DNA from: Saonia flava | Lineage (GTDB): Bacteria > Bacteroidota > Bacteroidia > Flavobacteriales > Flavobacteriaceae | DNA: 64,000 nt | Assembly: GCF_011927795.1 (NCBI RefSeq) | Contig: NZ_JAATJJ010000001.1 | Coordinates: 372,001-436,000, forward strand | Direction: 5' to 3' | In this document: positions 1 through 64,000 of the stretch, piece by piece | How positions within the stretch are numbered: position 1 is the stretch's first letter | Layout of the letters: each line of letters begins with the position of its first letter | Program-made: the position numbers and the translations under genes | Notes under the pieces: model-generated | Database searches by the model: none | What the model was told of the DNA's origin: nothing | What the model saw: only the letters and a program-made list of their open reading frames with translations

Positions 1-1881
1 TGTTATAGCATGAGCTGAATTAATCTTATAGGTTCTTTCCCCTATTGAACTACCATCAATAGATTTAAATAGAACCGCCCCATAGCCTACCTTAACAGCA
101 TGCCCTAAATTAAATCCAATTCCAGTGTAAAGTGAAAAAGTGTCACCAACAAGATGCTCCCTTCTCTCCCCTTTGGTTAGTTCAGAAGCGAAAACCGGAA
201 CACCAAGTTGAAAACTTAAAAATTTCTCCCAACCCCTAATCTTCCAAAATTTGCTATTCTCATTTGTTGAGCGTATTTGGAAATCAACTCCTGTATAAGG
301 TGCGAATCCAGAAAAATCACCCTTGGCAGAAGTATAATAAACAAAACCAGCACTTTGCTTAATAATTCCACTGCTTCTTGTTAAGAACTGGTATGAAAAA
401 GTGCCTTTTTCCAAAGACTGGGTTTGAAGCCCATATGGAATATTCATAGAATTTATTAAACTATTAACCTTGGTTTCCGCATCAACTCTTTTTGCCAATG
501 TGTCCCTATTCTGTGATAGCACATTAATTAAATTTGAAAAATAGCTGTCAAAGTTTCTGTAATTATCACTCTCTGCCTCAGCTAATAAAAATAGGGCCTG
601 TTGGGATTTGTTAGCTATATTGAGATGTTCGGCAATAGTAGTAAGTTGATTAGTCAAATCACTTTTTGGTTTAAAGTCAATTTTTAATACATCTTTATCA
701 TCTTCAATGAGTTTGTATTTACCCCTGATAATACTATCTCCGTGATTTTTAAACTGAGATAAGACTGCATTGACAATCTTGAATTCCTTGTTGAACTCAT
801 TTGGCACATAAGTGAAAATGGAATCCGGACGGGTATTATTTTTAAGAGAAGAAATGGGATATTTAAATGGCCCGGGGAAAGTTTTGAAACTATCTAAACC
901 AATAAGCTCTAGTTTCTTTTTGTTAATTGCCAACAGACTATCTATCTTTTTTTCTTTAGCATTGGCAAATGCTTTCTCAAATGTTTTGGCAGGGATTACA
1001 AACTTAATTTCTTCTTTTTTTTGTTTAAAAGCATCATTTTCTTTCTTTATACCATTTAAATCTAACTTTACACGACGATTTGAATTTTTAGGAAGATATT
1101 TTAAGGGTATTACGACTACTTCCTTCTTCTCGACAGCACCACATTCCAAATATTTTTCTACTAGCGTCTTTAATGTTTTGGTTTTCTTACTTTCATTGAC
1201 GGCTAGAATCAGATAATTCTTGTTAGGTCTTAAGGGTGGGACGACTACCGTTAATGTGTCTTTATTTCTACTTTCTATTTCTAAAGGAGAAAGTTCAAAT
1301 TGTTTCTTTGCTTCACTTATGTATCCTTTAGAATCAGTATTTAAACTATCTAAAAACTTTTGATGTTTGAGATATTGTGTTATTCTCAGTTCATATACTC
1401 TATTCTCACATTTTAGCTGTTCGATTTTATCTTTCTCTTCTTCGCTACTTATTCTTTTTTCATTCTCTTCTTTGGATTTTTTCCATGATCTGAGCGAATC
1501 GGCATAGGCTTTTAAGTGTTCTTTAGATTTCAGGATATCCTTATTTAACTTACTTATTATTAGGTTTTTTGAGTTTGGTGATTGCCCTAAACGGTAGAAT
1601 GATGTCTGGTTGTCAAAAACTACCTTTCGCTTATTGTTTAGTCTGACTAGATATACCCATTTGACTCTGGCCGTTTCTGAGTCAACCAAGTTCAAAGAGA
1701 AATCTAAATCATATGGTAATATTTGTGTTTGTGTTGTGTCTAAAGTAAAGTTTGACTCCAACTTTTTTTGGGCTGTCAAGTGATTAGAACCTATAAAGGT
1801 GCAGATTAATATCAATGATAATCTAAAAACCACATTTTTCTTGTAATTAAAAAATAGAGGTTTCAGATCTTTATATTTCAT
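1..1881 (-). CDS. large exported protein of unknown function, C-terminus cut off by window edge
   Basis: An uninterrupted frame of 627 codons runs from an ATG at 1881 off the left edge, so the stop codon is not in the window. The N-terminus has a basic stretch, a hydrophobic core and an Ala-Gln cleavage-like site near residue 37 (LICTFIGSNHLTAQ), consistent with export. Residues about 105-180 are Lys/Glu-rich and likely coiled coil. The last visible ~110 residues alternate aromatic and polar positions (GFVYYTSAKGDFSGF, FSLYTGIGFNLG), as in an outer-membrane barrel or beta-rich domain. I do not recognise the family. Its promoter region carries a TACCC palindrome and a 23-bp element also found upstream of the patatin gene at 34392. 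Confidence 0.85.
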   Translation of the reverse strand, partial: MKYKDLKPLFFNYKKNVVFRLSLILICTFIGSNHLTAQKKLESNFTLDTTQTQILPYDLDFSLNLVDSETARVKWVYLVRLNNKRKVVFDNQTSFYRLGQSPNSKNLIISKLNKDILKSKEHLKAYADSLRSWKKSKEENEKRISSEEEKDKIEQLKCENRVYELRITQYLKHQKFLDSLNTDSKGYISEAKKQFELSPLEIESRNKDTLTVVVPPLRPNKNYLILAVNESKKTKTLKTLVEKYLECGAVEKKEVVVIPLKYLPKNSNRRVKLDLNGIKKENDAFKQKKEEIKFVIPAKTFEKAFANAKEKKIDSLLAINKKKLELIGLDSFKTFPGPFKYPISSLKNNTRPDSIFTYVPNEFNKEFKIVNAVLSQFKNHGDSIIRGKYKLIEDDKDVLKIDFKPKSDLTNQLTTIAEHLNIANKSQQALFLLAEAESDNYRNFDSYFSNLINVLSQNRDTLAKRVDAETKVNSLINSMNIPYGLQTQSLEKGTFSYQFLTRSSGIIKQSAGFVYYTSAKGDFSGFAPYTGVDFQIRSTNENSKFWKIRGWEKFLSFQLGVPVFASELTKGERREHLVGDTFSLYTGIGFNLGHAVKVGYGAVLFKSIDGSSIGERTYKINSAHAIT

Positions 1882-1931
1882 TATTATGGCTTTACCTATT
1901 GATAAAATTCAAACATTGGTATACATATATC

Positions 1932-1951
1932 AATACCCATTAGAGGGTATT
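1932..1951. promoter_or_regulatory. inverted repeat AATACCC-N6-GGGTATT
   Basis: A perfect 7-bp inverted repeat 50-70 bp upstream of the start at 1881. Read as heptamers it is TACCCAT-TA-GAGGGTA, which resembles the 7-2-7 arrangement bound by NarL/FixJ-type regulators. That family comparison is established knowledge; the link to the LuxR-type regulator at 37212 is inference. Similar TACCC motifs lie upstream of 32909 and 34777. Confidence 0.45.
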
Positions 1952-1975
1952 TTTAAATGGGGGGAATTAGTATGT

Positions 1976-1998
1976 TGTAGGAAGTCAATACTTTGGAG
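1976..1998 (-). repeat. 23-bp promoter element shared with 34472-34494
   Basis: This segment (plus strand begins TGTAGGAAGTCAAT and ends CTTTGGAG) matches 34472-34494 at 22 of 23 positions. In both places a G-run and an A/T-rich tract lie beside it, and it sits 95-117 bp upstream of a minus-strand gene start (80-102 bp in the other copy). Equal orientation and similar distance point to a shared regulatory or transcript-leader function rather than chance. Confidence 0.6.
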
Positions 1999-2190
1999 TT
2001 CTTAAATATAGAAAATGATTGTTAAAATCCATTATATAAAAACCTTAGAATTTTTATGGTTTTTATACCATTTCATACTCTTTTACCTACGAAATTATGC
2101 TGCTTCGACAAAACAGTATTTCATTTTCTTACAAATGGTCTTTTTAGTAGAAAAATTTAAAAGGAGATTTTATCAATTCATTCTTTGTTT

Positions 2191-2235
2191 TACCAAAGCT
2201 CAAGTTACCCTTCTACTTTGCTCAGGGTAAACTCC
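2191..2235. repeat. degenerate intergenic repeat, core only
   Basis: Contains ACCCTTCTACTTTGCTCAGG, a decayed form of the CCCTTCGACTTCGCTnAGGAC core seen at 3055 and related to cores at 17685 and 22860. It lies just beyond the 3' end of the DinB-like gene. Confidence 0.4.
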
Positions 2236-2304
2236 ACGCGGAACATTATAGTGCAAATTGGTATCTATCGTAAAATTGCAACTCTTTTTTTGAATTTTAT
2301 CGTT

Positions 2305-2868
2305 TTATTTGGGCAAGCGGTTCTTTATGGTTCCTATTTGCCCCATATGGTTGGCCGAATGTTCCATTACATGGTACCAGATATAGTGGTAGTTTAATCC
2401 CTCTTCTAAATTAGATGAAAACCAAACATCATCTTTGGTTTTGAGTCCATTTAAGGATTTTTCACGGACTTCATCCCATAAATCCAAATAATAGCTAATC
2501 GGCTTACCCCTATGTTTGCTTTTTACTTCTTCATTAAGTTCGCCTGCCCTACCAAATCTCATTTGCTCATCTTCTGTCCATTCCCTATCCTCCAATGTCG
2601 CTATCTGGTAATACGATTCGGTAGACACTAAATGCATGATCAATAATCCTATACTATTAGCATCAGCATCATATAAGAAATCTGTTTGTGATTGATCCAA
2701 GTCCTTAACTTGTTGGGTAATTCTGTCTTTTAAGTCTTCTAACATATAGACCATTTGACCAATCTGCGGTGAATACCCCTCAACCGATTTTAGTTCCCCT
2801 TGTGCGTTCAACAGTAGTATGGGTAATAAAAGCAGTAAAAGGCTGGTTTTTGTTTTCAAGGATTTCAT
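2305..2868 (-). CDS. exported DinB-like (DinB_2 fold) protein
   Basis: The 187 residues begin with a signal peptide (LLLLLLPILLLNAQG), followed by a four-helix DinB/YfiT-type domain. The conserved histidines expected for metal binding are visible: LLIMHLVSTE near residue 78, and WYHVMEHSANHMGQ near residue 168. The last segment is the family hallmark (His-x3-His-x3-His, near the C-terminus). DinB-family proteins include thiol-dependent transferases and many uncharacterised members. This copy is predicted to act outside the cytoplasm, which is less common for the fold. It stands alone with more than 200 bp on either side. Substrate unknown. Confidence 0.8.
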   Translation of the reverse strand: MKSLKTKTSLLLLLLPILLLNAQGELKSVEGYSPQIGQMVYMLEDLKDRITQQVKDLDQSQTDFLYDADANSIGLLIMHLVSTESYYQIATLEDREWTEDEQMRFGRAGELNEEVKSKHRGKPISYYLDLWDEVREKSLNGLKTKDDVWFSSNLEEGLNYHYIWYHVMEHSANHMGQIGTIKNRLPK

Positions 2869-3026
2869 AGTATTGTGTTCAAATTAATATACTAATATGG
2901 AAAGATATTGAAAGTTACTATTTCTGATTATCTATTATTTTGCAGAAGGTAATTAATTAAATAAAAATATCACCAATTATAAGGTTCTTTGACAGGGTTT
3001 TAACATTGTATAGATTACCTCTATCC

Positions 3027-3112
3027 CATTCCATACACATTGCACTCCCTCCTTTCCCTTCGACTTCGCTAAGGACAAGCTAAGCTCGTTTAACAAGTGT
3101 TTATTCACTTTG
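3027..3112. repeat. intergenic repeat family, near full-length copy
   Basis: The element runs from CATTCCATACACATTGCACT through the core CCTTCGACTTCGCTAAGGAC to AACAAGTGTTTATTCACTTTG. All three blocks recur in the same order at 17661-17744 and partly at 22657-22722. The core is palindrome-like, as in REP-type sequences. It overlaps the last codons of the small frame ending at 3101. Confidence 0.55.
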
Positions 3113-3280
3113 TATGATTTCACTAGGTATTGTATCTGATACTTTTACGTGTGTAGTACCAGCCTCTATTTTTAATCGTTTTAATTCGCTACTAAATGGA
3201 ATGTTTGGAAGCGTGCCAATTACAAATAAAACAACTACAACTATTGCGGTTTTAAAGCGGTCATAGTTGTTTGTTACCAT
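3101..3280 (-). CDS. small single-pass membrane protein, hypothetical
   Basis: From the ATG at 3280 this is a 59-residue protein with one hydrophobic segment (TAIVVVVLFVIGTLP) and a polar C-terminal tail. A further in-frame ATG lies at 3298. Either start overlaps the 3' end of the DUF6624 gene (stop at 3261), which suggests translational coupling. The C-terminus falls inside the intergenic repeat at 3027, so the frame may have been shortened or created by it. No family recognised. Confidence 0.4.
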   Translation of the reverse strand: MVTNNYDRFKTAIVVVVLFVIGTLPNIPFSSELKRLKIEAGTTHVKVSDTIPSEIIQSE

Positions 3281-3947
3281 TTTGCTTTGCCAATTCAAAT
3301 TCTTTTGTTCTCTTTATTTGCTCTTCGAGATTCCATTCAAAATCAAATCTATTCTTAAGGAATACAGCAATTGAATCCAATCCAATTTCAGTTCTTCTTT
3401 TATCTATATTTTCTGGGTCATAAACGGGCCATAAATTAAAACTCTTGGTTTCTGGATAGTATTTCATCTGTCCTCCATAGATTTGTAAATCTCCTCGTTC
3501 AGTGGCAATTCTGTCTTCCGCTCTAACCAAAAAACGAGGTTCTAATTTTTTGTCTTTTACAGCCTGACTCATCATGGGGAGGTATTGAATTCGAACTTCA
3601 TTATCTGAATGTTGAATAACGTTGCATAGGGTCCAATTGCCACGCTCTCCCGACATTTCTTTTGTTGGCCAGCCATATGTATCAAGAATTCCTTTTACTT
3701 TTTTTTCATTAATTATGTGATTCTTATCAATAATTAATTGTTGTTCTTTCACTAAATCATGATCAACTCCATAAAGAGCAATTATGGAATCTCTAGATCT
3801 GATAGGATGCTGCTCTGCTGCCCAAATGGTGTCAAGAACAGCAATCAGGTTTTGTTGATTTTTCGAAGATGTCGATATTTCTTTTGACTTGGTTCTATTA
3901 GAACAACTCATCGTTATTAGTAAACTAAATAATACGGTATATTTCAT
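3261..3947 (-). CDS. DUF6624-family lipoprotein
   Basis: A lipobox-like N-terminus (LLITMSCSN, Cys 15) predicts a membrane-anchored lipoprotein. The body matches the DUF6624 pattern: ILDTYGWPTKEMSGERGNW near residue 90, QHSDNEVRIQYLPMM near 112, then an EDRIATERGDLQIYGGQ segment and the ending DPENIDKRRTEIGLD. These motifs (YGWP, LQHAD-like, EDR, QxYGTQ-like, DPEnvdeRR) are characteristic, but no biochemical role is established. It starts 9 bp after the PD40 gene ends, so the two probably share a transcript. Confidence 0.75.
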   Translation of the reverse strand: MKYTVLFSLLITMSCSNRTKSKEISTSSKNQQNLIAVLDTIWAAEQHPIRSRDSIIALYGVDHDLVKEQQLIIDKNHIINEKKVKGILDTYGWPTKEMSGERGNWTLCNVIQHSDNEVRIQYLPMMSQAVKDKKLEPRFLVRAEDRIATERGDLQIYGGQMKYYPETKSFNLWPVYDPENIDKRRTEIGLDSIAVFLKNRFDFEWNLEEQIKRTKEFELAKQNGNKQL

Positions 3948-3956
3948 TGGTTTTAA

Positions 3957-4868
3957 TTATTGATTAGTATCCTTAGGTCTTAACGCCTCAATGATTGTGG
4001 CATCTACCCAAAAAATATCTACATTTTCAAAATCGTCTGTACCTACATTTCTACTAAAGAAAAGATATTTACCATCTGGGGTGATACTTGCAGAAGCTTC
4101 CCAAGCGTTGGTGTTTATTTTATCTCCCAAATTAATACTATTGCCCCAAGTGCCATTTTTTTGTTTAAAACTGATGTAAATATCAGAATCTCCGAAACCA
4201 TCTTCCCTTTCAGCATCAAATAATAAATACGATTCATCTGGGGCAATAAATGGATGGCTTAAAAAAGTTCCAGTGTTTATTGCTTTGGGTAAAGCTGTAG
4301 GTGCTTCATGCTTGCCATTTATTAAACGCGAGTAGTGAATTGGAAAAGTGGAATCATTCTCTTTATAGGTATCAAAATAATACGTACCATTCGCTGAAGA
4401 CGAAAGCCTCATAATATACATAGAATCATTACTTACCGTAGGAGGTTCAAGGCTTTGTAATTCTGACCATCCAGATTCCGTTCTTTTTAGATATTTGTCA
4501 CCTAAATGCATGGTTTGTCCATCTGGGGATATTACAGGTCGTCCTATCCATGGAGATGCTATTTCTGATTTTTCCCATTTCCCATTTGTTTCATTGTATT
4601 TGTATTCGTAAAAAGCTGACTTTTTATGTTCTTCTCCTCTTCTTATAAAATAAAACGCCTTCATATCTTTAGAAAATGCACCATCGTATTCATAAATTTC
4701 AGTAGAAATTAACCCTGGAGCAAAAGGAATGGGTGTTAAATTTGGTGGGGTTTGTCCTAAGTATGCGTTTTTAAAGGTTGGTGGAATGTTAGCTTTCGTC
4801 TTTTCTGTTTTACAAGCATACAGCAAAACAAACCATATAAGTGTCGATATAAAATATGTTTTTTTCAT
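3957..4868 (-). CDS. PD40/WD40-like beta-propeller lipoprotein
   Basis: Cys 19 in VLLYACKTE predicts a lipoprotein of 303 residues. TolB-type propeller blades are visible from the repeated ISPDGQTMHL, IAPDESYLLFDA and ITPDGKYLFFSRN motifs and the blade strand SDIYISFKQKNGTWG. Such proteins are envelope scaffolds or binding proteins; some Bacteroidota ones occur near peptidases. A diverged copy of its last 59 codons lies at 29006-29185, so this gene was duplicated in the past. Its downstream partner is the DUF6624 lipoprotein. Confidence 0.8.
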   Translation of the reverse strand: MKKTYFISTLIWFVLLYACKTEKTKANIPPTFKNAYLGQTPPNLTPIPFAPGLISTEIYEYDGAFSKDMKAFYFIRRGEEHKKSAFYEYKYNETNGKWEKSEIASPWIGRPVISPDGQTMHLGDKYLKRTESGWSELQSLEPPTVSNDSMYIMRLSSSANGTYYFDTYKENDSTFPIHYSRLINGKHEAPTALPKAINTGTFLSHPFIAPDESYLLFDAEREDGFGDSDIYISFKQKNGTWGNSINLGDKINTNAWEASASITPDGKYLFFSRNVGTDDFENVDIFWVDATIIEALRPKDTNQ

Positions 4869-4973
4869 TTTTAAGCTATATTTTGGTTTTGCCTGAACAA
4901 GTTAAAACTAGAAATAAACTGGGAAATAAGATGTTATTCAAATTTCAATTAATTATTATTTTTTCTTATTTAC

Positions 4974-5645
4974 TTAGTTTTTTTGAGCAAACGATGGATG
5001 TGGTTGACGAATCATTGCTATGCCAATCCATATAAACCAAACGATCTGACTAATTCCAAAAATTTCTTTGAATACCTCGAAAGGTAAAATAGTTAGAATG
5101 CCTGCAAGCGCTACAAGTAGGCCTAATAGGTTCAATGGTTTTGAGAAAAACGAATATTTAAAGGTTGCCATACTTAAAAGTAATACCCAAACACCACCAA
5201 CAATTTCGTTGCCTCCACCAAGTCCTTCCGAAACAATACCAACACTTTTCCAAATTGATATAGCCTTTTGTGGCTCCTCAATACCCATTTCAATTACGGA
5301 ATTAAGTCCAATATTTGCAATCATTCCACTGGCTATAACTAAGCCAACCCAGATTATTCCAAAAACAGAGGCCAGTATCGAAAGATTGGGCAAATACTCT
5401 TTTATTTTTTGGTGTATTGCAACAACTACTACTGCTAGTAAAATTCCAAATAAAACATAACTTATCAAGTTTATTGTTGATAGCATTATGTAGTTATCGG
5501 ACAAGAAATGTACCCTTTCCATGTCTGTTGCGTCTGCTTTTGGATAATCTAATATTCCACCATAAACTATAAACGCTAGGATGTAGATTAATCCAAGTGA
5601 AATTGAGCAAAATCCACCGAGCTTTTGAAATGTTTTTGTGTTCAT
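4974..5645 (-). CDS. DUF4386-like integral membrane protein
   Basis: The 223 residues contain about six hydrophobic segments, beginning with GGFCSISLGLIYILAFIVYG and ending with IVWFIWIGIAMIRQP. Length and layout, including a loop with HFLSDNYIMLSTINLISYVLFG, fit the DUF4386 family of inner-membrane proteins of unknown function. No catalytic motif is evident. It lies 65 bp downstream of the beta-barrel gene in the same direction. Confidence 0.65.
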   Translation of the reverse strand: MNTKTFQKLGGFCSISLGLIYILAFIVYGGILDYPKADATDMERVHFLSDNYIMLSTINLISYVLFGILLAVVVVAIHQKIKEYLPNLSILASVFGIIWVGLVIASGMIANIGLNSVIEMGIEEPQKAISIWKSVGIVSEGLGGGNEIVGGVWVLLLSMATFKYSFFSKPLNLLGLLVALAGILTILPFEVFKEIFGISQIVWFIWIGIAMIRQPHPSFAQKN

Positions 5646-5710
5646 AATTGTAAAGAGTTTCTTTTTAATAGGTTTGTGAATAAGGGAAAAATCATTTTTT
5701 ATAATAAAGC

Positions 5711-6328
5711 TTAAAACCAGCTAAACCCTATTCCAACATTAAAGAGTACTGCATCTCTATGTGCGTCACCTTCTAAAGACGCACGACCCAAAACTAGTTT
5801 AGACTGAATATTAAGCGCAAAATTTTTCTTTTTGTAAATTTCGTAACCTGTACTGGCCATAACAGCACAACCAAAGTTCCAATCGTCATTTACATCGTCT
5901 TCAATATCATACAGTGCTGGCGAATCTATTGCTAAACCAATTCCGCCATGAATCCACCAACGATCTTTTACCCAATATTGTAGCGATGGGATAAAACCTC
6001 CAAAATGCCTGTCATTATCCTGAAATTTGTATATGTTTCCTGGCATAGCCGCAGTAATGGCAAGATTTTCATTTAACATATAGCCCAACTTTAAATCTGG
6101 AAAAACGAAGGTTCCTTGGGAGTTGTCGAATGTTTGAAAACCAGCACTATCTTCTAAACTGATAATACCTCCACCTACTACAATTTCGAAGATAAAACCA
6201 TCTCTTTGGGTTGTTGTTTCAGGATTTGTGTTTTGTGCGTAGGTTATACCAGATGATAATGCAAAGGCAACACAAGCCATTCTTGATACCATTTGTTTTT
6301 TGATTGTTGTCATTTTAATTTTTTTCAT
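5711..6328 (-). CDS. outer-membrane beta-barrel protein
   Basis: A signal peptide (MACVAFALSSGITYAQ) precedes alternating amphipathic strands such as GFIFEIVVGGGIISLED, LKLGYMLNENLAITAAMPG and WWIHGGIGLAIDS, and the protein ends in a terminal aromatic (VGIGFSWF), as is usual for small barrels. The listed start is ATG 6328; internal Met codons at residues 6, 13 and 18 are alternatives. The leader just upstream is shared exactly over 18 bp with that of the ABC ATPase gene at 15932. Function unknown. Confidence 0.7.
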   Translation of the reverse strand: MKKIKMTTIKKQMVSRMACVAFALSSGITYAQNTNPETTTQRDGFIFEIVVGGGIISLEDSAGFQTFDNSQGTFVFPDLKLGYMLNENLAITAAMPGNIYKFQDNDRHFGGFIPSLQYWVKDRWWIHGGIGLAIDSPALYDIEDDVNDDWNFGCAVMASTGYEIYKKKNFALNIQSKLVLGRASLEGDAHRDAVLFNVGIGFSWF

Positions 6329-6330
6329 GA

Positions 6331-6348
6331 TTGTTCGTTTTTTGATTG
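6331..6348 (-). promoter_or_regulatory. 18-bp leader sequence identical to 15935-15952
   Basis: On the coding strand the sequence is CAATCAAAAAACGAACAA, placed 2 nt before the ATG at 6328. The same 18 bp stands 2 nt before the ATG at 15932. A-rich, Shine-Dalgarno-free leaders are normal in this phylum, but exact identity at identical spacing is unusual. Common recombination, shared translation enhancement or chance are all possible. Confidence 0.45.
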
Positions 6349-6535
6349 TTTTGATTGATAATTTCTATGTGTAATTGAATTCATTATTAAGTTTAGCCGA
6401 ATAATGATATTGCGTTATATGCTGCAAATGTGTATTAGCTTTCGGTAAATATTAAACACGAATTACTGAACTGTTGAATAGTATGGATGAATTGTTTTAT
6501 ATCTTTAAATACAGCTAATTTCTAAAGGGAAGTTA

Positions 6536-8368
6536 TTATTTAACAGACGCAGGTGTAATGCTTTTAGCAACCGGAAAATGAATATAACTATCGGTATACC
6601 ATTTAATTTTTAAGGGCGTTGTAGCATCTTTAATGGTTTCTTCACTCACATCTTTTCCGGTACCATAATTTATTTGCGAAAACGGATGTTTAATTCCATT
6701 TACTAGTACCACAATTCTACTTCCCTTTTTAATTATTTTACTGGTCATTCTAAAATTATGAATGGGAATTGAGGTCTTTTTATTTGGAGTCAATACGTTT
6801 CTATTTTCTATATCCTTAGCCATACTTGCTCTTGTTGTAAACGGCAGTGTTAAGCTAAAAAAGGTTCCGTCAGCCGTTTGTTCGTAGAGTAAAACGTTAC
6901 AATCAAAATCTTTTTTATTGATGGACACGTTTAAAACACCGCGTACTGCTCCACTTAGTTCTACATCCTCATCGAAGGGTGCTGTGGCAAATGAGAATCC
7001 TTGACCAACAGTTAGAGTTTCCGAGACAATAGTAGGATTTCCACTTAAATTCCAAGAAAATTGACTGCGATCAGCAAAATCTATCTCTTGTTCTAAATAC
7101 CCTGTTGCATCAGAACTATCGGATAAACTAAAGTGTTCGTTTACCCCAAGATTTCCTGTATTATAGGTAGATTTAAACGCCACACCAGAACGTTGTTTAC
7201 TCAAATACACCTTTAGCGTGTCAGTAGCAATTTTATCGAGCGATGCAACATGTTTCCACCTATTTGAACCCATAACTTGATAATTGATTTTATCCTTTAA
7301 CAAAGCAGGTTTATGAGCTCCTTTAAAAATGTAGTCGAACCAATCAAAAATCAAATTCTTGATATTTACCTGCGCTACAGGGTCTATGGTATACCCCAAA
7401 ATGTTCTTTTCGGGAAGTTCTTGCGCCCCAAAATGTGAATAAGGCCCGATCAAAAGAAAATGTTCTGCGTTTGTATTGAATTGATAATGGGATTTTAAAT
7501 AGTGCATAGTTCCAAACTGTCCGCCATCATAATAACCCGTAGTGCTTAAGATGGGAATATTAATTTTGGAAAAATCCGCTTTATACAGTGTCATATTTTT
7601 CCAATATTCATCAAATGTTGGATGCTCCAGTTTTTGATTGAATCCTGAATTTGGCGTACCATCCAAACTGTCCAAATGCTTATAAGCCACTCCTTTTTTA
7701 TACCATTCGAAATACAAATCATTCCAACGTTTTCCGTTATTATAAGAAACAGTATCAAGGGTTTTGTTATTCGTTACATAATGCCACCAAGGATAATGAA
7801 AGTTAAAATAAACGCCGTTTTCCATGGGTTCGGCAATACCTGGAGCCGCAGCAACAGACGGAACAATAGTTTTTAACGCTGGATGTACCTTTTCTTTCAT
7901 AGAAGCCCACTGAACAAAACCTACATAGCTACCACCATACATACCAACTTCATTGTTGCTCCACTCCTGCTCTGTAATCCAATCAATGACATCGTACACA
8001 TCCTTACCTTCATGAACATAGGGAGTTATTTCATCTGGACTTAAGTTTTTACCTCTTGTATAAGATACAATGCCCACATATCCCTTATCGGCTGCCTCAT
8101 AAGCTCTATTGATGTCTTTCTTACGCGTATATATGGTATGGAATAATATAGCAGGTTGTGGTTCTTCTATAGCTTTACTTCTAACTATTAGTGCAGATAT
8201 TTTAGCACCGTCCCTAGTTGAAATTAAAACAGAATCTTGTACCAAATACTCTTTGCCTTCCCTACTAACAGTTCTTGGCTCTTGCTGCACTTCTTTTATA
8301 GGATTGCAAGAAACTAATGCTACTAACAGCAGGAAAAATGATGCCTTTAAACTTTGAATTGATTTCAT
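6536..8368 (-). CDS. CocE/NonD-family (S15-like) alpha/beta hydrolase lipoprotein
   Basis: Residues 1-21 form a lipoprotein signal (LLLVALVSC). The hydrolase domain follows, with the nucleophile elbow GGSYVGFVQW (Ser 147), a cap region, an acid region after STTGYYDGGQ and a histidine in GPYSHFGAQ. The C-terminal ~200 residues (from about 400) form the jelly-roll domain typical of X-Pro dipeptidyl peptidase-like proteins, ending with IVVLVNGIKHPF. Family members hydrolyse acyl, amide or peptide bonds; the substrate here is unknown. It starts 12 bp after the lipoprotein gene 8381-8992, so the two likely form an operon exposed at the envelope. Confidence 0.85.
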   Translation of the reverse strand: MKSIQSLKASFFLLLVALVSCNPIKEVQQEPRTVSREGKEYLVQDSVLISTRDGAKISALIVRSKAIEEPQPAILFHTIYTRKKDINRAYEAADKGYVGIVSYTRGKNLSPDEITPYVHEGKDVYDVIDWITEQEWSNNEVGMYGGSYVGFVQWASMKEKVHPALKTIVPSVAAAPGIAEPMENGVYFNFHYPWWHYVTNNKTLDTVSYNNGKRWNDLYFEWYKKGVAYKHLDSLDGTPNSGFNQKLEHPTFDEYWKNMTLYKADFSKINIPILSTTGYYDGGQFGTMHYLKSHYQFNTNAEHFLLIGPYSHFGAQELPEKNILGYTIDPVAQVNIKNLIFDWFDYIFKGAHKPALLKDKINYQVMGSNRWKHVASLDKIATDTLKVYLSKQRSGVAFKSTYNTGNLGVNEHFSLSDSSDATGYLEQEIDFADRSQFSWNLSGNPTIVSETLTVGQGFSFATAPFDEDVELSGAVRGVLNVSINKKDFDCNVLLYEQTADGTFFSLTLPFTTRASMAKDIENRNVLTPNKKTSIPIHNFRMTSKIIKKGSRIVVLVNGIKHPFSQINYGTGKDVSEETIKDATTPLKIKWYTDSYIHFPVAKSITPASVK

Positions 8369-8380
8369 GTAATAAGTGCT

Positions 8381-8992
8381 TTATTTTGAATACTCAATTA
8401 ACTCTTCGCTATAGGAAAAACCATCTTGAATTTGAGTCATTTTTATAAAATTCTTAATTTCTGGAGCATACAACCATACTTCATCTGTTTTGGCACTGTA
8501 CCCTCTAGAATTCGTAATTTCACCCTTATACTCAATGGTATAGGCCATAAAGGTACCTGCGTCTACTGTTTCTTCATTAAAAGATAACACTTCTACATCT
8601 TGACTTTGTTTTCCTGTGGTACCATCTTGACTTGTCCAGTTTTTTTCATATTTCCATTTTTTACCTACCTCTAAAGGCCACTTATATTTTGAGGTTGTAC
8701 TGTCTTCCGGTTTTACGATTTCAGATACCAAAACAGTATCCTTTCCTATGGTCATTCCTAGTGCTCCATTAACATCAACAATTTTTCTGGTGTCAGTTCC
8801 ATTAGAACGGACTTCTCCTTCATCAGAAACGCCTTTGTATTTCCATACCCATTTCTCTCCTAGTGTATAATTGGACAATACGGGTTGTTTGGTCACTATG
8901 GTTTCCGGAATGTTCTGGCAAGATGCAAAAAACGATAACGTTAAAATCAATACCAATTTAATTGCGTTATGTAGCACTGTACTAATTATCAT
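8381..8992 (-). CDS. hypothetical lipoprotein
   Basis: The signal segment LVLILTLSFFASCQN gives a lipobox Cys near residue 25. The rest is beta-rich, with regularly spaced Trp and Tyr (GEKWVWKYKG, WPLEVGKKWKYEKNW, TDEVWLYAPEIKNF). This resembles DUF3108-like proteins measuring 'fully extended' beta folds, but I cannot assign a family. The gene lies just downstream of the LytS/LytTR operon and carries the same 17-bp box in its promoter region, so it is a candidate target of that system. CocE-type hydrolase follows after 12 bp. Confidence 0.7.
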   Translation of the reverse strand: MIISTVLHNAIKLVLILTLSFFASCQNIPETIVTKQPVLSNYTLGEKWVWKYKGVSDEGEVRSNGTDTRKIVDVNGALGMTIGKDTVLVSEIVKPEDSTTSKYKWPLEVGKKWKYEKNWTSQDGTTGKQSQDVEVLSFNEETVDAGTFMAYTIEYKGEITNSRGYSAKTDEVWLYAPEIKNFIKMTQIQDGFSYSEELIEYSK

Positions 8993-9052
8993 AATAGTAG
9001 TTTTAAAGATTTATGATACAAATTAAAGTCAGATACTATTCTCAAAAAACAA

Positions 9053-9089
9053 AAAGTACAGGAGCGTAAAGAAACTTAATTGAACGTAA
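9053..9089 (-). promoter_or_regulatory. candidate LytTR operator upstream of the 8992 gene
   Basis: The coding-strand sequence TTACGCTCCTGTACTTT (9069-9053) is repeated exactly at 10962-10946, upstream of the LytS-type kinase gene. A second TTACG occurs 20 bp further upstream (9089-9085), giving two direct half-sites about two helical turns apart, as LytTR regulators prefer. Assignment to the adjacent regulator is inference. Confidence 0.5.
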
Positions 9090-9109
9090 CTAAATGGTAT
9101 TATTTACGT

Positions 9110-9832
9110 TTACAGACTATTCCAATTTTTGAACTTAACTGATTGACGGCTAGAAACATCTATCGTTTCACTTGTAGTTAATTTAATTTGTAGTCTATTA
9201 TTAAAATGTGGATAAATCTCTTGAATGAAATGTATATTAATAATCTGACTTCTATTGGCTCTAAAAAATACCGTAGGATCTAATTTTTCTTCTAAATGAT
9301 TTAGTGAACGTTTAATCATTGCTTTTTGATTTCCGAAATACAAACGCGCATAATTTTCTAAAGATTCAATATAACGAATGTCAGACAATGGAATAAAATG
9401 ACAATTTTCTCCATCTTTAATAAATATCTTACGATGCATAGGCAATACACCTGAAGTTACCTTTGTCTTCTTAACCAATTCTTGTTTTACCTTCTCTATA
9501 GTTTTAGCAAAGCGCTCTTCTCTTAAAGGTTTTACCAGATAATCCAACGCATTTAATTCGAATGCTTTTACGGCATACTGATCATAAGCTGTAGTAAAAA
9601 CTACCTCTGGAACTGCACCAAGTTCTTCCAATAAATCGAAACCAGACTTTTCAGGCATATGAATGTCCAGAAAAATAATATCTGGTTCTTCAGTTTCAAT
9701 AAGTTTGATAGCTTCATCCACATTGGATGCTTCTCCAACTACAAAAAATTCTTTATGTGGCTTTAAAGCGCGTTTTACCTCTTCTCGAGCCAAACGCTCA
9801 TCGTCTACAATAATGGTTTTAAATGTCCTCAT
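9110..9832 (-). CDS. LytTR-type response regulator
   Basis: Receiver domain at residues 4-120 with the acidic pair DD 10-11, the phosphoacceptor Asp 56 in IIFLDIHMPEKSGF, Thr in VVFTTAYDQYA and Lys in YLVKPL. A LytTR DNA-binding domain follows at about 140-238 (GENCHFIPLSDIRYIESLENYARLYF..., FFRANRSQIIN). It overlaps the kinase gene by 14 bp, so the pair is translationally coupled. It likely controls its own operon and the lipoprotein/CocE genes downstream through the shared 17-bp box. Confidence 0.93.
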   Translation of the reverse strand: MRTFKTIIVDDERLAREEVKRALKPHKEFFVVGEASNVDEAIKLIETEEPDIIFLDIHMPEKSGFDLLEELGAVPEVVFTTAYDQYAVKAFELNALDYLVKPLREERFAKTIEKVKQELVKKTKVTSGVLPMHRKIFIKDGENCHFIPLSDIRYIESLENYARLYFGNQKAMIKRSLNHLEEKLDPTVFFRANRSQIINIHFIQEIYPHFNNRLQIKLTTSETIDVSSRQSVKFKNWNSL

Positions 9833-10904
9833 TGGTTTTCAAAGGTAAAATTATCTTAGCCTCTACTACGTCATCTTCTAATTCAGTTAAATGAAATGAT
9901 GCCGCTGTTTTATATTGTATTGCCAATCGTTCTTTTAAATTCTTAATTCCTAATCCTTTAGCGTTATTTGAAGTTATTTTTCCTGGGTTTTGTACGCTAA
10001 TGGTTATCTGGTCTTCACTTTTAACAATGACCAAGCTAACTATGCCTCCTTTTATAGACTTATCTATTCCATGTTTGATGGCATTTTCAACTAATAATTG
10101 AATACTTAAAGTAGGGATTTTAACTTGCTCTAAACTTTTGTCCAAAGTGATGTTCAATGATAACCGTTCTTCAAAACGCAGTTTTTCTAATTCTATATAG
10201 TCATTTACCAAGGTTAGTTCTTCCTTTATCGAAATTAATTCTTCATCCTTTTCATATAAAGAGGAGCGTAATAAATCTGATAATAAATCAATAGCTCTCC
10301 TGGCTATACTTGGATTTTCCTCTATTAAAGACTTAATGGAGTTTAAGGAATTGAATAAAAAATGAGGATTTAATTGAGCCGATAAATTATCTAACTGAAT
10401 TTGTTTTGTTAGAATTGATAGTTCTGCATTTTTCTTGGCAGTCGCAACCTCTCTTTGATAATAATGGTACAAGTGATACGCAAGAATCCAGATAGACATT
10501 AATCGCAAACCTGTAAGTAAAATAGGGTCCCAATAGATAAGTGCTTCCCATAAATCTTTTTCTTCACCTGCAATGACAGTCCAATAGAGGTACCATTTTA
10601 CATTGTTGATTAAAACATATAATAGTGCTAAAAGAACGATGCTTGGAACTACTCTATACAGTAATCTCTTAAGGGATAGTTCATTCCATTTTTTATTTAA
10701 TGCAAATTGTCTATAACAATGTGTTAGAAATATACCAATGGAAATATCCAACACATAATTTAGAAAGGTGTAAAACGCACCATAGTGATCTCTTGTATAA
10801 ACCGTATATGCCCAATAGATAGACACAGCGCCCCACCCTAAGAGTTGACATTTCCAATAAAGAGATACCCTTGTATTACTATTATTTTTTCTATTAGAAT
10901 CCAT
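9819..10904 (-). CDS. LytS/YpdA-type sensor histidine kinase
   Basis: The N-terminal ~145 residues hold four hydrophobic segments with short loops and no large periplasmic sensor. The His_kinase domain (PF06580 type) follows with LSAQLNPHFLFNSLNSI (phosphoacceptor His 181), an N-box LLVENAIKHGI near 268 and the ATP-lid glycines in GLGIKNLKERL. Short-loop kinases of this sort usually sense membrane state or small envelope signals. It forms an operon with the LytTR regulator. The start at 10904 is followed by a polar, Asn-rich leader peptide; no better start is evident. Confidence 0.92.
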   Translation of the reverse strand: MDSNRKNNSNTRVSLYWKCQLLGWGAVSIYWAYTVYTRDHYGAFYTFLNYVLDISIGIFLTHCYRQFALNKKWNELSLKRLLYRVVPSIVLLALLYVLINNVKWYLYWTVIAGEEKDLWEALIYWDPILLTGLRLMSIWILAYHLYHYYQREVATAKKNAELSILTKQIQLDNLSAQLNPHFLFNSLNSIKSLIEENPSIARRAIDLLSDLLRSSLYEKDEELISIKEELTLVNDYIELEKLRFEERLSLNITLDKSLEQVKIPTLSIQLLVENAIKHGIDKSIKGGIVSLVIVKSEDQITISVQNPGKITSNNAKGLGIKNLKERLAIQYKTAASFHLTELEDDVVEAKIILPLKTNEDI

Positions 10905-10945
10905 TCTTTATTAAAGTAACAGAATACTTTTTTAAAGTGAAAGGT

Positions 10946-10962
10946 AAAGTACAGGAGCGTAA
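10946..10962 (-). promoter_or_regulatory. 17-bp box shared with 9053-9069
   Basis: TTACGCTCCTGTACTTT on the coding strand, 42-58 bp upstream of the kinase start. It is identical to the box upstream of the 8992 gene. Position and duplication suggest autoregulation of the LytS/LytTR operon. Confidence 0.5.
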
Positions 10963-11052
10963 GATATAAGGTTTAAGTGTTATTATAAAACTATATTTTA
11001 CTACAATATGTATTCCTTATTTTATCGACTTGGATGATTGCCCGAAAATAAT

Positions 11053-11733
11053 TTAAAAAAGTAGCTGCAGAAACCATTCATTTACCATGCTGTCTTTATT
11101 CATATAAATGAGGGTAATCCATATAGAATCATAAATTCCATGAATTAGAACTAATAGCAATAAGTTGCTCCTATTCTTAAAATATAATGCAGCGAAAAAT
11201 AAGCTGCCAATACCTACACCGATTATTCCCGATAAGCCCTGGTATCCATGAGAAATTCCAAAATAGATAGCAATCAAAACTCCTGATAGAATCCATGCTT
11301 TATTTGAGTCTCCAAAAAGTTTAGCAAGACGTTGCATATAATAACCATGAAATAGTAATTCTTCACCAAAGGCTGCAAAAATCCACATCATAACCATCAT
11401 GCCTACATAACTACCAAAATCACCTCGAATATCATTTAAAGAGCTTAAATCTTGGTTTCCGAGGTAATATTGAAGAACTGCATCGATTATCCCCGTTACG
11501 AAAAAGAACAAAATTGATATCCAAACGCTATTTATTATTGTCTTTAGATTTATTTTTTGCCCAATACCGGCAAATGACCAATCCCATTTTTTTTGCCATA
11601 TCATAAACAGAATAATCCCTAATCCGAAAAAGTACCCCAAGTTTCTATCTTCTAGAGATAAAAGAGTTGCAATTAGTATTACTATGACAACAGCATAGGG
11701 TTTGGTTAAATAATTATATAGTTTAGTTTTCAT
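11053..11733 (-). CDS. CPBP-family (Abi/Rce1-like) intramembrane protease homologue
   Basis: A multi-pass protein of 226 residues with the three CPBP motifs. Motif 1 is EELLFHGYYMQR near residue 125, motif 2 FGISHG and motif 3 HGIYD. Motif 1 normally reads EExxFRG; here the Arg is His, which could weaken or alter activity. It follows the ABC-permease/M1 peptidase gene by 27 bp, so it likely belongs to that operon. A role in peptide handling or immunity to an exported peptide is possible but not shown. Confidence 0.82.
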   Translation of the reverse strand: MKTKLYNYLTKPYAVVIVILIATLLSLEDRNLGYFFGLGIILFMIWQKKWDWSFAGIGQKINLKTIINSVWISILFFFVTGIIDAVLQYYLGNQDLSSLNDIRGDFGSYVGMMVMMWIFAAFGEELLFHGYYMQRLAKLFGDSNKAWILSGVLIAIYFGISHGYQGLSGIIGVGIGSLFFAALYFKNRSNLLLLVLIHGIYDSIWITLIYMNKDSMVNEWFLQLLF

Positions 11734-11760
11734 CTTATTGTATTTTTTTATAATGTTTAA

Positions 11761-14700
11761 TTACAATCCTACAGGTATCACTTTTTCAAACAAATCAGTC
11801 ACTAAATACTGAAGGTGCTCTGGTGTTACCTCTCTAAAGTATCCTAACAAATCTTGACTTGTTGCATATCTGTCCGTGGTCATTTTTAGTTTGCCATTTG
11901 TTGTATTCCAATCTTCAAGAAAACTTCTTATTGCCTTATTTACGTTCTCCTCTCCTATTGCTTTTTGAAATTCATACATGTTGATAGCTCCTTTTGCATA
12001 GTAGATATAATCTTGATTTTCAACCATGGACAGTGATGGTTCGTTTATAGCTTCTCTATCCTTTCCTTTTTTATAAACTTCTTTTTGATGTTCTAAAAAA
12101 TGAAGCAACTTCTCTTCAGCATACTGTTGTTTTAAGACCATCATTGCTGCATATTGTGATAAGGTTTCTAAAATCATTAGATGTCCCTTAATATTAGCTG
12201 CTTCTACCTGCATTCCAAACCATTGGTGCGCAATTTCGTGCGCTGTTATGTAAAATACCATATCAACATCTTTTTCATCATCTATATCTAAAACAAAACC
12301 GATGGACTCCGAAAACGGAATGGTTCCCGGAAATGATTGTGCAAATTGGGCATACCGAGGAAACTCCATAATACGTAACTGCTCGTATTGATATGGACTA
12401 AAATTTTTGCCGTAATAATCCAATGAAGCCTTCATAGACGTCATCATTCGGTCTATGTTATAATCGTGTTTTTTGTGATAATAAATTTCAAGGTCAACAG
12501 GCTGTGGAATAAAATCTTTTGTCATCCATTTATCCTTTTTAATTTCGTATTCCGCAGAGACGATGGAATAAAAATTTATCATTGGTCTTTCCATTTTATA
12601 ATGAAAATAGTTGCGATTATTTTCTGTCCATTTTCTCAATAAATTCCCTGGAACTAAAGCTGTTTGGTCTTTTGATGTGCCAATAATCATTTCAAAATTT
12701 ATACCGTCAGAATCACTACCCGACCTAGCGTTTTTAAGCTCGTTTACATCATTTCTATTTGCTTTATTTGGTCTTTTGGGTAAAATATACGCTTTACGTT
12801 CATCTTCATCATTGAGTTCATATTTTCTATTGTACCCAATTGTTGGCAAATCGGTATTATTAAAAAATGTCCCGTTATTATTGATGTTTACATTTGAATT
12901 TCCAGATTCGAACCCTTTTGTCCTAAAGCTTTGTTTAAAATGCATTTTTATAGTATCTCCAGGTTTTAAAGCCGTATTGAGATTAAAAATGGCATAATCA
13001 AACTTTTCATATTGATTATCGACTGTAAATCCAACTTCAAAGGAGACCCTATTTAAAGTGATATTCTCTTCCAAAAGTTTTTGAATGTGAATGGATTTAA
13101 TTACTTCCGTAGTGTTGTTTTTCAATAGATAATAACCTTCTATGGTATAATCTCGTGTTGCAGGATACAGTTCTAGTTGTAAGTTTACATCTACTATTTT
13201 GGGTTGTGGTATATATTCAAATTGCTTCAACTCTTTTTCATATGCAACTCTAAATTCGGTAACTTGAGAATCAGTCCAATAGGTATTTAAAACATTGGTA
13301 TTGTACAAGATATAACTTCCGATAGCTATAAATAATACACAAACAACACTCGCCAATTTAAAAAGTGGCTTGCTCAACCTGTATTTACTTCCTTTAAGAC
13401 GCTTTACCAAATTTGTTTCAGTACCTCTTACGTTTACTAAAGAACCAATAATTAGTAATAAGATTCCGAAGAGAAACCAATACGATTTAATAAGGAGATA
13501 TGGTTTTAAAAAATGCCCGTAACCATTCATATCTGAATACGCTCCTAAAGCGCTGCCACCAAAGAAATATAAATCATGGTCAAACCCAAATAGACCTAAT
13601 GCTATATTGGCGATAAAGAATATAATGACCATCATGATTCCTACAAACTTATGATTCACAACAGATTGAATAAAAAATGCAATACAAGTGTACAATGCTA
13701 AAAACGGTAAAATCTCTAGAAAGAATCCAAAGAAATAAATCTGGAATTCAAAGTCATAATAGCCGCTAACAGTTTGAAATATGATTCCGGAACATATTAA
13801 CGCTAGCATTAATACCACATAAATTAAGTTTAAGCCAATGTACTTACCAAGCAACTTCATAAAGCTGGACATTGGTGTAGCATCATAAATTAAATCTAGT
13901 TTTGCCCCTCGTTCTTTCCATACCAATTCTCCTGAATAAAACACCAATAGGATAAGAAAGAAGTACATAGAAGTTTCTTTGAGTTCTTCTACAATAAAAT
14001 AGGTTGCCGGATAACTATCTACGCCATATACAGTCCCTAGATTTACAGAATTAATAAGGATGATAATCATACCGCAAATGACAATGCACCAGAATGATGC
14101 TTGTTTAAAAATAGTTGTAAAATAAAACCTCGTAAACTGTTTTAATTGCGTCCATTTAGATCCTAAACCATAGTGTTTTTTGGAATCGGGAATCACTATA
14201 GTATCATTTGTTGTGGTTTTTTTAAAAGCTACCGTTTGCTTTCTTTTAGAACGCTTTTCTTTAACCACATTAAAATTGAATTTTTTATAGCCATATATCA
14301 ATGCAACTATTCCAAGGGAAAACCAAAACAGTTTGTTATATAGCAATGCACCAAAATATGGAAGGTCTTCTGTACTCTTTTCTAATGCAGACCACGATTT
14401 TGTAACAAAGGTGGTGGTGGTTAGTGAAAATGGGTCTAGAATGGCTTGCCAAAACTCATTATTAATGGCTTTGGTGAGCATAAATACTACGAATAAAAAA
14501 ATACCTTGCGTATACACAACCATTAGGTTTCTAGTTAAAGCTCCTGTAACAAAAAATAGAGCTGCTCCAAAAAATAAGGTTGGTAAGGTTATAAATAGAA
14601 ACATCTTTATATAAACCAACGCATTAAATGCTAATAGCTCATCTGGATTATTCCAAGGCATAAATTCGCCGAGTATCATACCGAATAAAATGCCAGTAAA

Positions 14701-15045
14701 TGCGAATAATAATACCGTAAACGACCCTAAAAACCGGCCCAATAAATAGTCTTTTTTGTGAATTGGGGAAGAGAATAATAATGACTCTATATTATATTGA
14801 AAATCTCTTAGCACAGAAACTCCCATAATCATAGAGGCCAAAATCATAAAGATACCCGTAATAGCACCCATAGTTTTTGCGATTACTATTGGGGAGTTCT
14901 TTTTCATTAGTCCCATTTCTGAACCTTGAAAAATAAAGTCTACGCCAACAATAGAAAATAAGAAGAGAAAAAGGAAGAACACATAGGTGTCTGGCCGCTT
15001 AATACGATATTGAATTTCGAACTTGAAAATTTGATACCACATCAT
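11761..15045 (-). CDS. ABC-2-type permease fused to M1-like aminopeptidase domain
   Basis: The 1094 residues form three parts. An ABC-2-type permease half spans about 1-260 (first helix YVFFLFLFLFSIVGV). A second permease half spans about 300-590, with several TM segments. An extracytoplasmic M1-like domain spans about 620-1094, with the zinc motif HEIAHQWFG (His 936, Glu 937, His 940) and a downstream acid in MILETLSQY. The usual GAMEN motif is not obvious. The domain would sit outside the membrane, suggesting peptide processing coupled to transport. Its ATG overlaps the ATPase stop by one base (TAATG). Partners are the ATPase and the CPBP protein. Confidence 0.9.
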   Translation of the reverse strand: MMWYQIFKFEIQYRIKRPDTYVFFLFLFLFSIVGVDFIFQGSEMGLMKKNSPIVIAKTMGAITGIFMILASMIMGVSVLRDFQYNIESLLFSSPIHKKDYLLGRFLGSFTVLLFAFTGILFGMILGEFMPWNNPDELLAFNALVYIKMFLFITLPTLFFGAALFFVTGALTRNLMVVYTQGIFLFVVFMLTKAINNEFWQAILDPFSLTTTTFVTKSWSALEKSTEDLPYFGALLYNKLFWFSLGIVALIYGYKKFNFNVVKEKRSKRKQTVAFKKTTTNDTIVIPDSKKHYGLGSKWTQLKQFTRFYFTTIFKQASFWCIVICGMIIILINSVNLGTVYGVDSYPATYFIVEELKETSMYFFLILLVFYSGELVWKERGAKLDLIYDATPMSSFMKLLGKYIGLNLIYVVLMLALICSGIIFQTVSGYYDFEFQIYFFGFFLEILPFLALYTCIAFFIQSVVNHKFVGIMMVIIFFIANIALGLFGFDHDLYFFGGSALGAYSDMNGYGHFLKPYLLIKSYWFLFGILLLIIGSLVNVRGTETNLVKRLKGSKYRLSKPLFKLASVVCVLFIAIGSYILYNTNVLNTYWTDSQVTEFRVAYEKELKQFEYIPQPKIVDVNLQLELYPATRDYTIEGYYLLKNNTTEVIKSIHIQKLLEENITLNRVSFEVGFTVDNQYEKFDYAIFNLNTALKPGDTIKMHFKQSFRTKGFESGNSNVNINNNGTFFNNTDLPTIGYNRKYELNDEDERKAYILPKRPNKANRNDVNELKNARSGSDSDGINFEMIIGTSKDQTALVPGNLLRKWTENNRNYFHYKMERPMINFYSIVSAEYEIKKDKWMTKDFIPQPVDLEIYYHKKHDYNIDRMMTSMKASLDYYGKNFSPYQYEQLRIMEFPRYAQFAQSFPGTIPFSESIGFVLDIDDEKDVDMVFYITAHEIAHQWFGMQVEAANIKGHLMILETLSQYAAMMVLKQQYAEEKLLHFLEHQKEVYKKGKDREAINEPSLSMVENQDYIYYAKGAINMYEFQKAIGEENVNKAIRSFLEDWNTTNGKLKMTTDRYATSQDLLGYFREVTPEHLQYLVTDLFEKVIPVGL

Positions 15046-15932
15046 TAGTTAGATTTAAAATTCGTATCATTAAATATTTCTGAGAAATACACATCTTCTA
15101 ACTCTGCATCAATAAGAGAAAATCCGTCTCCTGGATTGGTATCACTTAAGACGTGAATGGTTGGTTTTCCAAGAAATAATTTTTCACTGATGACTTGATA
15201 GTTTTGCTTGTAAAGGGGTAATTCTGTCTTTTCGATTGTTTTTTTATAGACTTTATCTTTTAGGTTTTCAAGGATTTGTAACGGATTACCCTTTAAACAT
15301 ACTTGGCCTTGATTGATGATTGCCATATTGGTACAGAGCTCCTTAACATCATCAACAATATGTGTAGATAGAATAACTACCGTATGTTCACCTAATTCGC
15401 TTAATACATTATAAAATCTATTGCGTTCTACAGGGTCTAAACCTGCTGTTGGTTCGTCTACAATAAGAAGTTTAGGATTATTTAGTAGAGCTTGAGCAAT
15501 ACCAAAACGCTGCTTCATTCCACCAGAATACCCCTTAAGGTTTTGTTTTCTAACATCGTATAAGTTGGTTTTATGCAATAATGCTTGTACTAAGTCCTTA
15601 CGTTCCCCTTTGTTTGTGATTCCTTTTAGTACAGCAAAATGATTGAGTAATACTTCTGCAGATATCTTTGGGTATAAGCCAAACTGTTGTGGTAAATATC
15701 CCAATACTTGTCGCAATTCATTTTTTTGTTTTAATACATTGATTTCACCAAGCGTTACATTTCCAGTATCTGCTTCTTGTAATGTTGCAATGGTTCGCAT
15801 TAATGTAGATTTGCCAGCGCCATTAGGCCCAAGTAAGCCAAACATACCAGTAGGAATGTCTAATGAGATGTTTTGCAATGCTTTAACACCATTTGAATAG
15901 GTTTTAGATAGGTTGTCAATTAGGAGTTCCAT
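15045..15932 (-). CDS. ABC transporter ATP-binding protein
   Basis: Walker A GLLGPNGAGKST, Q-loop GYLPQQFGLYP, signature YSGGMKQR, Walker B LLIVDEPTAGLDP and switch His in LSTHIVDD are all present. About 80 C-terminal residues extend past the core. The start at 15932 (MELLIDNLSKTY) is preferred to an in-frame ATG at 15962, because the latter adds ten unlikely residues and overlaps an 18-bp leader also found before 6328. It pairs with the permease/M1 fusion. The gene is divergent from the second LytS/LytTR operon, whose regulator is the natural candidate controller. Confidence 0.92.
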   Translation of the reverse strand: MELLIDNLSKTYSNGVKALQNISLDIPTGMFGLLGPNGAGKSTLMRTIATLQEADTGNVTLGEINVLKQKNELRQVLGYLPQQFGLYPKISAEVLLNHFAVLKGITNKGERKDLVQALLHKTNLYDVRKQNLKGYSGGMKQRFGIAQALLNNPKLLIVDEPTAGLDPVERNRFYNVLSELGEHTVVILSTHIVDDVKELCTNMAIINQGQVCLKGNPLQILENLKDKVYKKTIEKTELPLYKQNYQVISEKLFLGKPTIHVLSDTNPGDGFSLIDAELEDVYFSEIFNDTNFKSN

Positions 15933-15934
15933 GC

Positions 15935-15952
15935 TTGTTCGTTTTTTGATTG
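15935..15952 (-). promoter_or_regulatory. 18-bp leader identical to 6331-6348
   Basis: CAATCAAAAAACGAACAA on the coding strand, 2 nt before the chosen ATG at 15932. The match in the same position before the beta-barrel gene supports this start codon. Confidence 0.45.
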
Positions 15953-15988
15953 ATTGAAACAAACATAAAGGTCATTTTAGCCTTTGAG

Positions 15989-16026
15989 AAGTGTTAGTGA
16001 TACAAACACTTATATGAGTGACAAAC
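15989..16026. promoter_or_regulatory. candidate operator between ABC ATPase and second LytS operon
   Basis: An inverted repeat AAGTGTT-N9-AACACTT spans 15989-16011. Overlapping it are direct repeats AGTGATACAAAC (15996) and AGTGACAAAC (16017), with starts 21 bp apart. Two direct half-sites two helical turns apart suit a LytTR dimer. The position between the divergent promoters fits control of the ABC/M1/CPBP operon by the regulator at 16930. Confidence 0.45.
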
Positions 16027-16105
16027 TAATGCTGTTGTGTTATTAATGTATTTTAAAACACCTTCATGATAGTTCATCACTAATTAAATACTGTTTATCA
16101 ACTTG

Positions 16106-16137
16106 TTTGTAAGCGGTACATTAATTAACTAATATTG
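16106..16137 (+). promoter_or_regulatory. TTTG-N20-TAATATTG promoter, leaderless-type placement
   Basis: TTTG at 16106-16109 and TAATATTG at 16130-16137 match the Bacteroidota sigma-ABfr pattern (TTG/TAnnTTTG, one mismatch) with a 20-nt spacer. The -7 box ends only 4 nt before the ATG at 16142, so transcription would begin at or within the first codons. Either the message is leaderless or translation starts at a later codon. Confidence 0.45.
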
Positions 16138-16141
16138 ACTT

Positions 16142-16933
16142 ATGAAATTGAAAATATCAGAGTGGAACAAGAAAACTATAAGGCGTGTTTATAGCGTATT
16201 GCTTGTTCTTATCGGATTCATCATTGTCATTTTTAATGACACTTTTGGGAGATTAGAAGGATTCGTAGAGTTTATTGCCTTCTATTTTATACTTGTTTTT
16301 ATTGCAATTGCATTTTGGTTATTTAAACAAATTAGACTTATTATTCGATTAAAGAATGAGAAGTCTAAAACAGAATTAATGCATTTAAAAAGTCAGGTAA
16401 ATCCCCACTTCTTTTTTAATACGCTAAACAATCTTTATGGCTTGGTAGGTAAAGATGCTAAGAAAGCCCAAGAACTCATTCTGAAACTCTCTGAAATGAT
16501 GCGTTATAGTATATATGAAGGAGACAAAGAAACTGTGCTAATTTCTGAAGAAGTAACTTATTTAGAAAACTATATTGAACTTCATAAAATGCGTTATCAT
16601 AAAGTTATTGATATACAATTCAATATTGAAATGACGGATATTGATTATGAGATAATGCCACTTCTGTTTATCATACTTTTGGAAAATGCATTTAAACATG
16701 GTGTAGAAAACTTAAGAGAGAATGCTTATGTTCATATAAATTTAGTAACCCAAAATAATGAAGTTAATTTTGAAATAGAAAATAATTTTGATGCTACTGA
16801 AGATAAGCATGAGGAAGGTATTGGCTTACATAACTTAAAACGTAGATTAGAGTTAGTATATCCTAAAAAGCATACTTTATCACTTACTAAAACGAATGCT
16901 ATTTATAACGCTAAATTGAATATACACCTATGA
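16142..16933 (+). CDS. LytS/YpdA-type sensor histidine kinase (small)
   Basis: Two hydrophobic segments (residues 17-31 and 41-61) are followed directly by the kinase domain. LKSQVNPHFFFNTLNNLYGL carries phosphoacceptor His 89, and ILLENAFKHGVENL and GIGLHNLKRRL form the ATP site. There is no separate sensor domain, so the signal is probably membrane-derived or comes from a partner such as the neighbouring ABC transporter. The stop overlaps the regulator start by 4 bp (ATGA). The gene diverges from the ABC ATPase at 15932. Confidence 0.9.
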   Translation: MKLKISEWNKKTIRRVYSVLLVLIGFIIVIFNDTFGRLEGFVEFIAFYFILVFIAIAFWLFKQIRLIIRLKNEKSKTELMHLKSQVNPHFFFNTLNNLYGLVGKDAKKAQELILKLSEMMRYSIYEGDKETVLISEEVTYLENYIELHKMRYHKVIDIQFNIEMTDIDYEIMPLLFIILLENAFKHGVENLRENAYVHINLVTQNNEVNFEIENNFDATEDKHEEGIGLHNLKRRLELVYPKKHTLSLTKTNAIYNAKLNIHL

Positions 16934-17631
16934 TTACCTATTTAATTATAGACGACGAGCATATAGCACATGATATTATTAAAGGGTATTGTGAAATGCT
17001 ACCAAATTTAGAATTTAAAGCCAATTGCTATGATGCCATAGAAGCTATTGACTATTTGAACACACATGATGTAGACCTGATTTTTTTAGATTTAAATATG
17101 CCGAAATTAAAAGGGTTTGAATTTTTAAAAACACTATCGTCTCCTCCTAAAGTTATTGTAACTACAGCATATAGTGAGTTCGCAATAGAAGGATATGAAT
17201 TAAACGTTGTTGATTATTTATTAAAACCATTTAGTTTCGAACGCTTTTTAAGTGCAATAAATAAAGTAACATCTTCTCACAATAGTTCAATAAAAAAGGA
17301 AAGTAACGTAAATCTAAAACCTAAAGAAAGGTATGTTTTTTTAAAGCAAAACAATAGTCATATTCAAGTAGGTTTAGATTCCATATTGTTTGTTGAAGCT
17401 TCTGGAAATTACACAAAAGTTGTTACGATTAAAGATACCATAACCATCCGCGAAAAAGTGTCTGATACGATACAATTACTTTCCGATAATGATTTTATTC
17501 AAGTGCATAAATCATTTGCAGTTTCTAAAAAGCATATACATCGAATTGAAGGGAATAGAATTTATATTCAAGATCACATTGTGCCAATTGGCAAAATGTA
17601 TAAAAGCAATATCAATCAGCTTTTTAAATAA
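16930..17631 (+). CDS. LytTR-type response regulator
   Basis: Receiver domain residues 1-120 with Asp 54 in IFLDLNMPKLKGF, Thr in VIVTTAYSEFA and Lys in YLLKPFSF. A LytTR domain spans about 135-230 (ILFVEASGNYTKVVT, FIQVHKSFAVSKKHI, IPIGKMYKSNI). It is coupled to the kinase by a 4-bp overlap. The likely targets are the divergent ABC/M1/CPBP genes through the repeats at 15989-16026. Confidence 0.92.
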   Translation: MITYLIIDDEHIAHDIIKGYCEMLPNLEFKANCYDAIEAIDYLNTHDVDLIFLDLNMPKLKGFEFLKTLSSPPKVIVTTAYSEFAIEGYELNVVDYLLKPFSFERFLSAINKVTSSHNSSIKKESNVNLKPKERYVFLKQNNSHIQVGLDSILFVEASGNYTKVVTIKDTITIREKVSDTIQLLSDNDFIQVHKSFAVSKKHIHRIEGNRIYIQDHIVPIGKMYKSNINQLFK

Positions 17632-17660
17632 GGTTAAATTGAATAAGACCAATATATTTC

Positions 17661-17744
17661 GCAAACATAATGCTTCCCTCCTACCCTTCGGCAAGTTCAG
17701 GGACCACCGTCGGCCCGCATAATAAGTGTAACTCTGGTCATTTT
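17661..17744. repeat. intergenic repeat family, near full-length copy
   Basis: Same block order as 3027-3112: ATGCTTCCCTCCT, then CCCTTCGGCAAGTTCAGGGA, then ATAATAAGTGTAACTCTGGTC. It lies between the convergent LytTR regulator and nitroreductase genes. The inserted ACCACCGTCGGCCCGC is far GC-richer than its surroundings. Confidence 0.55.
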
Positions 17745-17785
17745 ATTTTTATTAAGCTGAAACCGCATCCCCTAAGTCGATGTCA

Positions 17786-18460
17786 TTACTTCCAAGTCAC
17801 AATATCTTCAAAATCTCTTCTTGTCTTCGCAAATTCTGGATCTGCTTTTCTATAACCGAAAGCCACCATAAAAGATAAGCCGTATTTGTTCGTGTCAATT
17901 CCAAATTTTTCTCTTAACAAAGCTTCTGCCTTTTCTTGATGAAATCCTTCAATAGGACAGGAATCAATGCCTACTAATGCTGCAGAGGTCATCATATTAC
18001 CTAAAGCGATATAGGTTTGTTTAGAAGACCAATCGAACAACTTTTTATCAGTATCTAAATCAAAATCACGCTCTTGAAACTCTCTGTAAAATTTTGAATA
18101 CATTTCAATAACATCTTCTGGTAATTGCTTTACCTCTTTCATCATGTGCATTATGTAATCAGCATCATGCTTTACCATAGGTGCCTTCATACTTAATCCT
18201 AAAACAAAATGACTAGCTGTATCTAATTTTAAAGGTGCTCCCCAAGCTACAGGTTTTAATAATTCTCTTAATTCTTTGTCTTGTACCACTACAAAATGCC
18301 AAGGTTCGAACCCAAAAGAACTTGGAGAAAGGTTTGCTGTTTTAAGAATATAATTGATATTCTCTTTTGACACTTTTTTAGTGGCATCAAATTCTTTTGT
18401 AGCATGTCTGTATTGAAACGCATTTAAAATATCTTGTTTTGAAATGTTAGGTGTGTTCAT
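17786..18460 (-). CDS. NAD(P)H-dependent nitroreductase-family oxidoreductase
   Basis: The 224 residues match the NfsB/NfnB-type FMN-dependent nitroreductase family. AFQYRHATKEFDATKKVS provides the N-terminal FMN-phosphate Arg, LSPSSFGFEPWHFVVV the SSxxxQPW-like loop, and GIDSCPIEGF and LSFMVAFGYRKADPE the C-terminal conserved segments. The likely activity is two-electron reduction of nitro or quinone compounds in the cytoplasm. It is divergent from an HxlR regulator, a classical pairing for electrophile-responsive reductases. Promoter and candidate operators are seen at 18482-18531. Confidence 0.92.
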   Translation of the reverse strand: MNTPNISKQDILNAFQYRHATKEFDATKKVSKENINYILKTANLSPSSFGFEPWHFVVVQDKELRELLKPVAWGAPLKLDTASHFVLGLSMKAPMVKHDADYIMHMMKEVKQLPEDVIEMYSKFYREFQERDFDLDTDKKLFDWSSKQTYIALGNMMTSAALVGIDSCPIEGFHQEKAEALLREKFGIDTNKYGLSFMVAFGYRKADPEFAKTRRDFEDIVTWK

Positions 18461-18481
18461 TGTTCTACTAGATTTTATTAT

Positions 18482-18531
18482 ACTATACTATTTATAGTGA
18501 CAAAAGTATGTATAGTATTCATGTCTCACAA
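18482..18531 (-). promoter_or_regulatory. nitroreductase promoter with ACTATAC boxes
   Basis: On the minus strand TTG (18531-18529), a 20-nt spacer and TACTTTTG (18508-18501) match TAnnTTTG exactly. TATAGT-type boxes flank the -7 element at 18482-18490 and 18510-18518. They resemble those at the HxlR promoter and are candidate HxlR sites. Confidence 0.6.
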
Positions 18532-18614
18532 TAACGGTCAAAAATGATAGTATAAAATTAATTTGTAATCTTATTATTATCAGTTGATTAAAAATAAAAA
18601 TATTTACTATAAAA

Positions 18615-18652
18615 AGTATAGTTGTATTCTTAAGTATAGTAGTGTACTTTTG
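18615..18652 (+). promoter_or_regulatory. hxlR-type gene promoter with two AGTATAGT repeats
   Basis: TTG (18622-18624), a 20-nt spacer and TACTTTTG (18645-18652) repeat the exact architecture of the divergent promoter. AGTATAGT occurs at 18615-18622 and 18633-18640, 18 bp apart, covering the -33 box and the spacer. This placement suggests autorepression. Confidence 0.6.
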
Positions 18653-18672
18653 TTTACTTAATAAATTGGGAT

Positions 18673-19017
18673 ATGTATAAATTTAAAGGAAAAGAGTATC
18701 CATGTTGTGCCAGTTTAACTATGGGAGTTATTGGAGGAAAATGGAAAACGGTCATTTTATTTCATTTAATGGATGGTACGCTACGTTATAATGAGTTGAG
18801 AAAGGAAATGCCCACGGTTACCGAACGAACTTTAAGTTTACAGCTTAAGACCTTGGAAGAAGATGGCATAATTAAAAGAAAGGTGTATACATCTAAACCT
18901 CCTTTAAAAGTGGAGTATTCATTAACTGATTTTGGAAAAACATTAATTCCGATAATCAAATCTATTGCAGATTGGGGCGTGTTTGTAGTGGATGAATATT
19001 CAACTAAAACCGCATAG
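18673..19017 (+). CDS. HxlR-family transcriptional regulator
   Basis: The 114-residue winged-helix protein has the family signature: CCASLTMGVIGGKWKTVILFHLMDGTLRYNEL, then TERTLSLQLKTLEEDGII and the wing VYTSKPPLKVEYSLTDFG. The Cys pair at 12-13 matches the N-terminal redox or electrophile-sensing cysteine common in HxlR/HypR-type proteins. It is divergent from the nitroreductase, its presumed target. Confidence 0.92.
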   Translation: MYKFKGKEYPCCASLTMGVIGGKWKTVILFHLMDGTLRYNELRKEMPTVTERTLSLQLKTLEEDGIIKRKVYTSKPPLKVEYSLTDFGKTLIPIIKSIADWGVFVVDEYSTKTA

Positions 19018-19154
19018 ATATTTCGTTGTTATAAATTAGTTGTGTACTTAGAGAAAACCAAAAAGTATTCAACATTCGAAAATCCGTATAAGAAAACAAG
19101 ACTACTGCTATCCGACCTTTGTCTTATTCTTTTAAACATTAAAAAAAGGCAAAA

Positions 19155-19292
19155 ATGAAATCAAATCAATTTGGAACAAAAGGGTGGACACCTGAATTAG
19201 GGTTTGAATATCCGCAATATTTTTCGAGATTATTCAAAAAGAAAGAAGGAATGAGTCCAACGGCGTACAGAGAAAAATATAAATTAAACTAA
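19155..19292 (+). pseudogene. fused remnant: SDR-like start joined to AraC C-terminal end
   Basis: A 45-codon frame. The last ~32 residues (ELGFEYPQYFSRLFKKKEG, then MSPTAYREKYKLN) are the second helix-turn-helix of an AraC-family regulator, with everything before it missing. The first ~13 residues (MKSNQFGTKGWTP) instead resemble the N-terminus of short-chain dehydrogenases that begin FGTKGWTPE. The simplest reading is a deletion that joined the start of an SDR gene to the end of an araC-type gene. The AraC part is confident; the SDR part rests on memory of family sequences. Confidence 0.6.
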
Positions 19293-19296
19293 AATT

Positions 19297-19797
19297 ATGG
19301 ATATATTAAAAACAGCAACAGATTGGGCAAAAGCCGAACTATTTTCAACACCATTTTTTATTCTCTTCGGACTCGTGTTTATGGCGGCAAGTTTAGGGTT
19401 TTGGCAGTTAGGAAAAACGGAAATGGCGAGAGCATACATCATTCCTACCTTGGTGGCAGGTGTTCTACTTTTAACCATAGGACTTGGATTATTTTACACC
19501 AATAAGTCAAGGATTACACAATTTAAAACTGCTTACAATGCCGATGTCCCTGCATTTGTAGCATCAGAAATCACTCGTGCTGAAGCTACTCTTAAAGAAT
19601 ATAATACAATCGTTTTTAAAGCTATTCCTATTATAATTATTGTAGCAGCCTTGTCAATTATTTTTATTAATTCACCAACTTGGCGAGCAATAAGCATCAC
19701 AACGATTGCTATGCTAATAGTTATCTTATTAGTTGATGGTACTGCATACGCAAGAATTGATGCCTACCATAAAGAGTTGAAATTGGTAGATAAATAA
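19297..19797 (+). CDS. four-TM membrane protein, hypothetical
   Basis: The 166 residues carry hydrophobic pairs at about 20-35 and 47-67 and at 110-128 and 132-148, separated by a charged helix (RAEATLKEYNTIVFKA). The beginning reads MDILKTATDWAKAELFSTPFFILFG without a cleavable signal. It starts 4 bp after the AraC remnant ends, so it was probably co-transcribed with the lost regulator. No known domain recognised. Confidence 0.75.
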   Translation: MDILKTATDWAKAELFSTPFFILFGLVFMAASLGFWQLGKTEMARAYIIPTLVAGVLLLTIGLGLFYTNKSRITQFKTAYNADVPAFVASEITRAEATLKEYNTIVFKAIPIIIIVAALSIIFINSPTWRAISITTIAMLIVILLVDGTAYARIDAYHKELKLVDK

Positions 19798-19860
19798 AAA
19801 GTGAAAGTAAAATAATAATTACACTCATGTAGCATAACGCAGAACAAATAAAGTAGTGCT

Positions 19861-21372
19861 CTATTGCTCCGGTACAAGGCGTATTACTCTGCCAGGGCCC
19901 TCTACCGCAAGGTACAGATAACCGTCCATGCCCATATGTGCATCGCGTACCCTACCAATACCATTCAATAGTTCTTCATGACCCATGACCTCATTGCCAT
20001 TCATCTTTAAACGATGGAGGTATTCAAATTTCAGCGAGCCAACGAACAGGTCATTTTTCCAATTTCCATAAAAATCGCTGGACACAAATGTCATACCACA
20101 AGGAGCAATGGAAGGAGTCCAGTAATGTACGGGCTGTTCCATGCCATCCAATTCCGTAAGGTCTGTAAAAGTGGAGCCATCATAATTGATGCCGTATGAA
20201 ATCACAGGCCAACCATTGTTGTTCCCTGCTTGCAATAGATTGATTTCATCACCTCCCTGAGGCCCGTGCTCGCCTTCCCAAACCGCTCCAGTTTCCGGAT
20301 GCAGGGTCATTCCTTGAGGATTGCGCGTCCCGTAGGTGAAAATCGAATTGACTGCTCCTGCTGTATTATAAAAAGGATTGTCCGTGGGAACCTCACCGTC
20401 GTCATAGATACGGTGTATCTTACCAATGGAATTGTCCAATTCCTGAGGGTACACATCCCTATATCCGCGATCCCCTATGGAAACATATAAATAACCATTA
20501 GTATCAAATTCCAGTCTTGAACCATAATGGTGAGAACTATTGAGATACGGAAGTGCCGTAAATATGTTCTCCACTTCAGCCAAGTTGTTTCCCTCTAGCT
20601 TGGCCCTTGCCACTGCCGTGGTCCGTTCAGATGAATTATTGGGGTTGGCACGGGAATAGGATAGATAAACAAATGAATTGTTTTCAAAATCTGGATGTAT
20701 GAGCACATCCAACAATCCCCCCTGCCCTTCCGAAGCAACAGCGGGAACACCAGTAATTTCCGTCAATTGCTTATCCGTACTTACCAAAAACAGCCCTCCC
20801 CCACGCTCGGTCACCAAAATTTCACCATTGGGCAATTGCGCTATTCCCCATGGAATGCCGGGAATGTCATCTGTCATGATTTCCAATCGGAAGCTAAGGT
20901 CATCGGATGTAATCAAACCAGACAAATCGGGATTGTCTTCCTCCAACATCGCTTTGGTTTTTCCATCGATTTCGGCAAGTATATAGTTGGTCAAATCCTC
21001 AATTTCTTGTGCACTTAAGGTAGAACCGTACCCTGGCATACCATTACCTGAATACCCATCTGTTATGGATTCCATAACATCTTCCACGGAATTGCCATAC
21101 GTCCAATCCCGTTCAACAAATGAGGCCAAATCCTGTCCATGACAACCTCCACATTGATTCCGATATGTGATAGCCACATCTTCCGGTTCAACCACTTCAT
21201 TGTTCGGATCAATTTCTTCTTCGGGTGGCTCGGGATCTTGCGAATTGCTACAACCCAACAGTATGAACATAAAAACCGGCAACACAAATTGCGTTGTTGT
21301 TTTCAACCATTTGCATGTGTACTTTAATTTGAAAGTAATTTCAGAAGACAGATTTGAGGTGATTGGAGTCAT
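19861..21372 (-). CDS. PQQ-type glucose/sorbosone dehydrogenase lipoprotein with cytochrome c domain
   Basis: A signal ending FILLGCSN (Cys 41) indicates a lipoprotein; the start may lie later than 21372, since the first ~20 residues are not signal-like. Residues about 65-140 are a cytochrome c with CGGCH (Cys 74, Cys 77, His 78) and a Met ligand candidate in GMPGYG. From 150 to 500 is a GSDH six-bladed propeller with PWGIAQLPNGEILVTERGG, HHYGSRLEFDTNGYLYVSIGD, GTRNPQGMTLHPETGAVWEGEHGPQGGDEIN and APCGMTF. It likely oxidises sugars in the periplasm and passes electrons to its own haem. GC is visibly higher than in the flanks, a possible sign of transfer. Confidence 0.9.
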   Translation of the reverse strand: MTPITSNLSSEITFKLKYTCKWLKTTTQFVLPVFMFILLGCSNSQDPEPPEEEIDPNNEVVEPEDVAITYRNQCGGCHGQDLASFVERDWTYGNSVEDVMESITDGYSGNGMPGYGSTLSAQEIEDLTNYILAEIDGKTKAMLEEDNPDLSGLITSDDLSFRLEIMTDDIPGIPWGIAQLPNGEILVTERGGGLFLVSTDKQLTEITGVPAVASEGQGGLLDVLIHPDFENNSFVYLSYSRANPNNSSERTTAVARAKLEGNNLAEVENIFTALPYLNSSHHYGSRLEFDTNGYLYVSIGDRGYRDVYPQELDNSIGKIHRIYDDGEVPTDNPFYNTAGAVNSIFTYGTRNPQGMTLHPETGAVWEGEHGPQGGDEINLLQAGNNNGWPVISYGINYDGSTFTDLTELDGMEQPVHYWTPSIAPCGMTFVSSDFYGNWKNDLFVGSLKFEYLHRLKMNGNEVMGHEELLNGIGRVRDAHMGMDGYLYLAVEGPGRVIRLVPEQ

Positions 21373-21685
21373 AACACTTTGTATATCAACTTTATATAAA
21401 CATAACGTTCATTAATAAAATAAAGTATTCCGCCGGGAAGTCTAAATGGTATTGGGTAATAGTAGATTAGTGCTATGTGCTTGCTGACTTCGCTAAAAAG
21501 TAGTTTTTCAAAATTTGAAGAATTCCAAGAAGTACAGACTTTGCCACCCCACCTGCGCGCTCTAAAAAAGGTTCGATTTATTAAGTAAAATAACCCAGAA
21601 GCATTCGTTTTCATTATTAGAGAATAAAATTAAACTTGTAATAATGAATACTAAAATTGAGAGATCTTTTTTTTCATTGGTTTTA
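21373..21685. other. 313-bp intergenic region
   Basis: AT-rich sequence with a short GC-rich patch around 21535-21560 (CCACCCCACCTGCGCGC). No gene is supported. The only longer frame on the minus strand has an atypical composition and no recognisable motif. Confidence 0.5.
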
Positions 21686-22525
21686 TTAATTACAGTTAAC
21701 GTTTGTTTGTTGATAAGGAGATAGTTTTAATATTGGTATATTTTGACTTGTTGCTATTTTAATGCAACTTAAATCCGGATTTCTATCTATTCTTAAATCT
21801 ATTAATTTATTTAATTTACTTACATCAAACGCTTCTAACAAATTACTAGAACAGTATATATATTTTAAATTTAGATTGTTATCTAAATTTATGGTCTTAA
21901 CCTTGTTTGCTGAAAAAACTAATGTTTTGAGCAAGGTATTCTTGCTAAAATCTAAGTATTCAATTTTATTTAACGATAACAAAGCACTGCCTAGTTTTGG
22001 TGCTTTACTTGCATCAAAAGAAACCAAATAATTGTCACTCATTAGTATATTTTCTATACTAGAATTATCAATAACAAATTCTGTAAAATAATTGTAGGAT
22101 AAGCTTAACCATTTTAAATTATTAATGTTAGATAATCCTTTAATAGAGGTTAGTTTGTTAACAGATAAATTTATTGTATCTAATAAAATATTATTGCTTA
22201 AATCTATAGTTGTTAATTCATTACCGGAAGCATAAAGTCTTTTTAAGTTTACAAATGCTTCAATTCCTTTTAAATCCGTAATTATATTAGAACTTGTATT
22301 GTTTAAGTTTAAATACTCCACATTTGACACATCAATTTTGAGTGCTTTTTGATTAATTATACCATCAGAATCTATTCCTAATTCAATCAATTTTTCTTCA
22401 AACTTAGTATCAGGAATTGACACATAAATATCTTCTGTAATGTCTTCAAATTTGCTATTTGTACATGAAATTGTCAATACTGGTGTTAAAATCAATATTT
22501 TTATTAATAGATTTATTTTTTTCAT
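21686..22525 (-). CDS. leucine-rich-repeat lipoprotein
   Basis: The lipobox LTISCTNS (Cys 21) is followed by a short cap (IPDTKFEEKLIELGIDSDGIIN), common in flavobacterial LRR proteins. About eight leucine-rich repeats follow, of ~20-23 residues each (LKRLYASGNELTTIDLSNN, LKWLSLSYNYF, LKYIYCSSNLLEAFDVSK). It ends with LIDLRIDRNPDLSCI and a short tail. A surface adhesion or binding role is plausible. AT-rich and unlinked to its neighbours. Confidence 0.85.
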   Translation of the reverse strand: MKKINLLIKILILTPVLTISCTNSKFEDITEDIYVSIPDTKFEEKLIELGIDSDGIINQKALKIDVSNVEYLNLNNTSSNIITDLKGIEAFVNLKRLYASGNELTTIDLSNNILLDTINLSVNKLTSIKGLSNINNLKWLSLSYNYFTEFVIDNSSIENILMSDNYLVSFDASKAPKLGSALLSLNKIEYLDFSKNTLLKTLVFSANKVKTINLDNNLNLKYIYCSSNLLEAFDVSKLNKLIDLRIDRNPDLSCIKIATSQNIPILKLSPYQQTNVNCN

Positions 22526-22656
22526 TATTTAGATTTTAATTTATGATGCAAATGTTGATTAGAATTCAATAGAAATAAATTGTAAAATACCGAACCGTAG
22601 AATATTTGAGGTGAATTGATAATTATTAAGCTTAATTGGGTAAGTAATTCACAAGC

Positions 22657-22722
22657 CATTCCAAACACATTGCCTTCTCTCCTAGCATTGGTCAGTCAAT
22701 GAGTGTTTACTCGGGTCATTTC
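22657..22722. repeat. intergenic repeat family, copy lacking the core
   Basis: The first block CATTCCAAACACATTGCCTT and the last block AATGAGTGTTTACTCGGGTC match 3027 and 17661 respectively. The CCCTTCG core between them is replaced by AGCATTGGTCAGTC. Confidence 0.5.
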
Positions 22723-22848
22723 TGTTTTGATAAATAGAGCCTAGTGAACCTTAAATGAAGTTTGGTTGTCTCCTAACCTCATTTTTTGGTTTATTCATTG
22801 CTGGTTTTTATAATAATGAATTCATGAAGCTCCTTCGCACATACTTAC

Positions 22849-22887
22849 ACGACCCTCCTATGCCTTTGAATGCGCTCAGGACAGGCT
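22849..22887. repeat. intergenic repeat family, core copy
   Basis: ACGACCCTCCTATGCCTTTG followed by AATGCGCTCAGGACAGGCT, a diverged version of the CCCTCCT/CCTTCGACTTCGCTnAGGAC arrangement. Confidence 0.45.
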
Positions 22888-22927
22888 TGATATTCGTACG
22901 CAGAACAAATCTGATTGTTTTTATAAA

Positions 22928-24076
22928 TTAAAAACTCCACCGTAAACGCATAAAAAGACTATTTCCCAATGCATTATAATTTTCCAACTCAAAAAAAGAT
23001 TGTCCAGTAAAATTGAGTTCCCAGTTAGTGGCAAGAGAATAGTTTAAACTTGGTATTACAATTATGGATTGGTTGGTTGGAGAGTAAATTGTACTGAAGC
23101 TACCTTTAAAGATTGGCGTAAAATCTTTTGCTACTTGTAAAAAACCTGAAAACTCATAAGGCATTAAATTTTTAGCGCTTAAATTGGTATAAACCAATGT
23201 TCCTAGATTATTTGACGCTTCATTATCCGTGCTATTATATAAAATAGAGCCATTGATATAGAGTCCCTTTTTAAATCCATAATCAACCGAAACGGAAGCA
23301 CTCAATACATTATCTGAACTTACATACTCCTCATATGGAATAAAATAACTTATTTCTCCTTTAAAACCAGCATTTTTTAGGTTTCCCGCCCATCCTGTGC
23401 CAATTACCCAATCTTTTTGGTAGACCCCTGTAATCAATTGAATATCATAAGACCACTTATTAAATTTGTACATTCCTGCAACAATATAATCGTCCTTATT
23501 TCTTCCCTTTTTTGCGGTAATTTCAATTTTACTAAAATCCCCTAAGTAATATTGTACACGGACAGCATCACTTCCGGGCCGTTCCTCGTAATCAAAATCC
23601 AAAAAATTATACGTGTTGAAAATGTCATTGGGATTCCAAATTAGATTCATCCCCCAATTAACACGTTGTCTACCCAAAGTAATATCCCAATTCCCTTTTG
23701 TATAGTTCACCAAAGCTCTATCTATGGTTGTGTTAAAAAGTGTATGCCCACCATCAATAACATTCAAAGACAGATCAACCATACCCCTATCTAGAGCAAT
23801 GAATTCAGAAAAACCGAATATGTTCTTTACATTATCTCCATAGAAGAGCCTGTTCCTTAGTTCTAATCTAACAGTAATTTCATTAGAAGGAATATATTTA
23901 AAATTTAATCTGTTGTGTACTAATGCGGTCCATTGCAATTGGTTTAAATTATCCGTAAAACTAAACTCATGAAGATTTTTAACATAGCCCGATAAGAATA
24001 GGTTTTGTTCTTTTTTCTGGGCAATTAGGGAAGTCATAGTAAAAAATAGCAGATATGTCAACAACAGCCTTATCAT
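22928..24076 (-). CDS. outer-membrane beta-barrel protein of the LolA-like/ABC operon
   Basis: Signal peptide MIRLLLTYLLFFTMTSLIAQ is followed by a 360-residue barrel with alternating strands (VRLELRNRLFYGD, WDITLGRQRVNWGMNLIWNPNDIFN, SVSVDYGFKKGLYINGSILY) and a terminal aromatic (LRWSF). The segment GRQRVNWG...NPNDIFN recalls DUF1302 and alginate-export-type porins. It is the last gene of the six-gene operon, 5 bp after the ATPase. This placement suggests it is the outer-membrane component of the transporter or receives its cargo. Confidence 0.8.
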   Translation of the reverse strand: MIRLLLTYLLFFTMTSLIAQKKEQNLFLSGYVKNLHEFSFTDNLNQLQWTALVHNRLNFKYIPSNEITVRLELRNRLFYGDNVKNIFGFSEFIALDRGMVDLSLNVIDGGHTLFNTTIDRALVNYTKGNWDITLGRQRVNWGMNLIWNPNDIFNTYNFLDFDYEERPGSDAVRVQYYLGDFSKIEITAKKGRNKDDYIVAGMYKFNKWSYDIQLITGVYQKDWVIGTGWAGNLKNAGFKGEISYFIPYEEYVSSDNVLSASVSVDYGFKKGLYINGSILYNSTDNEASNNLGTLVYTNLSAKNLMPYEFSGFLQVAKDFTPIFKGSFSTIYSPTNQSIIVIPSLNYSLATNWELNFTGQSFFELENYNALGNSLFMRLRWSF

Positions 24077-24081
24077 TGTGG

Positions 24082-24780
24082 TTATGATGGTGTTTGTTCT
24101 ACATCTGATTCTATTTTACCGTCCACTAAGGTAATTACACGCCTTGCTTTTCTAATTACACGTTGATCATGTGTTGAGAATAAAAAAGTAATTTTCTCTT
24201 CTTTATTAAGTTTTGCCATGATATCCAGCAAATTAGCCGCAGATTTTGAATCTAAATTTGCCGTAGGTTCATCCGCTAGTATAATTTTAGGTTTAGAAGC
24301 CAAGGCTCTGGCAACCGCTACACGTTGTTGTTGTCCTCCAGATAATTCACCAGGTCTACTATTTATTTTATCCTTAAGCCCAACTTCTTCCAACAAGGCC
24401 AATACACGTTTTTCACGCTCGGTTTTGGGCATATTTTGCAACTGCAAAACGAAGCCAACATTTTCTTTAGCTGTAAGTACGGGAATCAAATTAAAGGATT
24501 GAAATACAAACCCAATATTGTGCAATCTAAAATCTATCAACTTGTTTTCCGATAGCTTTGTTATTTCAACACCATCTATAAAAACTGTACCTTCTGTAGG
24601 TTCATCCAACCCTCCCATCATATTCAATAAGGTAGACTTTCCCGAACCGGAAGGTCCAACCAATGCCACGAACTCTCCTTCTTCTATATGTACGTGCACA
24701 TCTTGAACCGCATGAACCGGAATTGTTTTTGGGTTGAATGTTTTACTTACATTATGCGCATCTATTATAGTTTTTGCCAT
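24082..24780 (-). CDS. ABC transporter ATP-binding protein (MacB/LolD type)
   Basis: The 232 residues have Walker A VGPSGSGKSTLLN, Q-loop FVFQSFNLIPVLTAKENV, signature ELSGGQQQRVAVARALA, Walker B IILADEPTANLDS and switch His FSTHDQRV. The LTAxENV segment and length are typical of the MacB/LolD/FtsE group, which power mechanotransmission permeases rather than import. It is flanked by its two FtsX-type permeases and a barrel gene. Confidence 0.93.
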   Translation of the reverse strand: MAKTIIDAHNVSKTFNPKTIPVHAVQDVHVHIEEGEFVALVGPSGSGKSTLLNMMGGLDEPTEGTVFIDGVEITKLSENKLIDFRLHNIGFVFQSFNLIPVLTAKENVGFVLQLQNMPKTEREKRVLALLEEVGLKDKINSRPGELSGGQQQRVAVARALASKPKIILADEPTANLDSKSAANLLDIMAKLNKEEKITFLFSTHDQRVIRKARRVITLVDGKIESDVEQTPS

Positions 24781-24784
24781 AATT

Positions 24785-26002
24785 CTAAATTTTACGTATT
24801 GCTTCCGATGGATTTAATTGTAGCGCCTTATAAGCTGGATAAATAGCAGATAATATGGCTGTTACCAAACACATGGTCACAATAATTACATATTTTTCTT
24901 GATCCAAAGCTGGATAGATTATGGAACTGAATCCATAGGATGCCAATCCTTCAGAAAACATAGATAAATTAATTCCTGTTTTTCCCAGTGTTGTTACCGT
25001 TAACCATCCAGACAACAGGCCAATTGGAGTACCAATTAGTGTTAAATAGAAGGTTTCTAACATGATCATAATAAATATTTTTCGCTTGTTCAACCCAATG
25101 GCCATCAACATTCCCAATTCCCTAATTCGTTCTAATACAGACATTAACATAGTGTTGATTATGCCAAAAGTTAAGGCCAACAGAATGATTCCGCTAATGA
25201 TATATGTATAGAGGTTAAACGATTCTATAATCATACTTAACTCTGGTGAAAGTTCTTTCCAATCTTCAATTTTTCCTCTCGGCACTATTCCAACACTGAA
25301 CTTTTTAATGGTTTCCAATTGTTCTTCATTTTTAACTAAAATGGCCATTTCATTGCTTTCTGAAGGCTTTAATTCCAATAGTTCCCGTAAATGTTTTTGG
25401 TGCACATATACATTTACTTCATCCAATGAAATGTTTTTAGATCTGTAAATCCCTCCTATTCTAAAAGCTCCCGAAATAATCTCTGAGTTAATGTTTGTGA
25501 AGGTCAATACCACTTTACTTTTCAATTTAACTTTGAGTTTTTTGGCTAGTTTTGCCCCAATAAGGATTTCATTTTCTTTACCCGATTCAAAATAGGTTCC
25601 TTCTCTTACATACTCATTAAGTCTTATTTGGGTAATTTCTGAAGCGGGATTGATTCCGTAAATTTTTACACCACTTGCCGTTGTTGGTGAAGTGATCATT
25701 CCAGATGAAATAACACGCGAACTAACCGAAGCAATTCGACCATCAGATTCTAATTGCCTTGCTTTTTCATCTGTATTGGTAATGGTAAATTTTGAGTTGT
25801 TCTCCTCTCCAAAAGTTGGATGGTGAATTTGAATATGAGACAATTGCCTGTAAACCGATTCATTAATATTGTTTTTGTACATACCCCAAGAAAAGGACAA
25901 AATGAAAATCCCTGCCCAAATACCGATAATAATAGAACTTATTACTACTAAGCTTCTGGATTTATTCCGCCAAATATTTCTCCATGCAATTTGAAACAAC
26001 AT
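24785..26002 (-). CDS. FtsX/MacB-type ABC permease
   Basis: One N-terminal TM helix (SLVVISSIIIGIWAGIFILSFSWG) is followed by a ~220-residue extracytoplasmic MacB-PCD-like domain (IRLNEYVREGTYFESGKENEILIGAKLAKKLKVK). Three C-terminal helices follow with the FtsX motif ERIRELGMLMAIGLNKRKIFIMIMLE. It is paralogous to the next permease upstream, so the pair likely forms a heterodimer as in LolCE. Gap to the ATPase is 4 bp. Confidence 0.92.
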   Translation of the reverse strand: MLFQIAWRNIWRNKSRSLVVISSIIIGIWAGIFILSFSWGMYKNNINESVYRQLSHIQIHHPTFGEENNSKFTITNTDEKARQLESDGRIASVSSRVISSGMITSPTTASGVKIYGINPASEITQIRLNEYVREGTYFESGKENEILIGAKLAKKLKVKLKSKVVLTFTNINSEIISGAFRIGGIYRSKNISLDEVNVYVHQKHLRELLELKPSESNEMAILVKNEEQLETIKKFSVGIVPRGKIEDWKELSPELSMIIESFNLYTYIISGIILLALTFGIINTMLMSVLERIRELGMLMAIGLNKRKIFIMIMLETFYLTLIGTPIGLLSGWLTVTTLGKTGINLSMFSEGLASYGFSSIIYPALDQEKYVIIVTMCLVTAILSAIYPAYKALQLNPSEAIRKI

Positions 26003-26004
26003 AA

Positions 26005-27225
26005 CTAACTATTTATAGCTTCAACAGGTTTTAACTTCATCACTTTATAACCTGGATAAAAGGCCAATAGCGTAGATAATATTAAAACGATTAAAGTTTG
26101 GGTAATAAAAATTTTCTCGTGGCTAGAAAAGTATATGATCGATTCTATACCATAATCTTCGTATACTTCTTTTAAATCTCCTGTTAAATGAATTGGGTAT
26201 ACGGTAAACCATTTTACGACTAACATTCCTCCTATAATACCCGTAAAACAACCTAATAAGGAAATCATAATGGACTCTAATAACAACACAAAGGCCAGTA
26301 ATCTTTTTTTCATACCAATGGCAATCAAGATTCCCAGTTCGTGTTTTCTTTCAAAAACCATCATTAATAAGGTGCCAAACAATCCAAAGGAAATAATGAA
26401 ATACAAGATTCCGATAATAATATAATGCCCTGTACTGTCTGCCTCTATAAATTGGTCCATTTCAGGCATCATTTCTTTCCAACTCATTACTTCATAAGCT
26501 TCAGAAGCTATAGACCCTTGTAAAGAGTGTTTTAATTTTTTTAAATTAGTTGCCTTATCCAACATCACCGAAACTGATGTTAAACGATTCTCTGCTCCGT
26601 GCATGTACTGTGATTGCTGTATGGGCATATACACCACATTGTTATTTAATTCTAGCGCACCGAGTTTAATAAGACCTTTTACCCTAAATTTGGCCGCAGC
26701 ACTACTGGCATGATAACCTTGGCCCAACAACACCAACGTGTCATTTACTTTTAGTTTTAATTGTGAGGCCAGCCCTTCCCCTAAAACAACCGCATTGTCG
26801 TTAACACTTTCAATGTACTCGCCATCTACTATTTTTTCGTGAAGATTATTAACTTCTCTTTCTTTAATGGGATCTATTCCTAAAACCAAAACACCTTTGG
26901 TTTTATCTGCCCAAGATGCCAATGCAAATGTTTGTAAACGAGGCATAATATGAGTAACCTCTGGATTTTTAAGCAATTCTTGATGTAATTTATCGTCTTC
27001 CTCGAAAGTATTATCTATAGATTGCTCGTCCCAATAGCCTTTTTTGTGGATTTGTAGATACCCAGAAGAATAACTCACCACATTATGAATCATGTTATCG
27101 TAAACACCATCGGTCAAAGAACGAAAGACGATTGCCAATAGCACAGCAAAAAACACTGAAGTTGCCGTTATAATGGTTCTACGCTTATTGCGCCATATAT
27201 TTAACCATGCTAATTTTAGTAACAT
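26005..27225 (-). CDS. FtsX/MacB-type ABC permease
   Basis: It has the same architecture as the 24785 permease: N-terminal helix IITATSVFFAVLLAIVFRSLT, periplasmic domain to about residue 280, and three helices with FERKHELGILIAIGMKKRLLAFVLLLES. The ending YPGYKVMKLKPVEAI is the family's usual cytoplasmic tail. It is separated from its partner by 2 bp. Together with the LolA-like gene upstream this resembles a lipoprotein- or lipid-release machine. Confidence 0.92.
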   Translation of the reverse strand: MLLKLAWLNIWRNKRRTIITATSVFFAVLLAIVFRSLTDGVYDNMIHNVVSYSSGYLQIHKKGYWDEQSIDNTFEEDDKLHQELLKNPEVTHIMPRLQTFALASWADKTKGVLVLGIDPIKEREVNNLHEKIVDGEYIESVNDNAVVLGEGLASQLKLKVNDTLVLLGQGYHASSAAAKFRVKGLIKLGALELNNNVVYMPIQQSQYMHGAENRLTSVSVMLDKATNLKKLKHSLQGSIASEAYEVMSWKEMMPEMDQFIEADSTGHYIIIGILYFIISFGLFGTLLMMVFERKHELGILIAIGMKKRLLAFVLLLESIMISLLGCFTGIIGGMLVVKWFTVYPIHLTGDLKEVYEDYGIESIIYFSSHEKIFITQTLIVLILSTLLAFYPGYKVMKLKPVEAINS

Positions 27226-27286
27226 TATTAAAAGAGATTGGTTACATCTATTATTTAGCAGTTTAATTCTGCGTTATTGTTTCTAT

Positions 27287-28003
27287 TTACCCCAAATTCA
27301 CATTAAACATATAGCCCACTAAAGCGGTCAATCCCATTGCAGTTGTACCCCAAAATGTAATTCTTAAGATTGCTTTCCAAATATTGGAACCTCCTGTTTT
27401 TGCCGCTAAAGCCCCTAAAAGTATAAGAAAGAACAGGGCAAAACCATATAGAGAGTACTCCATACTTTCTAATGGAAGAAATAAGGTCACCAAAAATGGC
27501 AACAACCCTCCTATTGTAAATGCTGACCCAGAAGCAAATGCGGCCTGGATAGGTTTCGCTTGACTGATTTCATTTATTCCCAGCTCATCCCTAATATGTG
27601 CTCCCAAAGCATCTGTTTCTGTAAGTTCTTTTGCAACTACCATTGCAGTTTCTTTTTTAAGCCCCCTTTTTTCGTAAATCTGTGCCAATCGCTGTAATTC
27701 AATTTCTGGCATTTCTTTTAACTCCACTATTTCTCTTTCAATATCGGCCTTTTCCACATCAGTTTGCGAACTAACAGAAACGTATTCACCAGCTGCCATG
27801 GATAATGCACCGGCTACCAAACCAGCCAAAGTGGCTAAAATAATTGGCTCTCTTAAATTGCTTGCCGCAGCAACACCAATTGCAAGACTTGCAGTTGATA
27901 AAATTCCATCATTTGCCCCCAAAACTGCTGCTCGTAGCCAATTGCTTCTTTGAATATAATGCGGATCCAAATAATTATCTAATTCATCTATTTTTTCTGT
28001 CAT
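27287..28003 (-). CDS. VIT1/CCC1-family metal (Fe/Mn) transporter
   Basis: The 238 residues start with HYIQRSNWLRAAVLGANDGILSTASLAIGVA, the family's first-helix signature. Next come MAAGEYVSVSSQTDVEKADIEREI and the cytoplasmic metal-binding helix region (EIELQRLAQIYEKRGLKKETAMVVAKELTE), then three more TM segments. VIT1/CCC1 proteins move Fe2+ or Mn2+ out of the cytosol. Its presence between a LolA-like gene and ABC permeases is unusual. The gap to the permease is 61 bp, so the genes are probably co-transcribed. Confidence 0.92.
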   Translation of the reverse strand: MTEKIDELDNYLDPHYIQRSNWLRAAVLGANDGILSTASLAIGVAAASNLREPIILATLAGLVAGALSMAAGEYVSVSSQTDVEKADIEREIVELKEMPEIELQRLAQIYEKRGLKKETAMVVAKELTETDALGAHIRDELGINEISQAKPIQAAFASGSAFTIGGLLPFLVTLFLPLESMEYSLYGFALFFLILLGALAAKTGGSNIWKAILRITFWGTTAMGLTALVGYMFNVNLG

Positions 28004-28034
28004 CTATTCTATTTGGTTTATTTTATACGTTGTA

Positions 28035-28805
28035 TTATTTTAATTGTTTCATGTTTCTTGTCGTAAAGAAATTATCGTTAATAGGTCTATCAAATTCAAT
28101 ATCATTGTAAATGATTACCGTACTATTTCCCTCTTTGTCAACAGGAAACATTTCAATTTTAGATGTTATTTTTCTGCCACCTACTTCCTTTACGTCACTT
28201 GAATTCATGATGTTTACCAGTTCGCCATCCTCATCGTAGAATTCGGCTTTTAACTGTAAAAAATCAGTGGAATCAATCCAAACCACTACTTTTTCCCATA
28301 CAATTGCTGCGGATTGTTTTGGTATCATTTCAATTTTATAACAGTTTTTTTCTAAAATGGATTCTTCCCCCAATATTTTATGGTCATAATCAGAAACAGA
28401 AGAGGCTTCTTTCACTAAATCATCATTGGTAAAATCTGTTCCCATCCAACTTTGGGACATCATAGAAGGTGGCAATTTAATGTTTCGCTCAATGGCAGGT
28501 ATCCAGTTCCAAACCTCTTTTATTCGCTTTAAAAACACGGTTCCTTTTTCTCTGGCCGGACCGGTAACCAATATCATTGAATAATCATCACCTTTGGTCC
28601 AGGCTTTCATATTCATTTCTCTGTTCCATGTAGGCCTGATTATTTTTATGGTTATGTTTGCCAATGACGTTTTACCTCGCATATTATCGTCAGCTTTCCT
28701 TACAATCTCTTTTGCTGAAAGGCTGTGTTGGGAGTACATTAAAGTAAATGGCAGTATGCAAATAGCAATGCCAATAATAAATCGCACCAATTGTCCTTTA
28801 TTCAT
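28035..28805 (-). CDS. LolA-like outer-membrane lipoprotein-sorting family protein (PF17131 type)
   Basis: A signal peptide (IIGIAICILPFTLMYSQ) is followed by SAKEIVRKADDNMRGKTSLANITIKI. The family signatures WNREMNMKAWTKG, GPAREKGTVFLKRIKEVWNWIPAIERNIKLPPSMM and WMGTDFTNDDLV complete the match. The fold is the half-open barrel that carries acyl chains through the periplasm. Such proteins commonly accompany MMPL or FtsX-type permeases and an outer-membrane barrel, as here. It is the first gene of the operon that runs down to 22928. Confidence 0.9.
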   Translation of the reverse strand: MNKGQLVRFIIGIAICILPFTLMYSQHSLSAKEIVRKADDNMRGKTSLANITIKIIRPTWNREMNMKAWTKGDDYSMILVTGPAREKGTVFLKRIKEVWNWIPAIERNIKLPPSMMSQSWMGTDFTNDDLVKEASSVSDYDHKILGEESILEKNCYKIEMIPKQSAAIVWEKVVVWIDSTDFLQLKAEFYDEDGELVNIMNSSDVKEVGGRKITSKIEMFPVDKEGNSTVIIYNDIEFDRPINDNFFTTRNMKQLK

Positions 28806-28807
28806 AA

Positions 28808-28825
28808 GGTCAAAGTTAATTGACC
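28808..28825 (-). promoter_or_regulatory. inverted repeat GGTCAA-N6-TTGACC with TAACTTTG -7-like box
   Basis: The repeat lies 2-20 nt before the ATG at 28805 and contains TAACTTTG (28818-28811), a perfect TAnnTTTG. No matching TTG was found at the -33 distance, so the promoter call is weak. The inverted repeat could be an operator for the export operon. Confidence 0.3.
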
Positions 28826-28900
28826 CTAAACTGAAAAAACATGATGATTGTCACTTAAAGAGAATACTAATTAAATAGTAGGTTTACTAACAAATCATAA

Positions 28901-28936
28901 CCATTTCACACCCATTGCACTACTCTACCAGTAATG
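28901..28936. repeat. intergenic repeat family, first block only
   Basis: CCATTTCACACCCATTGCAC then TACTCTACC aligns with CCATTCCATACACATTGCAC then TCCCTCC at 3026. No core follows. Confidence 0.35.
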
Positions 28937-29005
28937 AAAAAAGTATTCTACTAAATTTAGCACCAAAACTTTTTGATGTCCAATGACTTAAATTTATTTT
29001 ATGGT

Positions 29006-29185
29006 TTATTGTTTGGGCCTTAGATTCTCAATAACCTGGGCATCTACCCAAAATATATCTACATTTTCGTAGTTGTCCGTACCCATGTTCCTATTAAAGA
29101 AAAGGTATTTGCCATCCGGCGTTACACTTGCTGCAGCCTCCCGTGCTTCTGTATTTATATTATTTCCCAAGTTAATCGCCGTGCC
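29006..29185 (-). pseudogene. truncated copy of the PD40 lipoprotein gene (C-terminal 59 codons)
   Basis: The frame encodes GTAINLGNNINTEAREAAAS, VTPDGKYLFFNRNMGTDNYE and NVDIFWVDAQVIENLRPKQ. It aligns end to end with the last ~60 residues of the gene at 3957-4868 (NVDIFWVDATIIEALRPKDTNQ). A stop precedes the first matching residue and there is no start codon. The homology begins within 20 bp of the stop codon of the next gene (29203), which marks a recombination or deletion junction. Confidence 0.8.
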
Positions 29186-29202
29186 CTAAAGAACATAGAG
29201 AG

Positions 29203-30333
29203 TCAAATTTTATTTTTTGCTTCGCTTAGGCCCTGCTTCATTTCTGCATCCAAGTCTGAATTGGGGTACTTTTTAATACCTAATTCAAAAAACTTGATCG
29301 CATTTTTATAATCTTTATGTTTTAAATAAAACTGTCCAAACCTGTTTTTCCAATATGCAGAATCATATCTCCTAGTGGTTAAAACATCTTTAAACTCTTC
29401 CATGAAAAAACTAAAATATTCGAAATCATTCCTGTTCCAAGCTAACCAAATTAAGGCGTTTTTTGTGCCTTCATCTATACTTCCATCACCACCAAATCTT
29501 TTTGCTCTTTCTTTAAAATAAGTAGTCAGATAATCTATTCCGCCCATATCAATGTAGTGTTGTATGCTTTCAAAAACAGGCGAATCATAATTATGGTAAT
29601 AGTATTTTAGTCCCTTAAAAAGAGCTAAATGTGCTAAGGTTTCATGAACTTCTTCATTAAATAACTCATATTTCCAAATAAGATTCTTAGGGTTGTTATT
29701 TTTTAAAATCTCATGAAACGCATCCGTTGAACTTATATAATAAATATCCTTTCTGGAGTTTGCCATAAATAGATACATATTCTTGTCCGAAGTAAATCCT
29801 TTCACCAAATCTTCAGAAGCATAACCCCCATTTGTTATTATGGCTCCAGAATAAAATTCTTTCTCTTTTAAAATCAATTCACTTATATAGTAGGCCGCTG
29901 CTTCCCAACCAAAAATTACTCGTTCTTTGGTTGTTCTATAATTGGAATCTATATATTGTGTTACTTCATTTTTTAAAAAATTGGTGAATTTTCCTTTTTC
30001 ATCATCAAATAATGTTCTTCTTAAGGGGTTACTATTATGTATACCTACAACAATCATTTCTGGAATTGCACCTGGAGTACGCAATGCCTTTTGAACTGCT
30101 ACTCCACTTAAGAAATACCATTGCCCATCCAGGATATATAAAACGGGATAGGACTTTTTAGAATTTTCATAATTTTCCGGGACATAGATTTGAATTGTTC
30201 TATTTTGATTTAATATTGAAGATTTAATAGTATGGTTAATACCTATTGTAATTTTGGAGTTCTCTTCTTGTGCTAAAACGCCTAAACCAAAAAAGCAGCT
30301 GGCGACCAGAAAGATTATTTGCTTCATGTTCAA
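29203..30333 (-). CDS. exported esterase-fold (Esterase_PHB/IroE-type) protein without the catalytic serine
   Basis: Signal peptide to about residue 21 (GLGVLAQEE). The body matches alpha/beta-hydrolase esterases: YPVLYILDGQWYFLSGVAV, EMIVVGIHNSNPLRRTLF and FLKNEVTQYIDSNYRTTKERVIFGWEAAAYY. The last segment is where GxSxGG should be; here it reads G142-W-E144-A-A, so Ser is replaced by Glu. The C-terminal ~100 residues carry a TPR-like pair (WKNRFGQFYLKHKDYKNAIKFFELGIKKYPN). Expected role is binding or a divergent activity rather than classical serine esterolysis. It stands alone, next to the PD40 remnant. Confidence 0.75.
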   Translation of the reverse strand: MNMKQIIFLVASCFFGLGVLAQEENSKITIGINHTIKSSILNQNRTIQIYVPENYENSKKSYPVLYILDGQWYFLSGVAVQKALRTPGAIPEMIVVGIHNSNPLRRTLFDDEKGKFTNFLKNEVTQYIDSNYRTTKERVIFGWEAAAYYISELILKEKEFYSGAIITNGGYASEDLVKGFTSDKNMYLFMANSRKDIYYISSTDAFHEILKNNNPKNLIWKYELFNEEVHETLAHLALFKGLKYYYHNYDSPVFESIQHYIDMGGIDYLTTYFKERAKRFGGDGSIDEGTKNALIWLAWNRNDFEYFSFFMEEFKDVLTTRRYDSAYWKNRFGQFYLKHKDYKNAIKFFELGIKKYPNSDLDAEMKQGLSEAKNKI

Positions 30334-30415
30334 TAGTAAAATTCAATTGTTAGCATTAAAAATATAAACTTGAAACTTCAAATAAGACAATTAAACTTTT
30401 TTACAATTTATTTAA

Positions 30416-30727
30416 CTATTCCTCTACTTTTGAACTTCCTCCATTGCCACTATCCTGCCGTTCCTTAAAATAGAATCCGATGATAAACCCCAAAGGACCC
30501 GATAGTATCGAGGAGACCGTAGTCAACAGGTCTTTATAATCATTGGTCTCAAAATCATCGGTGGCATACCCAATAATGAAGGTGACGAATATGACACAGA
30601 AAAAAAGCACTACAAAAACCATGGCCAATACTCCCCTATTCTTTTCCCGCTTTTCATCCGCACCTTGTTTTATTACAATGTTTTCCAAGCGCTGTCCTAA
30701 ATTGGTTAAAATGTTGTCCGTACTCAT
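30416..30727 (-). CDS. small two-TM membrane protein
   Basis: The 103 residues have two hydrophobic segments (VLAMVFVVLFFCVIFVTFIIGY and SSILSGPLGFIIGFYF), a basic N-terminal cytoplasmic region and an acidic tail (KVEE). The second helix with GPLGFIIGFYFKERQ resembles small phage-holin-like or TMEM-type proteins; no family is assigned. It is the last gene of the patatin/FAD-oxidase cluster, 2 bp after the 63-residue gene. Confidence 0.7.
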   Translation of the reverse strand: MSTDNILTNLGQRLENIVIKQGADEKREKNRGVLAMVFVVLFFCVIFVTFIIGYATDDFETNDYKDLLTTVSSILSGPLGFIIGFYFKERQDSGNGGSSKVEE

Positions 30728-30729
30728 GT

Positions 30730-30921
30730 TTATTTTTTTTGGATTTTATAGGTGGGATACTCACGTTCCAATTCCCTTTTTAGGGTGGCTTCCATTCCAT
30801 CGATTTCTTTCTCGTCCGGGGTTACTAGGTCTTTGTCTTTATTGAGTTCTATAATCCGTTCCAATATTTTCTTGGTCAGTTTTAACTCATATTCCAGTTC
30901 TAATCTTGATTTTTTCAACAT
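30730..30921 (-). CDS. 63-residue charged helical protein
   Basis: MLKKSRLELEYELKLTKKIL continues as one long Lys/Glu-rich amphipathic helix and ends YPTYKIQKK. It lies 2 bp before the small membrane-protein gene and 21 bp after the FAD oxidase, so it is very likely translated from the same message. It may be an assembly partner; function unknown. Confidence 0.6.
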   Translation of the reverse strand: MLKKSRLELEYELKLTKKILERIIELNKDKDLVTPDEKEIDGMEATLKRELEREYPTYKIQKK

Positions 30922-30942
30922 GTTTTAGGGTTTATGGGGTTA

Positions 30943-32541
30943 CTACAATAGAGACTGAATCAGTTGTGGGTCACTAGGTTCCTTTTTGTCCAGTTTAACT
31001 TCCTTTAAAAAGGCATTGGAAAACAGGGTCTGCATATCGCCCGATAACAAGGAACAGCGGTATTTTCTCCAGGTGGTGGCGTCTGCACCATACATATGGT
31101 CCACCAATCCCGAGAACTTCCAATCTGCATTTTTGCCCCAGTGCAGTGTAAAGGGAATGTTGGCCTGTTGTAGGGCCTCAATCATTTTTTTGGATAGGTC
31201 ATTAAGTGTGATCAAATTCTTTTTTTCGTTCCAGCGCACCCCATCTATCTCTATCATACAGGTAGTGGGAAAACGGGCAAAGGATAAGGTGGCATCCGAC
31301 TTTTTAATAAATCGCATTGCAAAAATCCCGGGTACGGGACCTTCATCTATACTAACCTTGGATAGAATTTTTAAAGCTTTTTCCGCATCCGTATGGCTCA
31401 CCCCAAAGGAAATGGCAAAAGCAGGGCCTTGGTACGGGGCATCCCAAAAAGTTTCCGCCAAGGTGCCCGTGGAAACTTCATCAACCGTAGGTAAAATGGA
31501 GTTTTTAAGCAAATTAATAAAGACCGGAATGCTTGCTGGTATGCCAGACCCTATTTGCACCACCAGATTGATTAAATCCCTATAGAGCGATTTCTTAATC
31601 ACAGGAAAAGGGTCTGGATAGTTTAATTTATAGGGTTTCTTGTACATAAATTCTACCACATACTTTCCGTTATCCTTATACTGATTTACAAAAACCTTAA
31701 AATGATAGGGAATATTGGCCTCCCCATTGCCCTTTACCTCTTCGGGAATTCCATCAAAAGTTTTAAAATTTTGTTGTTGCGCCAGCTCTATGGCTTTGTC
31801 CTTTTTTAGTTCTTTTACGTACCTTTTTAACAGGAACAGGTTCTGGGCCTCTATTACCACTCCATGGATAAATCCAAAAGAGCCCAACCCCACCAGCGCA
31901 GCATTAAAGAGCCCATCATTTCGAATGACCCTAGACCTAAGTTTTTGTACAAAAACATCGTTTAAGGCGGGTTTAGAATGCCTTTCCAAATACACAATAT
32001 CCCCAGGATTGGGACCAATTATAAGGTTTAGCCCCACAACATAATCCTGTACGGAACCTACATTGATTGCAGACCCATGTACTCCCGTAGAAATACAGCC
32101 CGCAATGGTTTGTCCGTTACTGGCACCCGAGGCCTTTAGGGATTTCCCATGTCCCGCTAATTTCTCAGAAATTTCTTTTACCACATTGCCACACTGAAAA
32201 AGGAACAAATTCTCTGCCTGATACCCTGAAAGTGCATGCAAATCTTGGTTTCTAAACGAGAAATAGGTGTTCATATGCGCATTAAAGTGCATACGTTCTT
32301 TTTGGTGCGCTATCTTGGACATGGACCAAGCTGAACCATACGCCCTAAAACCCTCATTTTTGTTCTTTGCCTCTGTAATGAGGCTTTGTATTTCCTGTGC
32401 CGCATCATTGTAACGGTCCAAATCTGAGGGCATCAATGCAGGCGACTCCAACTTGGTTTTGTACAATAGCTTTAGAGGGAAAGGCCCATTGTTATGGAGC
32501 GTATCCCATTCTGTTAAGGTAAGTTTTGTTGTTTTGGCCAT
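30943..32541 (-). CDS. FAD-binding (VAO/PCMH-fold) oxidoreductase, cholesterol/aldono-lactone oxidase-like
   Basis: The 532 residues contain a FAD_binding_4 domain at about 40-240: FRAYGSAWSMS, CGNVVKEISEKLAGHGKSLKASGASNGQTIAGCISTGVHGSA. The Ser-Thr-Gly-x-His-Gly motif is the pyrophosphate loop. The C-terminal substrate domain holds FPTTCMIEIDGVRW and IPFTLHWGKNADW. No signal peptide is visible. Relatives oxidise sterols, polyols or aldonolactones with O2. The neighbouring patatin-like gene suggests a lipid-derived substrate, but this is inference. Gap to the lipoprotein gene upstream is 11 bp. Confidence 0.85.
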   Translation of the reverse strand: MAKTTKLTLTEWDTLHNNGPFPLKLLYKTKLESPALMPSDLDRYNDAAQEIQSLITEAKNKNEGFRAYGSAWSMSKIAHQKERMHFNAHMNTYFSFRNQDLHALSGYQAENLFLFQCGNVVKEISEKLAGHGKSLKASGASNGQTIAGCISTGVHGSAINVGSVQDYVVGLNLIIGPNPGDIVYLERHSKPALNDVFVQKLRSRVIRNDGLFNAALVGLGSFGFIHGVVIEAQNLFLLKRYVKELKKDKAIELAQQQNFKTFDGIPEEVKGNGEANIPYHFKVFVNQYKDNGKYVVEFMYKKPYKLNYPDPFPVIKKSLYRDLINLVVQIGSGIPASIPVFINLLKNSILPTVDEVSTGTLAETFWDAPYQGPAFAISFGVSHTDAEKALKILSKVSIDEGPVPGIFAMRFIKKSDATLSFARFPTTCMIEIDGVRWNEKKNLITLNDLSKKMIEALQQANIPFTLHWGKNADWKFSGLVDHMYGADATTWRKYRCSLLSGDMQTLFSNAFLKEVKLDKKEPSDPQLIQSLL

Positions 32542-32552
32542 TTTACTGGGTT

Positions 32553-32909
32553 TTAATCTTTCATGCAGACATACTTAATTTTCACTTTTCGCTTACGGCC
32601 AAAAGTAACCGCGCTCAACAATAGGGCTCCGAAGGTATTTCTATACTCTACGGTGTGCAGTTTGCCCGAAGGACATAAATCTGTTGACTTAATGAGATAG
32701 CTAAAGTCTTTGTCGGCTACCCCAATGGTAATCACAGTATCCAATTCTGTAACTTCATAGGGACGGTAATAATCGTCACGTACATGGGGAACGGCAGGCT
32801 CGGGCGTTCCTACGGTGCTTACTAGACGTACCGAGTAACAGGATTGAAACAAGAGCAGCACCAAAAACGCCAATACTAACAGAGGTATTAGGTATTTTTT
32901 AAACTTCAT
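32553..32909 (-). CDS. small hypothetical lipoprotein
   Basis: The 118 residues have a lipobox segment LVLLLFQSCYSVR (Cys 24), then a beta-rich body with VITIGVADKDFSYLIKSTDLCPSGKLHTVEYRN. Two further Cys occur near positions 88 and 115. No family recognised. It is followed after 11 bp by the FAD oxidase. A TACCCC palindrome lies 76-91 bp upstream. Confidence 0.65.
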   Translation of the reverse strand: MKFKKYLIPLLVLAFLVLLLFQSCYSVRLVSTVGTPEPAVPHVRDDYYRPYEVTELDTVITIGVADKDFSYLIKSTDLCPSGKLHTVEYRNTFGALLLSAVTFGRKRKVKIKYVCMKD

Positions 32910-32984
32910 ATAAATGGGTTTTGTGCCATATACCAGGGCATACAGCAGATTTTTATAATACTATATTGGGAGAACAGTGGAAAA

Positions 32985-33000
32985 ATACCCCTAGGGGCAT
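32985..33000. promoter_or_regulatory. near-perfect palindrome ATACCCCTAGGGGCAT
   Basis: The core CCCCTAGGGG is perfect, with one mismatch in the outer arms. It is 76-91 bp upstream of the lipoprotein start at 32909. The TACCCCT heptamer matches those at 1932 and 34730. A weak counterpart of the 23-bp shared element (AATACTTTTGGTTC) lies nearby at about 33037-33050. Confidence 0.4.
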
Positions 33001-33183
33001 TCTTACTAACTAAAAAATCGAGGGAGGGTACTACCTAATACTTTTGGTTCTAAAATACAACGTATCTTAATGTACGAGCATATATAATGTATATCTTGTA
33101 AGAAATAGTGTACGTTTGGTGCTTTTACTTATATTTATAGAACTGATATTGTGATGTTTATATATTTAAAATAATAATCTTAC

Positions 33184-34392
33184 CTAAATCCCCCAACTGG
33201 TCCATCTATCCATCCCATCCTGATACCATTTGTCCCCTTTGATAAAAAACAGATCGTTGTTTCTTTCTACCTTAAACTCTATGGGTTGGTTATAGAGTTG
33301 CCCATCCTTCCATGCCGTAAAGCAGTCCATCAAGGCAAGTACCTCTTCATCTTTGGTTAAATCCATGTCCATAGCATATAATTCTTTAACCAAAGGGATG
33401 ACCTCTTCTGCTGTTTGGGTATCAAAATGTATTAATGGGGATAACCTAATAATAGCATCGTTCGTTAGCTTGTCTGTTGTTGCTTTTAGGAACATCATGG
33501 CTATATAATTGGCCGTATCTGGCGGTTGGTACAATATGGTTTTCGCTTGATTTAATACGGTGGCAGAAAAAAACTTGGACTGGGGTTTTAGTTTAGAAAA
33601 GACCAGCTTTTTTCTTCGGTATTTTTGCGCTATCTGTTTCCATTTCCAAAACCTCTTTTTATCCTCCATGGACATTAAAGAATTACTGGTTCCAAGGGAA
33701 ATCATGCGTATATCCTTTAGGTCTACCCCTGTCTTATACGCTTCTATGATGCCTGCCAAGATGGGGTTGTTAAATCCACCAAGTGCGCCATCCCATAACT
33801 CGTAAAAAATTTCGCTTTCCTTGGCCAAAAATCTCGCAGGGAAATCAAAATACTGTACAGGTGCATTGGAGGAACCGTTAATGGCCTGTGTGAGCCTTAC
33901 CGAATCATAACCCGTATTGCCAGAGGTGTAGGACTTAAAAAATTTGGCGCGGTTATTCAACGCATCGTAGGTGCATACCGCAATTTTAAGGGATTCCTTC
34001 CCTATTTCTTTTGGCAGTTCCGCCATTTGGAACTTGTCTATTTTAGGAAATAGGCTCTCAAAGGCTTCTTTTTTCTTTTTGGAACTGTATTTTGGACCCA
34101 ACCCCAACCCTAATGTTCTTAGGTAGTCCACAGGAAAAAAGCGGTCACTAAAGGAGTTCTTGTGGAAAATCTTTTCTCTATTCTCCTTTTCTTTAAACAG
34201 GGCTATGGCTTCTTCTATAGTATAATCTTCAGCAAGAGCGGCTAAAACAATGCTCCCTCCAGAATTGGCAATGACCAAATCGAACTTTTTAAGAATATCA
34301 CGCCCCTTACTGTTCCCATACCGGTCTTTTAGGGTAAGTAGCTGTATAATGGCCCAACTCCCTCCCCCATCAAGTGATAAAATGTTGTACAT
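33184..34392 (-). CDS. patatin-like phospholipase-fold protein
   Basis: The 402 residues begin with LSLDGGGSWAIIQLL (glycine-rich oxyanion loop 8-11), and the nucleophile elbow is LVIANSGGSIVLAAL (Ser 44). The first residue of the usual GxSxG is Ala 42. The catalytic Asp is Asp 201 in WDGALGGFNNP. The residue after DGGG, normally Arg, is Ser-Trp here. So the dyad is intact but both signature loops are variant. No signal peptide is seen; the likely action is acyl-lipid hydrolysis on the cytoplasmic face. It precedes the lipoprotein/FAD oxidase genes by 274 bp. The 23-bp shared element lies in its promoter. Confidence 0.88.
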   Translation of the reverse strand: MYNILSLDGGGSWAIIQLLTLKDRYGNSKGRDILKKFDLVIANSGGSIVLAALAEDYTIEEAIALFKEKENREKIFHKNSFSDRFFPVDYLRTLGLGLGPKYSSKKKKEAFESLFPKIDKFQMAELPKEIGKESLKIAVCTYDALNNRAKFFKSYTSGNTGYDSVRLTQAINGSSNAPVQYFDFPARFLAKESEIFYELWDGALGGFNNPILAGIIEAYKTGVDLKDIRMISLGTSNSLMSMEDKKRFWKWKQIAQKYRRKKLVFSKLKPQSKFFSATVLNQAKTILYQPPDTANYIAMMFLKATTDKLTNDAIIRLSPLIHFDTQTAEEVIPLVKELYAMDMDLTKDEEVLALMDCFTAWKDGQLYNQPIEFKVERNNDLFFIKGDKWYQDGMDRWTSWGI

Positions 34393-34471
34393 GTTTTTAT
34401 TGGTTTACCTAGTTAAGACGAGCTTACTATGTTTTAAATTTTTGACCTTGTTCTACATGGGGGATTTAGAA

Positions 34472-34494
34472 TGTAGGAAGTCAATTCTTTGGAG
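34472..34494 (-). repeat. 23-bp promoter element shared with 1976-1998
   Basis: It differs from the 1976 copy at one position (AATTC versus AATAC) and is likewise preceded by a G-run (GGGGGATTTAGA versus GGGGGGAATTAG). It lies 80-102 bp upstream of the patatin start. Confidence 0.6.
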
Positions 34495-34675
34495 ACCAAA
34501 AAGTTATAAAAAATATTTGTAACAGCATTACACAAAAACCATAGGATTTATAGGGTTATGTTCCCGTTTAATCTTCCTTTTCTTACAATACGGCCTGTTT
34601 CCTAGAAAATAGTATACTTTCTAATTCTTAAGGAGAGATTTTTTAGATAAAAAACTAAAGGCAGTCCCAATCTCT

Positions 34676-34736
34676 GGGTATACCCTTAATTAACAAAAAT
34701 CAGAGAATACCCTGACTTATTTTTTAGGATACCCCT
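34676..34736. promoter_or_regulatory. three TACCC motifs upstream of the 34777 lipoprotein
   Basis: GGGTATACCC (34676-34685) is a perfect palindrome. TACCCTG begins at 34708 and TACCCCT at 34730, 22-27 bp apart and all in one orientation. They sit 41-101 bp upstream of the ATG at 34777, a normal place for activator sites. The LuxR-type regulator encoded two genes downstream is the obvious candidate binder. Confidence 0.4.
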
Positions 34737-34776
34737 CTAATTTGCGGATAATTTAATAACCTAAAAGAATAGAGTC

Positions 34777-35220
34777 ATGAAAAAAAGTAGATCAAACTTT
34801 CTAATAATGCTAACACTCGTTTTGTTAGCGCTGTCTGCCTGTACAAGAGCAACAGAAGACCCAAACAGTGAATTTAGTATACCACCCACTATTGAAGTAG
34901 TATTACCAGATGATAACAGTATTTTCTATACAAGCGAAGGTCCAAACAGGCAAGCAGATTTACACTTTATAGGGAGAGACGATGTAACGGTAGACTGGGT
35001 ATCTATAACGGTAATCAATAGTAGAGATCAAGAAGTGTACTATGATAAGGACATAACAAGGACTACCTCTACATCGTTTGAAATGTTCAGAAATTTTAGT
35101 ACAGAAGCAGCAGATACCTATACCGTAATATTCGAAGTATCCGATACCGCTGAAAACACTTTGGAAGCGCGTAGAACTATTATTTTTGAAGATAGGGTTG
35201 AATTGGATACCGATTCCTAG
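34777..35220 (+). CDS. DUF4625-like lipoprotein with Ig-like fold
   Basis: LVLLALSACTR places the lipobox Cys at 22. The body (PPTIEVVLPDDNSIFYTSE, DDVTVDWVSITVINSRDQEVYY, TYTVIFEVSDTAENTLEAR) is a single beta-sandwich of the type found in DUF4625 proteins. It is followed by a terminator hairpin and the TPR kinase gene. It may be an envelope sensor or binding partner for that kinase. Confidence 0.7.
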   Translation: MKKSRSNFLIMLTLVLLALSACTRATEDPNSEFSIPPTIEVVLPDDNSIFYTSEGPNRQADLHFIGRDDVTVDWVSITVINSRDQEVYYDKDITRTTSTSFEMFRNFSTEAADTYTVIFEVSDTAENTLEARRTIIFEDRVELDTDS

Positions 35221-35233
35221 GATAAGTAATGGC

Positions 35234-35275
35234 AACACATCTGTTTTAAAATAGATGTGTTATCTTTCTTTTTAA
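35234..35275 (+). terminator. rho-independent-type terminator after the 34777 gene
   Basis: Perfect 9-bp stem AACACATCT/AGATGTGTT (35234-35242 with 35253-35261), then a T-rich tail ATCTTTCTTTTTAA. The in-frame ATG at 35257 lies inside the stem, which argues for the later kinase start at 35296. Confidence 0.75.
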
Positions 35276-35295
35276 TAAATGACAGATTGATTGGA

Positions 35296-37215
35296 ATGAG
35301 ACTATTTTACACATTATTGGCTTTATTATTTTATATGACCGTAACGGCACAGACGGGTAAAATAATAGACAGCCTTAAAATAGAACTCACCAAACAACAA
35401 GAGGATACGATTAGGGCCCAGGTTTTAAACGACCTATCTTACTATTATTTATATCAAAACACGGATACGGCACTACTCTATGGAAGAAAAACCTACACCT
35501 TTGCCAATACAATAGGCTATCATAAGGTAAGGGCCAAGTCCAAACTATACATGGGCAATGCTTTTTTGTTCTCTGACCGTGTGGATTCTGCCCAGGTATA
35601 TTACAATAGAGCATTGGAAATTTCCAATGAACATGATCTTGATAAATCTGCCATATATTCCTCCTTGGGCATGTTTTATAAAAGTACGGGAGCCTACGAA
35701 AAAGCTACGGATATTTATTATAAGGGCATTGCGGACGATGAAAATACAGGAAACGAATATGGAAAGTTCATTAAGTTGAACAACCTTTCCAATGTCTATG
35801 GTATATTGGAGAACTATGAAAAATCTACTTCCCTGTTAAAAGAGGCGGTTGCCATTTCTGAAAAAAGTGAAAACCCAAACATAAAATATGCGTTGGGCAC
35901 TATTTTAAACGGCATTGGTAGTCTCTATATACAGGTAAATAATTTTGATGAGGCCATCCTATATTTTAACCGTTCCCTAGAGGCCAATCTAGCTTCGGAT
36001 AATGAAAAGGAAATAGCGAGAAACTATCAAAACCTAGGTGCTGTTTTTGAAAAGAAAAACCAGTACCAAAAATCATTGGAATACCTAAACAAAGCGTTCT
36101 CCATAAGGGAAAAGCTAGGGAATAAAAAAGAACTGTCTGAAACCCATTTTCAGTTGGGAAGTACCTACGGTAAGCTTTTAAACACCTCTAAATCCGAGTT
36201 TCATTTTAAAAGTGCCCTTGCATTGGCAAAGGAAATAAAGGACAAACCCCTCATCGCTGAAATTTACTTGACCCAAAGTAATACCTATGAGGATTGGAAC
36301 AAGGCCCAAAAAGCACTGGCAAGCTATAAAGCATATAGTTCTTATAGAGATAGTATAGTACAGTCTGAGAGTCTTACGAACATTTCCGAAATTGAAACCA
36401 AATATGAAACGGCAAAAAAGGACAAGGAAATTTTGGAACAACGATTTGAAATTGAACAGACAAGCAATACCTTAAAAAGAAGAAACACCTTGTTATATTA
36501 CTTGTTGGGAGCTTTGGTCCTCTTATGGTTGGTGTTTAGGCAACGCCAAAAAAGGAAGAACCAAGAAATTACAACCCTTAAAAGGGAACATCAGATAAAA
36601 ACGTTGGAATCCCTTATCCAAGGTGAAGAAAAAGAGCGTTTTAGAATAGCAAAGGAATTGCACGATGGTGTTAACGGTGATTTATCTGCCATAAAGTTTA
36701 AACTTACTTCCTTGTTGGAAAAGAACAATAAAATCATTAATGAGGCCATATCCATGATCGATGATTCCTGTAAGCAGGTAAGGGCAATTTCCCACAACCT
36801 GATACCCCCATCATTGGAAAATTTTAATGTATCGGAAGCGTTGGCGGAATATTGTGAGAATGCAAATTCCATTCATGAGCCAGACATCTTCTTTCAACAC
36901 ATGGGAAGCGACATAAAAATTTCTAAAAATGCCGAAATCAATATTTTTAGAATTGCCCAAGAATTGGTGGCAAATGCCTTAAAACATGCCCAGGCCACTT
37001 TAATCAATGTACAATTAAGCTGCAGGGACAACGAAATTCAGCTTACTGTGGAGGACAATGGCATTGGTTTTAATGTGGAGGTGGAAAACACCCATGGCAT
37101 TGGGTTAAAGAACATTAATTCCAGAGTGGAGTACCTAAAAGCGGATAAGGACATGATTTCCAACAAAGAAGGTACTTCCTATACCATAACTATGGATAAA
37201 GACACCCTATCATGA
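35296..37215 (+). CDS. TPR-containing sensor histidine kinase (HisKA_3/NarX-like)
   Basis: The start at 35296 gives a clean signal peptide (MRLFYTLLALLFYMTVTAQ); an in-frame ATG at 35257 falls in a terminator stem. Residues about 25-370 are periplasmic TPR repeats (YEKATDIYYKGIAD, YEKSTSLLKEAVAIS, FDEAILYFNRSLE, YQKSLEYLNKAFS). A TM helix near 405 (LLYYLLGALVLLWLVF) precedes HisKA_3, with RFRIAKELHDGVNGDLSAIKF (phosphoacceptor His 456). The HATPase domain shows FRIAQELVANALKHAQA and GIGLKNINSRVEYL. The stop overlaps the regulator start by 4 bp. Confidence 0.93.
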   Translation: MRLFYTLLALLFYMTVTAQTGKIIDSLKIELTKQQEDTIRAQVLNDLSYYYLYQNTDTALLYGRKTYTFANTIGYHKVRAKSKLYMGNAFLFSDRVDSAQVYYNRALEISNEHDLDKSAIYSSLGMFYKSTGAYEKATDIYYKGIADDENTGNEYGKFIKLNNLSNVYGILENYEKSTSLLKEAVAISEKSENPNIKYALGTILNGIGSLYIQVNNFDEAILYFNRSLEANLASDNEKEIARNYQNLGAVFEKKNQYQKSLEYLNKAFSIREKLGNKKELSETHFQLGSTYGKLLNTSKSEFHFKSALALAKEIKDKPLIAEIYLTQSNTYEDWNKAQKALASYKAYSSYRDSIVQSESLTNISEIETKYETAKKDKEILEQRFEIEQTSNTLKRRNTLLYYLLGALVLLWLVFRQRQKRKNQEITTLKREHQIKTLESLIQGEEKERFRIAKELHDGVNGDLSAIKFKLTSLLEKNNKIINEAISMIDDSCKQVRAISHNLIPPSLENFNVSEALAEYCENANSIHEPDIFFQHMGSDIKISKNAEINIFRIAQELVANALKHAQATLINVQLSCRDNEIQLTVEDNGIGFNVEVENTHGIGLKNINSRVEYLKADKDMISNKEGTSYTITMDKDTLS

Positions 37216-37850
37216 GTTTAAAAATTGCCATTACAGATGATCACCAAATGGTTTTGGAAGGCGTAGTTTCCATGCTACAGAGTGTGGATGAAATAGCTGT
37301 TGTGGGTACGTATAGCTCCGCCCAGCATACTCTGGAAAATATTGGGAACGATGAACCCGATGTTCTTTTATTGGATGTAAACCTGCCAGATATAAATGGA
37401 ATAGATCTAAGCAAAAAGCTTCTTAAAAAGTACCCGGACCTAAAAATCATTGCTTTGACCAATTTTGAGGATATTTCTTTCGTAAAGCGAATGCTAAAAA
37501 ATGGCGTTAATGGCTATCTATTAAAAAATACGGATAAAATTGAGCTGTTAAAGGCCATAAAAACAGTACTTGCCGGGGAGTTGTTTTTACAGAGTACTAT
37601 CCAAAAGAAACTATTAAGTCAATCCCACGATAAACAAGTATTTAACAATGGGCTAGAGCCCAATTTAACCCGGCGTGAGCTAGATGTTCTAAAGGCCATT
37701 TCTGAAGAACTGACAACTCAGCAAATCTCTGAAAAACTATTTATAAGCCCCAAAACAGTAGAGACCCATAGAATGAACATTATGAGCAAATTAGGGGCAA
37801 AAAATAGTGTCGGGATTATTAAAATTGCCATGGAAAAGGAATTGATTTAA
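37212..37850 (+). CDS. NarL/FixJ (LuxR-type) response regulator
   Basis: Receiver with DD 9-10, phosphoacceptor Asp 55 in VLLLDVNLPDINGID, Thr in IIALTNFED and Lys in GYLLKNTDK. A LuxR-type helix-turn-helix follows at about 148-210: LTRRELDVLKAISEELTTQQ, then ISEKLFISPKTVETHRMNIM. It is coupled to the TPR kinase by ATGA. TACCC-type palindromes at the promoters of 34777, 32909 and possibly 1881 fit the heptamer style of this regulator family. Confidence 0.93.
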   Translation: MSLKIAITDDHQMVLEGVVSMLQSVDEIAVVGTYSSAQHTLENIGNDEPDVLLLDVNLPDINGIDLSKKLLKKYPDLKIIALTNFEDISFVKRMLKNGVNGYLLKNTDKIELLKAIKTVLAGELFLQSTIQKKLLSQSHDKQVFNNGLEPNLTRRELDVLKAISEELTTQQISEKLFISPKTVETHRMNIMSKLGAKNSVGIIKIAMEKELI

Positions 37851-37968
37851 CCATATACAGTTTAGCTTCCAAAGAATATCTATGGATAATGTATGACCTA
37901 TTTGGAGGCCACACCCTTTTTATCCTAAAAAAAGAGCCCCTTCTATTTATAGCCCTTTATTTCAGCGA

Positions 37969-38000
37969 TTTGGATTTGTGAACATTTTACATTAATATTG
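37969..38000 (+). promoter_or_regulatory. TTTG-N20-TAATATTG promoter of the catabolic operon
   Basis: TTTG at 37969-37972 and TAATATTG at 37993-38000 have the same boxes and spacing as the promoter at 16106. The predicted start of transcription would fall inside the palindrome at 38005, the expected arrangement for repression. Confidence 0.45.
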
Positions 38001-38004
38001 AGTA

Positions 38005-38018
38005 CGCAATCGATTGCG
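38005..38018. promoter_or_regulatory. LacI-type operator CGCAATCGATTGCG
   Basis: A perfect 14-bp palindrome with central CG, the form recognised by LacI/GalR-family repressors. It lies 15 bp upstream of the ATG at 38033. No LacI-type gene is present in this window, so the repressor would be encoded elsewhere. Confidence 0.7.
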
Positions 38019-38032
38019 CAAACCACCTACCC

Positions 38033-38992
38033 ATGCATGATAAAAAATTAATTTTCGCCATTTGTGCCCTTATACTAGTGGCCTGTTCGGAATCCAAAAA
38101 GAAAAAATCGTTAGTAACCAGTGAAAAGCAAAGTGGTTCTTTAGTTCTAAAGATGGAACATAAGCCCCTTTTAAGTTACAAATACGAAACCAATTACCCA
38201 CCCATAGGTGTAGACTCCTCCTATAAGCGAAGCGGTTATATTCACCCGCTAAGAACTCCAGCAGGTAAAGTCCTGACCCGTATACAGCCAGAAGACCACT
38301 ACCACCACTATGGTATATGGAACCCATGGACACATACTCTCTATGATGGTGATACCATAGATTTTTGGAACCTCAAAAAAGGGGAAGGCACAGTTAGGTT
38401 CGCAAAGTTTAAAGAGATACTAGATAATGGGTACACTGCCCTCCATGAACATGTGGTGCTTAAGGACAATAAAAATGAAGTGGCCCTAAACGAATGGCAA
38501 ACGGTAAAAATAACTCCCAGCGAAGATCCATCAACATATACCGTTGATCTAACTTTTACCTACGAATGTGCCACCGATAAACCTTTTTTGATTTTGGAAT
38601 ACCGGTACGCCGGTTTTGGGTGGCGGGCGACCGAAGAATGGACCAATAAAAACAGTGAGATTTTGGCCTCCAATGGAAAAACAAGAGTGGATGCCGATGG
38701 AAGCACTGCCCGTTGGTGTCTGGTCCAAGGTACATTGGGCAATGAATATGGGGGAGCCCTAATGCTTTCCCACCCCAACAATTTTAATCATCCCGAACCT
38801 TTAAGAATCTGGCCTGTGGACCAATATGACCGTGGAGATGTCTTTGCTTGCTTCTGCACCACAAAAAACACCAATTGGCTTTTTGAGCCTGGTAAGACAT
38901 ATACCTTAAATTATCAACTTGTGGTTTTTGATGGGAAATTAGATGCAGAAAAATCAGAACAATACTGGCAACAATTTGCAAAAACTGAATAA
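38033..38992 (+). CDS. DUF6807 (PmoA-like) family lipoprotein
   Basis: A lipobox ILVACSES (Cys 18) is followed by a domain with the family motifs: SGYIHPLRTPAGKVLTRIQPEDHYHHYGIWNPWTHT, then WRATEEWTNKNSEIL and VDADGSTARWCLVQGTLGNEYGGALMLSHPNNFNHPEPLRIWP. The HxHH cluster and GxW motif suggest a sugar-binding beta-sandwich fold. Annotated relatives carry the misleading name methane oxygenase PmoA; they occur with Gfo/Idh dehydrogenases in carbohydrate loci, as here. First gene of the operon, behind the LacI-type operator. Confidence 0.85.
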   Translation: MHDKKLIFAICALILVACSESKKKKSLVTSEKQSGSLVLKMEHKPLLSYKYETNYPPIGVDSSYKRSGYIHPLRTPAGKVLTRIQPEDHYHHYGIWNPWTHTLYDGDTIDFWNLKKGEGTVRFAKFKEILDNGYTALHEHVVLKDNKNEVALNEWQTVKITPSEDPSTYTVDLTFTYECATDKPFLILEYRYAGFGWRATEEWTNKNSEILASNGKTRVDADGSTARWCLVQGTLGNEYGGALMLSHPNNFNHPEPLRIWPVDQYDRGDVFACFCTTKNTNWLFEPGKTYTLNYQLVVFDGKLDAEKSEQYWQQFAKTE

Positions 38993-39010
38993 CCAAACAA
39001 CTTTTATATT

Positions 39011-40381
39011 ATGAATCAAATAAATAGAAGGGACTTTATAAAAAAAACAAGTGCAGCATCCCTTGCCACCGTTGCGGTCCCTACCATTGTTCCCTCTCGG
39101 GTATTTGGTAAAAACGCGCCCAGTAACCGTATTAATATTGCAGCCATAGGAACAGGAAGAATTTCCCGTATAATGGATATGCCCCAAGTTTTGGCCCATG
39201 ATGATGTACAGCTGGTAGCAGTTTGTGACCTAGATGCCAAGCGTGCACTGGAAGGGGCCCAATTGGTTAACAACCACTACTTTAAAAAACATGGGAAAGC
39301 CTATATTGAACCGGCCCAATACACAGATTACCGCGAGCTATTGAACAAAGATGATATTGATGCTGTATTAATAAGTACTCCAGATCATTGGCATGCTAAA
39401 CTTGGAGTAGATTTTGCAAGAGCTGGTAAGGATATCTTTATGCAAAAACCAGCCTCTTTAACTATTGAGGAGGGAAGGTTCTTAAGTGATGTGGTTCAAA
39501 AATCTGGTGTTATTTTTCAAATTGGAAGCCAACAGCGTTCCAGCCATCAGTGGAGATTTGCTGCAGAAATAGTGAGAAATGGTCGTATAGGTGAGCTCAA
39601 AAAAGTCTATGTGGGCTTACCTGGTGATCCAGCAGGTGAAGAGGAGCACGAACTTCCCATTCCAGAAAATTTAAACTATGACATGTGGTTGGGTTCTACC
39701 CCAGAGGCCTATTATACCGAAAAAAGGGTGCATCCCCAAGTGGGTTATGGCCGTCCAGGTTGGTTGCGTTGTAGGCAATTTGGTGCAGGCATGATCACAG
39801 GTTGGGGTGCGCATCATATTGATTCTGCCCATTGGGGCATGAATACGGAACTTACTGGGCCTATTGAAATTTGGGGTGATGCAGAGTTTCCCTCTTCAGG
39901 TTTATGGAATGTCCATGGTGAATTTAAAACCCATGGACTTTATGAAAATGGAGTTGAAATGATTGTTTCCAATACAGCTCCAAATGGTGTGAAGTTTGAA
40001 GGAACCGAAGGTTGGGTTTTTGTGACCCGTGGCGATTATAAAGTCACTGCATCTGATCCAGTGGCCAATGAAGAAGGCGTTAAACCTCTTGATGCTAGTA
40101 ACCCCAGCATTATTAATTCTCCAATTGATCCCAATGGCATACACCTTCCTGTAAGTGAAAATCACCATAGAAATTGGTTAGACGCCATAAAATCAAGAGA
40201 ACAGCCTATTGCTCCCGTTGAAGAGGCACACAGATCATGTTCAGCGTGTTTATTGCACCATATTGCCATGAAATTGGATAGAAAGTTATATTGGAACCCT
40301 AAAAAAGAAAAGTTTAAGAATGATAAGGAAGCAAATGCTCTATTATCGCTTGAACAACGCGAACCTTATAAACTGGTTTAA
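39011..40381 (+). CDS. Gfo/Idh/MocA-family oxidoreductase with Tat-type signal
   Basis: The N-terminus NRRDFIKKTSAASLATVAVP fits a twin-arginine signal, so the enzyme likely folds with its cofactor before export. The Rossmann domain INIAAIGTGRISRIMDMPQV follows, with the family motif MQKPASLTIEEGR (EKP-like Lys) and ITGWGAHHIDSAHWGM, containing catalytic-type histidines. NAD(P)-dependent redox of a sugar or polyol is expected. It follows the DUF6807 gene by 18 bp and precedes a second Gfo/Idh gene by 3 bp. Confidence 0.9.
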   Translation: MNQINRRDFIKKTSAASLATVAVPTIVPSRVFGKNAPSNRINIAAIGTGRISRIMDMPQVLAHDDVQLVAVCDLDAKRALEGAQLVNNHYFKKHGKAYIEPAQYTDYRELLNKDDIDAVLISTPDHWHAKLGVDFARAGKDIFMQKPASLTIEEGRFLSDVVQKSGVIFQIGSQQRSSHQWRFAAEIVRNGRIGELKKVYVGLPGDPAGEEEHELPIPENLNYDMWLGSTPEAYYTEKRVHPQVGYGRPGWLRCRQFGAGMITGWGAHHIDSAHWGMNTELTGPIEIWGDAEFPSSGLWNVHGEFKTHGLYENGVEMIVSNTAPNGVKFEGTEGWVFVTRGDYKVTASDPVANEEGVKPLDASNPSIINSPIDPNGIHLPVSENHHRNWLDAIKSREQPIAPVEEAHRSCSACLLHHIAMKLDRKLYWNPKKEKFKNDKEANALLSLEQREPYKLV

Positions 40382-40384
40382 TTC

Positions 40385-41734
40385 ATGAAAAAAGGAATTT
40401 ATGTACTCATATTGTTCGTTATTTTTTCGTGTGGCAAAAAGCAAAACAAGCCAACCGAGGATAAAATAAAGTTGGTTACTGTTGATCCCGGACATTTTCA
40501 TGCGGCTTTGGTCCAAAAAAACATGTATGACCTTGTTGATTCTACCGTCCATATTTACGCTCCAGATGGAAATGATGTGGATTTGCACCTTGCAAGAATT
40601 GAAGCGTTCAATACAAGAGCTGAAAAACCCACGGATTGGAACAGTAAAGTGTACCGAGGGCAAGATTTTTGGGATAAAATGTTGGCCGAAAAACAAGGTA
40701 ATGTTGTGGTTCTGGCTGGCAACAACCAAAAGAAAACAGAGTACATACACCAAGCTATTGACGCTGGCATGCATGTATTGGCAGATAAGCCCATGGCCAT
40801 TGATCGTGAAGGGTACAAGCTTTTACTTAAAACTTTTAAAAAATCGCAGGAAAAAAATGTGTTACTGTACGATATAATGACCGAGAGGTATGAAATAACC
40901 TCAATCTTACAGCGAGAACTGACACAAATACCTGAAATTTTTGGTGAGATGGAAAAAGGAAGTCCTGAACACCCAGCCATTACCAAAGAAAGTGTCCATC
41001 ATTTTTTTAAGTATGTTTCGGGCAACGTCCTTGTACGTCCGCCTTGGTTTTTTGATGCCAACCAAGAGGGGAATGGACTTGTTGATGTTACCACGCATTT
41101 GGTTGACCTTGTGCAATGGCAATGTTTTCCAGAACAAATATTGGATACCTTGGATATGGAAGTGGGCAAATCTTCATTGTGGCCCACTAAATTGTCCTCC
41201 AAACAATTTGACCGGGTTACCAATTCTTCTTTTCCAGACTATCTGAACAAAGACATTAGCAACGATACCCTTAGCGTAAACTGTAATGGTGAAATAAACT
41301 TTAAAATTAAAGACTTACACGCCCGTGTATCGGTAATATGGAACTATGAGGCACCAGAAAATGGTGGCGATACACACTTTTCCACAATACGTGGCACCAA
41401 GGCCAATTTGGTTGTTAGACAGGGCAAAGACCAAAATTTTAAACCTACATTGTACATAGAACCGGTTGCCGAGGACTTTGATAATGAATTGCTTTCCAAA
41501 ACATTTGGTGCTCTGGCCATTAAATATCCTGGTATTTCATTAAAAGAATCTTCCACCGGATGGCAGGTGATGGTACCCAACGATTATCGAGTGGGCCATG
41601 AGGCACACTTTACACAGGTGACCGAGAAATTTATCGAATTTTGGCGTAAGGGAAGTATGCCGGCCTGGGAACGTAACAATATGATGACCAAATATTATAT
41701 CACTACAATGGCCTCAGAGCTGGCTGAAAAATGA
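40385..41734 (+). CDS. Gfo/Idh/MocA-family oxidoreductase lipoprotein (Oxidored_C type)
   Basis: A short lipobox signal (LFVIFSCGKK, Cys 17) precedes an atypical Rossmann entry (LVTVDPGHFHAALVQKNMY) of the kind found in the PF16490-type group. Then come VVVLAGNNQKKTEYIHQAIDAGMHVLADKPMAI (the KP motif) and GNGLVDVTTHLVDLVQWQCF. The C-terminal half fits the putative oxidoreductase C-terminal domain. Both oxidoreductases and the DUF6807 protein are predicted outside the cytoplasm, pointing to a periplasmic redox step on a carbohydrate. Confidence 0.87.
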   Translation: MKKGIYVLILFVIFSCGKKQNKPTEDKIKLVTVDPGHFHAALVQKNMYDLVDSTVHIYAPDGNDVDLHLARIEAFNTRAEKPTDWNSKVYRGQDFWDKMLAEKQGNVVVLAGNNQKKTEYIHQAIDAGMHVLADKPMAIDREGYKLLLKTFKKSQEKNVLLYDIMTERYEITSILQRELTQIPEIFGEMEKGSPEHPAITKESVHHFFKYVSGNVLVRPPWFFDANQEGNGLVDVTTHLVDLVQWQCFPEQILDTLDMEVGKSSLWPTKLSSKQFDRVTNSSFPDYLNKDISNDTLSVNCNGEINFKIKDLHARVSVIWNYEAPENGGDTHFSTIRGTKANLVVRQGKDQNFKPTLYIEPVAEDFDNELLSKTFGALAIKYPGISLKESSTGWQVMVPNDYRVGHEAHFTQVTEKFIEFWRKGSMPAWERNNMMTKYYITTMASELAEK

Positions 41735-41793
41735 AAGGAACAACCTGCAAATAGTACTTTAATTAAAATCGATAGTTTTTCATGAACTAGCGT

Positions 41794-41817
41794 ATCCTTA
41801 AAAATTTTAAGGATTTC
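41794..41817 (+). terminator. hairpin between the second oxidoreductase and the EamA transporter gene
   Basis: ATCCTTAAAA and TTTTAAGGAT form a 10-bp stem with almost no loop, followed by TTTC. It may be a weak terminator or attenuator within the operon. Confidence 0.35.
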
Positions 41818-41855
41818 AAAATTACAGAAATTGGCTAAAAACTTATATTCGCGCC

Positions 41856-42761
41856 ATGTGGATGTATTTAGGCCTTTTGGCAGCTCTTTTTTTAGGATTA
41901 CACAACCTATGTAAAAAACATGCAGTACAGGGAAATGAGGTTTTTCCAGTGCTTTTGGGTACAATTACTTCGGGTTTTTTATTACTTCTTCCCTTCTTTA
42001 TTGGGTCCCTCTATTTTCCAGAATACACCAAACAAATAGGATTTCATATCACCAAAATTCCATGGAAAACCCATGGTTTTATTTTTATAAAATCTATGAT
42101 AATGACCGCATCATGGGTTTTAGCCTACCAAGCGTTAAAACACTTGCCCATAACCATTGTTACTCCAATACGTTCGGCAGGTCCATTTTTTACCTTCATC
42201 GGTGCCATTTTAATTTATCAAGAAAAGCCTAATTTTTTACAGTGGATTGGTTTTTTCCTTATTATTTTCTCTGTAATGTTATATTCTAGAATAGGCAAAA
42301 AAGAAGGAATTCATTTTAAGAGCAATAAATGGATATATGCCATTATTGCTGCCACATTTTTAGGGGCTTCCAGTGGTTTGTATGACAAGTTTTTAATACA
42401 GAACGTAGCGTTGAACCCCCAAACCTTACAATTTTGGTTTTGTTGGTATACCATACTGATCTTACTGGTTGTCTTATCCGTACTATGGTTTCCCAATTCT
42501 GAAAAACGAAAAAAATTTAAATGGCGTTGGACCATTCTTGCCGTTGGGGTTTTGTTACAAACAGCAGATTATTTTTATTTTAAGGCCTTACAGGACCCAG
42601 ATGCCTTAATTATGTTACTATCCGCTATAAAACGAAGTCAAATACTGATTGCCGTCCTCATTGGCGGATTTGTCTTTAAAGAAAAAAATAAGCGTAAAAA
42701 ATTAGTGCCTTTGCTCGGTATAATGATTGGCGTATTTCTGATTTTATATTCAAATACATAG
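41856..42761 (+). CDS. EamA/DMT-superfamily transporter
   Basis: About ten TM helices in two EamA halves (LGLLAALFLGLHNLCKKHAV..., IYAIIAATFLGASSGLYDKFLI...), with the typical PITIVTPIRSAGPFFTFIGAILIYQEKP signature ending the first half. It is 121 bp downstream of the oxidoreductase gene, in the same direction. It plausibly moves the product of the periplasmic reactions across the inner membrane; direction and substrate unknown. Confidence 0.87.
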   Translation: MWMYLGLLAALFLGLHNLCKKHAVQGNEVFPVLLGTITSGFLLLLPFFIGSLYFPEYTKQIGFHITKIPWKTHGFIFIKSMIMTASWVLAYQALKHLPITIVTPIRSAGPFFTFIGAILIYQEKPNFLQWIGFFLIIFSVMLYSRIGKKEGIHFKSNKWIYAIIAATFLGASSGLYDKFLIQNVALNPQTLQFWFCWYTILILLVVLSVLWFPNSEKRKKFKWRWTILAVGVLLQTADYFYFKALQDPDALIMLLSAIKRSQILIAVLIGGFVFKEKNKRKKLVPLLGIMIGVFLILYSNT

Positions 42762-42779
42762 CAAAGAATATAGAACAGG

Positions 42780-42817
42780 CCATGCATAAACACATTGCAG
42801 CTCCCTTTCTACTCCCC
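42780..42817. repeat. intergenic repeat family, first block
   Basis: CCATGCATAAACACATTGCA then GCTCCCTTTCTACTCC matches the CATTCCATACACATTGCAct-CCCTCCT block at 3027. It lies between convergent genes, as several other copies do. Confidence 0.4.
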
Positions 42818-42897
42818 ATCATGATCAGCCAGCTTGTTTTTAAATTAGGACCATTTGTTAATTATAAGATTTTAAGTGCTTTAGAACATATAATCCT

Positions 42898-43947
42898 TTA
42901 TCTATTTTTTTTATAAGAAGATGGTGTTGTCTCCTCAAATCTTTTAAAGGCTACATTAAATGAGGATAGACTACTAAAACCCGTATCAAAGGCGATAGAT
43001 GAAATTGTGTACTTCTGGTGGTTAATATCCAACAACATCTTTTTTGCATCTTGGATTCTGTGATAGTTGATAAAATCGTTAAAGTTACGCTTGGCATATT
43101 CATTTATTACCTCCGAAGTTTTCTGAGTACTTTTTTCAATAAGCTTGCTTACACTCACCAAGGAAATATCCGATTCTAGATAAAGCTTTTGTGCTACCAC
43201 CAATTCACCTATTTGTTCAAACAGTGCTGCATTTTCGTTTTTAGCAAATGCATATCCATCTATATTGGTGGACTTTAGCCTAAAAGCCTTAATACTTAAA
43301 TAATAGATTACTATGGAATACACAATGGGACCCACAATATAAGGTACTGCATCTTCTACAATGTTTAAAACATATGAAACCCAAATAAGAACAAAACAAC
43401 CGATCAAAATTTGTAGCCATTGCAGAACCGTTGCCTGAGATTTTGTTCGTTTCGTCTCTGGATGGGTTTTCCTCACTTTATGCACCGACCTGCCACTTTT
43501 AACAATGTAAAAGGCCAAATGTAAATAGGTGAAAATAATAACGCTGGCAAACAGAGCAATGGCCTCGCTATTGTTTTCATTGAACCAATTGGTCTCCAGA
43601 AAAAAGCTCATTCCCACAATAAAAACGAAGGGTACCAATTCAAAGAAATGAAGACCGATAGGCCTAAAACCAGGTGTGGTCATGGCCATAACATACCATC
43701 GCAATAAAGGCCCTATGACCAGCAAAAACGATAATCCCAAAAAAACAAAAATGGGTTCTAGATCATGCCCAAAATATAACATGACCGATTTGCCTATACG
43801 AAAGGCCATAAAGATCAATATTAACCCAAGCAAAAGGTTGGAAACCGTTCTTTTCTTATTAAAAAAACATAAATAGAAAGCAAAAAAAATACCGTGCAAG
43901 AGTCCCGCACCACTAGTTAGTATAAGAAGTATGTCTAAAAAGCTCAA
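42898..43947 (-). CDS. membrane-bound AraC-family regulator
   Basis: Seven hydrophobic segments fill residues 1-220 (starting LDILLILTSGAGLLHGIFFAFYLCF). A cytoplasmic AraC helix-turn-helix follows at about 245-349: ISLVSVSKLIEKSTQKTSEVIN, HRIQDAKKMLLD and TISSIAFDTGFSSLSSFNVAFKRFEETTPSSYKK. Membrane-embedded AraC regulators are common in Flavobacteriia and detect envelope signals directly. It follows the DJ-1/PfpI gene by 36 bp, so it may be its regulator. Confidence 0.9.
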   Translation of the reverse strand: MSFLDILLILTSGAGLLHGIFFAFYLCFFNKKRTVSNLLLGLILIFMAFRIGKSVMLYFGHDLEPIFVFLGLSFLLVIGPLLRWYVMAMTTPGFRPIGLHFFELVPFVFIVGMSFFLETNWFNENNSEAIALFASVIIFTYLHLAFYIVKSGRSVHKVRKTHPETKRTKSQATVLQWLQILIGCFVLIWVSYVLNIVEDAVPYIVGPIVYSIVIYYLSIKAFRLKSTNIDGYAFAKNENAALFEQIGELVVAQKLYLESDISLVSVSKLIEKSTQKTSEVINEYAKRNFNDFINYHRIQDAKKMLLDINHQKYTISSIAFDTGFSSLSSFNVAFKRFEETTPSSYKKNR

Positions 43948-43983
43948 TCGAATATTTTTTCGAATTTAACCATTATCCTTTTT

Positions 43984-45075
43984 CTATGGTTCTATTTCCT
44001 TAATAAAAGAGACCAGGCCAATAAGGTCAACAAATTGACCGACCTTTCCTTGCATGGCTGCGATAATGCTATGCTTTGCTATTAGCACCCTATCAATTAC
44101 CCTTTTTCCATCTTGTGATAGCTCCAGAACCTGCTCCTTTGCTTTTTCGGAGCCTTTTTGATGATAGGTCACCAATATATCCACTGCATGCTCCTCTGGG
44201 GTAATCTCTCTAAATTTTGGCCTATGCCCCATTTGTTTAACCATGGTTTCTGCAACAGACCAAACAGACCAAGGGTTTTGGCCCGTAACCAGGTTCTTGT
44301 CATGGCTAATTTTATCTAAATACATGTTCCCCGCATTAAAGCGTGCTCCTTGGTCCACCAGCTTATCCTCCAAAAGAAACGGGAAGATGGATGTCGCTTC
44401 TGGTATGAGCAATAATTCCTCGTCATTGGTAAAACCACTTACCGTTTTGTTCTTTAGTATGGATTCACCGTTGTCCAACACAACATTCACCAAAGCGGCC
44501 GGGCCATGGCACACTGCGCCAATAACTTTGTTGGATTGGTAATACTCCCGCACGATTGCTTGTATAGTTTTATTTTCAGGAAAATCGAACATAGCACCTT
44601 TACCGCCAACAAAGAAAACGGCCACATAACTTTCTGCTTCTACCTGATGTAATGGAATTGTATGGCCGGTTTTATATTGGGCGATGGAATCATTCATAAA
44701 GGCAAAATCATAGGATCCCATATCTTCATCATCGATTACCACAGGAGGTTCGCCGCCCAATGGGCTGGCAATATCCACCTCGTAACCATTGGCTTGGAAC
44801 ACATAATAAGCTCGGGCCAATTCTGTTAGTTCATAGCCTGTACTTTTTTCGCTGTCCCCCATTGTATAGGTACTTGTGACAACCGCTAAAATTTTGCCCC
44901 GTGGAGGCTGAATGTTTTCTGACACGTAGGGCAGTTGTTCTACCAATGTCATTTCTATTGCAGTATCTCTTAGGGGAAGTAAACTTTTAAACCATAGTCC
45001 AAAGGAAACGATTAAAATTAGGAAAGTGGCACAGGCAATGAGCACCCATTTAATAATTGGATATTTTTTTAACAT
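43984..45075 (-). CDS. membrane-anchored DJ-1/PfpI-family protein
   Basis: A signal-anchor helix (VLIACATFLILIVSFGLWF) precedes a DJ-1/Hsp31-like domain with Glu 82, VAVFFVGGKGAMFDFPEN and the nucleophile elbow VIGAVCHGPAALV (Cys 189, His 190). The C-terminal ~70 residues (DILVTYHQKGSEKAKEQV...) are a helical extension not found in core family members. Class I glutamine-amidotransferase-like folds include glyoxalases, proteases and chaperones; the role here is unknown. Co-directional with the AraC gene. Confidence 0.87.
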   Translation of the reverse strand: MLKKYPIIKWVLIACATFLILIVSFGLWFKSLLPLRDTAIEMTLVEQLPYVSENIQPPRGKILAVVTSTYTMGDSEKSTGYELTELARAYYVFQANGYEVDIASPLGGEPPVVIDDEDMGSYDFAFMNDSIAQYKTGHTIPLHQVEAESYVAVFFVGGKGAMFDFPENKTIQAIVREYYQSNKVIGAVCHGPAALVNVVLDNGESILKNKTVSGFTNDEELLLIPEATSIFPFLLEDKLVDQGARFNAGNMYLDKISHDKNLVTGQNPWSVWSVAETMVKQMGHRPKFREITPEEHAVDILVTYHQKGSEKAKEQVLELSQDGKRVIDRVLIAKHSIIAAMQGKVGQFVDLIGLVSFIKEIEP

Positions 45076-45237
45076 GACGGTATTCTATTTTTTGATTCGA
45101 GTACAAATAAGGCCTCATTCTTGACAAAAGCATTGTGAATGATAATTCCGTCAGAATTAAAATGGGCGCATTAGTTTAAAAATCATGTGAGATACCTGCA
45201 TGAGACGGGAGGGTATTATGCCTCATACTTCCCCTCG

Positions 45238-47655
45238 TTATAATCTGTACTTAAACCCTACCCTAACAATTTGGGTCTCAAAGAAGTTTTGGTATAATGC
45301 TGTAAATCCTTCATTTGTTAATCTTTGTTGAATACCAAACTTATTAAAGATATCACTAGCAGAAAATGTAAGTTCAGCTTTATTGCCCCATAAGCTTTTC
45401 CTTAACCCAAGGTCTACAGAGGACCTAGCCAGTTCCTCCCCTTGGGGAATATTCTTTTTGGAATAATAGACCCCTGTTAGTTGTATTGTAAAATCCTTGG
45501 GCAGATCAACTTCTGAAGTTAGTTTTCCTGTCCAAGCATTAGCCGATGACGCATCAATATAGAAAGGACGTTCAAACGGGAACAACAAGGTACCTTGATA
45601 AGCATCAATCTGGTTCTGCAACCAATTAAAGGTGCCAGAGACTTTCCATTGACTGGTAATATCTTGACTTGCCAATAGTTCCACACCTGTATTGGTAGCA
45701 CTGCCTGTATTTTGGTAAATACGGTTCACAATATCATAATCTGGATTGGAATCATCAATGCTAAAAATACGCATGTACTGGTCTTGGGTCATTCTATGAT
45801 AAACGGATGAAAATAAAGAGCCGTTGTCCCATGAATATTTATGGGCCAATTCAAAGGCATCCGTAAATTGTGGCCTTAAATAAGGATTACCCACTTTTAA
45901 CAGTTCAGGGTCATCATATTTTGGAAAAACCCGTAGTTCTGGTTCTCCAGGGCGGTCAATACGACGGTTATAAAATATGGAAAATTTGTTATTGTCCCGT
46001 ATCTTGTAGGTAAACCTAATACTTGGAAAAAGCTCAAAATAATCATAACTATCATTCTCGGGGTAATACCCGTTCACGGGGTCCACATCATAAAAAACCG
46101 AAGTTTCTTCTGCTCTTAAACCAGCTTCCACATCGTATTTCTCTTTTTCCAAAAGATAGTTGATATATCCAGCATACAGGTTTTCACCCCAGTCCGAAAA
46201 GGTTCCCAAATCTGGATATATAATAGATTGGTTTCCTGGCGTAATGGTATAATCCACAGGGAGTCTGCGAACACGAAGCTTTGCGCCCAATTCTAGTCGC
46301 CCCGATTGTAACGGCCGCACATAATCCGTAGAAAGACTTGTAGTGTTTTCTATGGCTTTAATATTGGTCATATCCCTACCTATACGGACAGCCGAGCTAT
46401 CGTTTAAGGAATAGGTCTCATCTTCCAAACCTTGGGTATACTGTGCATTGGCACTTAGGGTATGCCCCGCTTGCTTAAAGGCATGCCTATAGTTTATGGC
46501 TGCATTAATGTAGCGGGTTACTTCCTCTTCCCGCCAAGTATAAAAGCGGTTTCTAGTGTTCGTGTTTAAATTAATAAAAGCAACTTGGGCGGTATCTATG
46601 TGTTTTTCCCGGTCATACAGTCCAGAAAACGTAAAACTATTTCTTTCGTCCAGTTCATAATCAATGCCTCCATTAATAATGGACCTAAATTGTTTTCTAT
46701 TTTCCGGTACTTGGGAAATAATATTGCGACCATCATCATAATTTCTAGTCGTGAATTCATTATTTGGCAAAGCTTCTTGAAGAATGAATTCCGATTGTAA
46801 AAAGTAATTGGTCTTCTCCTTTTTATAATTCAGGTTTATGCTCGGAATCACTTTGGGATTGGCAGAAAAACTCCCCAAACTTGTCGGGGTGTCCTCTTTT
46901 CTTTTGCCCAAGGCACCCAATCCGAAAGAAAGCCCAACATCCCCATTGAGGCCGGTTTGTTTTTCTTTTTTATAAATAATGTTCACAATTCCGGCAAAAC
47001 CATTGGCATCGTACTTTGCGGAAGGGTTATTGATGATTTCAATTTTCTCAATATTGGATGCGGGAATATTGGAAAGCCCTTTTTGATTCCCAAAACCTGT
47101 TAGACTGCTTTGCTTGCCATCTATTAGAACCACTACTTTATCACTACCCCGTAAAACTACTTTCCCATCTTGGTCAAAACTCACTCCGGGAAGTGTTTTC
47201 ATGGCATCCAAGACGGAACCGCCAGACTGTGCAATGTTGTTGTCCAAGTTAAATGACTTCTTGTTTAAGTCGGCATTTGTGATTGCTTGCTCCCCTACCA
47301 GTTCCACTTCTTGGAGTGCTTCTGCACTTGGACTTAGCTCGATTTTTCCAAAATCAAAAATAGTGTTCAATCCACCTGCATTAAGAGTGCGTTCGGCAGT
47401 TTTAAAACCCAAGAATGAAAAATATAAGCGGTATTTGCCCAAAGGAAGTTGTAAAATTTCAAACCTTCCCTCTTCATTGGTAATGGCCCCACTCAATAGG
47501 ATGTCATCATCAAATTGATGTATAGCAATATTGGCAAAGGACAAAGGTTCTGCCGTTTCCCCATCTATTAATTGTCCACTTATAGATACGGTTTCTTGGC
47601 CTATAAGAAGTAATGGGCTAATAAATAGTAATAGTGTAAGGAAAAATCGATGCAT
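45238..47655 (-). CDS. TonB-dependent outer-membrane receptor (OMP_b-brl_3 family)
   Basis: The start at 47655 gives the signal peptide MHRFFLTLLLFISPLLLIGQ; an upstream in-frame ATG at 47679 adds eight non-signal residues. A carboxypeptidase-regulatory-like domain (VSISGQLIDGETAEPLSFANIAIHQF) spans about 22-105. The plug follows (GGSVLDAMKTLPGVSFDQDGKVVLRGSDKVVVLIDGK), then a ~580-residue barrel ending VRVGFKYRL. No SusD-like partner is adjacent, so it is not a SusCD pair; this subfamily is often linked to peptide, siderophore or metal uptake. Promoter side faces the MORN gene. Confidence 0.9.
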   Translation of the reverse strand: MHRFFLTLLLFISPLLLIGQETVSISGQLIDGETAEPLSFANIAIHQFDDDILLSGAITNEEGRFEILQLPLGKYRLYFSFLGFKTAERTLNAGGLNTIFDFGKIELSPSAEALQEVELVGEQAITNADLNKKSFNLDNNIAQSGGSVLDAMKTLPGVSFDQDGKVVLRGSDKVVVLIDGKQSSLTGFGNQKGLSNIPASNIEKIEIINNPSAKYDANGFAGIVNIIYKKEKQTGLNGDVGLSFGLGALGKRKEDTPTSLGSFSANPKVIPSINLNYKKEKTNYFLQSEFILQEALPNNEFTTRNYDDGRNIISQVPENRKQFRSIINGGIDYELDERNSFTFSGLYDREKHIDTAQVAFINLNTNTRNRFYTWREEEVTRYINAAINYRHAFKQAGHTLSANAQYTQGLEDETYSLNDSSAVRIGRDMTNIKAIENTTSLSTDYVRPLQSGRLELGAKLRVRRLPVDYTITPGNQSIIYPDLGTFSDWGENLYAGYINYLLEKEKYDVEAGLRAEETSVFYDVDPVNGYYPENDSYDYFELFPSIRFTYKIRDNNKFSIFYNRRIDRPGEPELRVFPKYDDPELLKVGNPYLRPQFTDAFELAHKYSWDNGSLFSSVYHRMTQDQYMRIFSIDDSNPDYDIVNRIYQNTGSATNTGVELLASQDITSQWKVSGTFNWLQNQIDAYQGTLLFPFERPFYIDASSANAWTGKLTSEVDLPKDFTIQLTGVYYSKKNIPQGEELARSSVDLGLRKSLWGNKAELTFSASDIFNKFGIQQRLTNEGFTALYQNFFETQIVRVGFKYRL

Positions 47656-47802
47656 GCTATAGAAATGAATTTCTATCAAAAGTACATCTAAAATAGTTTA
47701 GGAATGGGAAAATTGGACAGTCCTAGTTCATATTTCTAATAGACAGGTTTTATAAAAGTAATTAAAGCATAATAGACTTTAATCAGTATAAAAAGGGTAG
47801 GG

Positions 47803-48642
47803 TTATTTTTCGTTGACTTCTACCAACTTATCATTTTCCCACTCACCACCTGCAACTAAATCCCCATCAGAAGCAAAAAAACTACCAACACCACTGCGTT
47901 TGTCCTGTTTCCATTCTCCTGCATATTTTTCACCATTGGGCCAATAATAAGTGCCAAACCCACTTCGTTTGTCATTTTTATAGGTGCCCACATAGTATTC
48001 ACCATCTGGCCAGTAAAAAGTACCCTCTCCCTGTCTTTCGTTTTCTTTCCACTGACCTTCATAGCGACTGCCAGAGTCCAACAGCGCAATACCGAAGCCA
48101 TTGGCTTTTCCATTTTTTACTTGACCCACGTAATGCAACTGGTTTCCTTTTTTGCTTTTAAACTTTAAGTACTCCCCAGATGACTTTTGCTTAAGTTGTT
48201 GCCTTACTTGTGCCAATTGCACCTGGGTCTTTTCCAATACAAAATTAATGGAATCATATTTTCGGGTTTCAGAAGGATATTCAGTTACCTTCTCCACCTC
48301 CTCATCCAAAAGCGGCTTTTCTTGTGCTTCTTTCTGCTCCTCAACCATTTTTTCCCCTAGCAATTTTTCAGCCAAAGCAATACGTAAGGGAATGGCCATT
48401 TTATTTTCTTTTTGCACATTTATGGATGTGCTGTACGATTCAATTGCTGCATTGTAATCCCCTTTTAACAAAATGGAATCCAATCGCGCCAATTCCTCAT
48501 AATTGTTCAATCGTTCTACTAGGCCATCCTGTTGCTCCTTAACAAGTGCAAGTTGATTTTGTAGTGTATGTGATTTTGTGCTAAAAAAAAGGACGCCAGC
48601 CATGGCAATTGCAAGAGTTAAATAAAGAGATGCTTTTTTCAT
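47803..48642 (-). CDS. MORN-repeat membrane-anchored protein
   Basis: The N-terminal helix (LYLTLAIAMAGVLFFSTKS) is followed by coiled coil (LVKEQQDGLVERLNNYEELARL) and a helical linker to about 160. Four to five MORN repeats make up the C-terminus (YVGQVKNGKANGFGIALLDSG, YEGQWKENERQGEGTFYWPDG, YVGTYKNDKRSGFGTYYWPNG). MORN repeats bind lipids or act as scaffold plates. It follows the DUF2490 gene by 40 bp. Confidence 0.87.
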   Translation of the reverse strand: MKKASLYLTLAIAMAGVLFFSTKSHTLQNQLALVKEQQDGLVERLNNYEELARLDSILLKGDYNAAIESYSTSINVQKENKMAIPLRIALAEKLLGEKMVEEQKEAQEKPLLDEEVEKVTEYPSETRKYDSINFVLEKTQVQLAQVRQQLKQKSSGEYLKFKSKKGNQLHYVGQVKNGKANGFGIALLDSGSRYEGQWKENERQGEGTFYWPDGEYYVGTYKNDKRSGFGTYYWPNGEKYAGEWKQDKRSGVGSFFASDGDLVAGGEWENDKLVEVNEK

Positions 48643-48682
48643 AAGTATATCGTACTAGCCCAATAACTACTTTACATACGGT

Positions 48683-49510
48683 CTAATCGTTCAAATGGAT
48701 TTCGGGCAGTTTATTTTTTACCTTTCTAAAATCCGGGGAGTAATACATATGAAAACGAAGTGTCCATGCCTGTTTATAATATCCTCCATTGTAAAGGTCT
48801 TGTCCCTGGGAATACATAAGTCCGGCCGCAAAGGTTAATCGGGGTGTTGCTATATACCCAAAAGTAGTGGTTAAACGTAGGTCTTCCATGGGGCTTGCCA
48901 CAACTTTTTTGCCGCTTTGCATAATTAGTTCGGCCTCTGGAGAAACATAAAACGTCTTGGGTTTTAATTTATGGTCGTTCAACGGAATCTTGGCCCTGAA
49001 CATATAACGCCACCTATTTCTAAAAATATATTCACTGTTCTCTTCAAAACCTTGTGTCCATCTATGTTCAATCCTAATTCTATGATAAATCATAGCACTA
49101 TAAAAAGGCATGGCAAATTGGTATTGATGCCAAATTCTCCATTCTGGAACCACATTCCTATCTTCGGAATCCTCATCTGTATTAAAATTAATGCGTACTA
49201 CCCCTCCCAAACTAAAATTGGTCTTCTTGGAATAAATATACCCAATGGCATGCCTGTTGTAAATTTGTCCTATCTGACCTACAAATGGAGTGTCCTCAGT
49301 CTCCTGAAAACGAAAATGGGTTTGGGCATCCCAAAAAAAACGTTTTCCTATTCGGATATTTCCATAGGTATTCAACCACACTTTGGTCTTTGGGTCCTTA
49401 TATTTGGAATACTCAGGGAGCACTACTTGTTCATCTTGCCCAGTAACGGTATTGGGAAGACCTACTAAGAATACGACCAGCCAAATAAAAATAGTGTATT
49501 TAGTGCTCAT
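48683..49510 (-). CDS. DUF2490-family outer-membrane barrel
   Basis: Signal peptide FIWLVVFLVGLPNTVTGQ, then a DUF2490-type barrel: KTKVWLNTYGNIRIGKRFFWDAQTHFRFQE, GQIYNRHAIGYIYSKKTNFSLGGVV, YHRIRIEHRWTQGFEENSEYIFRNRWRYMFRAKIPL. The C-terminal strand LRFHMYYSPDFR is followed by a short tail. Its start overlaps the preceding 660-residue gene by 11 bp, implying coupled translation. Confidence 0.85.
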   Translation of the reverse strand: MSTKYTIFIWLVVFLVGLPNTVTGQDEQVVLPEYSKYKDPKTKVWLNTYGNIRIGKRFFWDAQTHFRFQETEDTPFVGQIGQIYNRHAIGYIYSKKTNFSLGGVVRINFNTDEDSEDRNVVPEWRIWHQYQFAMPFYSAMIYHRIRIEHRWTQGFEENSEYIFRNRWRYMFRAKIPLNDHKLKPKTFYVSPEAELIMQSGKKVVASPMEDLRLTTTFGYIATPRLTFAAGLMYSQGQDLYNGGYYKQAWTLRFHMYYSPDFRKVKNKLPEIHLND

Positions 49511-51482
49511 TCTTACCTTCTTTTGCCACGGATGGTTGGTGAAACAACTTTATGATTTCGTTGGGGTCCTTCTCTTTTCGAAGTTTGCGCTCCAATTTTT
49601 TAGTATCCTCCTCCCGTAGTTCAAGCATTCGTTCATTTATGAATTTGATAGCACTATCTAAATCCCCTACATTTTCACAAGTAAGTTGTGTCTTTGCTTC
49701 TTCTAGAAAATGGGGTATCAATATTTTAGAGTAGGCCGCCCCTATTCTTTTCTTGACTTCTTCTTCCATCACATTGGCCATAAAAGGGTTCCAAACAGCG
49801 TCTTGATATGCAGTGTTGATTTCTTCTGTCTTATCAGGAAGCGAAAGCAAAGTATTTGTTAGCATGGCGTATTGTGACAAACACTTTTGAATCTTGTTCC
49901 CGTAGGTCAACTTTTCTTCAGGATTTTCTATGGACGCATATTCGTTTAAATGGGAATCGGCCAAAGATTTGATGTTTAATAAAGTATGTTGATATGGAGC
50001 GGAAAACGTACTAGAGACTGAATCTATTTGGGCCACCAAGGATTCGTTTTGTTCTATAAGTCCTTGCTCTACTCCATTTAGCATCTGTAATTGTTCATGG
50101 TCTGTTAAGTGACTGGAAAGTTTTTCTGAAATTGCTTTCATGCTTAAGGTAGCATAGTTCGTTATTTGGTAGAGCGCATTAAGGTTGTTTCCTTTAAAAT
50201 CAAAATCAGTCGCGTTTGGCAATTCAAATGTTCGTGTATTGCCATCAACTGGGACTTTAATATGGGTATTGGGTATTCCATTGGGCCACAATTGGTCAAG
50301 GAAATGGACTAGGTTTATGTATTCTATAATGCCCGCCTCTTTCAAGGCAATCAGTTTTTCTATGGGTATAATAAATTCCTCTGAAAATACTTGGATAGTA
50401 TTATAATGGAACAAAACATCTTCGTTTGTCCGCTTAACTATATTTAGATGACCATTGCGCAAATGGGTGTTACGAATCTCCTTCGCAGATTTCAAATCAC
50501 TATCAATTTTTTCAAGTACGGATATCTGTTCGGAGTCTAAAGGAAAATAGGGCACCTTTACTTTAAACTCAGGTTCAAAATTAGATGACCCCAATTGTGT
50601 TAATAGAGTGTCTATTTTTTGATAATAATCTATATTTTGTGATAGTAAGCCAAAAATGCCCTTTTTAAAATCTAGAGTACCTTCTGTAGATATGGTAGCC
50701 TTCAATACCTGAATATAGGCATCGTTCAAGGGTATCGTCTTAGTTTCATCATATTTATCCTTAAAGATGGGGATTACAGTTGGTGTCCCATCTTCAACAC
50801 TTATGATTTTTCGTAGAAGTCCCTCCTCAAAGAACCAACTCTCATTAGTGTTTATATCATCTGTGCTATAGGCAGACCACTCATCATGTGCAAGCCCGTC
50901 CCTAAGAAAACGTCCGACCAAAGTATAGCTATCATTTTCTATGTGAAAATTTTGTTGGGGAACCCCTTCATTAAAAAGAAAACTGCTTTTAAAGAGAACT
51001 TTCTCTATTTCAGAGTTTTTAATCTGGCTCACTTGATAATCCCATGGACCTTCGGGCATTCCATTCTCCATGGCACCCTTTCCTTCTTCTTGCACACCGC
51101 TAATCAGGACTCTATATTCATAGTCCACTACATTGCTTTGGCTCCCAGATTGATACTCCCCAAATTGAAATACCCAAGGACCTGTGGCCTGGCCATTTTC
51201 AAAACCTCCCCTGAACAAAAAGGAGCTGTCCTCCTTATTTAATAAAGCGTTCAAATTGGATTGCTCTATTTCAAAAGTGCCATGGAGCACAGTATCATTT
51301 TCTACAATTTTGAAGGTGTAATTGGCAAGTCCCTCATACTTTCCTAGTTTTAATGGACTTTTGAACAAATAGGTCTCTTGTCCCAGCAAATTCTCAGAGA
51401 TAAAAAAACTACAAAAAAAAGAAAGCAATAAAAAAAAGGATGAAATTCGAAACCGAATCATACGGTAAAAAAAGCTAGTCAT
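49500..51482 (-). CDS. large exported protein with MORN-like N-terminal repeats
   Basis: Signal peptide region FFLLLSFFCSFFISENLLGQ, with alternative starts at ATG 51482 and 51461. Residues about 35-260 carry degenerate MORN/YwqK-like repeats (FLFRGGFENGQATGPWVFQFG, GAMENGMPEGPWDYQVS, GRFLRDGLAHDEWSAYS). The rest (260-660) is helical and coiled-coil-like, ending in a highly charged region (KLERKLRKEKDPNEIIK). It overlaps the DUF2490 gene. A shared envelope role with the MORN gene downstream is likely but undefined. Confidence 0.78.
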   Translation of the reverse strand: MTSFFYRMIRFRISSFFLLLSFFCSFFISENLLGQETYLFKSPLKLGKYEGLANYTFKIVENDTVLHGTFEIEQSNLNALLNKEDSSFLFRGGFENGQATGPWVFQFGEYQSGSQSNVVDYEYRVLISGVQEEGKGAMENGMPEGPWDYQVSQIKNSEIEKVLFKSSFLFNEGVPQQNFHIENDSYTLVGRFLRDGLAHDEWSAYSTDDINTNESWFFEEGLLRKIISVEDGTPTVIPIFKDKYDETKTIPLNDAYIQVLKATISTEGTLDFKKGIFGLLSQNIDYYQKIDTLLTQLGSSNFEPEFKVKVPYFPLDSEQISVLEKIDSDLKSAKEIRNTHLRNGHLNIVKRTNEDVLFHYNTIQVFSEEFIIPIEKLIALKEAGIIEYINLVHFLDQLWPNGIPNTHIKVPVDGNTRTFELPNATDFDFKGNNLNALYQITNYATLSMKAISEKLSSHLTDHEQLQMLNGVEQGLIEQNESLVAQIDSVSSTFSAPYQHTLLNIKSLADSHLNEYASIENPEEKLTYGNKIQKCLSQYAMLTNTLLSLPDKTEEINTAYQDAVWNPFMANVMEEEVKKRIGAAYSKILIPHFLEEAKTQLTCENVGDLDSAIKFINERMLELREEDTKKLERKLRKEKDPNEIIKLFHQPSVAKEGKNEH

Positions 51483-51676
51483 AAATATAGTGTTACTTCT
51501 TTTACGAGAATAAAAGGCAGTTTGGATTTTAAAAATCCATTTTAATTTACAAGAAAATCTTGACCTTAATAAATATGATATGAAAGACTTTTTAAGGTTT
51601 ATATCAATAGAACTGGCTATCCATGCCCTAAATTAAAGAACATATTCTTTTTATGTTTTTTTTAGTGGGACAAAAA

Positions 51677-52390
51677 TTATTCTACATTAAAACTCCATAC
51701 TTGCCCTATTGTTTGGCCTTCCTTATCGTCTTTTACAACAATTTTCCAATAATAAGCTGTTGAGGCAACTGCATCTATGTTATAACTTGTAGTTTCTTGA
51801 TTCTCTGACACTAGGGTTGTAGGAGGGTTTTCCGTTCCAAAATAAACATCAAATGTTAGGGGGTCATCATCGGCATCACTTGCAGCCCACTCTAATTCTA
51901 CCGTGCCTTGAGCTTTCGTTGCATTTAATAAGGGTTTTACCAATTCAGGAGCAAAGGGCAAATAGTTGTTTATACCTTCGCCTTCCGTGTAGAAATTAAA
52001 TGTTTGGGAATAATCGCTTTCTGCATTTTCCGTATCTATTGCCTTCACCCTCCAATAGTAAGCAATTCCCTTTTCCAAGGTAAAGGTTTGGATAGTTGGT
52101 GTGCCGGTTGTTGTATGGGTTATTTCAGAAAATTGATTGTCCGTGGATACTTCAATTAGATAGGTGATTGTATCTCCATTACTATCGGTAGAGGCACTCC
52201 ATTCAAAATCCAAGGTATTATCTATACAAAGCAAATTGTTTGTAGGATATACCAAGCTAGGCACTGTAGGGGCTTCATTTACCTCATCAGGTGTAGGTGG
52301 TGGGGGTGATTTATCAGTCTCACCTCCCTCTGAACTTGTACAAGACCACATACCAACAACCAATAAACTTATATATAAGAATTTCTTCAT
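51677..52390 (-). CDS. lipoprotein with two fibronectin type III-like domains
   Basis: The lipobox VGMWSCTSS (Cys 17) precedes a Pro-rich linker and two ~95-residue Fn3-type repeats: PSLVYPTNNLLCIDNTLDFEWSAS...YYWRVKAIDTENAESDYSQTF, and PELVKPLLNATKAQGTVELEWAASDADDD...YYWKIVVKDDKEGQTIGQVWSF. It starts 4 bp after the giant DUF285 protein, so the two form one operon. It may anchor or dock that protein at the surface. Confidence 0.85.
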   Translation of the reverse strand: MKKFLYISLLVVGMWSCTSSEGGETDKSPPPPTPDEVNEAPTVPSLVYPTNNLLCIDNTLDFEWSASTDSNGDTITYLIEVSTDNQFSEITHTTTGTPTIQTFTLEKGIAYYWRVKAIDTENAESDYSQTFNFYTEGEGINNYLPFAPELVKPLLNATKAQGTVELEWAASDADDDPLTFDVYFGTENPPTTLVSENQETTSYNIDAVASTAYYWKIVVKDDKEGQTIGQVWSFNVE

Positions 52391-52394
52391 AACT

Positions 52395-55300
52395 CTACTG
52401 TTTTACAATTTTTAAGGTTATAGGCTCATGTAAATGTACTTTAGCCAAATAAACACCTTTAGGCAGATTTTCAATATCCAATTTTGCCCTTCCTCCAACA
52501 ATGGAATAACTACGGCTTGAAATAAGCTGTGAATCAGTGGTAAATAAATCTATTGTTACCTCCGATTGAAAAATGGGTAATGATATTTCAAAAAAGTCTG
52601 TGGTTGGGTTAGGGTAGGCACTTATTATAATAGGGCCCTCAACCATCTGTGAAAAGATTCCCTCACATACTTTATCCGTTGCCACTTCTACAAAATCCCC
52701 TTGTTGTACATCTACAGAAATTTCCTTTAAATAGGTCTCCATTATTTTTTCACCATTTACCGACACGTAGTATGGGGCTGTTCCCTGCTCCATGGTAATA
52801 GCCATTTTCCCATTTTCCACTGTAGATTTTCCTGAAATATCGGCCGCTTCGGTCAACTCTAGGGCATAGCATTGCTCAAAAGCCTGTGAAGGAACGGTTA
52901 TGCAAATATCATATGCTCCAGGAACCAAGTCAGACACAACTAGGGTATCTGTAAAATCATAATTGGTACCATTGATTGTAGCTACATAATCATAAATCTC
53001 TATAGCTGTAATTTTAATTTGGGCATTATCTTGGTCTGGACAGGTTTCGGCAATACTTTCAATAGCGAAGTTATTGGCAAACGAAATTAGGCACCCCTTA
53101 TCGTTTACAATTCCACCTATTGGAGTGTTTAAACATTCATCCAAATGGTCCATAACACCGTCGCTGTCATTATCTGCATTACAGTTAACATTCTTCCCAC
53201 CATCAATAATGGTCCAGCCATAGTTGTCAATAAGATATTGTTTGGAAACTTCTCCATCACAATATTCAATACCAACAGCTCCTAATTGAACACCATTTTG
53301 TACTAATGTTGATTGACTCCAGGCAACTAATAGTCTATCATAGTTTTCCGTGGCCAATCCAGAATCGTCAAACATAGAAAACATTTCAGTAGTATTTGAT
53401 ATATCCCAATTACTAATGTCCTGATTAAATGATGTTGCGCCTTTAAATATAGAACCCATGTTTTGCACTAATCCTACATTCCAGCTGCTAATATTTTGAT
53501 TAAATACCTTATTATCAACAAACATTCCATACATAGAGGTAACTGCACTAGTATTCCAACCACTTATATCTTGGTTAAACGCAGAAGCCCGAAACAAGCC
53601 ATTCATGTTAGTAACATTACTTACATTCCAATTATTTATATCCTGATTAAATGAGCTAGCGTTATAAAATAATGACTCCATATTTGTTACATTCCCCACA
53701 TTCCAACTACCAATATCTTGATTAAATGAATTGGCCACTTGAAACATCCTTGACATATTAACAACATTACTTACATCCCAATTATTTAAGGGTTGATTAA
53801 ACAAAGTAGCCCTAGAGAATAACTGTTGCATATTTTCAACAGAAGAAGTGTCCCAATCATTTATGCTGGAATTAAAAATCAAAGAACTTGTTTCGCCAAA
53901 CATAGTATTTAAAGATGTTACACCTGATAGGTCAGGAGCATCTATGGCAATCACATCCAAATTATTGCATCCATAAAATGCAAACTCCATTGAATTCCAT
54001 TTATTGGTTCCCCACTGGTCAACAGATACTATTTTAGACCTATCACCTTGGTTATAAAAAAATATTCTAGGGAAATTTCCTGTTATTGAAATAGTATATG
54101 TTCCGCTAAAACCGTATGTATGGGTAATATCACCTACAACTTCTGAAGTTGATGTTCCATCGCCCCAATCTACGGCATAATTGTAGCTTTCACCAGGATA
54201 GGTAGGTATTGTTATTTGATTGTCTTCCGAAGCTCCCGGATTATCAGTTTTCCATGTTGTAATAAAAAACGAAGAATCCAAACAATTCTTACCCGCATCA
54301 TCAAAACTCCAAAAGTAATTGTCAATCAAGTACTGTTTTGCTCCTTCTCCATGGCAATAAGAACTGGTGCCAGCGCTAAGATGAACCCCTATCTTTAAAG
54401 TTGGTAATTGGGCCCAACCAATAAGAGTTTTATCATAATTGGTTGTTGAAAGACCGGTTGAGTCAAACATCAAATTCATATTGACAACATTTTGAATGTC
54501 CCAATTTCCAAGGTTTTGATCGAAAGATTCCGCTTCATCAAACATCCACATCATATTGGTAACATTACCAACATCCCAAAGAGAAATATCTTGATTAAAC
54601 ATATATGCCCTGTGGAACATTCCAACCATGCTTGTTACGTTGCCAACATTCCATTTACCAATATCAGTATTAAATGAAATAGCAGTGTTGAACATATTTT
54701 CCATGGCTAACACGTTGGAAACATCCCATGATGAAATATCTTGATTAAAATTATCCGTATTGTGAAACATGGAAGCCATGTCCGTCACATTTGAAACATC
54801 CCAAGTAGATATATCTTGATTAAATACTTTATTTCCATTAAACATACCGCCCATATCTTCCACACTACTTACATCCCAATTTCCAATGTTTCCATTAAAA
54901 TTACTACCGGCAAACATTCCTTCCATATCCTTTACATTACTAACATTCCAGTTTCCAATGTTCTGATTAAATGATAGAGCATGTCCAAACATAGATGACA
55001 TATTATCAACATTTCCCATATCCCAATTAGAAATGTCTTGATTAAAATTCTCTGCGTAAGCAAACATAGATGACGCATTACTTATATTGGACATGTCCCA
55101 CTGGGCAAAGCTTGTATTTCCTACTAAAGAAATACAATTAGAAAACATACCAGAGGCGGATACCGTTTCAGAAAAATCAGGAATATCTTCGGCCACAACA
55201 TCTAAATTAGAGCAGCCAGCAAAGGAAGAAGCTGCAAATTGCCATTTATTTGTCCCCCATTGATTTACCTCAATTATTTTTTCCGGATCTACAGAATCGC

Positions 55301-58300
55301 CAAAGTTTATCCAAGGAAAATTGCCAGAAATTGCCACGGTATATGTTCCAGGAGTATCATAAGTGTGCATATGATCACCTGTTAAACCTATATCAGATGT
55401 TCCATCTCCCCAATCTACTGAGTAATTGTATACAATGCCATATTCCGCAGCTGTTGGGATTGTAATTTGATTATCGTCTGATGCCCCATTATTATCTGTT
55501 TTCCAGGTAGTTATAAAATAGGTGTTAGAACAATCCTTACCAGCATCATTAATTGTCCAACCATAATCCTCTATCAGTTTTTGCCTGGCATCCTCGGATA
55601 AGCAATATTCACTGTTTCCTGCATTAAAGATTATATTGGATTGAAGGCTTGGCAAACTACTCCAGCCTTTCAAAAGACTATCATAATTTATAGTAGATAA
55701 TTCAACCCCCTCAAACATCGAAGACATATCCACAACTTTGGAAATATTCCAATCTCCTATATCTTGGTTGAAAGATGTTGCGTCCTTAAACATTTCGTGC
55801 ATGTTGGTAACATTCTCAACATTCCATTTAGCTATATTCTGATTAAAGGAGGATGCTCCTAAAAACATACTTCCCATATTGGTAATATTACTAGTATTCC
55901 AATTACTAAGGTCTCTATTAAATCCCTTTGCTTCATAAAATACACCAATCATATTAGTAACATTTCCAACATCCCAAACCCCCACATCTTGATTAAATAT
56001 ATTGGTCCGAGCAAAAATGGAGTTCATGTCTGTTACATTCGAAACATTCCAAAGTGTAATATCCTGATTAAACGAAGTCGCACCAGAAAACATTGAACTT
56101 ATATTATTGGCACTTGACATGTCCCAATTTCCAATATTCTGATCAAAAGAGGTGCAGTTATAAAACATTGCTTCAAAATATGTTACATTACTAACATCCC
56201 AACTACTTATATCTTGATTAAAAGAAGTGGCTCCACCAAACATAGAGCCCATTTGAGTTACGCTAGATACGTTCCAATTGCTTATGTCCTTATTAAAAGA
56301 AGTGGCTCCTTTAAATGTTACACTCAAAGATTTTACTTTACCTAAGTCCCAACCACCTATATCTTTGTTAAAAAGGGAGGCATTATTAAAAACACCCGTT
56401 AAGTCGACAACATTTGATATGTCCCAACCACTTATGTCTTGATTAAATAAATGGCAGTCACCAAACAAAAAACCCAAGCTACTTACCCCAGAGGTGTCCC
56501 AATCTCCTATTGAGGGGTTTAAAACCAGTGAAGAACAATGCCTAAACATTGAATTTATGCGGTAGACATTTGACAAATCTGGAATATCCGTTGCCAAAAC
56601 ATCGAGATTAGAACATCCAGCAAATGCCTGTTCCATGGATTTCCATTGGTTGGTACCCCACTGGTTAATAACAACTAATTTTTCCCTATCATTCTTTGAT
56701 TCATATGGTAGTGAATTAAAATAAATTCTGGGAAATTCTCCTGAAATAGAAACTTGATATGTACCAGGTTCCAAATAAGTATGCATTGCATCCCCAGTAA
56801 AATTAGACTCTATAATTCCATCTCCCCAATCTACTGTATAATCATATATTTCACCGGGATAAGTTGGTATTATAATTTGATTGTCTTCAGAACTTCCAGG
56901 GTTATCTGTTTTCCAAGTGGTTATAAAAGCTGAGGAGTTTTGGCAATTTTTACCGGCATCATCTATAATCCAACCATAGGTATCCACTAGATTTTGCCTG
57001 GCAGTTTCACCATCACAATACTCAATTCCACTAGCTCCTAATTGAACTCCACTTTGTAGCAATGGCAAATTACCCCATCCTTTTAAAATTTTATCGTAAT
57101 TGTATGGAGAAAGACCAGAACCATCGAACATGCCATCCATGTTTTCCACTTTTCCTATGTTCCAATTTTCTAAATTTTGGTTGAAAGAAGTTGCATTTTC
57201 GAACATTCTATCTAGGTATCGAATATTACTGACATCCCAATTCTCTATAGGTTGATTAAACTGTGTAGCTCCAGAAAACATACTAGGTGCTGACATCGTT
57301 ATATAACTTAAATCCCATGAAGCCATACTTTCATTACCCTTGAGTGATGTACACCCATAAAACATATAGGAGAGGTGAATATCTTTAGAAAAATCTGGAA
57401 TATCTGTTGCCAACACATCCAAATTTGAACAACCTGCAAAAGCAAAAGACATAGATATCCATCGATTAGTTCCCCATTGATCTATGGAAATAATTTTATC
57501 AGTATCTGAGGTATTTTTAGGAAATTGATAAGTGTAATCTTCACCGCTATTATTAAAATAAATATGTGGAAATCTACCTGATATGGACACTTGATAGGTG
57601 CCAGGCTCAGCATAGGTATGCGTAATATCTTCTGTAATACCCGTATCACTGGTACCATCACCCCAATCTACATTGTAATTATATATTTCTCTCGGATTTG
57701 TCGGTATGGTAATCTGATTATCTTCCGAGGGACCTGGATTATCCGTTTTCCATGTAGTAACAAAGGGACGGTACTCTTCACAGTTTTCACCTTGGTCCAC
57801 AATAGACCAATTATATGTTGAAATTAAAAGTTCCCGGGCATCTTTTGCTAAACAATACTGCACATCTTTTGCCCCTAATTGTGTTCCATTTTGCAAGGAT
57901 GGCAGTTGACTCCAAGCAATCAATATGTTATCATAATTTTCTCTTGACAAATCATTATCGTCAAATATGTTCGACATATCGGTTACATTTCCAATGTTCC
58001 ATGAAGATATATCTTGATTAAAACTACATTGGCTCAACATATGCCTCATAGAGGTAACATTGCTGACATCCCAGTTGGAAATATCTTGGTCAAAATAGGT
58101 GCTGTTGAACATAAAGTCCATATTAGTAACACTACTTACATTCCATCCTGTAACATCTTTGTTAAAATTTGAAGATCCAAACATACCCGTCATATTGGTT
58201 ACATTGCTTACATCCCAAGTGCTAATATCAAAATTGAAAGGACTGCTAAAAAACATATAAGACATATTCTTTACATTGCTTACATTCCATTGGGATATAT

Positions 58301-60275
58301 CCTGATAAAAAGAAGATTTATCAAACATATTAGACATATCCGTAATGGTACTTACATCCCAATCATTGAAATTTTCAATGCCATTGAAATTAGGGAATTC
58401 ACGATTGCCTGAATTATCGAAAGCATAAATGCAATAGAAAAACATTCTTCTTAAACTTGTAACATTGGATAGGTCTGGGATATCATTGGCCGCCACCGAT
58501 AAATTGCTACATCCTGCAAAAGCAGATTCCATAGAAGCCCATTGATTACTGCCCCATTGGTTAATGGTGAGAATTTTATCTTTATCACCTGTTTCGTTAA
58601 AAAATATTCTTGGAAAGGTTCCGCTAATGGAAACATAATACGTACCCGGCTCTATATATGTGTGGGTAATGTCCCCAGAAACATTGCTATCGACATTGCC
58701 ATCACCCCAATCAACCAAATAGTCATAAGTTTCCCCAGAGAATGTTGGTATTGTAATTTGGTTGTCTGCCGAAGTTCCAGGATTATCTGTTTTCCATTTC
58801 GTCACAAATTGATTTGGCAAAAAACAAACTTCCCCTCCATCAGTAATAATCCAACCATGATTGTTGATCAAATCTTCTTTGCCAGCCTTACCGTCACAAT
58901 ATTCACTGTTTCCTGCATTAAAAAATACGTTATCCTGAATTTGTGGTAAGGTTGACCAAGCGGTTAAAATGTTGTCATATATATTCTTGGACATTCCTAT
59001 TTCCAAAAACATATCGTCCATACTAGTGACATTGGTAATGTTCCATAAAGAAACGTCCTGTTTAAAGGTATCCGCACGGTGGAACATATTATCCATCAAG
59101 GTTACTTTACTAACGTCCCAATTACTTAAATCTTGGTTAAAGGAATACGCATATTGGAACATTCTTGTCATATCCGTTACAGAAGATACATCCCAATTGT
59201 TGAGAGGACGGTTGAAAGAAGTGGCCCCATTAAACATACCAGACATATTGGTTACTTTGCTAACATTCCATGAAGAAATATCTTCTCTAAAACCAAAAGC
59301 GTAATAAAACATGTTGGACGTGTTCGTCACATTGGACATGTCCCAAGCATTCAATGGTTGGTTAAAGGATTCTGCTTTTCGAAACATTGACCCCATATTG
59401 GTGACCTGACTTACATCCCAGTTGGAAATGTTTTGATTGAAGGCCATTGCACCATCAAACATTAAAGACATATCTGTAACACTAGATACATCCCAGCTTC
59501 CTAATGGTTGGTTGAACGCTTTAGAATTTGAAAACATCCAGCCCATTTGGGTTACATTGGCAACATTCCAATTCTCAATATTCTGATTAAAAGAGTCCGT
59601 TCCTGCAAACATTGCCCACATAATTTTTACATTACTTACATCCCAATTTCCTATATCTTGATTAAAAGAAGAGGCATTAAAAAACATTGCGGGCATATTT
59701 TCTACATTGCTTACATCCCAGTTTCCAATTGGAGCATTAAAATTGGTACACGAATTGAACATGCTATCCATATTTGATATGGTTGAAACATTCCAATTAT
59801 TGAAAGCAGAAGTTCCCACTAGCATAAAACATCCACTAAACATTTGGTTTGTTGAAGTGACTTTGGAAAGGTTGGGACTATCATTTGCCAAAACATCTAA
59901 ATTTTTACAACCACTAAATGCCTCTTGGGCCGCAACCCATTCAATATCCCCCCATTGATCGACGGATATTATCTTTTCATTATCACCCCAATTCTTAAAA
60001 TAAAAACCTGGGAAGTTCCCAGTAATTTCTATAGTATAAGTACCTGGATTGGTATACGTATGGCTTAAATTAGAGCTATTGGCATATGTGTTACTTGTAC
60101 CATCTCCCCAATTAATAATTACTTCGCCAAAATTTCCATAATAGGATGGAATGGTAATTTGGTTGTCTGCCGAAGTTCCAGGATTATCTGTTTTCCAAGT
60201 GGTTATAAATTCTGTCTGGGCATTGGCAAATAAAGAAATAAGGCCAAAAAAAAGAATTGGAATAATTTTTTTCAT
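52395..60275 (-). CDS. giant surface protein: six PKD plus DUF285/BspA-type modules with T9SS sorting domain
   Basis: The 2626 residues begin with signal peptide MKKIIPILFFGLISLFANAQ. Six modules of 279-470 residues start at residues 23, 490, 838, 1117, 1587 and 2004. Each module opens F(I/V)TTWKTDNPG and carries a PKD-like VDWGDG...HTYxxPGTYxVSISG strand. It then has a variable number of ~25-residue DUF285 repeats (SFNQDIxxWDVSNVTNMxxMF) and closes with YCDGEAxxxLIDNYGWxIxDxGKNC. After residue 2365 a calcium-binding-type DNDSDGVMDHLDEC segment and an adhesion-like region lead to a type IX sorting domain (SAYPNPTTDFFEISLPI..., ending TLKIVKQ). It is likely a secreted adhesin. Confidence 0.93.
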   Translation of the reverse strand: MKKIIPILFFGLISLFANAQTEFITTWKTDNPGTSADNQITIPSYYGNFGEVIINWGDGTSNTYANSSNLSHTYTNPGTYTIEITGNFPGFYFKNWGDNEKIISVDQWGDIEWVAAQEAFSGCKNLDVLANDSPNLSKVTSTNQMFSGCFMLVGTSAFNNWNVSTISNMDSMFNSCTNFNAPIGNWDVSNVENMPAMFFNASSFNQDIGNWDVSNVKIMWAMFAGTDSFNQNIENWNVANVTQMGWMFSNSKAFNQPLGSWDVSSVTDMSLMFDGAMAFNQNISNWDVSQVTNMGSMFRKAESFNQPLNAWDMSNVTNTSNMFYYAFGFREDISSWNVSKVTNMSGMFNGATSFNRPLNNWDVSSVTDMTRMFQYAYSFNQDLSNWDVSKVTLMDNMFHRADTFKQDVSLWNITNVTSMDDMFLEIGMSKNIYDNILTAWSTLPQIQDNVFFNAGNSEYCDGKAGKEDLINNHGWIITDGGEVCFLPNQFVTKWKTDNPGTSADNQITIPTFSGETYDYLVDWGDGNVDSNVSGDITHTYIEPGTYYVSISGTFPRIFFNETGDKDKILTINQWGSNQWASMESAFAGCSNLSVAANDIPDLSNVTSLRRMFFYCIYAFDNSGNREFPNFNGIENFNDWDVSTITDMSNMFDKSSFYQDISQWNVSNVKNMSYMFFSSPFNFDISTWDVSNVTNMTGMFGSSNFNKDVTGWNVSSVTNMDFMFNSTYFDQDISNWDVSNVTSMRHMLSQCSFNQDISSWNIGNVTDMSNIFDDNDLSRENYDNILIAWSQLPSLQNGTQLGAKDVQYCLAKDARELLISTYNWSIVDQGENCEEYRPFVTTWKTDNPGPSEDNQITIPTNPREIYNYNVDWGDGTSDTGITEDITHTYAEPGTYQVSISGRFPHIYFNNSGEDYTYQFPKNTSDTDKIISIDQWGTNRWISMSFAFAGCSNLDVLATDIPDFSKDIHLSYMFYGCTSLKGNESMASWDLSYITMSAPSMFSGATQFNQPIENWDVSNIRYLDRMFENATSFNQNLENWNIGKVENMDGMFDGSGLSPYNYDKILKGWGNLPLLQSGVQLGASGIEYCDGETARQNLVDTYGWIIDDAGKNCQNSSAFITTWKTDNPGSSEDNQIIIPTYPGEIYDYTVDWGDGIIESNFTGDAMHTYLEPGTYQVSISGEFPRIYFNSLPYESKNDREKLVVINQWGTNQWKSMEQAFAGCSNLDVLATDIPDLSNVYRINSMFRHCSSLVLNPSIGDWDTSGVSSLGFLFGDCHLFNQDISGWDISNVVDLTGVFNNASLFNKDIGGWDLGKVKSLSVTFKGATSFNKDISNWNVSSVTQMGSMFGGATSFNQDISSWDVSNVTYFEAMFYNCTSFDQNIGNWDMSSANNISSMFSGATSFNQDITLWNVSNVTDMNSIFARTNIFNQDVGVWDVGNVTNMIGVFYEAKGFNRDLSNWNTSNITNMGSMFLGASSFNQNIAKWNVENVTNMHEMFKDATSFNQDIGDWNISKVVDMSSMFEGVELSTINYDSLLKGWSSLPSLQSNIIFNAGNSEYCLSEDARQKLIEDYGWTINDAGKDCSNTYFITTWKTDNNGASDDNQITIPTAAEYGIVYNYSVDWGDGTSDIGLTGDHMHTYDTPGTYTVAISGNFPWINFGDSVDPEKIIEVNQWGTNKWQFAASSFAGCSNLDVVAEDIPDFSETVSASGMFSNCISLVGNTSFAQWDMSNISNASSMFAYAENFNQDISNWDMGNVDNMSSMFGHALSFNQNIGNWNVSNVKDMEGMFAGSNFNGNIGNWDVSSVEDMGGMFNGNKVFNQDISTWDVSNVTDMASMFHNTDNFNQDISSWDVSNVLAMENMFNTAISFNTDIGKWNVGNVTSMVGMFHRAYMFNQDISLWDVGNVTNMMWMFDEAESFDQNLGNWDIQNVVNMNLMFDSTGLSTTNYDKTLIGWAQLPTLKIGVHLSAGTSSYCHGEGAKQYLIDNYFWSFDDAGKNCLDSSFFITTWKTDNPGASEDNQITIPTYPGESYNYAVDWGDGTSTSEVVGDITHTYGFSGTYTISITGNFPRIFFYNQGDRSKIVSVDQWGTNKWNSMEFAFYGCNNLDVIAIDAPDLSGVTSLNTMFGETSSLIFNSSINDWDTSSVENMQQLFSRATLFNQPLNNWDVSNVVNMSRMFQVANSFNQDIGSWNVGNVTNMESLFYNASSFNQDINNWNVSNVTNMNGLFRASAFNQDISGWNTSAVTSMYGMFVDNKVFNQNISSWNVGLVQNMGSIFKGATSFNQDISNWDISNTTEMFSMFDDSGLATENYDRLLVAWSQSTLVQNGVQLGAVGIEYCDGEVSKQYLIDNYGWTIIDGGKNVNCNADNDSDGVMDHLDECLNTPIGGIVNDKGCLISFANNFAIESIAETCPDQDNAQIKITAIEIYDYVATINGTNYDFTDTLVVSDLVPGAYDICITVPSQAFEQCYALELTEAADISGKSTVENGKMAITMEQGTAPYYVSVNGEKIMETYLKEISVDVQQGDFVEVATDKVCEGIFSQMVEGPIIISAYPNPTTDFFEISLPIFQSEVTIDLFTTDSQLISSRSYSIVGGRAKLDIENLPKGVYLAKVHLHEPITLKIVKQ
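53181..54266 (-). repeat. module 6 of the giant protein (residues 2004-2365)
   Basis: Opens FITTWKTDNPGASEDNQITI. It leads directly into the DNDSDG calcium-binding-like segment and the C-terminal secretion region. Closes IEYCDGEVSKQYLIDNYGW. Confidence 0.85.
54267..55517 (-). repeat. module 5 of the giant protein (residues 1587-2003)
   Basis: Opens FITTWKTDNNGASDDNQITI with a two-residue insertion before the PKD strand. About nine MF repeats. Closes TSSYCHGEGAKQYLIDNYFW. Confidence 0.85.
55518..56927 (-). repeat. module 4 of the giant protein (residues 1117-1586)
   Basis: It matches module 1 in length. Its opening DNA (56900-56927) is almost identical to that of module 1 (60182-60209), including ATCTGTTTTCCAAGTGGTTA on the plus strand. 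Closes NSEYCLSEDARQKLIEDYGW. Confidence 0.85.
56928..57764 (-). repeat. module 3 of the giant protein (residues 838-1116)
   Basis: The shortest module, with only about four MF repeats and an insertion after the PKD strand (GEDYTYQFPKNTSDTDKI). Closes IEYCDGETARQNLVDTYGW. Confidence 0.85.
57765..58808 (-). repeat. module 2 of the giant protein (residues 490-837)
   Basis: Opens FVTKWKTDNPGTSADNQITI. Its MF repeats lack the usual Ala-x-Ser filler in places (SSFYQDISQWNVSNV), so it is shorter. Closes VQYCLAKDARELLISTYNW. Confidence 0.85.
58809..60209 (-). repeat. module 1 of the giant protein (residues 23-489)
   Basis: It has the PKD variant IINWGDGTSNTY, then about eleven DUF285 repeats, the longest run together with module 4. 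It closes NSEYCDGKAGKEDLINNHGW. Confidence 0.85.
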
Positions 60276-60470
60276 GGTATATGATTGGTTGGGTATAAGT
60301 GTTTAAATCTAAACATTTAAAATAACAAAAGTTTATTTTTCACGATAAGCTGTAAAAAAAAACTTTCAACTCCAGACAATACCCAACCTAGCAATAATCT
60401 GTGGCAAAAACCATTTGTTTTAGAAATTGTACTTTAGATATGGATAGCTCCCCCTCACATATATACAGTA

Positions 60471-61400
60471 TTGATGAAAAATAAATCCATCAACAAAATT
60501 GTAGCCATTACCACAATGGCACTAGCTGTTTCTTTGGTTCAAGGGCAAGACTATTTGGACCTGGTAAGTATTTCCTATTTCAACACGCCATCCAATAGTT
60601 TTAAAAATAGCCAACAATCTACGCAATTGCAGCAATTGGATATGCAATTGGACTTTCCCATAGTAGCCAATGAAAAAATGGTATTTCTTACTGGTTTTTC
60701 TTCTCAAGCCAACACACTATTATTGAATCCTGATAATGAATCTGAAAGCACGATTGGATTTATGGCCGTGGAAATGGGAATAAATCTAGTACATTCAGAA
60801 AAAATATCTGGCACCTATTTGGTCATTCCAAAATTAGCTTCCGATTTTGGCTCTATTAATAAAAAAGATTTTCAGCTTGGATTTCTAGGGTTGATCAATC
60901 TGAAGAAAACTGAACATTTAAGCTACAAATTTGGTCTCTATGTAAATACGGAGAAGTTTGGACTTTTCCTAGTTCCCTTGCTAGGTTCCTATTATAAGAG
61001 CCCCAACAACAAACTTGAAGTAAATGCCATTTTACCAGCTTCGGTAGATGTAAATTACAAAATCACACCTACTATATGGGCGGGAATCTATTTTGAAAGT
61101 CTTTCCGGTAGCTATTATCTTAACAACAACCATGTAAACAGTAGCAACCAATATGTAAACAAGTCGTCGAATGAGCTTTATCTTTATTTAGGTATTCCAT
61201 TGACAAAGTCACTCATTCTAAAACCTAAACTTGGTCATAGTATTGGAAGAGCCTACAGAACATTTGATGTAAATGACAAAGTATCCTTTTCCCTAAGTTC
61301 AATTTATTTTGGTGACAATAGAACCCAATTAAACCAAGATTTTAAAGATGGCCCAATAGTAGAATTGGAACTTGTCTATAGATTTCACTTCAAAAAATAG
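60471..61400 (+). CDS. DUF6268-family outer-membrane protein
   Basis: Signal peptide (IVAITTMALAVSLVQGQ) then a barrel of about 290 residues: LDLVSISYFNTPSNSF, LQQLDMQLDFPIVANEKMVFLTGFSSQ, ISGTYLVIPKLASDF, YKFGLYVNTEKFGLFLVPLLGSYYKS, ending LVYRFHFKK. The layout fits DUF6268 proteins. A second Met lies at codon 2. It is divergent from the giant DUF285 gene across a 195-bp gap; no functional link is evident beyond position. Confidence 0.8.
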   Translation: MMKNKSINKIVAITTMALAVSLVQGQDYLDLVSISYFNTPSNSFKNSQQSTQLQQLDMQLDFPIVANEKMVFLTGFSSQANTLLLNPDNESESTIGFMAVEMGINLVHSEKISGTYLVIPKLASDFGSINKKDFQLGFLGLINLKKTEHLSYKFGLYVNTEKFGLFLVPLLGSYYKSPNNKLEVNAILPASVDVNYKITPTIWAGIYFESLSGSYYLNNNHVNSSNQYVNKSSNELYLYLGIPLTKSLILKPKLGHSIGRAYRTFDVNDKVSFSLSSIYFGDNRTQLNQDFKDGPIVELELVYRFHFKK

Positions 61401-61495
61401 AACTCTTTTCCTGTTTATTTAAATGATTATTTTCCATTGCGTAAAATTCACATACATTCCTTACTTTTAAGCAACTTAAAATTTAACTAATAAAC

Positions 61496-62371
61496 ATGAA
61501 AAAATCATTTTTAAAATTTCCCTTAAAATTAATACTGGCGGTATTGGTATTGGGAAGCTCATTCTCTGCCATTGCCCAAGAAAAATTGGGTGGATTGGCC
61601 CTTTATACTGTTCGTGATGCTATGGGCAAAGATGCCAAAGGAACTTTGCAAGCTGTTGCCGATGCCGGTTATAAAAATATTGAAGCTGCCGGATATGAGA
61701 ACGGAACGTATTATTCCATGTCTCCAACGGCTTTTAAGGCCATGCTGAAAGAATTAAAGCTAAAACCAATGAGCACACACCAGTCTTCCATAACATTGGA
61801 TAAGGCCGATGTCATGTTTGCAGATGCAAAAGCTGCTGGTTTTAAATATTTTGTAGTGCCCGTACCTCCTATGGGGTATTTTAAATACTACCAAGAAACA
61901 CAAAGCATGGGAATGACATGCAGCAATGAAGAATTAGCTACTATTCTTACCACTTTGGGGAAAAAGGCTAAAACATACGGACTTAAATTATTGTACCACA
62001 ATCATGATTTTGAGTTTAAAAAAGATAAGGATGGCATTGTACCCATAGAGTATTTATTGGAGAACACCGACCCCAAATATGTGAATTTTCAAATGGATTT
62101 ATTTTGGGTGACCAAAGCAGGTGCAGACCCAGTTGATTACTTTAATAAATACCCAAAACGTTTTAAAAGCTGGCATGTTAAGGACATGGATGACGAAGGT
62201 AGATTTGCACCAGTGGGCAACGGAAACATTGATTTTGAAAAAATCCTTGCCAATAAAAAACTTTCTGGCATGAAATATTATATGGTGGAACAGGACAGGA
62301 CTTTTAATATGGAACCCTTGGAAGCTATAAAAGTGAGTAGAAAAGCCCTTAAGCAAATAGGATTTAAATAG
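61496..62371 (+). CDS. exported sugar phosphate isomerase/epimerase-like protein (TIM barrel)
   Basis: A signal peptide (LILAVLVLGSSFSAIAQ) precedes an AP-endonuclease-2-type xylose-isomerase-like barrel: LGGLALYTVRDAMGKDAKGTLQAVADAGYKNIEAAG, LYHNHDFEF (metal-ligand His), VNFQMDLFWVTKAG, WHVKDMD and YYMVEQD. The Glu/Asp/His metal site appears complete. Exported relatives occur in carbohydrate-processing loci together with Gfo/Idh enzymes, which are present at 39-41.7 kb. It is monocistronic, ended by a strong hairpin. Confidence 0.9.
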   Translation: MKKSFLKFPLKLILAVLVLGSSFSAIAQEKLGGLALYTVRDAMGKDAKGTLQAVADAGYKNIEAAGYENGTYYSMSPTAFKAMLKELKLKPMSTHQSSITLDKADVMFADAKAAGFKYFVVPVPPMGYFKYYQETQSMGMTCSNEELATILTTLGKKAKTYGLKLLYHNHDFEFKKDKDGIVPIEYLLENTDPKYVNFQMDLFWVTKAGADPVDYFNKYPKRFKSWHVKDMDDEGRFAPVGNGNIDFEKILANKKLSGMKYYMVEQDRTFNMEPLEAIKVSRKALKQIGFK

Positions 62372-62390
62372 TATTTTTTTAAGTCATAGT

Positions 62391-62427
62391 AAAGGGGGAA
62401 AACCAAATGGTTTTTCCCCTTTATTTT
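62391..62427. terminator. strong shared terminator between convergent genes
   Basis: The stem AAGGGGGAAAACC / GGTTTTTCCCCTT with loop AAAT is followed by TATTTTT on the plus strand and preceded by A-runs, so it can serve both the isomerase and the S9 peptidase genes. Confidence 0.85.
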
Positions 62428-62454
62428 TAGAGCATCTAGAATAAAACTCAGTCT

Positions 62455-64000
62455 TTAGTTTTCGCCTATATCATCCAATAGTTCATACCCCTGGTTGATT
62501 CCTTTTTCAATTGCTGGCACGCCATGTTTCATCCATACTGGTTTGGGTGCCGCTTTTAAGTAGTGGTCAAAAAACTGTGCCATACGTAAATTAAAATCTT
62601 TTCTATTCTGGAATTTTAAAGGCCAATGGGGTTCCCCATTGTAATTTAGGAACCATGAGGGTTTCCCCAAACGTCTTAGGCTAACAAAAAATTCAATTCC
62701 TTGGTACCAAGGCACATGACCATCGGCATCATTGTGCATCACCAAAAGCGGGGTGTTTATTTTATCTATATTAAAAATGGGTGAGTTTTCTATATACCTT
62801 GCTGGATATTCCCATGGGGTGCCCCCTAACCTGCTCTGGGTATGTTCATATTGAAATTGCCTGCTGAGACCTGTCCCCCATCTTATGCCACCATAGGCAC
62901 TGATCATATTTGGTACGGGAGCACCAGATTCGGCCGCCTTAAAAATATCGGTCTTGGTCACCAAATATGCTATTTGATATCCTCCCCAACTATGCCCTTG
63001 CACCCCAATATTATCTTTGTCCACAAAGCCCTTTTCCAGCAATGAGGTAATTCCAGGAATAACACAATTTAAGGCACTTTCCCCTGGATATCCTATTCTA
63101 TAATGAACATCGGGATTAAAAATGAGATAGCCCCTGCTTGTATAAAAACTATAATTGATTGTGGAACGTCCAAAAGAAGGGGCCCTATGTCTAAAAAGTC
63201 CGTTAGAGCTTTTTTCATAGAAATTCACAATCATTGGGTATTTTTTGTTAGGGTCAAAATTTTCGGGTTTTATGAGCATCCCCGTAAGTTCTTTTCCATC
63301 TAGGGAGGTCCATTTCACCAATTCAGATGTGCCCCAATTGTATTCCTTTTGCTGTGGATTGGCATCGCTTACCACTATCTGTTTCTTAAAGTTTAAATTA
63401 GAAATTCTAATATTGGGGAATTCCTGAAAGGACTGTCTTGTGAAAATAACATGTTCTCCCATTTGTGCCTTTATTGGCCTAGAATAGCTATACGGACCCG
63501 ATACCAATTGCTTTCCTTTAGTGGTCTTTGGATTATATTCATAATATCCAGAATGTTTAGAGGTTTCATCAAAGGTTGTGAACAGCCATTTTTCATTCGT
63601 ATCCATAAACCGTTTTTCATCATCTAACTGCACATAACGGTAGGTAACTTTATTGGCCCTTCCTTCCGTTAATTTTTCACTAGACCCTGTATCTGGGTCG
63701 AACTTCCAAATATCATATCGATCATAAATTAAAAGAGCCTTGTCTTTTTCTGTCCAACCTGCTACACTATAAGAACTGGGATGTCTTGGTGAGTCGTTCA
63801 ATTCATTATAAAAAAGCTTTCCTTTGGTCAAATCAATACGTTTTCCAGATGCTACTCCATAGGCAAACCAGGTACTGTCAACGGGACTATAGCCATAGGC
63901 ATATTTACCCTCAGGGCTTAGGCGAACGGCACCACCTAATGCTGTGAGCACCTTTTTGGTTTCTCCCGTAGCCACATTGACCAGGGCATAATCACTAGAT
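62455..64000 (-). CDS. S9-family prolyl oligopeptidase-like peptidase, N-terminus beyond window
   Basis: The frame is open to the right edge (reads SSDYALVNVATGETKKVL at 64000), so a GTG at 63975 is not the true start. The visible 514 residues end a propeller domain (YGYSPVDSTWFAYGVASGKRIDL, RFMDTNEKWLFTTFDETSKHSGYYEY). The alpha/beta-hydrolase follows with nucleophile GVQGHSWGGYQIAYLV, Asp in LLVMHNDADGHVPW and His in NYNGEPHWPL. It is likely exported, given relatives, but the signal lies outside the window. It converges on the isomerase gene. Confidence 0.92.
   Translation of the reverse strand, partial: SSDYALVNVATGETKKVLTALGGAVRLSPEGKYAYGYSPVDSTWFAYGVASGKRIDLTKGKLFYNELNDSPRHPSSYSVAGWTEKDKALLIYDRYDIWKFDPDTGSSEKLTEGRANKVTYRYVQLDDEKRFMDTNEKWLFTTFDETSKHSGYYEYNPKTTKGKQLVSGPYSYSRPIKAQMGEHVIFTRQSFQEFPNIRISNLNFKKQIVVSDANPQQKEYNWGTSELVKWTSLDGKELTGMLIKPENFDPNKKYPMIVNFYEKSSNGLFRHRAPSFGRSTINYSFYTSRGYLIFNPDVHYRIGYPGESALNCVIPGITSLLEKGFVDKDNIGVQGHSWGGYQIAYLVTKTDIFKAAESGAPVPNMISAYGGIRWGTGLSRQFQYEHTQSRLGGTPWEYPARYIENSPIFNIDKINTPLLVMHNDADGHVPWYQGIEFFVSLRRLGKPSWFLNYNGEPHWPLKFQNRKDFNLRMAQFFDHYLKAAPKPVWMKHGVPAIEKGINQGYELLDDIGEN

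What the first reader, a model, noticed from the sequence alone, without database searches (positions are those of the whole stretch)
30416..34392. Undescribed patatin / lipoprotein / FAD oxidase / two-microprotein cluster
A patatin with variant signature loops (ANSGG elbow; DGGG not followed by Arg-Gly) heads a run with a lipoprotein, a VAO-type FAD oxidase, a 63-residue charged helix and a 103-residue two-TM protein. The spacings are 274, 11, 21 and 2 bp. A lipoprotein and a periplasmic-TPR kinase/regulator pair are divergent from it. Lipid hydrolysis plus oxidation under envelope control is a coherent but unreported combination as far as I can judge.
Basis: inference. Interest (0 to 1): 0.6.

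Follow-up and report, generated by a model that had tools for sequence, protein, structure and literature searches.

The report
Lipoprotein–flavin oxidase pair beside unrelated genes
The five neighbouring genes are real but are not one system: a small lipoprotein gene and a flavin-oxidase gene form a pair that stays together across the Bacteroidota and some neighbouring groups, while the lipase gene beside them is a separate, possibly phage-defence-type gene that happens to lie next door.

Summary
All five genes, their coordinates and the 274/11/21/2 bp gaps are confirmed. The proposed unit is not.

(1) Lipoprotein and FAD oxidase are a genuine gene pair. A lipoprotein gene lies directly upstream, same strand, in 77 of the 80 best named oxidase loci, mostly Bacteroidota plus Balneolaceae and Melioribacteraceae; the other three are cut by contig ends. 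In a phylum sample it is 6 of 8, with one contig edge and one real exception. The lipoprotein is a diverged relative of lambda Bor. The oxidase has a VAO fold, is aldonolactone/alditol-oxidase-like, and lacks a signal peptide. Four paper searches that bear on the pair listed no description of it.

(2) The 63-aa helix and 103-aa two-TM genes are a second pair, next to the oxidase in a few relatives and beside unrelated genes in another.

(3) The patatin is independent: 9 orthologues in 397 family genomes, none of the other eight near the oxidase. It resembles CBASS phospholipases; three of the nine loci carry restriction, Piwi, SIR2 or DUF488/DuOB genes nearby.

Lipid hydrolysis plus oxidation under envelope control is unsupported. 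Substrate and lipoprotein role remain unknown.

The parts
32553..32909 (-). Small lipoprotein (118 aa, lipobox Cys24), diverged relative of lambda Bor; first gene of the conserved pair
   Evidence: Cys24 and Cys79 invariant and Cys115 in 90% or more of 57 sequences; Lambda_Bor matches 21 of 57 at E<=0.01, best 2e-9, window copy itself only 16.1 bits against cut-off 25
30943..32541 (-). FAD oxidase/dehydrogenase of the VAO fold, 532 aa, no signal peptide; second gene of the conserved pair
   Evidence: FAD_binding_4 in 53 of 53 sequences, ALO (D-arabinono-1,4-lactone oxidase) in 7 of 53; model pLDDT 91.7, best fold matches L-galactono-1,4-lactone dehydrogenase, alditol oxidase, DprE1
30730..30921 (-). 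63-aa charged helical protein, accessory pair member
   Evidence: next to the 103-aa gene in every genome or locus where either was found
30416..30727 (-). 103-aa protein with two hydrophobic, presumably transmembrane, segments (by eye); accessory pair member
33184..34392 (-). Patatin-like phospholipase of CBASS-effector type; a neighbour, not part of the oxidase unit
   Evidence: (PADLOC phospholipase effector 4e-29; NCBIfam CBASS_lipase 74.3 bits, cut-off 200)
34777..37850 (+). Divergent lipoprotein, TPR histidine kinase and LuxR-type response regulator; no evidence of a link to the pair

Best explanation
The run is three modules side by side. Core: a two-gene operon-like unit, Bor-like lipoprotein then VAO-type flavoenzyme. 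The enzyme (no signal peptide, so most likely cytosolic) probably binds FAD non-covalently and oxidises a small hydroxy substrate of the sugar-lactone or polyol kind, passing electrons to oxygen or to a membrane carrier (inferred from fold and motifs; not shown). The lipoprotein, exported and membrane-anchored with a probable disulphide, is its envelope-side partner (the coupling is shown by gene order; its action is not shown; my guess is handling of substrate or product at the envelope). Second module: the helix/two-TM pair, a portable membrane accessory. Third: the patatin, an orphan CBASS-type phospholipase that is inherited separately.
For: Lipoprotein directly upstream, same strand, in 77 of 80 named loci; the other 3 hold only 25, 203 and 54 bp upstream of the oxidase frame (the 80 are the best of 529 relatives). 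Median gap 6 bp over 77 measurable pairs, window included, L090 left out because its oxidase frame runs off the contig. Family sample: 16 of 16 oxidase loci in 15 genomes. Phylum sample: 6 of 8. The two proteins' identity matrices correlate (r=0.91, 0 of 2000 permutations reach it, 43 loci), though shared species history contributes. Fold: E 2e-22 to L-galactono-1,4-lactone dehydrogenase; H467-W468-G469 invariant and K470 nearly so in 53 sequences; Trp72, invariant, aligns with a Leu of the dehydrogenase, where covalent-FAD members have His (recalled). No hydrophobic N-terminus in 53 of 53. Module independence.
Against: One genome (G205) has a distant oxidase with no lipoprotein upstream. Nothing here shows a substrate, an electron acceptor, co-transcription or a physical interaction. 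Cytosolic enzyme and exported lipoprotein are in different compartments if both are located as predicted, which makes a direct partnership awkward. 13 of 53 oxidases have an internal stretch of high hydrophobicity, so membrane contact is not excluded. The enzyme misses the curated cut-offs of the lactone-oxidase families. The sugar context is thin: Gfo/Idh-like or (named by eye) DUF1080-like neighbours in 3 of the 79 other loci scanned, plus a Gfo/Idh-like gene in the window.
Confidence: 0.6

Rival explanations
1. One reading: one five-gene system in which the patatin releases fatty acids and the oxidase oxidises them under envelope control.
For: Same strand and short gaps. A different, ordinary patatin lies 1.4 kb from the oxidase in a genome of the same genus (L057/L140 = G108) and another 8 kb away in L131. 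Two phosphatidylserine-decarboxylase-like genes follow the oxidase in L069 and L073.
Against: 8 of 8 other orthologues of this patatin lie away from all four other genes. Patatins were found by profile in 2 of 80 oxidase loci, both on the opposite strand (one of them, L140, had itself gone into the profile). 5 patatins in this 3.8 Mb genome make a few chance neighbours likely. The oxidase resembles sugar-lactone/polyol oxidases more than lipid oxidases, although cholesterol oxidase is among lower-ranked fold matches.
Confidence: 0.04
2. The oxidase-lipoprotein pair is a component of anti-phage or inter-bacterial conflict systems, with variable effectors next to it.
For: Single loci have SLATT/DUF4231, CHAT, Endonuclease_NS, amidase, M15 peptidase, subtilase, DyP_N, PS decarboxylase and TPR-S neighbours, a TIR protein matching ThsB (L070) and, by eye, nSTAND- and MBL-like ones.
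Against: A near/far comparison in 51 loci with PADLOC models gave no clear difference: 10 protein names among the 25 shown of 38 matched families for 102 near genes, 8 names in 17 families for 88 far genes; 8 of 10 conflict-looking neighbours matched no PADLOC model at 1e-10. Further hits of those neighbour families, apart from the same gene order in close relatives, lie mostly 4.9-9.4 kb away. The most frequent extra partner is a secreted-looking protein of unknown family (11 loci).
Confidence: 0.12
3. Toxin-immunity pair: the oxidase is a delivered peroxide-making toxin and the lipoprotein its immunity protein.
For: Tight two-gene linkage; lipoprotein immunity proteins are known for periplasmic toxins (recalled).
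Against: Lipoprotein gene first in 77 of 77 measured pairs; both genes diverge in parallel over loci from three phyla, which fits a shared cellular job better than immunity turnover (inference); no export or injection marker was seen on the oxidase, but secretion systems were not searched for.
Confidence: 0.05

Closest known systems
L-galactono-1,4-lactone dehydrogenase / alditol oxidase / D-arabinono-1,4-lactone oxidase (VAO family)
   Same: VAO fold, FAD_binding_4 domain, invariant HWG with near-invariant K (motif recalled as typical of aldonolactone oxidases), no His at the GSxxS site
   Different: Only 12-17% identical to the solved members listed; below all NCBIfam cut-offs; ALO domain detected in 7 of 53; gene coupled to a lipoprotein gene
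Lambda Bor lipoprotein family (PF06291)
   Same: Lipobox, about 115 aa, similar C-terminal region with conserved cysteines; 21 of 57 sequences match
   Different: Window copy below the family cut-off (16.1 of 25 bits); longer middle part in the flavobacterial branch; constant enzyme partner; model of middling confidence without a clear fold match
CBASS CapV / CapE-type phospholipases
   Same: Patatin core with Ser and the DG..NNP Asp motif; best solved relatives by sequence are a cUMP-AMP-activated phospholipase and CBASS patatins
   Different: 74.3 bits against cut-off 200; loops DGGGSW and ANSGG; no SMODS cyclase domain found in this genome

Membership tests
VAO / FAD_binding_4 superfamily | FAD_binding_4 domain above Pfam cut-off and VAO fold | tested here: met
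   30 bits against 26.4, 53 of 53 sequences at E<=0.001, Foldseek probability 1.00
Aldonolactone oxidase subfamilies (TIGR01677-01679, PF04030) | Score above curated cut-off | tested here: not met
   46.9 of 383.1, 44.9 of 396.8, 34.9 of 292.25 bits; ALO not found in the window copy, 7 of 53 sequences match
Aldonolactone oxidase subfamilies (TIGR01677-01679, PF04030) | Activity on sugar lactones or alditols | not testable with these tools
   needs purified enzyme
Lambda Bor (PF06291) | Score above Pfam cut-off | tested here: not met
   16.1 of 25 bits for the window copy; 21 of 57 sequences match at E<=0.01, best 2e-9
Lambda Bor (PF06291) | Bor-like fold | tested here: inconclusive
   no PDB match with E<=0.001 and best Z 3.6; no Bor structure was compared directly
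CBASS phospholipase (NF041079) | Score above equivalog cut-off | tested here: not met
   74.3 of 200 bits
CBASS phospholipase (NF041079) | Cognate CD-NTase (SMODS) gene | tested here: not met
   no PF18144 match in the genome (control genomes rang in 3 of 14); other cyclase families not tested
Patatin family (PF01734) | Catalytic Ser/Asp dyad | tested here: met
   Ser44 and Asp201 invariant in 9 of 9, aligned with CBASS patatins; activity not tested

The most novel reading that the evidence does not exclude
An undescribed, near-obligate two-gene module of the Bacteroidota and neighbouring phyla in which a Bor-like envelope lipoprotein and a cytosolic VAO flavoenzyme act as one unit across the cell envelope, sometimes extended by a secreted-looking protein of unknown family (11 loci) or by the helix/two-TM membrane pair.
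Probability: 0.5. Interest if true: 0.5.

Novelty: new variant of a known kind. Interest (0 to 1): 0.35.

Why it matters
It replaces a five-gene guess with a testable two-gene unit found in several classes and three phyla, gives a Bor-like lipoprotein a constant enzyme partner, and shows that the neighbouring patatin should be studied as a separate, possibly defence-related gene. A lipoprotein coupled to an apparently cytosolic flavoenzyme is odd enough to deserve a substrate screen.

Tried and rejected
Shared regulation: TACCCCTAGGGG upstream of the lipoprotein gene could be a NarL/LuxR-type site (motif recalled), but a loose version occurred upstream of 1 of 74 relatives' lipoprotein genes and the window count is at chance (2 against 1.64 expected). 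A Bacteroidetes-type promoter pattern gave 2 hits in 64 kb against 5.3 expected; neither is in front of the five genes, one (35160-35188) lies just before the kinase gene. Promoter-like sites were at chance (24 against 21.4); terminator-like sites were somewhat above it (11 against 5.9, sd 2.3), none placed so as to settle the operon.

Phage or plasmid origin: no oxidase match in phages, only two distant lactone oxidases on plasmids, no relatives of patatin or oxidase in viral contigs. Patatin on plasmids: three distant hits, two of them annotated CBASS phospholipase.

Conflict-system reading: near/far comparison gave no support. A CFA-synthase-like gene (named by eye) precedes the pair in 4 Mucilaginibacter loci only, so it was not used as evidence for lipids.

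Lipoprotein structure: mean pLDDT 77, no fold match with E<=0.001, best Z 3.6.

Literature: seven answered searches, seen as listings only, of which 35, 70, 73 and 90 bear on the pair; passages by search term in PMC12419801 and PMC7159879, neither of which mentions FAD or an oxidase by the terms tried. Absence from these is weak evidence of novelty.
Full report
What was checked. The five genes and spacings are as described, in a 3.8 Mb genome; the named contigs closest to its oxidase are Flavobacteriaceae such as Croceitalea, Allomuricauda, Croceivirga and Maribacter. Pfam confirms patatin and FAD_binding_4 and finds nothing above cut-off for the three small proteins.

Do the genes travel together? 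In a sample of 149 genomes of the same family, the patatin was found in 3 (E<=1e-15), the oxidase in 15 (E<=1e-15), the lipoprotein in 10 (E<=0.001), the two-TM protein in 3 and the helix in 3. All 11 lipoprotein hits lie beside an oxidase. The helix and two-TM genes are adjacent in all 3 genomes; two have the oxidase next to them, the third (G102) has no oxidase at E<=1e-15 and the pair follows unrelated genes. In G120 the lipoprotein, oxidase, helix and two-TM genes lie together, and the patatin is about 137 kb away.

The single-sequence lipoprotein search missed the five most distant oxidases, but reading 18 kb around the oxidase loci showed a lipoprotein gene directly upstream in 16 of 16 loci (15 genomes, window included); the five form a second sequence cluster alignable with the first.

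Wider survey. With a profile made from the 16 lipoproteins, a lipoprotein lies directly upstream on the same strand in 77 of 80; L094, L108 and L126 hold 25, 203 and 54 bp upstream of the oxidase frame and cannot be judged. Balneolaceae and Melioribacteraceae members belong to other phyla in the NCBI taxonomy. Some of the 80 are the same contigs as family-sample loci (for example L102 = G120, L140 = G108, judged from contig lengths), so the counts are not added. The gap has a median of 6 bp; negative values partly reflect over-long predicted starts. Helix and two-TM genes follow the oxidase in 3 of 80 (L062, L063, L102). A patatin was found by profile in 2 of 80 (L131 about 8 kb away, L140 1.4 kb away, both opposite strand); the L140 protein has ordinary patatin loops and is not the window's orthologue. 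Two further patatin-like genes lie outside that profile: a 734-aa protein in L134 by eye and a weak 551-aa hit in L075. In a phylum sample of 247 genomes the oxidase was in 8 (E<=1e-30); the lipoprotein adjoins 6 (the window among them), one is at a contig edge (G257), and G205 has a divergent gene, cysS by eye, instead. Bor-like proteins elsewhere in that sample score far lower (E 1e-7 to 9e-5, against 5.5e-15 or better beside an oxidase), so the pairing is specific.

What the pair is. Sequences of the lipoprotein family match Lambda_Bor in 21 of 57 cases; two cysteines are invariant and a third nearly so. The oxidase model is good (pLDDT 91.7) and matches L-galactono-1,4-lactone dehydrogenase best, then alditol oxidase and DprE1; the sequence profile agrees. 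Invariant residues include G69, W72, S73 and H467-W468-G469. That W72 stands where other members carry the covalent-FAD histidine, and that HWGK marks aldonolactone oxidases, is recalled, supported only by the alignment with the dehydrogenase. None of 53 has a hydrophobic N-terminus, while 45 of 57 lipoproteins do by the same measure; 13 of 53 oxidases have an internal hydrophobic stretch.

Context of the pair. Eleven loci (Chitinophagaceae, Mucilaginibacter, Chryseolinea and others) have a predicted frame of 323-507 aa abutting the oxidase, secreted-looking by eye, without a Pfam match in the one tested. Otherwise the flanks vary greatly. Several look like conflict genes, which raised the idea of a defence module; the near/far PADLOC comparison did not bear it out, and I keep it as a rival only. 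PADLOC output lists families, not distinct proteins, and only 25 of 38 near families were shown, so this test is coarse. The window's kinase and regulator are not recurrent: in a phmmer scan of 79 named loci a kinase-core relative lies within 4 kb of the oxidase in one (L123) and 4-10 kb away in three; a regulator relative lies within 4 kb in two and 4-10 kb away in three; the divergent lipoprotein has no relative there.

The patatin. A larger sample found 9 orthologues in 397 family genomes, all at 70-78% identity to the window copy (the window's own aside), with nothing weaker at E<=1e-40; the smaller sample showed nothing further at E<=1e-15. In the 8 others, none of the other four genes lies within about 8 kb. 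An EamA-type transporter gene is next to or a few genes from it in 5 of the 9 and 7.5 kb away in the window (41856-42761); it was not seen in L010, L159 and L161. Three of the 9 have defence-type neighbours among the genes I scanned: SIR2 + Piwi and SMEK + Piwi (L161), HNH + HpaII endonuclease (L157), DUF488 + DuOB (L158) (that the last two are defence-related is recalled and less sure). The neighbours in the other six loci were looked at by eye only, apart from those of the window. It resembles CBASS phospholipases, keeps Ser44 and Asp201 in 9 of 9, and this genome has no SMODS cyclase domain. I read it as an orphan CBASS-type effector; this is inference.

Verdict. The lasting result is a lipoprotein-oxidase pair of unknown purpose, of which the searches named in Tried and rejected listed no description.

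Noticed in passing
window 33184-34392; L161, L157, L158: Orphan CBASS-like patatin with altered oxyanion loop (DGGGSW) and elbow (ANSGG), patchy in the family, and in three of nine loci near SIR2/Piwi, SMEK/Piwi, HpaII or DUF488/DuOB genes.
   Followed up: partly
L112:11491-12834 and 10 other loci: Secreted-looking protein (predicted frames of 323-507 aa) abutting the oxidase in 11 loci; no Pfam match in the one tested.
   Followed up: partly
L061:8466-8977: Helix/two-TM pair follows unrelated lipoprotein-like and membrane genes, suggesting a portable membrane pair.
   Followed up: partly
L094:1771-5550: Oxidase followed by a membrane protein, a DyP-like peroxidase (DyP_N match) and a catalase-like protein (by eye): a possible peroxide-handling operon.
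   Followed up: no
L069:11808-14423: Two phosphatidylserine-decarboxylase-like genes directly after the oxidase in two Flavobacteriaceae (L069 by Pfam, L073 by similarity).
   Followed up: no
L123 (also L056), upstream of the lipoprotein gene: A kinase/regulator pair related to the window's lies directly upstream of the lipoprotein-oxidase pair in this one genome.
   Followed up: partly
window 24082-28805: Two FtsX-like permeases and an ABC ATPase (by eye) and a LolA-like protein (Pfam) form a possible lipoprotein- or MacB-type export cluster.
   Followed up: no
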